A stretch of 33,375 bases of DNA. Origin: Deltaproteobacteria bacterium (GTDB lineage: Bacteria; Desulfobacterota; DSM-4660; Desulfatiglandales; Desulfatiglandaceae). The translations under genes and the position numbers were made by a program. The stretch is taken from contig JAFDDR010000037.1 in assembly GCA_019310785.1 (NCBI GenBank), positions 1-33,375 of the forward strand, given 5' to 3'. A model generated the notes under the pieces. That model searched no databases. It had not been told where the DNA came from and saw only the letters and a list, made by a program, of their open reading frames with translations. Positions 1 to 33,375 of the stretch are shown here, piece after piece (the stretch's first letter is position 1; each line of letters starts with the position of its first letter).

Positions 1-2
1 AC

Positions 3-668
3 GGCCCGTTGACCCGCGATTTTGATGATGCCTTGAGCCTTGAAATGACCGAAAATACTCTGGACCTCGGTATACACATTGCAGATGTGGCAGCATTCAT
101 TTTGCAGGACAGCATCCTTGACAGGACGGCTAAGGAAAGGGCATCGTCTCTTTATATGCCCCGGCGGCAGATATCCATGCTCCCCCCCGATCTCTCCCAG
201 GATGCACTGAGTCTTAAACGGGGATGCGACAGGCAGGCCATATCCCTTTTGGCCCGTTTTGACAAAACCGGCAAACTGTTGGATTACAGGTTAGCGCCCA
301 GTGTGGTTCGGGTTCAGGACCGGCTGACCTATGACGAAGTCAATGAAATGCTGGACACGATTGGCCCGGGCCCAATCCCAGGTCATCATGCAAGCCAGGC
401 GGACCTCTTGAAACAAATGTTTGAGTTGAGCCGAATCCTGCGCCATGAAAGGATTAACCGGGGTGCACTTACGCTTTCACTCCCTGAATTGCACTTTAAA
501 TTCGAGACCGGTTCAACGCCGTCCATTGAAGTGGTGGATCAAAACACCCCATCCAGGATGATAGTAGCCGAATTCATGATCCTTTATAACTGCCTGATAG
601 CCAGATTTTGCAGGGACAACCGGATTCCGGTTCTCTTCAGGACCCAGGAAGAACCGGGGGAAACCTAA
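3..668 (+). CDS. RNB-family ribonuclease (RNase II/R-like), 5'-truncated by window edge, frameshifted at 3' end
   Basis: The frame is open from base 3, so the gene starts outside the window. The first visible residues, GPLTRDFDDALSL, match the RNB catalytic signature with its clustered metal-binding aspartates. They are followed by the typical HIADVAAFI and YMPRRQISMLPP segments. RNB proteins degrade RNA 3'-to-5' in the cytoplasm. The frame stops at 666-668 just after RTQEEPGET, in the middle of the RNB fold, and the missing continuation is found one frame over from about 661. A G5 run at 656-660 lies exactly at the break. Removing one G joins the two parts into a continuous RNB domain (EPGKPNLHSV..). 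I see one broken gene or a homopolymer sequencing error. RNase R versus RNase II cannot be decided from this fragment. Confidence 0.85.
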   Translation, partial: GPLTRDFDDALSLEMTENTLDLGIHIADVAAFILQDSILDRTAKERASSLYMPRRQISMLPPDLSQDALSLKRGCDRQAISLLARFDKTGKLLDYRLAPSVVRVQDRLTYDEVNEMLDTIGPGPIPGHHASQADLLKQMFELSRILRHERINRGALTLSLPELHFKFETGSTPSIEVVDQNTPSRMIVAEFMILYNCLIARFCRDNRIPVLFRTQEEPGET

Positions 669-1077
669 TCTTCACAGCGTACTGGGATTAGACGTCTATG
701 TCCAGGCCACTTCTCCCATAAGGCGATACCTTGATCTTGTGGCCCAGCGTCAAATCAAAGGCTTTCTTGTGGGAAAGGAACCGGTTTGCGATGGAAAAAA
801 ACTGGAAGAGATCGGAATGAGCGTTGAGCCCGTCATAAAAAGTTTTGGCACAGTAAAAAGAAACCGCCTGCGCTACTGGGTCTTAAAATTTCTGAGCCGG
901 CATCAGGGTGAAAGATACAGTGCCGTGGTCTTAGATGAATTTAAAAGAAAATATCGTATTGTTTTAAGCATAATCTTTAAACCTGGAGAGGAGATACTCG
1001 TTGAGGTCAATAAGGTTGATCCATGGGAGGATTCGATCGAGCTGGCATATGTGGGCGAAATGAATGATGGGATATAG
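661..1077 (+). CDS. C-terminal continuation of the RNB ribonuclease (shifted frame)
   Basis: This frame carries the remaining C-terminal end of the RNB domain: VQATSPIRRYLDLVAQRQI at about 700-756 is the conserved 'TSPIRRYxDL' RNB motif. It is followed by a ~100-residue tail ending VGEMNDGI, probably a small S1/OB-like beta domain (KPGEEILVEVNKVDP). Coding similarity begins about residue NLHSV at 667, upstream of any start codon in this frame. The first possible start is GTG 739, which would cut off the motif. It is therefore the 3' part of the preceding gene and not an independent gene. The strand, order and domain continuity are direct observations. Whether the living cell makes a full protein is not known. 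Confidence 0.75.
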   Translation, partial: KPNLHSVLGLDVYVQATSPIRRYLDLVAQRQIKGFLVGKEPVCDGKKLEEIGMSVEPVIKSFGTVKRNRLRYWVLKFLSRHQGERYSAVVLDEFKRKYRIVLSIIFKPGEEILVEVNKVDPWEDSIELAYVGEMNDGI

Positions 1078-1158
1078 TAAAGAATTCTGGCCCAAAGGAA
1101 CAGGCTTTGGCTCTCCCCAGAGGGGATTTGCTTTGTTGGAGTTTCATTGACTTATTGA

Positions 1159-1298
1159 AATTCCAAATATCAAATCCCAAATATCAAACAAATTCCAATG
1201 ACCAAAATTCGAAAATCCAAACAATGTAAGGTTTTGGTCATTGAATATTGGAATTTGAGATTTGTTTGTTATTTGGTGCTTGTAATTTGTATTTTTAG
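1159..1298. repeat. AT-rich imperfect inverted repeat, family A, copy 1
   Basis: This lies in the 320-base space between the convergent RNB gene and the minus-strand M99 module. Two arms of about 60 bases built from short CAAAT/CCAAAT words fold back on each other. The central arms TGACCAAAA (1199-1207) and TTTTGGTCA (1232-1240) are perfectly complementary, and the outer arms pair imperfectly. A related palindrome occurs at 13232-13460. No convincing gene is present here. Confidence 0.7.
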
Positions 1299-1334
1299 AC
1301 ACAAAAATCCAAGGCAGAGCCATATAGCTCTGAC

Positions 1335-1373
1335 CTGGCCCATCGAAGATCCCGTCAAGCGGGGGAGGACCAG
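1335..1373. repeat. 39-nt hairpin repeat, family B, copy 1
   Basis: The stem CTGG (1335-1338)/CCAG (1370-1373) encloses a GCCCATCGAAGATCCC..GGGGGAGGAC core that is identical over 33 bases to 22967-22999. The inner CCCG-TCAAG-CGGG can form a second stem. In the other copy the outer stem is CACG/CGTG, so both changed positions keep base pairing. It sits just downstream of the minus-strand M99 tail (stop at 1398). Confidence 0.7.
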
Positions 1374-1397
1374 ATTTTCAATGGAAAATAAGGCATT

Positions 1398-1871
1398 TCA
1401 TTCAAGGGCCAAACGGATCCTTCCCAATACCATTCCGTCTTTCTTGACAAGGACCTCATGTTCCCTGCTTCCCAAGGCCCCCCTGAATAACAAATCCGCA
1501 CTCCGGTTTTCTCCTAGTTTGAGTATATGGCCGTTAATGCTCAGGTGAAACCCGCTTTTGCCATGGATATTTGTTTGAATTTCTTCCAGACTTATCTCAT
1601 CCCTCAAAGAAAGAGAAAATATCTCCCCCTCCCTTAAAACCCTGTGGCAATCTCCGTTTATCTTTAAAATCAGATAGTCAAGTTCAGGTGGACTGAGCCG
1701 CACAAAAAACCGTCCTAAGATCTTCTCTTCAAGAGAGGCAATAATCTCGTACACCCTCCCCTTCCTGTTGAGAGAATATCGCGTCATGAGATCTGCAGCC
1801 GTGTTGATTGTATAGCCCCTGTCTTCGCCCGTATTGTTCTTCCGGTTCCCAACAAACCCCTTGAAGTTCAC
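1398..1871 (-). CDS. M99_C-like beta domain; probable frameshifted C-terminal end of the M99 carboxypeptidase
   Basis: 157 codons from a GTG that overlaps the end of the upstream M99 gene by 4 bases. No signal peptide is visible. Residues ~62-157 (SPPELDYLILKINGDC...) align by eye with the C-terminal domain of the preceding protein (EPPVLKYLVLSVNGQA...): PPxLxYLxL, NG, an acidic turn and a basic KDG/KDN segment recur in the same order. In this frame coding-like sequence extends upstream of GTG 1871 as FIKV before NFKGFVGN. It would continue the M99 protein if one T were added to the T5 run (A5 at 1878-1882 on the plus strand). I therefore infer one ancestral protein of about 590 residues with two tandem beta domains. 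A separately translated small protein remains possible. Confidence 0.6.
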   Translation of the reverse strand: MNFKGFVGNRKNNTGEDRGYTINTAADLMTRYSLNRKGRVYEIIASLEEKILGRFFVRLSPPELDYLILKINGDCHRVLREGEIFSLSLRDEISLEEIQTNIHGKSGFHLSINGHILKLGENRSADLLFRGALGSREHEVLVKKDGMVLGRIRLALE

Positions 1872-3166
1872 CTTGATAAAAATGAAGGAATGATACCCAC
1901 AATCTTCATGTGTTCCCCCTTAACCAAGTCAAGGGTCTCGCCGTCCGAGAGGAGAATCCGGTGTCCACAGGCTTTAATAATAAGAGATTGAACTCTTTTG
2001 GGTCTGACCCGTTCACTGCCCTCAATCCCGGAACTTTTGGATATTATAATGGGAATCTCCGCAAATTTCTGGTTATCCTTTCTCGCAATCAGGCTTGTGT
2101 CTCGGAAAATGACAAGATCCTTACGAAAATCATTTAGATCACCGTAACCTAATATATCCAGGCTCAGGCCCCTCTCGTAGTTCGCCTCGATATGAGAGAC
2201 ATGAATGGAATCCCCGGCCCTGAGGTAGATGGTATGTTCATCCTTTACCACTGTCGCGGCTTGTCCGTTAACGGACAGTACCAGGTATTTCAGGACAGGC
2301 GGTTCCAGGGCAATTCCCGGGTGTTCCGGGACAATATCGAACAGGTTCATAAAGGCATTAATTACTAAATTGTGATATCGAACCTTCAAATTTATCGAGG
2401 GCAGAAATTTTGACGTCTCTATGCCAAAGGCCGGAATATGATGCTTTGTAAGGGCATAAAAGGTGGCGGATTTCCTCTGTTCCTTGTGAGAACTGTCCGA
2501 GTCAGCAGTCCTTGTGTTATTAAAGTGAAACTTGTAAAGTTCATTTTGAATATGAGGATTCACAACCGCTATGACTTTCCGGGCTATTTCACCTAAGTTT
2601 ATTGGCTTCTTTGTTTCGGGGACGATGTACGCCTTGCAATCTGCTATAATGGATTGACCAAACCGCCTGGGATTACGCCATTTGTCAATAAACTCGTGAT
2701 AATAATAACCCGAGCCATCGTGAAGATTCAGGAGATAATCGCTTTGCCCGATTAGCTTTTTAAGGATGGATACGATCTTATCTTCCATACTGTCGGTAGC
2801 ATCTTCATGGGTAAATTTCCTGTTCATATCGCCATGAGGTCCCCGTTTATTCAGGAGTATGGAGTAGAAATTGGCCCTCGGCACTACAATGAGATTTCCC
2901 TTTTCAAGACTCATATCCGCATAAAGGTCCGCTGACAAAAATCCTCCCGGTTCATTCCCCTGAATGCCTCCAATCAGCATAAGAGTCTTTCCCGGTCTTT
3001 TGCCATAAATCCTGTAGACATTCAGTTCATAAGCGGTGTTGGGAAAATAAACCAGATGCTCTCTTTTTGAAAATGCAGATGGGGGAGTGAAAAAGAGGAA
3101 AGATTGAATCAGAAAAAATAATAGACCGATGAGTGTCTTGTTAAAAGGCCATGAATCATGAAGCAT
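1868..3166 (-). CDS. M99-family (Csd4-like) zinc D,L-carboxypeptidase, exported
   Basis: 432 residues from ATG 3166, preceded by GAGG at 6 bases; a TTG four codons upstream also lies in frame. The N-terminus has a signal-peptide-like hydrophobic stretch (LIGLLFFLIQSFLFF). The catalytic domain has the M14/M99 layout: GGIQGNEPGG with Gln69 and Glu72, LNLHDGSGYY with His149, and FGIETS with the likely catalytic Glu250. Canonical M14 enzymes use His at the first position. Glutamine there is the hallmark of Helicobacter Csd4, which cleaves muramyl tripeptide in the periplasm and sets helical shape. A ~90-residue beta domain follows from about residue 290. The gene overlaps its upstream neighbour by 11 bases and follows an L,D-transpeptidase-fold gene, supporting a cell-wall role. 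Its end is probably a frameshift (see 1398-1871). Substrate is inferred. Confidence 0.82.
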   Translation of the reverse strand: MLHDSWPFNKTLIGLLFFLIQSFLFFTPPSAFSKREHLVYFPNTAYELNVYRIYGKRPGKTLMLIGGIQGNEPGGFLSADLYADMSLEKGNLIVVPRANFYSILLNKRGPHGDMNRKFTHEDATDSMEDKIVSILKKLIGQSDYLLNLHDGSGYYYHEFIDKWRNPRRFGQSIIADCKAYIVPETKKPINLGEIARKVIAVVNPHIQNELYKFHFNNTRTADSDSSHKEQRKSATFYALTKHHIPAFGIETSKFLPSINLKVRYHNLVINAFMNLFDIVPEHPGIALEPPVLKYLVLSVNGQAATVVKDEHTIYLRAGDSIHVSHIEANYERGLSLDILGYGDLNDFRKDLVIFRDTSLIARKDNQKFAEIPIIISKSSGIEGSERVRPKRVQSLIIKACGHRILLSDGETLDLVKGEHMKIVGIIPSFLSR

Positions 3167-3989
3167 TTTCGACCTCAAATTCCTTTTGGAAAATCAAGGT
3201 TCCCGGGTGGTCGTATACAATCACTTTCACTGTCGAAGGATATTCAGCCTCTGAATTCAGGGAATATTCGCCTCTAATCGTTTTAAAACGCTTTATGAAA
3301 AAGAGCTGGCCCCGTCTATAATTCACGGGCAACCCGTCCTTAAGGGCCACTTTGGGATAGGACCACAACTGCTGAGGCTCTGTATCTTTATTCATGGCAA
3401 TAATATGAACATATCCGCTGACAGGGGCTTCGTCCTGGTGCATATTGACCAGTTTGAAATTGACCTTCAGCATTGACTCTTCCCTCTGGATCTCCAGGTC
3501 CTTTATATCAACTATATCATAGACCGGGGCTTGAGATGCCTTTTCAGCCTTTTCGACGGGGACGGTCTCAACTGAGGGTTCAGGTTTTTTCGGGGTTGCG
3601 GTTTCGGGCACGGCCGTCTTGGAAGATTTTTCATAGCCGGCGGTTACGTCATAAATGGCCTTTTCCAAGAGGTCTAAGTGCTGTTTCGATATGTGTAGTT
3701 CCTTCTTAGCCTCCTTGATCTCCTGCTGCAACTGGTCTAAGAAGGCCTGCTGGGACCTGTTTGAGCGTAGCTCACTGAAATATCCGTTAAATACAAGTAT
3801 GGAGGTTATAATGTAGGCAACGAAAAACAGGCACGCCCAGAAAAACATGCGGGAGGATATCTTAAAGCTTCTGGATTTACCCACCTTCCCTAATATCATT
3901 ACCGTCAAATCGGACGGTCGAGGCGTTTTTCCTTTTACTTGGCGTTTCCTGTTTGCAGGGGACGCCACGTCTCTTTCCTGATCTTCCAT
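3156..3989 (-). CDS. Single-pass membrane protein with coiled coil and periplasmic domain, cell-wall operon
   Basis: 277 residues from ATG 3989 with GGGGA six bases upstream. Order of parts: a basic, cytoplasmic N-terminus (1-47), one transmembrane helix (about 49-71), a coiled coil rich in Leu/Gln/Lys (about 74-117), a Pro/Glu/Lys-rich linker (125-155), and a globular beta-rich C-terminal domain (156-277) expected in the periplasm. I do not recognise the family. It overlaps the L,D-transpeptidase gene by 55 bases and the M99 gene by 11, so the three are translationally coupled. A scaffold that anchors the two peptidoglycan enzymes, comparable in position to membrane partners of Csd proteins, is an inference only. 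Confidence 0.7.
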   Translation of the reverse strand: MEDQERDVASPANRKRQVKGKTPRPSDLTVMILGKVGKSRSFKISSRMFFWACLFFVAYIITSILVFNGYFSELRSNRSQQAFLDQLQQEIKEAKKELHISKQHLDLLEKAIYDVTAGYEKSSKTAVPETATPKKPEPSVETVPVEKAEKASQAPVYDIVDIKDLEIQREESMLKVNFKLVNMHQDEAPVSGYVHIIAMNKDTEPQQLWSYPKVALKDGLPVNYRRGQLFFIKRFKTIRGEYSLNSEAEYPSTVKVIVYDHPGTLIFQKEFEVENAS

Positions 3990-5260
3990 TGCTTTCCCCG
4001 CTTTAAAAGGAACAGGTTCTTAAACCCTGAGTCATGGTAAGTATCGGCCTTATATTCCTGTTTAAAACGAACTTTAAGGTTGCTGCCGGAATCCTTAACG
4101 ATCTTCACCTCGCTGATCCGGATTTTAACAGAACCATATTTTCTGTTCAACCCGGATTTGTATATTCTCCATGCCTTCAAATCCATCCCGTAGGAACGGA
4201 AAGTCCGATCATAAAGGCCGACATATTTTTCGAGATCTTTTCTCTCCCATGCGTCTTTCCAGACACGAATAAAATCTTCGATCTCCTTCGGGGGTGTTTT
4301 TGGCAACCGGGGAGGGACCTTTCTACCAATTTTATCCTTTTCAAAAAATTCCCCTATTATTTTCCATTGATTGCTGTTTTTAATCAAGTAGAGCCTTTTT
4401 TGTCCCCTACTCTCAAAATCAGCAGCTCGATATATCTGGTTGAACGTGGCAAGGACAGTCTCTTTTGCCCTGTAAAGCTGCAGGTTTTCGATTTCCACAT
4501 GGATTTTCTTATATTTTTTTGCGAGCCTCGATTTATATGCCTTCCAGTCGCTCCAACCCGCGCCCCGGGCAGTGAAGCGCGGGCTGTAAAGACCCATGTA
4601 TTGATCAATGTCCTTATTTTCCCAGACACGAACCCATGTTTCAATAAATTTCTGGAGGGTCTCGGATTCCTGCTTCTGCCTTTTATAGGGGACCTTGTCG
4701 ATATAAGGGCTGATAATAACCGGGGTTTTATGCAGTCTGATATAAGAAGCCAGTTCTTCAATGCTCTCGTTTTCCAGTACCACGCAACCGTTCGTATCCC
4801 ACGATTTCAGGGGTTCGTTGGTCCCATGGAACCAGATGCCGTAGCCACCCTTGCCCTGTTTTTTATCTAAGGGATTAGGGTAGTCCATGGAAAAGGCACG
4901 GACCCCGTATATGGGAGCCAGTTCCCTGTCCACGAAGGAACGGGTAAAAAAATAAATGCCTTCAGGGGTCTTCCCGTCATTTCTCTTTGATTTAGGCCCG
5001 CTGTTTTCTCCGGTAGAGCATCTATAAGCCTTCACGGGTCTTGAAACGTCATCCCTGTGATACAGGAAGACCTTTTGAGCGGACTTGTCCACGAGGATTG
5101 CGTAATCCGCTCCTTCATCTGCCCACTTCATCAGGGGTGCGGGGATCAGTTTGGCGCTGGTCCCCTTTGGACAGAATGCCTGAAAAAGGATAAACAGGCA
5201 TACGAAAATGAAGTTCCTAAGCGTAGTAAATCCCGATAATGTTTTATTCGTTTCAATCAT
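3935..5260 (-). CDS. YkuD-fold L,D-transpeptidase/carboxypeptidase with two NTF2-like domains (Csd6/Pgp2-like)
   Basis: 441 residues with an N-terminal signal segment (about 13-34). Residues ~52-180 form a YkuD catalytic domain: YAILVDKSAQKVFLYH, KTPEGIYFF, and the active-site block GIWFHGT (His145) to TNGCVVL (Cys159). The usual 'SHGC' is TNGC here. Two tandem NTF2/SnoaL-like domains follow at ~203-300 and ~330-436, each opening with FI..W...WE.KD...Y..LY and ending with KQWKI/NQWKI. This arrangement is known from L,D-carboxypeptidases such as Csd6 and Pgp2, which shorten muropeptide stems in curved bacteria. True transpeptidase activity cannot be excluded. It lies 21 bases downstream of purB and overlaps the next gene by 55 bases. 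Confidence 0.85.
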   Translation of the reverse strand: MIETNKTLSGFTTLRNFIFVCLFILFQAFCPKGTSAKLIPAPLMKWADEGADYAILVDKSAQKVFLYHRDDVSRPVKAYRCSTGENSGPKSKRNDGKTPEGIYFFTRSFVDRELAPIYGVRAFSMDYPNPLDKKQGKGGYGIWFHGTNEPLKSWDTNGCVVLENESIEELASYIRLHKTPVIISPYIDKVPYKRQKQESETLQKFIETWVRVWENKDIDQYMGLYSPRFTARGAGWSDWKAYKSRLAKKYKKIHVEIENLQLYRAKETVLATFNQIYRAADFESRGQKRLYLIKNSNQWKIIGEFFEKDKIGRKVPPRLPKTPPKEIEDFIRVWKDAWERKDLEKYVGLYDRTFRSYGMDLKAWRIYKSGLNRKYGSVKIRISEVKIVKDSGSNLKVRFKQEYKADTYHDSGFKNLFLLKRGKQWKIRKETWRPLQTGNAK

Positions 5261-5281
5261 AAAATGCCCGGTATTTATTGT

Positions 5282-6574
5282 TTAACCAAATACCCTCTCG
5301 AATATGTCATCCACATGTTTGAGATGATAATCCAAATTGAACACCTCTTCAATATCTTCCCTGCCTAAATATTTCCCAATCTCCTCATCTTCCATGATCA
5401 GCCCTTTGAAATCATTGCCCGTATCCCATACTTTCATGGCATTTCTCTGGACCATGACATAGGCAGTCTGCCGTTCAACTCCCCTTTCCGCTAATCTTAT
5501 AAGAATCTGCTGGGAAAAAATCAGACCTTTTGTCTTGTTGAGGTTCTCGGTCATCCTGTCAGGGTGCACTACCAGGTCTCTTATGATTCCGGTCAGGCGG
5601 TGAAGCATATAATCAATAATGATGGTGCTGTCCGGGGCTATTACCCTTTCTACTGAGGAATGACTGATGTCCCTCTCATGCCAGAGTGCCATGTTTTCCA
5701 TGGCAGCTAAGCAATTGGATCGCACGAGACGCGCGAGGCCCGAAATGTTTTCGCACCCGATCGGATTTTTCTTGTGGGGCATGGCGGACGAACCCTTTTG
5801 ACCCTTTGCGAATGGCTCCTCTGCCTCAAGGACCTCGGTCCTCTGGAGATGCCTTATCTCCACTGCGATCTTTTCCAGTGTTCCGGCAAGAATCGCAAGA
5901 CTTGTGAAGTACTGTGCATGGCGATCCCTTTGAATGACCTGGGTTGATATTTCAGCAGGCTTCAGCCCGAGTTTTTTACATACAAGGGACTCCACCCTCG
6001 GCGATACATTGGCAAAGGTCCCTACTGCCCCTGACAGTTTTCCATAGCCTATGATATCATTTGCATCCGTAAGTCGTTTAAGATTCCGGTTCATCTCGGA
6101 ATACCAGACAGCCAACTTAAGGCCAAAGGTAGTAGGCTCGGCATGTATCCCATGGGACCGGCCGATGGTAACCGTATACTTGTGCTCCATGGCCCTGTCC
6201 TTAATGACCTTTGCAAAGTCCCTTGCGTCCTGAATGATCCGTTCCATGGCTTCCTTCAACAGGAGAGCGAAACTCGTATCCAGGACATCCGAAGAGGTCA
6301 GACCAAGATGAATATATCTCGAATCAGGACCCACATGTTCTTCCACGTTGGTCAGGAATGCTATGATATCATGTTTGGTCTCTTCTTCTATCTCTAAGAT
6401 ACGCTCCACGGAAAAGGCCGCCTTTTCCCCGATGTTCAAAACGGCCTTCCCCGGAATAAGACCCTCCTCCGCCATGGCCTCACAGGCTGCAATTTCCACA
6501 TCGAGCCATTTGGCGTATCGATTTTCATCCTCCCAGATGCGGCCCATTTCAGGACGGGTGTATCGGCTGATCAT
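5282..6574 (-). CDS. purB: Adenylosuccinate lyase
   Basis: 430 residues, the usual length, from ATG 6574 with AGGAG seven bases upstream. The fumarase/aspartase superfamily signature SSAMPHKKNP is present, as are the conserved HLGLTSSDVLDT and GRSHGIHAEPT segments that carry catalytic Ser/His residues. It splits SAICAR and adenylosuccinate in purine synthesis in the cytosol. It is the first gene of a minus-strand run leading into the cell-wall genes, with a promoter-like repeat directly upstream (6599-6652). Confidence 0.95.
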   Translation of the reverse strand: MISRYTRPEMGRIWEDENRYAKWLDVEIAACEAMAEEGLIPGKAVLNIGEKAAFSVERILEIEEETKHDIIAFLTNVEEHVGPDSRYIHLGLTSSDVLDTSFALLLKEAMERIIQDARDFAKVIKDRAMEHKYTVTIGRSHGIHAEPTTFGLKLAVWYSEMNRNLKRLTDANDIIGYGKLSGAVGTFANVSPRVESLVCKKLGLKPAEISTQVIQRDRHAQYFTSLAILAGTLEKIAVEIRHLQRTEVLEAEEPFAKGQKGSSAMPHKKNPIGCENISGLARLVRSNCLAAMENMALWHERDISHSSVERVIAPDSTIIIDYMLHRLTGIIRDLVVHPDRMTENLNKTKGLIFSQQILIRLAERGVERQTAYVMVQRNAMKVWDTGNDFKGLIMEDEEIGKYLGREDIEEVFNLDYHLKHVDDIFERVFG

Positions 6575-6598
6575 TTTGTTTCTCCTGTTTTAAAAAGC

Positions 6599-6652
6599 AT
6601 AATATTTTAGCAGTTTGAAAGGTCAAGCAATATTACAACGTCACTGTAAGAG
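6599..6652 (-). promoter_or_regulatory. Promoter-like 54-bp element upstream of purB (shared with 14385-14438)
   Basis: On the minus strand this reads TTGACC (6626-6621), a 16-base spacer and TATTAT (6604-6599), 25 bases before the purB start. The whole 54 bases match 14385-14438 without gaps at 44 positions, including CTCTTACAGT and TTTCAAACTGCTA. The second copy sits in the same position before an unrelated gene. It could be a shared regulatory site or a repeat that brings a promoter. Confidence 0.6.
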
Positions 6653-6694
6653 TGAGACCTTTGAAAAACATCCCCTTTTGCCCAATTGAGATAC
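6653..6694. repeat. Repeat family C (GACCTTTG...CCCCTTTTGCCCAATT), copy 1
   Basis: The segment GAGACCTTTGAAAAACATCC followed by CCTTTTGCCCAATT resembles the reverse complement of 23314-23353 and, more weakly, 23173-23215. It directly abuts the promoter-like element and the 3' end of the UbiA gene. Confidence 0.55.
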
Positions 6695-7596
6695 TAAAGA
6701 CCAATTAGCCTGCTCAAAATCAGCCCCAAAGAAAGAAGAAGCCCGTGGGCGACCATGGTCTGGATTGTAAAGGCCTGAGCAGGTATTACTCCCTCGTGTG
6801 ACAGGTATTCTTTCCACAAAATTTTCATAGCCTTGAATACAAGCGGAAAGGCAATAAAGGAGAGCATGAGCAGGTACGACAGGCTTACAAAGCTGCTGAG
6901 AAAAATAACAAAGAAAAAGCCTGATAACATAATGATGCAGTAAAGATATCTGCAAATCTCCGGTCCCCATCTTACCATCAGATTTTTCTTTCCTGCCTCC
7001 TTATCCGCCTGGTAGTCGGGGAATTGATTGATCCATATAACCCCTGTAATAAAAAACCCTTGTGGGAACCCGAGGGCAAAGGCAGGCCAGCTCAGAGAAC
7101 CTGACATCACGTAATATGTTCCTAATGTGACCAACGGGCCAAAGGCAAAGAAGATCAAGACCTCGCCCCATCCACGTGACATAAGCTGTAAGGGAGGCGC
7201 TGAATACGCCCATCCTGCGGCAAGCCCCATAAGACCAATTACAGCAACGAGCGGCCTGTCTATGAAGACAAGCCAGATCCCGGCGGCCAGGCCTATAGCA
7301 AAAAAGAATAAAGCCATCAACATTATGACCCAAGGCGCAAGTTCATTGTTTTGAATCACGCGGCTTCCGCCGCTAAATGGAGTCAAGCGCAGATTAATAG
7401 GATCACTCCCCTTTGCATCGAAATAATCATTTAAGAGGTTCGCGCCCAAATGGAGCCCTGCCACTCCAAAAGCAGTGATCAAAAAAAGCGGGAAAGAAAA
7501 TGTTTTTTGTGTTAAGGCAAAGGCCGAGCCAATTATAACCGGCATAAGGGAACCGGCTAAGAAAGGTGCTCTAAGGGCTTTTAGATAGATATTCAT
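6694..7596 (-). CDS. UbiA/MenA-family prenyltransferase
   Basis: 300 residues from ATG 7596 (GGAG about 11 bases upstream). An upstream in-frame extension to 7857 has no family-like sequence and is rejected. The protein is very hydrophobic, with about eight or nine membrane helices. It carries both Mg-diphosphate motifs: NDYFDAKGSD (Asn56, Asp57, Asp60) and DYQADKEAGKKN (Asp194, Asp198). The family joins a polyprenyl chain to an aromatic acceptor in the membrane. The first motif and overall length fit MenA-like enzymes (menaquinone synthesis), but the acceptor is not proven by the sequence and no other men gene is in the window. Confidence 0.85.
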   Translation of the reverse strand: MNIYLKALRAPFLAGSLMPVIIGSAFALTQKTFSFPLFLITAFGVAGLHLGANLLNDYFDAKGSDPINLRLTPFSGGSRVIQNNELAPWVIMLMALFFFAIGLAAGIWLVFIDRPLVAVIGLMGLAAGWAYSAPPLQLMSRGWGEVLIFFAFGPLVTLGTYYVMSGSLSWPAFALGFPQGFFITGVIWINQFPDYQADKEAGKKNLMVRWGPEICRYLYCIIMLSGFFFVIFLSSFVSLSYLLMLSFIAFPLVFKAMKILWKEYLSHEGVIPAQAFTIQTMVAHGLLLSLGLILSRLIGL

Positions 7597-7833
7597 AGTT
7601 ACAATGGCTCCGGGTTGTATGGGTTGTCGGGGCACCCCCCTCACCCCTGTATCAAGTACGGAGGTGGGGATGACAGCCGTACGACATTGAACTATTACTA
7701 TGGAAGTTTTATTTACCAAAATAGCAATGTTATTACAAGCCCTTAAATTAGAGAATGCGCGGCCTGAGCACGACCACCTGCGGATAGAACGGCTGGCAAC
7801 AAAATGATGAACAATCGTTAAGGAACATGAAAA

Positions 7834-9051
7834 TTGGATAACGTCTCTACCCTTCATGATTCAGCCAATACACAGGATGGAATGGTTCCCTCTTTTGGTT
7901 CACAAATAGGTCCCCTCCTCTTCTTGACGACAATCTTTTTCCTGAACTTTATTTCAAGAATTATCCTGGCCCCCTTAATGCCCGCCATTGAGAAGGACCT
8001 TGGGGTGAGCCATGGCGAGGCCGGATCTCTTTTTCTGTTGATTTCCGCAGGGTATTTCATATCACTTCTCGGATCAGGTTTTTTCTCCTCCCGCCTTTTG
8101 CACAAAAGGACAATAATCGTCTCGGCAACGGCAGTCGGCGTGGCACTTTTTGGTATCGCTTTCACCGACAGCCTGTGGGGAACACGCATGGTACTGGTCC
8201 TGCTTGGACTGGCCTCGGGGCTCTATCTTCCCTCAGGTATCGCGACCCTTACCGCTTTGATCAGCCCCAGGCACTGGGGCAAGGCCATTGCAATCCATGA
8301 ACTGGCGCCAAATTTGGGCTTTGTGGCCGCACCCTTGGTATCCGAGGCCCTCCTCACATGGTTTTCATGGAGGGGTGTTCTCGTGTTCCTGGGGGGCCTG
8401 TCTGTTCTGATGGGAATCGCCTTTGCCCGCCTCGGCAGAGGCGGGGAGTTTCCGGGGGAGCCCCCCAATTTTGCGGCCTTCAAAGCGCTTTTCCGCGAAC
8501 CCGCCTTCTGGATCATGATGTTCCTGTTCAGCCTCGGTATCGGCGGCACTTTAGGGGTATATACCATGCTTCCCCTCTATCTAATAACAGAGCATGGAAT
8601 AAACCGGAACCGGGCCAATACCCTGATTGCACTCTCGCGAATCCCGGGGATCGGTATGGCATTTTTGGCAGGGTGGGCAAACGATCGTCTTGGCCCGAGA
8701 CGGACCATAGAAATGGCATTCCTGCTCACCGGGTTCATGACAATCCTCCTTGGGGCAGCTCCGGCTCCCTGGATCACAACTATTGTCTTCCTGCAGCCGA
8801 TCATCGCGGTCTGTTTTTTCCCGCCCGGTTTTGCTGCCCTCTCCTCCATAGGCCCGCCAAACGCCCGAAACGTCGCAGTCTCACTTACGGTTCCCTTTGC
8901 CTTTGTTTTAGGAGGCGGGGCCATTCCCATCGGAATCGGCATCATGGGTGATACAGGTTCCTTTTCCTTAGGCATTGCCATGACAGGCGGCCTCATACTA
9001 ATGGGATTCATCCTGTCGCTCTATCTGAGATTGCCCGATAGTGTCAACTAA
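7834..9051 (+). CDS. Major facilitator superfamily transporter
   Basis: 405 residues with about twelve hydrophobic helices and the MFS loop patterns between helices 2 and 3 (GSGFFSSRLLHKR) and helices 8 and 9 (GWANDRLGPRR). It should be a cytoplasmic-membrane secondary transporter. Substrate is not recognisable. The start is uncertain: TTG 7834 has AAGGA nine bases before it, and ATG 7882 has AGGA four bases before it; the first helix begins after both. It is divergent from the UbiA gene. The 237 bases between them show no clear repeat or gene. Confidence 0.85.
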   Translation: MDNVSTLHDSANTQDGMVPSFGSQIGPLLFLTTIFFLNFISRIILAPLMPAIEKDLGVSHGEAGSLFLLISAGYFISLLGSGFFSSRLLHKRTIIVSATAVGVALFGIAFTDSLWGTRMVLVLLGLASGLYLPSGIATLTALISPRHWGKAIAIHELAPNLGFVAAPLVSEALLTWFSWRGVLVFLGGLSVLMGIAFARLGRGGEFPGEPPNFAAFKALFREPAFWIMMFLFSLGIGGTLGVYTMLPLYLITEHGINRNRANTLIALSRIPGIGMAFLAGWANDRLGPRRTIEMAFLLTGFMTILLGAAPAPWITTIVFLQPIIAVCFFPPGFAALSSIGPPNARNVAVSLTVPFAFVLGGGAIPIGIGIMGDTGSFSLGIAMTGGLILMGFILSLYLRLPDSVN

Positions 9052-9229
9052 TGTCCATCCAGAAATGGCCCTTTTTCACAATCCCCCGCCTGCTTCGGGG
9101 CAGGTCAGCGCCGCGAATCTCCTTGACCTTGTAAAAAATTGCTCATTTCTGAATTGGACACTTGATAGTCCCCTTATTTCATTAATGGATGGGTAACAAC
9201 TGATGCCCGTTGATATTGGCCTGCCGCTG

Positions 9230-9928
9230 TCAAAACTCTCGCTCCCACTTTTCGAGAGGACAGTAAAGGCAGAGGGGCTTTCTTTTGCAGTAATTCTTCC
9301 CTGTCTGGACAATAAGCGCATGAAACTCACTATATAGTTCTTGATCTTCAGGCAAGTGGTCCATAAACAGTTCCTGCAATTCATAATAGGTCGCATATTC
9401 TTCACTCATACCGTGTCTCTTCAGAATTCTATGGGTATAGGCGTCAATCACGAACACTGGCCGGCGCGCAGCATAAAGAAGTATGCTGTCCGCGGTTTCC
9501 GGGCCGACCCCATTGACAGAAAGAAGGCCTTCTCTTATTATTTGAGTTTCATCCCTAAAAAATTCTGAAAGATCTTCTCCGTATTGGTCATTCATAAAAT
9601 GAATTAAGTTCATTAATCGCCTCGCCTTGATATTGTAATACCCGGCGGGCCGGATCTCCTGAGCCAAGGCATCGATGGACATGGAACAAAGGGCGTTCAC
9701 TGTCAGCAAATGCTTGCTTTTCAAGTTTTCAATCGCCCTTTCCACGTTCTTCCAGTTTGTATTTTGCGTGAGCACAGCGCCAACCATCATCTCTAAGTCC
9801 GTCTCGGCAGGCCACCAGTCCTGAGGGCCGAAGTGAGCAAATAGGAGATCGAACATATCCATCAGTTTCTGTCCGGTTAAGGTGCGGGGCACGGCTTCCT
9901 GGTCCCGGGTTGTTCGTTTTTCTTTCAT
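9230..9928 (-). CDS. HhH-GPD DNA glycosylase, MagIII/endonuclease III-like
   Basis: 232 residues from ATG 9928; a TTG at 9991 would add 21 residues unlike the family. The helix-hairpin-helix is VNGVGPETADSILLYA, followed by the catalytic Asp in VIDAYTHRIL. The lysine that bifunctional endonuclease III uses in this hairpin is replaced (GPETAD), as in monofunctional MagIII-type 3-methyladenine glycosylases. The C-terminus has three cysteines, C-x5-C-x2-C in CKRKPLCLYC. It ends nine residues later without the fourth cysteine expected for a [4Fe-4S] cluster. Its role is base excision of damaged bases. The exact lesion is inferred. Confidence 0.85.
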   Translation of the reverse strand: MKEKRTTRDQEAVPRTLTGQKLMDMFDLLFAHFGPQDWWPAETDLEMMVGAVLTQNTNWKNVERAIENLKSKHLLTVNALCSMSIDALAQEIRPAGYYNIKARRLMNLIHFMNDQYGEDLSEFFRDETQIIREGLLSVNGVGPETADSILLYAARRPVFVIDAYTHRILKRHGMSEEYATYYELQELFMDHLPEDQELYSEFHALIVQTGKNYCKRKPLCLYCPLEKWEREF

Positions 9929-10103
9929 CTTATTTCTGCCTGTTGAATGCGAAGCATATTCAACCGGGGTGCCGATCCAAATGAGTTCCAATTACCTTGA
10001 CAGGTAAAGCAAGATACCTTAGATTTACCTTCCATGTCAAACAGGCGGGAGGCGGACATTTCAGCAGGATTAACTATATTTTATTGGAAAACATAAGATT
10101 CAC

Positions 10104-12134
10104 ATGGCATTGGCAGGAAAACTCACAAAAACTCGCAACATCGGCATCATCGCGCATATTGATGCAGGCAAGACTACGGTCACGGAACGTATTCTTTTTT
10201 ACTCCGGGCGCGTCCACAAGATGGGCGAAGTGCATGACGGCGAAGCCACCATGGACTGGATGTTGGAAGAAAAGGAAAGGGGCATTACCATTACCTCCGC
10301 CGTGACCGCCTGTGAATGGCGGGGGCACGCTATCAACATTATAGATACACCGGGTCATGTGGATTTCACAATCGAAGTAGAACGCGCACTCCGTGTACTG
10401 GATGGTGCAATAGGGGTTTTCTGCGCCGTGGGAGGCGTTGAGCCGCAATCCGAAACTGTCTGGCACCAGGCAGACAGGTATAAAGTCCCTAAGATCGCCT
10501 TTATCAATAAGCTGGATCGTGTTGGTGCGGATTTCTTCAGGGCCGTACAAATGATCCGGGACCGTCTCGGTTCCATCCCGCTCATTCTCCAGCTCCCCAT
10601 GGGATTGGAGCACCGGTTCAAGGGTATTATTGACCTTGTTAAAATGAAGGCCATCCTATGGGAAGAAGAGACCTTAGGCATTGAATACGATGAGGAACCC
10701 ATCCCTCCGGAATTTTTGGAAGATGCCTCCCGGTACAGGGACCTGCTCCTGGAAACCGTTTCAGATAAGAATGACCTAATAATGGAGAAATATCTCTCGG
10801 AAAAAAACATTGAAGTTCAAGAACTCAAGCAGGCCATACGTGATACGACTATCAACCTGGAATTAGTGCCGGTCTTTTGCGGTATGGCCTTGAGGAACAG
10901 GGGCATACAACCCCTCTTAGACGGGATTATTGATTACTTACCTTCTCCGGTCGATATTCCACCGGTTGTCGGGAATATTCCCTCTACCGGCGAAGAGACG
11001 ACCCGGCAGGCAAATGCAAAGGGACCATTTTCCGCCTTAGCCTTCAAGGTCATGATGGACCAGGGGAGGAAAATGACCTATGTCCGGATTTACTCCGGCA
11101 GCGTTAAGACAGGGGATCTTGTTTACAACCCGGGTAAGGGTATAAATGAAAAATTGGCCAGGCTTCTTAAAATGCATTCCAACAAGAGAGAACGCATTGA
11201 CCATGCCTCGGCAGGCGATATTGTTGCCGCCATGGGTCTGAAGCTGGCAATGACCGGAGACACACTATGCACCAAAGACCTGCCCATTCTGCTCGAACCC
11301 ATTGAATTCAACGAGCCCGTGATCAGTGTGGCCGTGGAGCCCAAAAAGGTGCAGGACCAGGACAAGCTCATGGATTCCCTTAACAAACTGTCGGATGAAG
11401 ATCCCACGTTCAAATTCAGGATTGATGAGGAAACAGGCCAGACAATAATCTCCGGTATGGGTGAATTACACCTTGAAATCATTGTCGGCCGTCTCAAACG
11501 CGAGTTTTTAGTGGACACGAACCAGGGGAAACCCCAGGTAGTGTACAGGGAGACAATAACAGTATCCGCGGAGCACGAGGAGGTCTTTCAGCGGGAACTC
11601 GCCGGACAGCAGCATTTTGCGGGGATCAAGATTCAGGTCTCTCCCATGCCGAGAGGTAAGGCAAACCGTTTTGTTGACCATTGCGAGGACCCGAATCTCA
11701 GTGAAGAATTTTTAGACGCCATCAGGCAGGGGCTTTCCGAGGCCGAAACCAGCGGTGTACTTATGGGCTATCCGGTGATTGACGTGCAAACGGCCCTCCT
11801 GAATGTCCAAATGAAGGAGACGTCCGATGAGATGGCCTTCAAAATCGCAACGGCCATGGCCTTTAAGAATGCCTGTGACAAGGCCGCTCCTCTCCTGCTC
11901 GAACCCATCATGAAGGCAGAGGTACTGGTCCCGGAAGAATTTATGGGTGAGGTCATAAGCGATTTGAATACCAGGCAGGGAAAAATTGGGCAGATTACCA
12001 GCAAAGGTCAGGTTCAGGCCCTTACCGCCAGTGTGCCCCTTTCCAGGATGTTCGGTTATTCCACGTCTCTTCGATCAGCCTCCCAGGGCCGTGGCACCTT
12101 CACCATGCAATTCAGCCATTATGATAAGGCTTGA
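10104..12134 (+). CDS. Elongation factor G paralogue (translational GTPase)
   Basis: 676 residues from ATG 10104; the ribosome site is weak. All GTPase motifs are visible: AHIDAGKT (17-24), RGITI (59-63), DTPGH (81-85), NKLD (135-138). The G5 loop reads CGMALRNRG where EF-G normally has GSA. Domains II to V follow, with [10 protein letters not shown] and the domain IV/V block ending [14 protein letters not shown]. The family catalyses ribosomal translocation and ribosome recycling. There is no rpsL-rpsG-tuf context, so this is likely a second EF-G copy and not the main fusA. It may therefore work in recycling or under special conditions. Confidence 0.88.
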
Positions 12135-12196
12135 GCTAAGCGAATTAAGTTTGATTGTATAAATTTGTCCTTTTTTGAAAACAAACGAGAATATAA

Positions 12197-13198
12197 ATGG
12201 AAACCAATCATAAACAATTAGTTGATCAATACAACCGGCGGCTCAACTACCTGCGCATCTCCGTGACCGATCGGTGCAACCTCCGGTGCCTTTATTGCCT
12301 GCCGGCTGAAGGCATCCCAAAACTGCGGCACGAGGACATACTCACCTATGAAGAAATACTGCGCATAGCCGGAATTGCCGTAAAGTTAGGGGTTGAAAAA
12401 ATCCGTCTGACAGGAGGAGAACCCCTCGTACGCAAAGGCTTATGTGAAATCATACCCCGGTTGACCGGTCTTGCCGGTCTTAAGGACGTCGCGCTTACCA
12501 CCAATGGAATTTATCTTAAGGAGAACCTGGAGAAGCTCAAAACCGGAGGCATAAAGAGACTCAATATCAGCTTAGACTCCTTTAAAAGAGAAAAATACAA
12601 AAAAATAACAGGCTACGACGGCCTGGAACAGGTCCTGGAAGGGATTGACAGTGCAAGGCAAATGGGATTTCAGCCCATAAAAATAAACGTGGTGGTCATC
12701 AAGGGCATAAACGATGATGAGGTCCTGGATTTTGCCAGGTTTTCTTTAGCGCACCCTTACCACATAAGATTCATTGAATATATGCCCCTTGGAATTGCAA
12801 GTGCAGACAATTCCCTGCATCATGTTCCCAACTCCGTGATCAAAGAAAAACTCGGCGGCCTGGGAAAACTGGACCTGGTTTCCAAAACCGCATTGGATGG
12901 TCCGGCCGAGCGTTTCAGGTTTGAAGGGGCTCCGGGAGAAATCGGTTTCATAAGTCCCCTGACGCACCATTTCTGCCATACATGCAACCGACTTCGCCTC
13001 ACCGCAAGGGGCAGTTTGAGACCTTGTCTTCTATCTGATCAGGAGGAAGACCTAAAGGGTCCCATGAGGAAGGGGGCATCAGACAATGACGTGGCGCAGA
13101 TTTTCCTGAAAACCGCATTTAATAAGCCCTTGGAACATACAAGAGCTTCCCATGATCCCATTCACTTTCCCGGACAGATGTCATCAATAGGGGGGTAG
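12197..13198 (+). CDS. moaA: GTP 3',8-cyclase MoaA (molybdenum cofactor synthesis)
   Basis: 333 residues, normal length. The N-terminal radical-SAM cluster motif is CNLRCLYC (C-x3-C-x2-C), followed by LTGGEPL. The C-terminal second [4Fe-4S] site is C-x2-C-x13-C beginning CHTCNRL. The protein ends in Gly-Gly, the tail required for MoaA activity. It converts GTP to 3',8-cyclo-H2GTP in the first step of molybdopterin synthesis. It lies 62 bases after the EF-G gene on the same strand. Other moa genes are not in the window. Confidence 0.95.
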   Translation: METNHKQLVDQYNRRLNYLRISVTDRCNLRCLYCLPAEGIPKLRHEDILTYEEILRIAGIAVKLGVEKIRLTGGEPLVRKGLCEIIPRLTGLAGLKDVALTTNGIYLKENLEKLKTGGIKRLNISLDSFKREKYKKITGYDGLEQVLEGIDSARQMGFQPIKINVVVIKGINDDEVLDFARFSLAHPYHIRFIEYMPLGIASADNSLHHVPNSVIKEKLGGLGKLDLVSKTALDGPAERFRFEGAPGEIGFISPLTHHFCHTCNRLRLTARGSLRPCLLSDQEEDLKGPMRKGASDNDVAQIFLKTAFNKPLEHTRASHDPIHFPGQMSSIGG

Positions 13199-13231
13199 GG
13201 CATAACCGTCAGGCTAAAGCTATCCAAAGCT

Positions 13232-13460
13232 GAATACTAAATAAATCACAAATTACAAATCACAAATTACAAATAAATTCCAAATTACAATATCAAAACG
13301 CGCCTCATCATCTCAATATTTTGGGGAATCCGAATTTATATGGACATCTTTGGATAACAACCGCTCTTATTGAGCTATCATGACGCTGCATTGTTTTGGT
13401 AATTGGTATTTGAGATTTGAATATTGTTTGAAATTTGGTGCTTGTGATTTGGAATTTAGG
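13232..13460. repeat. AT-rich imperfect inverted repeat, family A, copy 2
   Basis: This lies between moaA and the convergent amidohydrolase gene. A left arm of CAAATTAC/CACAAATTAC words (13246-13298) is complementary to a right arm of TTTGAGATTTG/GTGATTTGGAATTT words (13391-13458). A nested pair TATCCAAAG (13221-13229) and CTTTGGATA (13348-13356) also occurs. The right arm shares AATTTGG/TTTGGTGCTTGT with the copy at 1159-1298. No gene is seen in this space. Confidence 0.65.
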
Positions 13461-13494
13461 CATCGAACTTATCATATCTCAATTGGAAATTAGC

Positions 13495-14358
13495 TTAGCC
13501 TGGCGGCTTTGAGGGATAGGAAAGCCCTAAGACTTCTTTTGCATTCAATCCTTTAATCTGTTCTATGGCCCGGGAAGAAAGGCCTGCTGATGCCATTTCC
13601 TTGAAGTATCGTTGCGCTTTAAGCAGGGGATAATCTGTTCCAAAGAGGATTTTTTCAAAACCGATCAACTCGCCGGCGATCCTGTAAATATCCGGTCTAT
13701 AAAGGTATGGGGAGGCCGCAGTATCAAACCAGACATTTTTGAGGACCTCTCTCACCTCTTTCTTCATCAGGGCATAGAAGAAGATCCCTCCTCCCCAGTG
13801 GGCTAAAATAATCCGGTTTTTGGGATATACCTTTAGGAATCCATAGATCTGATCAAGGGTCATAGGTGACTTTCCTGGATATTGATGACCCACAGGCTCA
13901 TTGGTGTGGAGCAAAAAGGGCACATCAAACCGGAAACACAGGTCCATAATCTCCTTCAATGCATGAACCGCTTCGAATGACAGTCCCGACCCGTAAACGG
14001 CTAATTCTCCGACACCTGAAAGCCCCGCCTTGAGACACCTTTCCACCTCTTCCGATCCGCCGGGCGCGAGAGGAGAGAAGCAGCAAAAACCGGTCAGGCG
14101 ATCAGGATAGAGATGGACCGCTTCAATGATATAGTCATTATGCCTGTGGTAGTTTTCCGCCTTTTCCCATGGGAACCCGAAAATAACCGACCTGTGAATT
14201 TCCTCTTCATCCATATTCCTTATGAGTTCCCTAACCCCGGCTAACCTTGCCTGCGGGGAGCGATAAATGGATTCAAAAGCAGGTTCACTGGAGAAAAACG
14301 CGGGCCGTTCATCCCTGAAAAAAGAAGGAAACACATGTGTATGAAAATCGATGATCAT
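13495..14358 (-). CDS. Amidohydrolase-2 family metal-dependent hydrolase
   Basis: 287 residues from ATG 14358; the longer in-frame version to 14424 adds non-family residues. The TIM-barrel amidohydrolase pattern is clear: DFHTHVF (metal His6 and His8), FLLHTNEP, LAHWGGG and FGTDYP with the catalytic Asp. The family (ACMSD-like) performs hydrolysis or decarboxylation on a single divalent metal. The substrate cannot be told from sequence. It is divergent from the AmrB-like gene and has a purB-like promoter element 27 bases upstream of its start. Confidence 0.82.
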   Translation of the reverse strand: MIIDFHTHVFPSFFRDERPAFFSSEPAFESIYRSPQARLAGVRELIRNMDEEEIHRSVIFGFPWEKAENYHRHNDYIIEAVHLYPDRLTGFCCFSPLAPGGSEEVERCLKAGLSGVGELAVYGSGLSFEAVHALKEIMDLCFRFDVPFLLHTNEPVGHQYPGKSPMTLDQIYGFLKVYPKNRIILAHWGGGIFFYALMKKEVREVLKNVWFDTAASPYLYRPDIYRIAGELIGFEKILFGTDYPLLKAQRYFKEMASAGLSSRAIEQIKGLNAKEVLGLSYPSKPPG

Positions 14359-14384
14359 AACTGAATCCCGAACATAAAAATAAG

Positions 14385-14438
14385 GTAATATTGTAGCAGT
14401 TTGAAAAATCGAACAACAATACAACTTTACTGTAAGAG
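14385..14438 (-). promoter_or_regulatory. Promoter-like 54-bp element upstream of the amidohydrolase gene
   Basis: Minus strand: TTCGAT (14413-14408), 17-base spacer, TATTAC (14390-14385), then 26 bases to the ATG. It aligns without gaps to the element before purB (6599-6652), 44 of 54 identical. The best-kept parts are CTCTTACAGT, GTTGTA and TTTCAAACTGCTA, that is, the spacer and the upstream flank and not only the two hexamers. Confidence 0.55.
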
Positions 14439-14515
14439 CTAAAATATAACAAAATAAGATTTCTTTTTTTATCCCACCAAACTATAATAATGCAAGAAAT
14501 TTAGGAGACTGATCA

Positions 14516-15442
14516 ATGTATGAATATTTCTCCAGGCCCTTCGGCCTTGTTACCTTTGTTCTTTGCACTCTCTGTCTGCTCCCTTACCGGGTATCAGGAG
14601 GGGAAGAATCCCGCAAAGACGTCCGCACCTCCATCCTGGCGGGCACGTGGTACCCCGGAACCCAGGATGCCCTGAGCAAAAGCGTTCATGGATACCTGTC
14701 AAAGGCCAGGGTCCATTCTCTGGACGGGACGTTAAAGGCTATTATAGTGCCCCATGCCGGACACAGGTATTCCGGGGGCGTTGCTGCCTATGCCTACCGT
14801 CTCCTTCAAGGCAGCAGGTTTACGCGGGTTGTCCTTATAGGTCCAAGCCATCGCGTGGCCTTCAGGGGTGTTTCGGTCAATCTCCAGTCGGCCTATAACA
14901 CACCGCTTGGCATGGTACCAGTTGATCAGGAAACGGGAAGGAAGCTTTTAGATACAGGCCCGAATATCCGCTGGCTCAGAAAGGCCCATGCCCGCGAACA
15001 CTCCCTGGAAATCCAGTTGCCTTTCCTTCAAACGGTTCTCCACGACTTTCAAATTGTCCCCATCGTCATGGGCGAACAGGATATCAAGACCTGCTCTGAC
15101 TTAGCCGATACATTAATCCAGGTCTTGGACAATTCCCAGGACACCCTTCTCTTAGCCAGCACTGACCTTTCCCACTTTCACAATTACAACCAGGCCAAGG
15201 ACCTGGATCTCAAGTTTATCGAACACGTTCAAAGGTTCAACCCTGAGGGTCTTTTAAAGGACCTGCTCTCCGGAAAATGTGAGGCCTGCGGCGCAGGACC
15301 GGTCATCACGACTTTGCTGATCGCGCGCAAGCTGGGAGCCGATCATGCAGTGATCCTCAAGTATGCCAATTCAGGGGATGTCACCGGCGACCACAGTCGT
15401 GTGGTAGGATATATGTCTGCGGCCTTACTGACAGGGAAATGA
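14516..15442 (+). CDS. amrB: Exported Memo/AmrB-family protein (AmmeMemoRadiSam system protein B)
   Basis: 308 residues from ATG 14516, preceded by AGGAG. The Memo fold is marked by AGTWYPG, VPHAGHRYSGG (His80, His83), GPSHR (His112), EHSLEIQLPF, STDLSHF (His220) and CGAGP. These match the conserved metal-site histidines and cysteine of the family. Unlike cytosolic Memo proteins it begins with a hydrophobic, signal-like segment (about 10-28), so it may be a periplasmic or anchored form. The usual partners, AMMECR1 domain and AmrS radical SAM protein, are absent here. The biochemical role of the family is still poorly defined. Confidence 0.85.
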   Translation: MYEYFSRPFGLVTFVLCTLCLLPYRVSGGEESRKDVRTSILAGTWYPGTQDALSKSVHGYLSKARVHSLDGTLKAIIVPHAGHRYSGGVAAYAYRLLQGSRFTRVVLIGPSHRVAFRGVSVNLQSAYNTPLGMVPVDQETGRKLLDTGPNIRWLRKAHAREHSLEIQLPFLQTVLHDFQIVPIVMGEQDIKTCSDLADTLIQVLDNSQDTLLLASTDLSHFHNYNQAKDLDLKFIEHVQRFNPEGLLKDLLSGKCEACGAGPVITTLLIARKLGADHAVILKYANSGDVTGDHSRVVGYMSAALLTGK

Positions 15443-15460
15443 ATCACACCTAGGTTAAGC

Positions 15461-15747
15461 GGTTCAACGTTCACGGTTCACGGTTAAAAAGCCCTAACTA
15501 TCTGATTTCAAAGGATAATACCTCAGCAGAGACGACACGCATGTTTCACTTTTCAACTGCAAGAGTTTGAAGTGAGCTAAAGTTAAGGAATTCTGTCAAT
15601 TATATAAAATCAGTGGAGCAAAGCGACTCCATAACTTTATGAACTTTAGATCACTTTAGACACTTTTAACTTGTATGGCTGATGGATTTCAATGGGATGG
15701 ATTTCAATGGATTATAACCTTTGAACCTTGAACCCTGAACCTTGAAC
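15461..15747. repeat. Composite palindromic region with GTTCACGG arms, family D, copy 1
   Basis: This fills the 318-base gap between amrB and priA (convergent). Outer arms: GGTTCAACGTTCACGGTTCA (15461-15480, continuing CGGTTA) and tandem TTGAACC/CTGAACC words (15716-15747). An inner inverted pair is AGTGAGCTAAAGTT (15571-15584) with AACTTTAGATCACT (15642-15655), 13 of 14 complementary. A central hairpin is TGGAG (15614-15618)/CTCCA (15627-15631). A perfect 15-base tandem duplication, GATGGATTTCAATGG, occurs at 15681-15710. No coding sequence is seen. Confidence 0.7.
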
Positions 15748-15760
15748 TGCTCACTTTAGG

Positions 15761-18214
15761 TCACAGCATCTGATAAGGATCCACATCCAAAACAAGATTC
15801 ACACCACTCGTTTGAAGGCCCTTTTTATAACGCCGCTCGATCTCGGTCAAAAAATGCTGCAAAAGCGAAACGCTTTTACTCTTTATCAGTATCTGCCACC
15901 GGTGTTTTCCTTTTAATCTCGAAATCGGGGCCTCGGCCGGGCCCAGAACCTGAATTTCCTTTCCCCTTTTGGGCCATTTAGTGAGAATGCCCCTGGCACC
16001 CAGGCTGAAACGGCGAACGGCCTCGGCCGTCTTTTCCCTGTTATTCCCCTTAAGCCTTAAACATGCCAGATGGCAAAAAGGAGGGTAACCCAATTGCCCT
16101 CTAAGCTCCATTTCTTTCTCGAAAAAGGCCAAATAATCGTGTCCTGTTGCCGTGCGGATTGCGTAGTGTTCAGGGTTAAAGGTCTGGATAATCACCTTAC
16201 CTCGTCGACTGCCCCGCCCTGATCTTCCGGCCACCTGCGACAGGAGCTGAAAGGTTCGCTCCCCGGCCCGGAAGTCGGGAAACCCTAATGAAAGGTCGGC
16301 AGCGATGACACCCACCAATGTAACTCCCTGGAAATCGTAACCCTTGGTGATCATCTGTGTGCCCACAAGCATATCCGTTTCATGGTCGCTGAACCTCTTC
16401 AGTATCCGGAGGGCCTCGCCCTTCCTTCGGGTGCTGTCCTTGTCCATCCTGCCTATTCGTGCATTCGGGAAAAGCTCTTTAAGTTCATGTTCAAGTTTCT
16501 CGGTTCCGAATCCGTAGGATCTCAAGCCCTCACGACCGCATGAAGGGCATTTTACAAGGGTTCCGGAACAAAAACCACAGTAATGGCATGATAGTTGATC
16601 CTCTTTCAGATGATAGGTCAGCGTCACGTCGCAGTTGGGACAGCGGATTGCCTGGCCGCAGGATCGGCAGAGAAACAGGCGATGAAATCCCCTCCGGTTC
16701 AAAAAAAGCATGGTCTGATTGCCCGCGGTCAGGTTTTTGTCGAGCGCCTCAATGAGCTGCAGGCTGAGGATGGGGTTTTCGGGTTGCTCATCCTCCGGGG
16801 GCTTCATATCCACAATCTCCACATCCGGCATGGGCCGCGCCTCAACCCTTTCCGGCATGGAAAGCAGATGATATCTGCCTGTGATCGTGTTCTGAAAGGA
16901 TTGAACCGACGGTGTCCCTGAACCCAAGATCACCAGTGCCTTCTCCATCTTGGCCCTGAGAACGGCAGTATCCCTTGCCTGGTAACGGAAGTTGCTCTCC
17001 TGCTTGTAGGCCGAATCGTGTTCTTCATCCACAACAATCAGACCCAGTCTGGGCAAGGGGGCAAACAATGCCGAACGTGCACCGATGACCAGGCCCACTT
17101 CTCCCCTGACCATTCGCATCCACTGGTCATAACGCTCACCCTGACTGAGCCCGCTGTGAAAAATGGCAACCTGCTCGCCCAAACGTGACAGGAAAACACT
17201 CTCCATGTAGATGGCAAGTGATATCTCAGGGACCATTAATATAGCCTGCCGGCCCGAGCGCAAAACATGCTTTACCGCCCTGTAGTAAACCTCCGTCTTG
17301 CCGCTGCCGCTCACACCGTGAAGCAGGCATGAAGAAAAAACCCTTTTATCGAGACATGCATGGATATGCACAAGCGCACGCTTTTGCTGTTCAAAGAGTT
17401 CGACAGGTGCAGGAGACGGGAATATGATTTTTCCGGCCGGGTTTCTGTACACAGGTCCTGGGTAGGTTTCCAGTACGCCCTTCTTTATCCATTTTCCGAC
17501 AAGATATGACCCGTTGGTGAACGCACCCTTCAGATCACTTAATAACACGGAACCGGGACTAAAAACCTTAGTTAAAAATCCAACCTCATTTGTTGTCTTT
17601 GATGACGCTCCCCTTTTAGAAAGGACCTGCTGCAGATCCATACCCTGCTTCGGTCTCACGAACTTACGCATCAGAGGGCCAGCCTGTCGCTTGCTCAGCC
17701 GGTCCTTGACGGTTATCCATCCTTTTTTGTAAAGGCCATGGAACTCCTGGAAGGGCCGGGGAAGGCGTTTGCCCGTATGTTCCCTTATCCACAAAAGGAG
17801 TTTTCTTTCTTCGGAATCGGGGGAATGGGTGTGCAAGACTTGTAATCCCTTTTCAGTCAAAAGGGCCGTCTTGTAAGGCTTCATATTAAGACCGCCAGGC
17901 AGGGCTGACTCAATTACCCTTCCAATGGGATAGACATAGTAGCGGGCCATCCACTCAAAGAGAGGCACGGCCTCTTTATGGAAAAGCGGCTCGGGGTCGA
18001 GGATTTCCGATATTTTTTTAAGGGTTTCGTCATGATCCCGGTGTATTTTTTCCAAAATGTACCCGGTGACATTTCGATTTTTAAAAGGCGCCAGAACCCG
18101 GCACCCCACGTTGGCTTTGGTAGCGAGACGTTTTGGGACTGCGTAGGAAAAGGTTCCCTTAACGGGAAGTGAGACGGCTATTCTGACACATTGCAGTTCT
18201 TCATCATTTTTCAA
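15761..18214 (-). CDS. priA: Primosomal protein N' (replication restart helicase PriA)
   Basis: 817 residues from TTG 18214, five bases after the upstream gene. The N-terminal DNA 3'-end-binding domain begins VRIAVSLPVKGTFSYAVP. The superfamily 2 helicase core has GVSGSGKTEV (Walker A, near residue 300), DEEHD (Walker B) and QVAGRSGRG (motif VI). Between the helicase lobes lies a zinc-binding insert with four Cys pairs: CRSC, CPNC, CHYC, CPSC. PriA recognises stalled forks and reloads DnaB. Length and domain order are standard. The TTG start is chosen because family similarity begins at about residue 10 and no ATG is in frame there. Confidence 0.95.
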   Translation of the reverse strand: MKNDEELQCVRIAVSLPVKGTFSYAVPKRLATKANVGCRVLAPFKNRNVTGYILEKIHRDHDETLKKISEILDPEPLFHKEAVPLFEWMARYYVYPIGRVIESALPGGLNMKPYKTALLTEKGLQVLHTHSPDSEERKLLLWIREHTGKRLPRPFQEFHGLYKKGWITVKDRLSKRQAGPLMRKFVRPKQGMDLQQVLSKRGASSKTTNEVGFLTKVFSPGSVLLSDLKGAFTNGSYLVGKWIKKGVLETYPGPVYRNPAGKIIFPSPAPVELFEQQKRALVHIHACLDKRVFSSCLLHGVSGSGKTEVYYRAVKHVLRSGRQAILMVPEISLAIYMESVFLSRLGEQVAIFHSGLSQGERYDQWMRMVRGEVGLVIGARSALFAPLPRLGLIVVDEEHDSAYKQESNFRYQARDTAVLRAKMEKALVILGSGTPSVQSFQNTITGRYHLLSMPERVEARPMPDVEIVDMKPPEDEQPENPILSLQLIEALDKNLTAGNQTMLFLNRRGFHRLFLCRSCGQAIRCPNCDVTLTYHLKEDQLSCHYCGFCSGTLVKCPSCGREGLRSYGFGTEKLEHELKELFPNARIGRMDKDSTRRKGEALRILKRFSDHETDMLVGTQMITKGYDFQGVTLVGVIAADLSLGFPDFRAGERTFQLLSQVAGRSGRGSRRGKVIIQTFNPEHYAIRTATGHDYLAFFEKEMELRGQLGYPPFCHLACLRLKGNNREKTAEAVRRFSLGARGILTKWPKRGKEIQVLGPAEAPISRLKGKHRWQILIKSKSVSLLQHFLTEIERRYKKGLQTSGVNLVLDVDPYQML

Positions 18215-18219
18215 TTGCT

Positions 18220-19008
18220 CTATTCCCGATATTTCTTTTTCAATGCCTCAATAACCTCTTTCAGACGTTTACCTTCTTCAGGCTTCGGTTTCGTTTCAGT
18301 GCCCCCTGCCGACCGGACCCCCGGTCCCGGGATGATTGAAAGCGTTTGCTCGATGGGTATGTTGACCTGAAGGTCCTCGATAGAACAATGCTCTTCCGTG
18401 TCATGTCCCACAGAATAGACTATCTTGTATGGATACCAACCCTTCTCTATCTTTCTGTATTCCTCAAACCTGACAGTCACCATTTTTTCACCTGAATTTG
18501 CCGGCCGCCGGTAACTGAGGAGCAGAGGAAGGAATCTCTCTTTTTCAATAAGAAGTTTAGGATTTTCAATGCCCGTATCCCCTATGCGATAGACAATAAC
18601 CCCGTCAAATCGGGTAAAGGTCACTGACCCAAGGTTGACGGCCATTTCGGATAAGAGAGCCAGAATCGTCCTGCTGTCGCCGGCCATGAGGAGCCTGCGA
18701 AAACTCATATCAGGGTTGTGACGGCCGTCAACCGGCTCTGAACAATAGAACCCGGGAGACTTGAGCCATATCCTTTCCTGAAAGACCGATTCAGGCCCTT
18801 GTGACCGGGGGTTAATTAGATGGGTGGTCTGGAACACAACTAAGGTTTTGAAGTTAGAGAAATTGGCAGCCATAAAACCGACGAGTTGCTCTATGGGCAT
18901 AATATATGCTAGGGCATTACCGGCCACCATGCAAACCGGAAATAAGGTGATCAATAATGCTAAAAAGTAAAGCTTAAACACCTTACGAGATCTCAATGTT
19001 CTTGCCAA
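18220..19008 (-). CDS. Exported LolA-like/hypothetical periplasmic protein
   Basis: 262 residues from TTG 19008, with AAGG eight or so bases before it and only three bases after the plsC-like stop. A signal peptide with hydrophobic core KLYFLALLITLFPVCMVAG is present. The body is predicted beta-rich (SVTFTRFDGVIVYRIGD, KMVTVRFEEYRKIEKGWYPY), a pattern resembling outer-membrane lipoprotein carrier/LolA-type folds where a lipid-facing half barrel is read as 'F..Y..I..GWYP..I'. The end is charged (RLKEVIEALKKKYRE). The family assignment is tentative. Operon position between plsC and priA gives no strong hint of role. Confidence 0.6.
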   Translation of the reverse strand: MARTLRSRKVFKLYFLALLITLFPVCMVAGNALAYIMPIEQLVGFMAANFSNFKTLVVFQTTHLINPRSQGPESVFQERIWLKSPGFYCSEPVDGRHNPDMSFRRLLMAGDSRTILALLSEMAVNLGSVTFTRFDGVIVYRIGDTGIENPKLLIEKERFLPLLLSYRRPANSGEKMVTVRFEEYRKIEKGWYPYKIVYSVGHDTEEHCSIEDLQVNIPIEQTLSIIPGPGVRSAGGTETKPKPEEGKRLKEVIEALKKKYRE

Positions 19009-19011
19009 CTC

Positions 19012-19719
19012 TTACCTTTCCTCCATCTGGTTCAGCATGTCCGCTCTTACCCGTTCCATCAGTTGGGTAAGACTTTTCCTGTTATACCCTTTAACCGGGA
19101 TGGGATCGCCTATGCAAATATGGAAAACTCCTTTATTGATTTTCAGGCTGCCCTTTGGAACGATGCGATAGCTGTTGCTTATGGACACCGGTACGATATC
19201 ACAGCCGGACTTGAGTGCTAATTTGAAACCACCCTTTTTGAATGGCAGAAGCCTACCATCGACGCTTCGGGTCCCTTCTGGAAACATGACAACCGAAGAG
19301 CCTGCCCTTATCTTTTCTGCGGCCTCATTCATGCTCTTAATGGCCTCTCTCGGGTCTTTTCTTTCAATGCCTATATAGCCCGCCCTTCTCATGGCAGGGC
19401 CAAGAAAAGGGAGCCTCATTAATTCCTGCTTAAGTATAAATTTGAAGCCCACCGGAACATACGCTAACAGTGCAAAGATATCGAAATAGCTCTGGTGATT
19501 GGTCATGTAAATGCGGGGCACCAGGGGGTCCACTCTTTCCTGGCCCTTTGGCCTGACGGTGATGCCGCAAACCTTGAGAATCACCTTGGCCCAGGGCACG
19601 GCCACCAAAAAATGGGTCTTACTGCCGCTTGCGCCAAAAAGGGAGAGCAACAACGCCCAGAGACAGAAAATGATGGTGCAAATGGCAACAAATGTATTTA
19701 AGTATAAAAATCTGATCAT
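19012..19719 (-). CDS. 1-acyl-sn-glycerol-3-phosphate acyltransferase (PlsC-like)
   Basis: 235 residues from ATG 19719. One or two N-terminal membrane helices (about 5-30) are followed by the acyltransferase motifs NHQSYFD (His75, Asp80 of the HX4D pair) and FPEGTRS (146-152). A third block, IVPVSISNSYRIVPKG, is also typical. It acylates lysophosphatidic acid at the inner membrane in phospholipid synthesis. It leads a tight minus-strand unit with the LolA-like gene and priA. Confidence 0.9.
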   Translation of the reverse strand: MIRFLYLNTFVAICTIIFCLWALLLSLFGASGSKTHFLVAVPWAKVILKVCGITVRPKGQERVDPLVPRIYMTNHQSYFDIFALLAYVPVGFKFILKQELMRLPFLGPAMRRAGYIGIERKDPREAIKSMNEAAEKIRAGSSVVMFPEGTRSVDGRLLPFKKGGFKLALKSGCDIVPVSISNSYRIVPKGSLKINKGVFHICIGDPIPVKGYNRKSLTQLMERVRADMLNQMEER

Positions 19720-19726
19720 TTTTCGT

Positions 19727-19842
19727 AACTCGGGTTGTCAGGTTCACGGTTCACGGTTGGTTGCCTTATCTTCATACTGGTCTATATTCATCGTTTTTTA
19801 ACCTTGAACCATGAACCCTTGAACCGTGAACCCGAGCAGTTA
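19727..19842. repeat. Inverted repeat with GTTCACGG arms, family D, copy 2
   Basis: The left arm AACTCGGGTTGTCA plus GGTTCACGGTTCACGGTT (19727-19758) faces a right arm of AACCTTGAACC..GAACCGTGAACCCGAGCAGTT (19800-19841). The reverse complement of the right arm reproduces CGGGTT and the GGTTCACGGTT words of the left. A short AT-rich loop lies between. The element lies upstream of plsC (divergent from the small Cys protein). Confidence 0.7.
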
Positions 19843-19860
19843 CCATTTTTTAATAATTTA

Positions 19861-19889
19861 TTGACATATAATAATATCTCTGATATAAA
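19861..19889 (+). promoter_or_regulatory. Consensus sigma70-type promoter
   Basis: TTGACA (19861-19866), a 17-base spacer and TATAAA (19884-19889), 49 bases before the ATG of the small Cys protein. The region is strongly AT-rich. The match and ideal spacing predict strong expression of the downstream gene. Confidence 0.75.
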
Positions 19890-19938
19890 ATTCTATAATT
19901 AAATTATAATTAAACATATTTAAGGGATGGAGGAATTT

Positions 19939-20124
19939 ATGGCCGATTATATTGTGTGTCACAAAAAACGAAATGCACCGCGCATAAATGTTCGAATCTG
20001 CCAGGAAAAATGCTCGCTCAGAAATGAATGTAAAGAATATTCGGGCTATCTGAAAATTTCCGTCATTCAGAAACCGATCCCGGTATCTGCTGAAGTACCT
20101 CCCGTAGCTTTGGCCGCACCATAA
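19939..20124 (+). CDS. Small cysteine-containing protein of unknown function
   Basis: 61 residues from ATG 19939, chosen because GGAGG lies six bases upstream; another in-frame ATG at 19927 overlaps that ribosome site. The sequence MADYIVCHKKRNAPRIN continues to a C-x3-C-x5-C cluster (CQEKCSLRNEC) with an additional Cys7, so four cysteines could bind one zinc or iron-sulfur centre. The remaining half is Pro/Ala/Val-rich and looks unstructured. No transmembrane or signal segment is seen. A consensus promoter precedes it and no partner gene follows on this strand. I do not recognise a characterised family. Confidence 0.7.
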   Translation: MADYIVCHKKRNAPRINVRICQEKCSLRNECKEYSGYLKISVIQKPIPVSAEVPPVALAAP

Positions 20125-20137
20125 AGGATTATCGATC

Positions 20138-20998
20138 TTAGTTTATCGAACGTACCGGCAATATAAATGCCCGCTTTTTCTTGTTCTGGTGATTAACATT
20201 CCCGAAATAGAGTAAAACAGTATAAGCATGAATGGGGCACGCAGTTTTTATGCATGTATATTTCTTGCCGTAAATAAATTCGGTTTCGGACCAATATGGC
20301 ATATGCACGATCATATTTTCAAAAGGGTTCGGCTCAACCAAGGCAGGACATTGCTTCTTAGTGTCTAACAGGCTTTTCCATTCTTCAATGGTAGGAAGCC
20401 GCCAGTCGGTATAGCCTCCGTGTTTGAATTTTTGGCACTTTTTCACTGCATCCGGCCACTGGGAGGCTGAAACAAAATCGAGTCTCCATCCGTTCTTTAT
20501 CCACATCAAGTTTGTCATTTTATCGGTAATCGTACCGTCCCGGTTGTCCACAAAACGGTCCTTTCCCCGACCCGGAACAGATGTCTGAACCACATCCTTT
20601 CCACTTGAGACAGTTTTTTTGGGGTGGTCGTCTGCTTTTTCGGGCCGTATTGCTTCTTGGAATTCATGGACTCCACGGTAACTCACGGCCCCTTCTTCTT
20701 TCAATTTCTCCCAGACTTCAAGGGCCTCCGCCTTTGTTTTATATTTGCCCAAGTAAACCCTGAAAAAATAACCCTTTCCTTGGACCTCGGCCTTTTTCCA
20801 GAAGACTATTTTGCCCTTATTCTTAAGCCCGTTAACGTATCTGTTCGCATTTGTGAGGTCCTTGAAAGACTGCACATGAATACTGTAATAAATTTGTTCC
20901 GCACAGTCCGCGTTAACAGCACCTGTGCATATGATCAGCAAGAGAAAGAGAACCCCTTTTATTAAAATCCGTCCTGATCTTGATACTAATAATCGCAT
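20138..20998 (-). CDS. Exported SPOR-domain and Lcl_C (DUF1566) protein
   Basis: 286 residues from ATG 20998, with GGAGG just upstream; an in-frame TTG at 21016 is less likely. A signal segment (GVLFLLLIICTGAVNA) is followed by a SPOR-like domain (about 35-110: YYSIHVQSFKDLTNANRYV and YFFRVYLGKYKTKAEALEV), which usually binds denuded peptidoglycan. A charged linker leads to an Lcl_C/DUF1566 domain (about 150-286: RFVDNRDGTITD, LMWIKN, GGYTDWRLPTIEEWKSL, PVRSIN) of C-type-lectin-like fold. The same Lcl_C domain ends the 1362-residue protein at 27490, with shared DGTxTD, LMW, WRLPTxxEWK and PVR motifs. A cell-wall-bound sensor or ligand-binding protein is inferred. Confidence 0.82.
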   Translation of the reverse strand: MRLLVSRSGRILIKGVLFLLLIICTGAVNADCAEQIYYSIHVQSFKDLTNANRYVNGLKNKGKIVFWKKAEVQGKGYFFRVYLGKYKTKAEALEVWEKLKEEGAVSYRGVHEFQEAIRPEKADDHPKKTVSSGKDVVQTSVPGRGKDRFVDNRDGTITDKMTNLMWIKNGWRLDFVSASQWPDAVKKCQKFKHGGYTDWRLPTIEEWKSLLDTKKQCPALVEPNPFENMIVHMPYWSETEFIYGKKYTCIKTACPIHAYTVLLYFGNVNHQNKKKRAFILPVRSIN

Positions 20999-21008
20999 AG
21001 CTCCTCCC

Positions 21009-21023
21009 ACGCCCAAAGGGCGT
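21009..21023 (-). other. Perfect hairpin next to a ribosome binding site
   Basis: ACGCCC-AAA-GGGCGT has a six-pair stem and a three-base loop. It ends a few bases before the GGGAGGAGCT ribosome-binding region of the SPOR-Lcl_C gene. It could affect translation starting there. No riboswitch class was recognised. Confidence 0.4.
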
Positions 21024-21138
21024 AGCTTTCCTCGTTGTAATAAAGCATAAGGATGTAGACTCTTTTCGCGGGAAAATAATGTGAGAGCGGTTCGGTGATC
21101 AGATTAGATTAGCACATTATTATTGGTATGCCAATGTC

Positions 21139-22041
21139 TTAAATCTTGATGACGTAGTGTATTGCCGTTGGTGACTCAGGGTCAACCTCACGGCCGAGGC
21201 TGATAATTCCATTACCTAACAATTGTGCTTCATCCCTTTTGAGGTTGACCTTCTTTTTCCCTTGAATAACCACGTAAGTGCCATTGGTACTCTGGTCAAT
21301 TAACACGAACTTGCCCCGGCGGTATTCGATGCGAGCGTGCGATCGGGAAACACGATTGTCATTCACCACTATTTCGTTGTGGCTCTGGCGTCCTAATGAA
21401 GCGCTGGGCATGTTTTCATCGACTTCAACCAAGTGATCATGAAATCGTATCTCCATGCGGGCTTTCAAGGTCATGGCATCTAAGGAATCCTCCACCATGA
21501 CAGTCACATCGTGGCGCTCCCATACCACTTCGTAGATGCTGATCTCTCCACTCTTTCCCTTGACCGTAGTCTTATCGATGCAACGGGCCGATTCCCGGTG
21601 CTCAGGCATCAGCTCAGCAACCGTCTCTTCCGTGGTGATGATCTGGCGCTGTTTTGCCTGGGCAACCATACGCGCGGCCACATTGACCGCATCTCCAAAA
21701 ACATCGTTACCTTCCTTTATAACCGGCCCCCATTGGATCCCAACGTAAATATTCGGTGGAGAAAAACCGGGAATGTCCTCTACAGTCAAATCTTCAAGCT
21801 CCTGGTGCATTTCCATTCCCGCCTCAACCGCATCATCGGCCGTCGGAAACGTGCACATTATCTCATCGCCGATCGTCTTGATTACCGTACCATGATACCG
21901 AGCAGTCACGTCTGAAAAAAGAGAAAGACAGGTGCCTATAAGGTTCTGGGCGATTTTATCACCTAAGGTTTCATATAGGTTGGTGCTCTTAGCAATGTCA
22001 GCAAATAGAATCGCAAGCGTATCAGTTTCTCGAGTCGTCAT
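21139..22041 (-). CDS. Class III adenylate cyclase fused to an FHA domain
   Basis: 300 residues. Residues ~5-175 are a class III cyclase domain: metal Asp15 (LFADIAKST) and Asp59 (TIGDEIMC), adenine-type Lys55, and VFGDAVNVAARM with Asp117, Asn120 and Arg124. All catalytic positions are intact, so ATP to cAMP conversion is expected. Residues ~200-300 are an FHA domain (SLGRQSHNEIVV, RVSRSHARIEYR, LIDQSTNGTYV) that binds phosphothreonine. No membrane helix is present, so the protein is cytoplasmic. It lies 32 bases after a PP2C gene, and a Ser/Thr kinase is encoded nearby. Phosphorylation-dependent control of the cyclase is a reasonable inference. Confidence 0.93.
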   Translation of the reverse strand: MTTRETDTLAILFADIAKSTNLYETLGDKIAQNLIGTCLSLFSDVTARYHGTVIKTIGDEIMCTFPTADDAVEAGMEMHQELEDLTVEDIPGFSPPNIYVGIQWGPVIKEGNDVFGDAVNVAARMVAQAKQRQIITTEETVAELMPEHRESARCIDKTTVKGKSGEISIYEVVWERHDVTVMVEDSLDAMTLKARMEIRFHDHLVEVDENMPSASLGRQSHNEIVVNDNRVSRSHARIEYRRGKFVLIDQSTNGTYVVIQGKKKVNLKRDEAQLLGNGIISLGREVDPESPTAIHYVIKI

Positions 22042-22073
22042 ACTGTTTTTCCGTGATAAACTCTTTCGTTTAA

Positions 22074-22865
22074 TTAAACTTTACAGGCCACTACACTGGT
22101 ATTGTCCTTGCCGCCGGCATCATTGGCAGCATCAACCAATAGTTTTGCAATATTCTCCACGTCATTTGCACCCTTCAATATCTTAGCAATCTGATCATCA
22201 GTGACCATATCGGTAAGTCCATCACTGCACAGGATGTATATGTCATCCTGCTGCCATTTATCCCATTCAATATCTGCAACGACTGCTACGTTAGGCCCGA
22301 TGGCCCTTGTAATAACGTTCTTGCCGGGTTCCTGGCCGATCTTGCCGTTACTCTCCCATTCCTCATGTGCGGAGTGATCGACTGTCAGACGCTTCAGAGC
22401 AGAATCTCTCCACCTGTACAGGCGACTGTCCCCAACGTGAAACCACAGCACGTATTCACCCTCAACCAGGACCAGACCCACAACGGTTGTCCCCATATAT
22501 CGCTCAAGATTCAGGTCCTGGTTGCGCTCGTAAAGAGCGGAAGACGCCTTGTCGATAGCCTCGTCTACGAGAGAAAAAAGGCATGCTATTTCAGATGGGA
22601 CACCATCCACACCGGTGATATCCTGGAGTTCTTCGGCCATCAGTTGCGGGTCCAAGTACTCGGAAATGACCTTGATCGCTGTCTGACTCGCCTCAGCGCC
22701 CCGTTCATGCCCCCCCATTCCATCGCAAAGCAGCAAGAAATGTCCTGCCTTATCGAGCCAGATTGAGTCTTCATTCTCGGTCCTCACATGTCCGGTATCC
22801 GAGACCCCACTTGCCACAAGACCGGAAGACTCCACCTTAATATTTACGTGTCCATCTGAATTCAT
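22074..22865 (-). CDS. PP2C-type Ser/Thr protein phosphatase (first of two)
   Basis: 263 residues. PP2C motifs in order: SDTGHVRTENEDS, LLLCDGMGGHERG with the metal-binding Asp, GTTVVGLVLVEG, WFHVGDSRLYRW, ITRAIGP, ILCSDGLTDMV and GGKDNTSVVAC. This is the complete catalytic set of a bacterial Stp/PrpC-like phosphatase, soluble and cytoplasmic. It is the first gene of a minus-strand pair with the cyclase-FHA gene and is divergent from the kinase operon. It probably reverses phosphorylation by the nearby kinase. Its sequence differs clearly from the second PP2C at 27502, so they are not a recent duplication. Confidence 0.94.
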   Translation of the reverse strand: MNSDGHVNIKVESSGLVASGVSDTGHVRTENEDSIWLDKAGHFLLLCDGMGGHERGAEASQTAIKVISEYLDPQLMAEELQDITGVDGVPSEIACLFSLVDEAIDKASSALYERNQDLNLERYMGTTVVGLVLVEGEYVLWFHVGDSRLYRWRDSALKRLTVDHSAHEEWESNGKIGQEPGKNVITRAIGPNVAVVADIEWDKWQQDDIYILCSDGLTDMVTDDQIAKILKGANDVENIAKLLVDAANDAGGKDNTSVVACKV

Positions 22866-22897
22866 TGGTCACTCACACAAATATGGATAATTTTAAT

Positions 22898-22927
22898 ACT
22901 ATAGACAAAATGATGCCTCATCGTCAA
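22898..22927 (-). promoter_or_regulatory. Probable promoter of the PP2C/cyclase-FHA operon
   Basis: Minus strand: TTGACG (22927-22922), 18-base spacer, TATAGT (22903-22898), 32 bases before the PP2C start. Good agreement with a sigma70-type promoter. Confidence 0.5.
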
Positions 22928-22963
22928 CTGCTATTCGTACTATCCTGAACCATTATCTCTGAC

Positions 22964-23002
22964 CACGCCCATCGAAGATCCCGTCAAGCGGGGGAGGACG
23001 TG
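22964..23002. repeat. 39-nt hairpin repeat, family B, copy 2
   Basis: The stem CACG (22964-22967)/CGTG (22999-23002) encloses the same 33-base core as at 1335-1373. The two bases that differ on the left side are matched by complementary changes on the right. The flanking CTCTGACC and GATTTTC are also shared. It lies between the two divergent signalling operons. Confidence 0.7.
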
Positions 23003-23107
23003 ATTTTCTAAAACGAAATAAAAAAAACAGAGACCAAACATGAATGACAGGGAAATATAACCGGAGTCCACCCATATTGTCAAGTGTGATCGTTTATTGA
23101 TTGTATC

Positions 23108-23136
23108 TTGACAGCAAGTCATTGAAATTCTATAAA
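23108..23136 (+). promoter_or_regulatory. Consensus promoter of the pseudocaspase/PP2C/kinase operon
   Basis: TTGACA (23108-23113), 17-base spacer, TATAAA (23131-23136). The hexamers and spacing are identical to the promoter at 19861. Transcription from here would give a leader of about 260 bases before ATG 23402, and the leader contains the long inverted repeat at 23173-23353. Confidence 0.65.
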
Positions 23137-23172
23137 TAGATATTTAGGAGCATTTTGGCCTTTGGACCCTGT

Positions 23173-23353
23173 CTCAAAGTGAAACCTTTGAAAAATGCTC
23201 AATTTTGGTCAAGTTCAAGGAAAGCGAAAATTTCAACCGCCCCGCTTAAGATGTCAAGCGGGACAGGCATCCATACCTTGAGTATTTCGAGGATTGAAAT
23301 TTGAGTTTGACGCCGAAATTGGGCAAAAGGGGGCATTTTGCAAAGGTCTCAAG
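23173..23353. repeat. Long imperfect inverted repeat in the leader of the pseudocaspase operon, family C
   Basis: The left arm begins CTCAAAGTGAAACCTTTGAA and continues with AAATGCTCAATTTTGG (23173-23208). It faces the right arm CCGAAATTGGGCAAAAGGGG..CATTTTGCAAAGGTCTCAAG (23313-23353). Further complementary words are GAAAATTTCAA with TTGAAATTTGAG-type sequence, and a GCCCCGCTT/AAGCGGGAC hairpin (23242-23265). The right arm read on the minus strand matches the repeat at 6653-6694. The rest of the 22866-23401 space has no gene. Confidence 0.65.
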
Positions 23354-23401
23354 GTGACGGGTTACGATGCTATTCAATGACCAACTTTCCATTAGGACTT
23401 C

Positions 23402-26400
23402 ATGTTAATGATCACTCCAAGATCGATTACCACAACACTCTGGATTTTTTTAGTCCTTTTTTGTGCAGGTTTAGCTGCCAAAGGTCTGCTCGCTCTCTCA
23501 GAAAACAAGAGTTCAAATGCGGAACACAATTATGCCCTCATTATCGGAATAAGTCGTTATGATAAGTGGACGAGCCTCAAGAGCCCTTCGAAAGACGCCG
23601 GGGAAATCGCAAGGATTCTTACGGAAAAATATGATTTCAAGAAAGAAAATATTACACTGCTCACGGACGAAACAAAAGAAAAACCCACCTTAGTGACCAT
23701 CTTCTCTCTTTTGGATAAATACATGTCCGACCTCACGGAACAAGACAACCTCCTTGTCTTTTTCTCCGGGCAGAGCACTGAAGACGAAAAGGGAGAGACC
23801 TACTGGATCCCGAAAGATGGATCAAAAAAAGCCAAAAGGACATGGTTGAGACATTCGGAGCTCTGCAAGGATTTCTTTGCCTCCCAGGACTTAAAGGCAA
23901 AAAGCGTCTGTATCATATCAGACTCCATGTTCTCAGGTAAACTGATCAAACCGTCGGCCATTACACTCTCCCCCTTTGACCTGCGTTATCCGGAAAAAAT
24001 AAGAGAGAAGGCATTAAACGTTTCCCGGGAAATCATTGCCTTTGGCGATCGCCACTGGCCCGGGAGTAAACGCACTGACGGCTTCGGGCTTTTCACCTAT
24101 TACTTGCGCAGGGCGCTCTTAAATAACTGGCTGAAGGTTATTGATATTGAAAACCTAATTTTCACTGAAAAAGCCATATTTGAGACTTCCAAGATAGCCG
24201 GGACAAGACTCTTGCGCGGCAGGCTCAGGAAGGCCCGACTCGAAGAGGATGGCCAGTTCATTATTACGCGCGTCATATCCCCTCCGGTTGTCGACGTGGT
24301 GGAGACGACTGTGAGCCCGAAAAAGGGCTACCAGGGTGACAAATTCATTTTTCAGGCAAAAACCAGTGCCTCCGCCTTTGAGGTATATGTTGAGGCAGGA
24401 GAACGGCAACACCTTATGGAAGGGTCCGGTACCCAATGGAAAAAGGCCATCAAAATAGCCAGTTTGGGCACGACCCGGTTGAGGATAATCGCAAGAAACA
24501 GCGATGACATCAAGGGCAAGCCAAAGGACGTACAGCTTACGACCATGAGAAGGGTGGCCAATTTGGTCAATGTGAAAGATGCACGCGTAACCCCTAAGAG
24601 AGGTTGGGGAGGGAATAATTTTCGCTTCAGGGCCACAACTGACGTACCCTCTCAAAAAGTCTCGTTGATAATGGGGAGGAAACGATTTGAAATGATGGGT
24701 TCCGGTACAAAATGGAATCTGACTAAGAGGGTAGAGGAAGTAGGAACCCTCGATTTTTCCGTAATCGCGACAAATGAGGATGGGGCCGAAGGCCGTTCAA
24801 AGGGCGGCATCCTTGTTGTAAAAGCACCTCTCGTTGATATTGCCGAGGTGAAGGCCGCGCCGGCCACGGGCTATGCCGGAGATGAATTTCTGATCACGGC
24901 CAGGGCAGACCGGCCTGCAAAATCCGTGTCACTCAAGATAGATGGTGTTACATACCCCATGGAAGGATCCGGGCTAAAATGGCGCTTCAAAAGAAGCATA
25001 AAAGGCATAGGAAAGAAAAAATTTGCCGTCATTGCCAAAAATATTGAGGGTTCCGAGGGTCTTTCCAAGAGCGGAAATATTTTGACCCGGAAAAGACCCA
25101 TGGTCATCCCGGATGTTGCAGAAATTTCTGTAAGCCCCAAAAAGCCTTACACCGATCAGACCTTTGCCATCCGGGTCAAGACTACTGGGCCCGCCGATGA
25201 AGTATTTGTGGAAATAGACGGCAAGAAGCACGTCATGGAAGGTGCCGGTACCGAATGGAAATATCTTACCCAGCTCGCTAACATCGGCACCAGCACATAC
25301 AAGGTGGTGGCAAAAAATAGCGAGGGCAAACCGGGTCTTTCCAAAAGCGGAAGTATCTTGACCCGCAAGAGGCCCTTGCCCATACCAAATGTTGCAGAAA
25401 TTTCTGTGAACCCAAAAAGACCATACACTGAAGAAACCTTTGCCATCCGGGTCAAGACCAGTGCACCCGCCGACAAGGTGTACGTGGAGCTGAAAGGTAA
25501 GAAGCATCTTATGCAGGGTGAGACTAACGAATGGAAATACCTGACCCAGCTCGCCAGTATCGGTCCAACCAAATTCAGGGTCATAGCCAAGAACAAAGAC
25601 GGCAAGCAGGGTCTCACAAAGGACGGCCTGGTCTCAATCGCGAAACGCATTGGAGAGGCCATAGATGTGGTAAAGGCAGATGTGCTTCCGAAAAAGGGCT
25701 ATCCCGGGCAGGAGTACAGGTTTAAAGCCACAACCGCCACTCCGGCCAAAAGTGTGGCACTTATTATTGAAGAAAAACGCTATAATATGACCGGTTCAGG
25801 AACCAATTGGTACCTGAAAAAGAAGGTTAAGGATCTGGGGACCATATCCTACGCCATGGTTGCCAAGAACGAAGATGGCATTGAAGGCGGTTCCAGGATC
25901 GGAACGCTCCTCATCAAAGCCCGTTCAGTCAACGTTGTAGAGGTTAAGGCATCGCCGGAAACAGGCTATGCCGGAGATGCATTCATAATTACCGTAAAAA
26001 CGGACAACCCTGCAAGTGCCGTTTCCTTAGAGATGGATGGTGTAACGTATAAGATGAAAGGAGCAGGCCGGAAATGGGTCTTCAAACGGAAGGTACAGGA
26101 GGTGGGCAAGAAAAAGTTTACAGTCATAGCCAAAAACCTCGAAGGTGTCGAGGGCCTTGCAAAAAGTGCAGACATACTCACCAAAAAGAGACTGCTGACC
26201 ATCCCGGACGTGGCATCGGTCGATGTCAAGGTTGTGGGCCCCGGCAAGGGATATACGGGCGACAGTTATCTCGTCAAGGCGATTACAACTGAGCCCGCTG
26301 ACGAAGTATACATAGAGATCGAAGGGAAAAAATTCGCCATGAAGGGTGCAGGCACCAAATGGGAATACACGGCCAAGATAGACAAGTTAGGCGCTAACAA

Positions 26401-27490
26401 ATATGCTGTGGCCGCGTTGAACAGAAAGGGCAAGAAAGGCCTTGCAAAAAGCGGGAATATATTGACCAAAAAGAGGCCCCTGCCCATCCCGGATGTGGTG
26501 TCGGTTGACGTGAGCGTGGTGAGCCCGGGCGAAGGATACGTGGGAGACAGTTATCTGATCAAGGTAAATACGGCCGAGCCGGCGGACAGTATAACTGTAG
26601 AGATTGAAGGAAAAAAATTCGCCATGGAAGGGGCCGGAACCGAATGGAAATACCTGACCCAGCTAAACAAGCTGGGCATCAACAAATATACGGTGGTGGC
26701 CGTTAACAAGGAGGGCAGGCAGGGCCTCGCAAAGCAGGGTGAGATAAAAACGGCAATGAGACCCACGGCCCTGATCAATGTGGCAAAGGCGGAAGTGACC
26801 CCGTCCAAAGGATATGCAGGAAAAGAATTCACCTTCACGGCCGCCACAGACAGCCCTGCTAAAGGCGTAACCCTTGTAATAGGAAAAGATCGTTATGAAA
26901 TGACCGGCTCCGGCACCGAATGGACCCTTAAGAAAAAAATAGAAAAGACGGGGGACCTGGTATTTTACATGGTTGCCAAAAATGAGGATGGCGTGGAAGG
27001 TGGTTCAAAGACCTCTGAACTCACCGTGGCCGAGCTTAAAAAACGCTATACGCGTAATAGAGACGGAACCATAACAGATGTCATAACCGGAGAGGTCAAG
27101 AAAAGATTTAAAGACAATGATGATGGGACAGTAACAGACCTCTATAGCGACCTCATGTGGCTAAAGTCACCCAAACAGGTTGCCCTAAAGTATGAAGATG
27201 CTGTAGAATACTGCGAAAATCTCAAATTTAAGGGCTATGAGGGATGGCGGCTTCCCACGCTCCAGGAATGGAAGGCTATCATGGATAAAACACGAAAAAA
27301 TCCTTCCCTGCCACCGGGGAATCCTTTTGTCAATATCCCCACGCAGACCGGGTACTGGTCGAAAACAAAACATAAATTCGGTCCCTTATACGTCTGGCAG
27401 GTCACCTTGTGGTACGGCAAAGCAGGACATTTGAGTAAAAAGAAATATGGTAATGTCTGGCCCGTCAGGTACGCGGAATTAAAGAAGTAA
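23402..27490 (+). CDS. Exported caspase-like protein with degenerate active site, ten beta repeats and Lcl_C domain
   Basis: 1362 residues from ATG 23402 (AGGA just upstream; ATG 23408 is an alternative). A signal or anchor segment (13-35) is followed by a caspase/peptidase C14 fold at ~40-280: YALIIGISRYDKW, SPSKDAGEIARIL, ITLLTDE, LLVFFSG, YWIPKDG. The catalytic His position reads SGQST (Gln124) and the Cys position reads SDSMFSG (Met176), so it is probably inactive as a protease. Residues ~297-1212 are ten repeats of 88-95 residues, probably Ig-like, with Y.G..F, PA..V.V.I, M.GSGT.W, LG...Y and A.N.DG..G. Residues ~1215-1362 form an Lcl_C domain (DGTVTD, DLMWLKS, GWRLPTLQEWKA). It is followed after 11 bases by PP2C and then the kinase. 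An envelope scaffold or sensor is inferred. Confidence 0.88.
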   Translation: MLMITPRSITTTLWIFLVLFCAGLAAKGLLALSENKSSNAEHNYALIIGISRYDKWTSLKSPSKDAGEIARILTEKYDFKKENITLLTDETKEKPTLVTIFSLLDKYMSDLTEQDNLLVFFSGQSTEDEKGETYWIPKDGSKKAKRTWLRHSELCKDFFASQDLKAKSVCIISDSMFSGKLIKPSAITLSPFDLRYPEKIREKALNVSREIIAFGDRHWPGSKRTDGFGLFTYYLRRALLNNWLKVIDIENLIFTEKAIFETSKIAGTRLLRGRLRKARLEEDGQFIITRVISPPVVDVVETTVSPKKGYQGDKFIFQAKTSASAFEVYVEAGERQHLMEGSGTQWKKAIKIASLGTTRLRIIARNSDDIKGKPKDVQLTTMRRVANLVNVKDARVTPKRGWGGNNFRFRATTDVPSQKVSLIMGRKRFEMMGSGTKWNLTKRVEEVGTLDFSVIATNEDGAEGRSKGGILVVKAPLVDIAEVKAAPATGYAGDEFLITARADRPAKSVSLKIDGVTYPMEGSGLKWRFKRSIKGIGKKKFAVIAKNIEGSEGLSKSGNILTRKRPMVIPDVAEISVSPKKPYTDQTFAIRVKTTGPADEVFVEIDGKKHVMEGAGTEWKYLTQLANIGTSTYKVVAKNSEGKPGLSKSGSILTRKRPLPIPNVAEISVNPKRPYTEETFAIRVKTSAPADKVYVELKGKKHLMQGETNEWKYLTQLASIGPTKFRVIAKNKDGKQGLTKDGLVSIAKRIGEAIDVVKADVLPKKGYPGQEYRFKATTATPAKSVALIIEEKRYNMTGSGTNWYLKKKVKDLGTISYAMVAKNEDGIEGGSRIGTLLIKARSVNVVEVKASPETGYAGDAFIITVKTDNPASAVSLEMDGVTYKMKGAGRKWVFKRKVQEVGKKKFTVIAKNLEGVEGLAKSADILTKKRLLTIPDVASVDVKVVGPGKGYTGDSYLVKAITTEPADEVYIEIEGKKFAMKGAGTKWEYTAKIDKLGANKYAVAALNRKGKKGLAKSGNILTKKRPLPIPDVVSVDVSVVSPGEGYVGDSYLIKVNTAEPADSITVEIEGKKFAMEGAGTEWKYLTQLNKLGINKYTVVAVNKEGRQGLAKQGEIKTAMRPTALINVAKAEVTPSKGYAGKEFTFTAATDSPAKGVTLVIGKDRYEMTGSGTEWTLKKKIEKTGDLVFYMVAKNEDGVEGGSKTSELTVAELKKRYTRNRDGTITDVITGEVKKRFKDNDDGTVTDLYSDLMWLKSPKQVALKYEDAVEYCENLKFKGYEGWRLPTLQEWKAIMDKTRKNPSLPPGNPFVNIPTQTGYWSKTKHKFGPLYVWQVTLWYGKAGHLSKKKYGNVWPVRYAELKK
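24290..27038 (+). repeat. Ten in-frame tandem repeats with a period-four higher order
   Basis: Repeat starts (bases): 24290, 24566, 24833, 25109, 25385, 25661, 25928, 26204, 26489, 26774. Repeats 2, 6 and 10 resemble each other (NEDG.EG.SK/SR, 89 or 88 residues). Repeats 3 and 7 share GKKKF.VIAKN.EG and DGVTY. Repeats 4-5 and 8-9 share PIPDV and LTQL. This indicates duplication of a four-repeat block, with later gain of three residues in repeats 8 and 9. Confidence 0.85.
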
Positions 27491-27501
27491 AGAGGATTGT
27501 A

Positions 27502-28284
27502 ATGGAATTCGTCACCATTGGCAGCGCAACCCATGTAGGAATGAAAAGGCAGGAAAACCAGGACTATCATGCCTGGCATTCACCCGAGGACAGCAGCAAA
27601 AAAGGTATACTGCTGGCCTTAGCCGACGGCATGGGAGGCCGATACGGGGGGGCTACGGCCTCAAAAATTGCGGTTGATGTTCTCATTGAAACGTATTATA
27701 AAGATCTGTCTCACAGTATTTCCGAATCGCTGGAAAAGGCATTTCAAAAGGCCAATGAAGAAGTTGTTGCTAAGGGCCATACGGATATAAATTTAGCGGG
27801 AATGGCCTCGACCCTCACCGCTGTTGTGTTGAAACCGGACAAGATGTATTATGCCCATGTGGGAGACAGCAGGGGTTATAGCATATATAAAAACGAAATT
27901 ACACAATTCACTGAAGATCATTCATATGTGGCGGACCTGATAAAGGCAGGACAGATCGAGGAGAAAGAGGCGGAGACACACCCTGAACGGAATATTATTA
28001 CCAGGGCAATCGGCCTTGAATCTAAACTAAGAGTGGACGCGCCCGCTGAGCCACAAACAATAAAAAAGGATCAGCATATACTATTATGCTGTGACGGCCT
28101 TCACGGCGTTGTTTCAAATGAAGAAATTATGAGCGCCGTGTATGAATATAAGGAGCCGGACCTGATATGTGAGAAACTGGTGGAAAAGGCTAACGAGCTC
28201 GGCGGACCTGATAATATAACCGTAATGATAGCAAGGGTGGACAGAATCGGTTTGATAAGCAGGATCATGAATCTCGTGAGGTAA
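27502..28284 (+). CDS. PP2C-type Ser/Thr protein phosphatase (second)
   Basis: 260 residues from ATG 27502 with AGAGGA six bases upstream. Motifs: GMKRQENQDYHAW, LALADGMGGRYGG (metal Asp), ASTLTAVVLKPD, YAHVGDSRGYSIY, ITRAIGLES, LLCCDGLHGVV and GGPDNITVMIARV. The catalytic set is complete and the protein is soluble. It lies between the pseudocaspase gene (11 bases) and the kinase gene (9 bases), so the three are surely one transcript. Classic kinase/phosphatase pairing suggests it dephosphorylates the kinase or its targets. Confidence 0.95.
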   Translation: MEFVTIGSATHVGMKRQENQDYHAWHSPEDSSKKGILLALADGMGGRYGGATASKIAVDVLIETYYKDLSHSISESLEKAFQKANEEVVAKGHTDINLAGMASTLTAVVLKPDKMYYAHVGDSRGYSIYKNEITQFTEDHSYVADLIKAGQIEEKEAETHPERNIITRAIGLESKLRVDAPAEPQTIKKDQHILLCCDGLHGVVSNEEIMSAVYEYKEPDLICEKLVEKANELGGPDNITVMIARVDRIGLISRIMNLVR

Positions 28285-28293
28285 TCGTTTATC

Positions 28294-30096
28294 ATGGACC
28301 AGACGGTAGGCGACTATGAAATTATAAAATCATTAGGAAGAGGCGGATTCGGCAGTGTCTGGAAGGCAAAGTCGAGCATGGGCGATATCGTTGCCTTGAA
28401 AATTCTTAATCCCCAGGTGTTGGACAATGCAAGGGTGGTCAAGAAATTCTTTCACGAGGCAATGATTTTAGCCAAACTGGATCATCCGAACATATGCAAG
28501 CTCATGGAGTTCTTCCCTGACGGAAACAATTACGCCATTGTCATGGAATATATTGAAGGCCTCGAGCTGAAAAAACTCCTGAAAGATCAGGAAGGCCAGT
28601 TGCCTCTTGACCAGGCAAACAAAATCGCCAGGCAGTCGCTTGCGGCCTTTCAGTATGCCCATGAAAACGGGATATTGCACCGGGACATCAAGCCCGGCAA
28701 TATTATGATTGATAAAAACGGTGACAGTAAAATCATGGACTTCGGCATCGCAAAGATCTCCACCACCGCGAGCCATGATACAGCGGCTAAGATGCTATCG
28801 GTCCATTATGTGCCGCCCGAAAGATTTGATCCTAAGAAAATTATTGATGCAAGGTCGGATATCTACTCCCTTGCCCTCGTATTTTACGAGCTTTTTACCG
28901 GCAGAAGGGCATTTATGGTGGAAGAGACCTCCCAGATCATGTTCTGTCACTTAAACGAGATCCCTGACTCGCCTGAAAAATACCGGCCGGACATGCCTCA
29001 TGAGATCAGCCAGGCCATATCAAGGGCACTTGAAAAGGATCCCGATGACCGGTTCAAGGATTTCAAGGAATTCCAGCAGGCAATGGAAGGCGCTATGCCG
29101 ATCCCGGATGACGCCACCCAGGCAGTTGATATTGGAACCATAAAGCCCGAGCCTGTAAGTGAAGTAGATTTCGAAAAAAAGAAGAAGAAAAGCCCCGTAT
29201 TGATGATAACTTCAATCGCGGTTGTTGTTATTGCCCTGTTCGTTGGGGGCTATTTTGCATATAATAAGTATTTTAGCGGAGGTCCGCAACCTGGAACTGG
29301 ACCGGAAGCCACTGTCACGGAAACCGAACCGGGCAAACCTGCTGAACTCCCCTACGGAAAAGACAAAAGCATCATGATAGTCATCCCCAAAGGGGAATTC
29401 GAAATGGGTTCGGATAAATATTCTGCTGAAAAGCCCGTGCAAAAAATCTACATGGATAACTACTACATTGATAAATTCCTTGTTACAAATGCACAATTCC
29501 AGAAATTCGCTGAAGAAACAGGGTATGTCACGGACGCGGAAAAGGCAGGCGGGGGAATGGTGAGGATCGGAAGGCGCTGGAAAAAAATCAAGGGGGCAAC
29601 GTGGAAAATGCCTGACGGGCTTACACCGATCGAGGGACAGGAAAACCATCCCGTGAGCCAGGTTTCCTACAATGATGCATCAGCCTACTGCAAGTGGGCG
29701 GAAAAAGACCTCCCCACAGAAGCCCAGTGGGAAAAAGCCGCAAGGGGAACTGACGGTAGGGTATACCCCTGGGGCAATCATGACCCCGATGATACCATGG
29801 CCAACTTTGACAATCTCATTGGCGGCACAACCGCTGTGAAAAGCTACGAAAAAGGAAAGAGTCCTTATGGTGTGCATGATGCGGCGGGAAATGTTTATCA
29901 GTGGTGCAAGGACTGGTATGGAACGGGTCAAAGGGCCGAAAAGAACCCCTCCGGGCCAGCGTCCGGCAAGGAACATGTTGTAAAAGGCGGTTCGTTTATT
30001 GAGGGTACGGAAAGTCTGCGTTCGTCCAACAGGGACAGGTACAAACCCGATTACAGCAGCTACCTGTTCGGTTTCCGCTGCGCATGTGAAAAATAA
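28294..30096 (+). CDS. Transmembrane Ser/Thr kinase with extracytoplasmic FGE/sulfatase-modifying-factor-like domain
   Basis: 600 residues. The Hanks-type kinase domain (8-265) has LGRGGFGSVW, Lys36 (VALKIL), Glu55, HRDIKPGN (Asp131), DFG (Asp149) and VPPERF; all catalytic residues are present. A juxtamembrane segment with KKKKK leads to one transmembrane helix (about 302-323). A low-complexity linker is followed by an FGE/SUMF1-like domain (361-598: MIVIPKGEFEMGSD, HPVSQVSYNDASAYCKWA, LPTEAQWEKAARG, DAAGNVYQWCKDW, GGSFIE, GFRCACEK). The paired cysteines that bind copper in true formylglycine enzymes are not at the expected place after GGSF, so ligand binding is more likely than catalysis. 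It is the last gene of the pseudocaspase-PP2C-kinase operon. Pkn1-like kinases share this layout. Confidence 0.95.
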   Translation: MDQTVGDYEIIKSLGRGGFGSVWKAKSSMGDIVALKILNPQVLDNARVVKKFFHEAMILAKLDHPNICKLMEFFPDGNNYAIVMEYIEGLELKKLLKDQEGQLPLDQANKIARQSLAAFQYAHENGILHRDIKPGNIMIDKNGDSKIMDFGIAKISTTASHDTAAKMLSVHYVPPERFDPKKIIDARSDIYSLALVFYELFTGRRAFMVEETSQIMFCHLNEIPDSPEKYRPDMPHEISQAISRALEKDPDDRFKDFKEFQQAMEGAMPIPDDATQAVDIGTIKPEPVSEVDFEKKKKKSPVLMITSIAVVVIALFVGGYFAYNKYFSGGPQPGTGPEATVTETEPGKPAELPYGKDKSIMIVIPKGEFEMGSDKYSAEKPVQKIYMDNYYIDKFLVTNAQFQKFAEETGYVTDAEKAGGGMVRIGRRWKKIKGATWKMPDGLTPIEGQENHPVSQVSYNDASAYCKWAEKDLPTEAQWEKAARGTDGRVYPWGNHDPDDTMANFDNLIGGTTAVKSYEKGKSPYGVHDAAGNVYQWCKDWYGTGQRAEKNPSGPASGKEHVVKGGSFIEGTESLRSSNRDRYKPDYSSYLFGFRCACEK

Positions 30097-30114
30097 ATAG
30101 TACACAGGTTATCT

Positions 30115-30202
30115 GGTTCAGGGTTCACGGTTCCATAAAAGCGTCCTCGTCGTCAGGCCTAACCCAAAATTGTCCTTAACCCTGAACGTTGAACCGTGAA
30201 CC
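30115..30202. repeat. Inverted repeat with GTTCACGG arms, family D, copy 3
   Basis: GGTTCAGGGTTCACGGTTCC (30115-30134) faces AACCCTGAACGTTGAACCGT followed by GAACC (30178-30202). GGTTCACGGTTC pairs exactly with GAACCGTGAACC. It lies between the convergent kinase and OmpH-like genes and may act as a bidirectional stop for transcription, although no T-run follows. Confidence 0.7.
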
Positions 30203-30222
30203 TATCAACCTGAGTAATTACC

Positions 30223-30738
30223 CTACTTCTTGTTCAACCCCTTCAAAACCTCATCCGTTATATCAACACTCGGATCCAGATAACCGATGGCCTTTGGGTC
30301 CTTTAGGATAATGGTATACTTCCTCTTTTTTGCCACCCGCTTCAAAACGCCGTCTGCCTTCTTCAATATAATGGCGACCAGTTCCCGGTCCTCTCTCAGG
30401 ATATCCTCCTTGGCGTCCGCAAGCAGTCTCTGATACTCCTTGTATACCCTTCTAAGGGCCTCGATTTTATTTCGCTTTTCCACAGGGTCCATGCCGGCGC
30501 CCTTTTCAGTGAGAAGCGATTTCAGGTTATTGACTTCCCACAGTTTATTGGAGACAATCTCTTCCCTTTGTTTGCGCATTTTCCGGATGTCGGCACGTGC
30601 GGCCTTGCCCATCTTGGATTCATTGACCAGCCTCTGGAGATTGATAAACCCCACCTTGTCCCCTGCATGGGAAATAGCGCACAGTGTCAACCCAAATGCA
30701 ACGCAGCATGTCATCGCTAATATGCTTTTTATTCTCAT
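30223..30738 (-). CDS. OmpH/Skp-family periplasmic chaperone
   Basis: 171 residues from ATG 30738 (AAGGA nearby). A signal peptide (SILAMTCCVAFGLTLCAISHA, cleavage near residue 25) is followed by the Skp-type start KVGFINLQRLVNES, a long charged helical arm (about 50-125) and a beta strand YTIILKDPKAIGYLDPSVDITDEVLKGLN at the end. Skp/OmpH trimers hold unfolded outer-membrane proteins in the periplasm. It lies 92 bases downstream of a large adhesin gene on the same strand, and not in a bamA-lpxD cluster. This suggests a dedicated chaperone for that secreted protein. Confidence 0.88.
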   Translation of the reverse strand: MRIKSILAMTCCVAFGLTLCAISHAGDKVGFINLQRLVNESKMGKAARADIRKMRKQREEIVSNKLWEVNNLKSLLTEKGAGMDPVEKRNKIEALRRVYKEYQRLLADAKEDILREDRELVAIILKKADGVLKRVAKKRKYTIILKDPKAIGYLDPSVDITDEVLKGLNKK

Positions 30739-30768
30739 TTCCTTATTTACTCCTTATAACAACTATCA

Positions 30769-30791
30769 CTCCCCCTTTAATAAATGGGGAG
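30769..30791. terminator. Possible hairpin between the adhesin and OmpH-like genes
   Basis: CTCCCC-C-TTT-AAT-AAA-T-GGGGAG forms a six-pair stem, one mismatch and three more pairs. No clear T-run follows in the direction of transcription, so it may be a processing or attenuation site and not a full terminator. Confidence 0.3.
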
Positions 30792-30830
30792 GGAGGGATT
30801 TTAATTGAAAAAATGAGCCGGCTTATTTTT

Positions 30831-33375
30831 TCAGTTCAAAGAAGAAAGCTGGATAACCAGGTCACCGGCCTCTGTTTCTTCATACAAAAGTGTCGGTCTG
30901 TAAACGCCAAGCCTGGAGGGCCGGAGAGAATCGGGCGCCAACCATGAAGTCTCCCTCTCCCCTTTTCTCTTCAGGCATTCCTCATCATCCGGGTCGCACT
31001 CCTCTTCCTCTTCCTCCTCCATGAGGATATCAATCCACAGGGGCGCTTTCATGAAAAACTCTGCCGTTGCCGCTGCGCGCAACAATTTCTCAAGCATTTC
31101 CTGCTGGGATGACAATGTGAGCAGGGAACCAAAATCTATGGTATTCGCACCAAAGACCACGTTGCCTATTGTCAATGTACCTGCCGCGTTTATCTGATCC
31201 AGCGAAACGTCCGCGCCGGCGAAGCCAATCGGGCTGACATTCCCCGAAACACCACCGGTCTCACCAAGATTAAAGAATATGTTGCTTGCAGAAGCCGGTT
31301 GAACTTGCAGCACCCAGTTACCAATAGCCGCATCTGTTCCAACCGTATTCCCTCCAATAATGATCGTGTTTCCTCTAACCGTCCCACCACCGGCTATGGT
31401 TGCACTGGTATTGGAGGATGCCCAATCAAGGCTGCCAAAAGCGGCTGTTGCATTTCCCGCGTTCAACATGCCCGCAACATTCACAGCCCCGGTGTTTGCA
31501 ATTAAAAGATCAGTGTTACTCGTGTTAATCGTGCCGCCCGGCAGGCTAAAATCGCCCCCGCGGCTTGTAAAGGTGTTTGTAGCATTCACATTGCCGTTCA
31601 GGTTGACCGCAGTATTTCCGGTAATGTCAATTAGCGCGGCAGTAATAGCTGCTGCCGTCAGAGTCCCGGAGCTGTGGACCATCAGGTTGCCAAGAACGGT
31701 CCCTCCTCCCACTGCCCCGGTAAAGGTGACATCGCCCGTACCGGCGGTCAGGTCCAGATTCTGAGTGCCGTTTAAAGCACCGACAAAGGTGATGTTCCCG
31801 CCTCCGGGACCTGTATCCACTGCCGTGTTAGCACCCAGCAATGTTGCACTGTTGAACGCAACGTTTCCGCCCGTGGTGGTCACGTTGGCGTTAAGGTTGG
31901 TGTTCCCGCCCGATGTTGCTACAAACCCGTTCGTGGCGGTTATATCACCGTTTATGTTAAGAACACCGCCTGCAATCGCGGTCATCGCGCCGCCAACATT
32001 GGATGCGATCAGGGTCAGGGCATTGGCATCGCTAACTGCCGCATTAAAACCTGCGTTCGTATTGAGTACCACCGTGCCTGTAAAGTTGTTTCCGGCATTG
32101 GTCAGATCGATGGCCCCACCAGCCCCGTTGAAAATCGCATTCCCCACGTTGGTGACAGCCCCGCCCGTCTGGGTGATGCCCACCGCGTTGACCGTGAGCG
32201 TGGAATTGTTCATGTTGGATGCCGCAAAATTCAGTGCATTGACGTCCGTTATGGACATGGCGTTGGCCGCGGTGTTGTTAAGCGACACCGTACCGGTGAA
32301 ATCATTGGCATTGTCCAGGGTCACATTTCCTGCCGTGCTCACCACCATGTTGGCCACGTTGAGCACAGTGCCCGCATTCTGGGTCACCGCACCGGTTATG
32401 TCGCCTCCTATGCCCACCAGAAGCGTTCCGTTTGCCGCGTTGACGTTGCCAAGCTGTACATTACCTGCATCCTGCACTGTGACAGCATTTCCGGCCGCGC
32501 TGGTGGTGGTCAGGGTCCCGTTCAGGTCGATGGCCCCGTTATCCCCGTCCACCAGGATGGTGCCGCCTCCCGCATTGATTGTCTGGGCCGCCAACTGGGT
32601 CACACCCACGCCCGTCACGGCCACGTTGCCGCCCCCCGAGGTCAGGTCACCTCCAAGGGTGACAAGACCGGTATGCGTTATGGTGATCGGATTGTTGGTA
32701 GTGGTTATGGGCCCGCCCGTATTGTTAAACGTCGTACCGGCGCTTGCAAAACCGCCCGGCGCTGTCACCGCACCGTTCAGGTCTACGCCCCCGCCATCTG
32801 TTATCGACATGGATACCGCATCTATCGAATTCGCCGCCGTAACACCTCCTGAACCGCTGTGAATAGTCAGTGCCCCGAGCTGTACCCCGTTCCCTACTTG
32901 CTGATCAAAGTCAATGCTGCCTGTACCTGCCGTCAGATCCAATGTCTGGGCTCCCGCTACCGTACCGTCTAACGTGTCGGCAAACTGGATGTTGCCACCA
33001 CCAGCGGCGCCCGTATTCACGGCCACATTAGCCGTCAGCGTCACAGTCTCAGCAAAGCTGATGTCATCATTCGTCGTCACAATACTATCATCAAGGTCCG
33101 TCGTACCTGTATCAGCACTGCTGTCCTGAATGAATGCACCGTCCAGATTGAAGTTCGCCCCCACAGCTATTGTCAGAAGACCTGCATTGTCAATCGTCAC
33201 AGTTCCGCCCGTCGTCGTCGTCACAGTGTTTAAAAAGTCAACCGTATCCGCGTTGATGTCAATACCCTCATCATCAACCGCAACCGTGTTGTCAAAATCC
33301 AGCGTTGCCGCCGATACCACGCTCAGACCGCTCAGCGCGCCACCCGCTCCTATCGTGCTCGTAAAATCTATGTTA
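30831..33375 (-). CDS. Giant beta-repeat adhesin/filamentous-haemagglutinin-like protein, C-terminal part (truncated by window edge)
   Basis: About 847 residues are visible and the frame is open to the right edge; GTG 33320 is only an internal codon. The sequence is low-complexity and rich in Gly, Ala, Asn, Thr and Val, with short strands such as GGNVTLDNANDFTGTVSLNN and NFTGTVVLNTNAG, typical of right-handed beta-helix secreted adhesins. A longer block recurs (NTGAAGGGNIQF..LDLTAGTG and DTGPGGGNITF..LDLTAGTG). The last ~100 residues differ: a helical part (EMLEKLLRAAATAEFF), a run of eight acidic residues before CDPDDEEC with two cysteines, and a basic/hydrophobic tail. No autotransporter barrel is seen. 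Such tails occur in two-partner-type secreted proteins, and the secretion route here is inferred. OmpH-like chaperone follows on the same strand. Confidence 0.8.
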   Translation of the reverse strand, partial: NIDFTSTIGAGGALSGLSVVSAATLDFDNTVAVDDEGIDINADTVDFLNTVTTTTGGTVTIDNAGLLTIAVGANFNLDGAFIQDSSADTGTTDLDDSIVTTNDDISFAETVTLTANVAVNTGAAGGGNIQFADTLDGTVAGAQTLDLTAGTGSIDFDQQVGNGVQLGALTIHSGSGGVTAANSIDAVSMSITDGGGVDLNGAVTAPGGFASAGTTFNNTGGPITTTNNPITITHTGLVTLGGDLTSGGGNVAVTGVGVTQLAAQTINAGGGTILVDGDNGAIDLNGTLTTTSAAGNAVTVQDAGNVQLGNVNAANGTLLVGIGGDITGAVTQNAGTVLNVANMVVSTAGNVTLDNANDFTGTVSLNNTAANAMSITDVNALNFAASNMNNSTLTVNAVGITQTGGAVTNVGNAIFNGAGGAIDLTNAGNNFTGTVVLNTNAGFNAAVSDANALTLIASNVGGAMTAIAGGVLNINGDITATNGFVATSGGNTNLNANVTTTGGNVAFNSATLLGANTAVDTGPGGGNITFVGALNGTQNLDLTAGTGDVTFTGAVGGGTVLGNLMVHSSGTLTAAAITAALIDITGNTAVNLNGNVNATNTFTSRGGDFSLPGGTINTSNTDLLIANTGAVNVAGMLNAGNATAAFGSLDWASSNTSATIAGGGTVRGNTIIIGGNTVGTDAAIGNWVLQVQPASASNIFFNLGETGGVSGNVSPIGFAGADVSLDQINAAGTLTIGNVVFGANTIDFGSLLTLSSQQEMLEKLLRAAATAEFFMKAPLWIDILMEEEEEEECDPDDEECLKRKGERETSWLAPDSLRPSRLGVYRPTLLYEETEAGDLVIQLSSLN

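Follow-up and report, generated by a model that had tools for sequence, protein, structure and literature searches.

The stretch of DNA analysed here (the window; 33,375 nucleotides) is contig C310 of a 341-contig MAG. On its minus strand lie genes for a protein of 292 aa with SPOR and Lcl_C domains (20138-21016; Pfam SPOR 4.4e-10, Lcl_C 1.4e-18), a class III (adenylate-type) cyclase of 300 aa with an FHA domain (21139-22041) and a PP2C phosphatase of 263 aa, PP2Ca (22074-22865). On the plus strand, a caspase-like protein of 1362 aa with ten repeats and an Lcl_C domain (23402-27490) is followed by a second PP2C phosphatase of 260 aa, PP2Cb (27502-28284), and by a 600 aa protein made of a Ser/Thr kinase domain, a linker, a transmembrane (TM) segment and an FGE domain (28294-30096; Pfam Pkinase 3.9e-55, FGE 2.8e-61). 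Six genes with these positions and domains, forming two divergent operons, had been described in a sequence-only reading of the locus, and open reading frame and Pfam analysis found all of them. Convergent to the kinase gene is an OmpH/Skp-like gene for a predicted periplasmic chaperone of 171 aa (30223-30738, minus strand; Pfam OmpH 1.5e-24). Beyond it, a gene for a giant exoprotein with filamentous-haemagglutinin-like, DUF5649 repeats (30831-33375, minus strand) is cut by the contig end.

The two operons diverge from a single spacer (22866-23401), as had been proposed, and back-to-back sigma70-like promoters are present there: TTGACA-17-TATAAA at 23108 on the plus strand and TTGACA-18-TATATT at 23083 on the minus strand. 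The plus-strand promoter was found again in nearly all orthologous spacers. A promoter consensus scan of the window alone did not rise above shuffled sequences, and inspection of the spacer by eye detected no convincing CRP-like operator.

Topology was assessed by hydropathy for the six proteins. The kinase has one TM segment, around aa 302; the caspase-like and SPOR-Lcl_C proteins have N-terminal hydrophobic segments, and the cyclase and both PP2Cs have none. A single TM segment in the kinase, predicted export of the caspase-like and SPOR-Lcl_C proteins and predicted solubility of the cyclase and PP2Cs fit the proposed signalling.

The caspase-like protein had been read as degenerate, and its active site bears this out: FFSGQS stands where a GH pair is expected, and DSM replaces DSC. 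The catalytic Cys is absent from the 13 module caspases aligned, where M, L, P, V, F or A is found instead, and the His is additionally lost in the window genus and in loci L155 and L157. Outgroup caspases (L200, L205) retain both residues (GHG, DSCYSG). The module caspases thus lack an intact His-Cys dyad, as found in caspase and orthocaspase proteases, and belong with pseudo-orthocaspases, bacterial caspase homologues in which the p20 fold is kept and one dyad residue or both have been replaced (PMC6426788). Judged by these residues, the module caspase is catalytically dead in all 13 members. Its ten repeats of around 90 aa were also counted as described, seven of them recognised by their motif (aa 306-1134) and three more from the translation. 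An AF2 model of the caspase domain plus two repeats reached a mean pLDDT of 89.5, and the best Foldseek matches were the MALT1 caspase-Ig unit and metacaspases; on this model, the repeats are Ig-like sandwiches. The Lcl_C domain of this protein has no PDB relative by sequence, and AF2 modelled that region with low confidence.

The FGE domain of the kinase is also predicted to be non-catalytic: alignment to PDB FGEs, human FGE included, revealed that the Cys pair of formylglycine-generating enzymes (336/341 in human FGE) is absent. When the window was compared with L146, dN/dS was 0.11 for the caspase domain, indicating purifying selection, 0.05 for the FGE domain and 0.39 for the linker-TM part of the kinase. 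Loss of the catalytic Cys in 13/13 caspases under such constraint is as expected for retained non-catalytic functions. As far as sequence can tell, FGE and caspase are therefore conserved domains without catalysis. The low FGE ratio between congeners also leads us to discard a C-type-lectin target diversified by a DGR, and no RT is found among the scanned window proteins.

The remaining domains keep their active residues and are predicted to be functional. Kinase orthologues show no variation in the lysine, the glutamate or the HRD and DFG residues. The kinase carries the FGE domain in place of the PASTA repeats of PknB kinases, and its NF033483 score (265 bits) lies below the cut-off of 450. 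Among 19 cyclase-FHA sequences, D15, K55, D59, N120 and R124 are conserved together with the GR, H and NG residues of the FHA domain, and D113 and S232 have one exception each. Hence, the metal Asp pair, the base-specifying Lys/Asp pair and the transition-state Asn and Arg of class III adenylate cyclases are in place, as are the GR, SxxH and NG residues of a phospho-Thr reader. The metal-binding motifs of the PP2Cs are retained in orthologues. These phosphatases had been called unrelated; in fact, both match the Stp1/IreP family and are 35% identical to each other, PP2Cb scoring above the NF033484 cut-off of 230 (249.2 bits) and PP2Ca below (194.5).

When the kinase was used as a query across 84,980 species genomes, 14 full kinase-FGE orthologues were detected, with 49-91% identity, in MAGs titled Desulfobacteraceae, Desulfobacterales, Thermodesulfobacteriota, Deltaproteobacteria, Proteobacteria and Olavius symbiont. 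The caspase-repeat gene lies upstream of kinase-FGE in 13 of these 14 loci, and PP2Cb and PP2Ca are present in 10 each. The cyclase-FHA gene is found in 11 of the 11 loci with enough contig; in the remaining three, the contig ends first. SPOR-Lcl_C orthologues were detected in L146, L149, L151, L153, L159, L132, L202 and L204. Three congeners carry the island whole or in pieces, on short contigs. Pairwise divergences are correlated (kinase-caspase r=0.98, kinase-cyclase 0.85, caspase-cyclase 0.89), and a clade made of L155 and L157 is common to all three trees.

Variation on this theme exists. L151 and L153 carry the cyclase gene in the opposite orientation. A distant group (L155-L158) retains kinase-FGE, caspase-repeat and, where visible, cyclase-FHA genes, and lacks PP2Cb, the Lcl_C domain and the exoprotein link; PP2Ca is missing from L155 and L157. 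In L154, the caspase gene is missing and the rest of the core is present. Several parts of the module are therefore dispensable.

Two facts speak for a chance gathering of signalling genes: every family involved is common, and a kinase-FGE gene of this kind is missing from most of the genomes sampled in the same family. Against it, gene order and orientation are largely conserved in many genera at 50-65% identity. The sequence-only reading had proposed a neighbourhood search, taking separate occurrence of the homologues in most related genomes as the sign of an accidental grouping; the genes turned out to be co-conserved. Chance is thus refuted as an explanation, and we give it a negligible probability. 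Distribution is patchy, however: kinase-FGE exceeded the threshold in 6 of 85 genomes of the same class. A phylum-wide kinase search, in which three candidates per genome were scored, gave a single match, a result that is for this reason weak on distribution.

A unit of six genes also proved too small. The OmpH/Skp-like gene occupies the same position in eight other loci (L147-L151, L153, L159, L201), and the giant exoprotein gene lies beside the kinase gene in L147, L149-L152, L159 and L201; in L200, it adjoins a gene for an active caspase with Lcl_C. All contigs bearing the exoprotein gene end inside it. Both genes probably extend the module in most relatives. Hence, the co-conservation of the six genes stands, and the block, which probably comprises eight, looks like a conserved module of sulfate-reducer-type bacteria encoding an undescribed circuit. 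No published account of this gene combination was found in the open-access papers searched, which describe single families only, and novelty is therefore provisional.

Examination of the linkers provided a candidate connection between kinase and cyclase. The juxtamembrane linker of the kinase, which otherwise changes fast, contains DDATQAVD (aa 272-279, Thr275; 29107-29130, plus strand), an instance of a pattern with D/E, D, A/S and T followed by hydrophobic residues (DDxT). This pattern is present in 13/13 orthologues, against a mean of 1.2 and a maximum of 5 in 2000 shuffles, and in 1 of 18 other kinases; since it was drawn from the same sequences, these statistics are post hoc and descriptive, and the orthologues are not independent. 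In the linker of the cyclase-FHA protein, the motif DVTVMVE (aa 178-184, Thr180; 21490-21510, minus strand) has D178, T180, V181 and M182 invariant in the alignment. A motif scan found such motifs nearly absent from the other four module proteins. The shared Thr motif, which is new here, is a plausible link between the kinase and the FHA domain. Of the features of an FHA-gated cyclase, the conserved Thr motif alone was observed, and the ligand of the FHA domain could be a protein other than the kinase.

Genome G078 offers a natural rearrangement of the module. It has a foreign kinase domain and linker (28-42% identity), without DDxT; its FGE domain is orthologous (54-78% identity, windowwise), as are its caspase and PP2Cb. 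This locus lacks PP2Ca, and the cyclase-FHA and SPOR-Lcl_C genes lie on a separate contig, with no motif in the cyclase linker. Such a swap of the kinase with retention of the outer parts points to two groups, the outer one made of pseudocaspase, FGE, PP2Cb and exoprotein, the inner one of the kinase domain with its linker motif, cyclase-FHA and PP2Ca. Consistent with the inner group, all that G042 and G045 retain is a kinase lacking FGE, next to an orthologue of PP2Ca (~50% identity).

The same genome admits another explanation: that the locus houses two units, one a sensor operon (pseudocaspase, PP2Cb and kinase-FGE, with OmpH and exoprotein) that steers envelope or exoprotein assembly by phosphorylation, the other a separate cyclase-FHA/SPOR operon that is not necessarily its target. 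The location of both sets on different contigs in G078 speaks for this division, as does the finding of cyclase-FHA genes unaccompanied by the kinase in several further families (L193, L194, L196). However, wherever the kinase domain is the native one and the contig is informative, the sets are adjacent (11 of 11), and the split case is precisely the one in which kinase domain and linker motif have changed. We regard two units as rather unlikely, yet as the foremost competitor of a single module.

A more distant alternative is a biological-conflict system, for defence or cell suicide, of the caspase/FGE/kinase type found in multicellular bacteria. Such systems repeatedly use domains of the caspase, FGE, cNMP cyclase, FHA and kinase types, and roughly 70% of the caspases in their effector position are inactive (PMC7159879). 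PADLOC matches were weak for the caspase and for a Pycsar cyclase, and stronger but superfamily-wide for the kinase, to PD-T4-6. On the other side, the caspase of the module is predicted to be exported as well as dead, and the FGE domain is strongly constrained (dN/dS 0.05), unlike a hypervariable DGR target. A Pfam scan of 20 window proteins detected no MoxR, vWA, STAND or effector-associated domain (EAD), so that a VMAP/STAND system, built on MoxR-vWA or a STAND NTPase, was discarded. A conflict function is accordingly improbable.

Kinase, PP2C and FHA protein also form the logic of the threonine-phosphorylation pathway of the T6SS (PpkA-PppA-Fha), and the module might be a displaced relative of it. 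The trio is present, and the TagH model matches the FHA domain weakly. However, the FHA domain is fused to a cyclase, which provides a different output; FGE and pseudocaspase are additional; and no T6SS accompanies the module, as TssC/VipB is absent from all four genomes of the genus (G000-G003) and present in 1 of 8 module-related genomes. This origin is largely refuted, and we consider it very improbable.

Our preferred reading is a conserved, patchily distributed module that signals from the envelope to cAMP, with a probability of about one half. Conservation, hydropathy topology, residue integrity and motif conservation are read from sequence; activation, phosphorylation, docking, cAMP production, the ligand and the exoprotein link are what we infer. 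The signalling proposed initially is partly upheld, by co-conservation, topology and the presence of every catalytic and phospho-reading residue needed; its three lectin-like readers are drawn from fold. Sensing would take place outside the inner membrane, through the pseudocaspase with its Ig-like stalk and Lcl_C domain, the SPOR-Lcl_C protein and the kinase ectodomain, which has the FGE fold. By analogy with other proteins, the SPOR domain should bind peptidoglycan (PMC6895207), and Lcl_C may bind glycans (PMC11162425). The dead caspase would bind proteins as a scaffold or read a ligand, with no protease role, and the sensing side would probably monitor the state or export of the giant exoprotein and the Skp-like chaperone. 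A signal at the FGE domain may activate the cytoplasmic kinase, which would autophosphorylate Thr275 in its linker and probably also modify Thr180 in the cyclase linker. Binding of such a pThr motif by the FHA domain would recruit the cyclase to the kinase or rearrange the cyclase dimer, yielding cAMP, and both PP2Cs would remove the phospho-marks and reset the system. This model combines the anatomy of the module with two precedents: DgcB, whose cyclase is gated by an FHA domain that reads a pThr peptide carrying a hydrophobic residue (Val) at +3 (PMC6733907), and PknB, whose phosphorylated linker is bound by FhaA (PMC12077195, citing Roumestand 2011).

A more specific version, in which a dead exported caspase is the sensing or scaffold subunit of a receptor-kinase system, FHA-cyclase docking on the kinase linker controls cAMP and the whole is dedicated to giant exoprotein assembly, is tentative. 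If true, it would connect a bacterial Ser/Thr receptor kinase directly with cAMP, give a role to an exported pseudocaspase lineage that the published pseudo-orthocaspase survey does not cover, and suggest a means by which giant surface proteins are monitored in Gram-negative bacteria. Thanks to the shared Thr motif, the key kinase-FHA step is testable.

Several known systems come close to parts of the module. The caspase-Ig unit of the MALT1 paracaspase, the best Foldseek match to our model, reaches a whole-chain TM-score of just 0.36-0.46 at 13% identity; MALT1 works in the cytosol as an active protease, whereas the module caspase is predicted to be exported and dead. No pseudocaspase, cyclase-FHA or PP2C operon is known around the chlamydial kinase with a DUF323/FGE domain. 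The likeness lies in the fusion of a kinase to an FGE-family domain (PMC1262709). Pseudo-orthocaspases share dyad loss with the module caspase; however, around 90% of those surveyed are alphaproteobacterial or cyanobacterial and they are described as Tyr/Ser variants (PMC6426788), in contrast with the M, L, P, V, F or A substitutions, Ig repeats, Lcl_C domain and predicted export found here. In the Mycobacterium PknB-FhaA pair, a transmembrane kinase has a phosphorylated juxtamembrane linker to which an FHA protein binds (PMC12077195); the module has an FGE ectodomain instead of PASTA repeats, a cyclase as the FHA partner and a pseudocaspase. Bdellovibrio DgcB (FHA-GGDEF) is likewise a soluble nucleotide cyclase with an FHA domain that reads a pThr peptide, in this case one of its own, with a hydrophobic residue at +3 (PMC6733907). 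The module differs in its class III adenylate-type cyclase, in the C-terminal position of the FHA domain and in its fixed neighbourhood, made of a receptor kinase and two PP2Cs.

The position of two genes beside the kinase operon is kept in many relatives. In the window (30223-33375), these genes, one OmpH/Skp-like and the other encoding a giant haemagglutinin-like repeat exoprotein, are convergent to the operon, and the exoprotein gene is partial, as it runs off the contig end. Upstream genes are also shared: L159 (458-3368) and L154 (3832-6778), two loci with kinase-FGE orthologues, both harbor genes for a response regulator-metallo-beta-lactamase, a DUF1232-DnaJ protein (Pfam assignment was run on L159 only) and a SprT-like/DUF2786 protein. 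The latter protein is present in L151 too.

In the divergent spacer of the related locus L148, a long near-perfect inverted repeat, TGCTGTCAAGTTATGAAATC...GATTTCATAACTTGACAGCA (about 1395-1455), surrounds the two divergent -35 boxes and might be an operator. The repeat is partly eroded in the window's counterpart.

At L201 (12525-14342), a distant, foreign kinase domain replaces the usual one and is joined to an FGE ectodomain that is still orthologous. Kinases lacking FGE are found divergent to a PP2Ca orthologue at L133 (9167-10882) and L134 (1632-3345); dnaA- and gyrase-like genes lie a few genes away from the L133 pair. Two other clusters of kinase, PP2C and cyclase-FHA genes, both in genome G404 (L197, 8600-13198; L198, 3059-9301), are devoid of the pseudocaspase.

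The outgroup locus L200 (2702-4567) encodes an exported caspase with a coiled coil, Lcl_C and an intact His-Cys dyad, and adjoins a gene for a giant repeat protein. This caspase is a possible active forerunner of the module's pseudocaspase.
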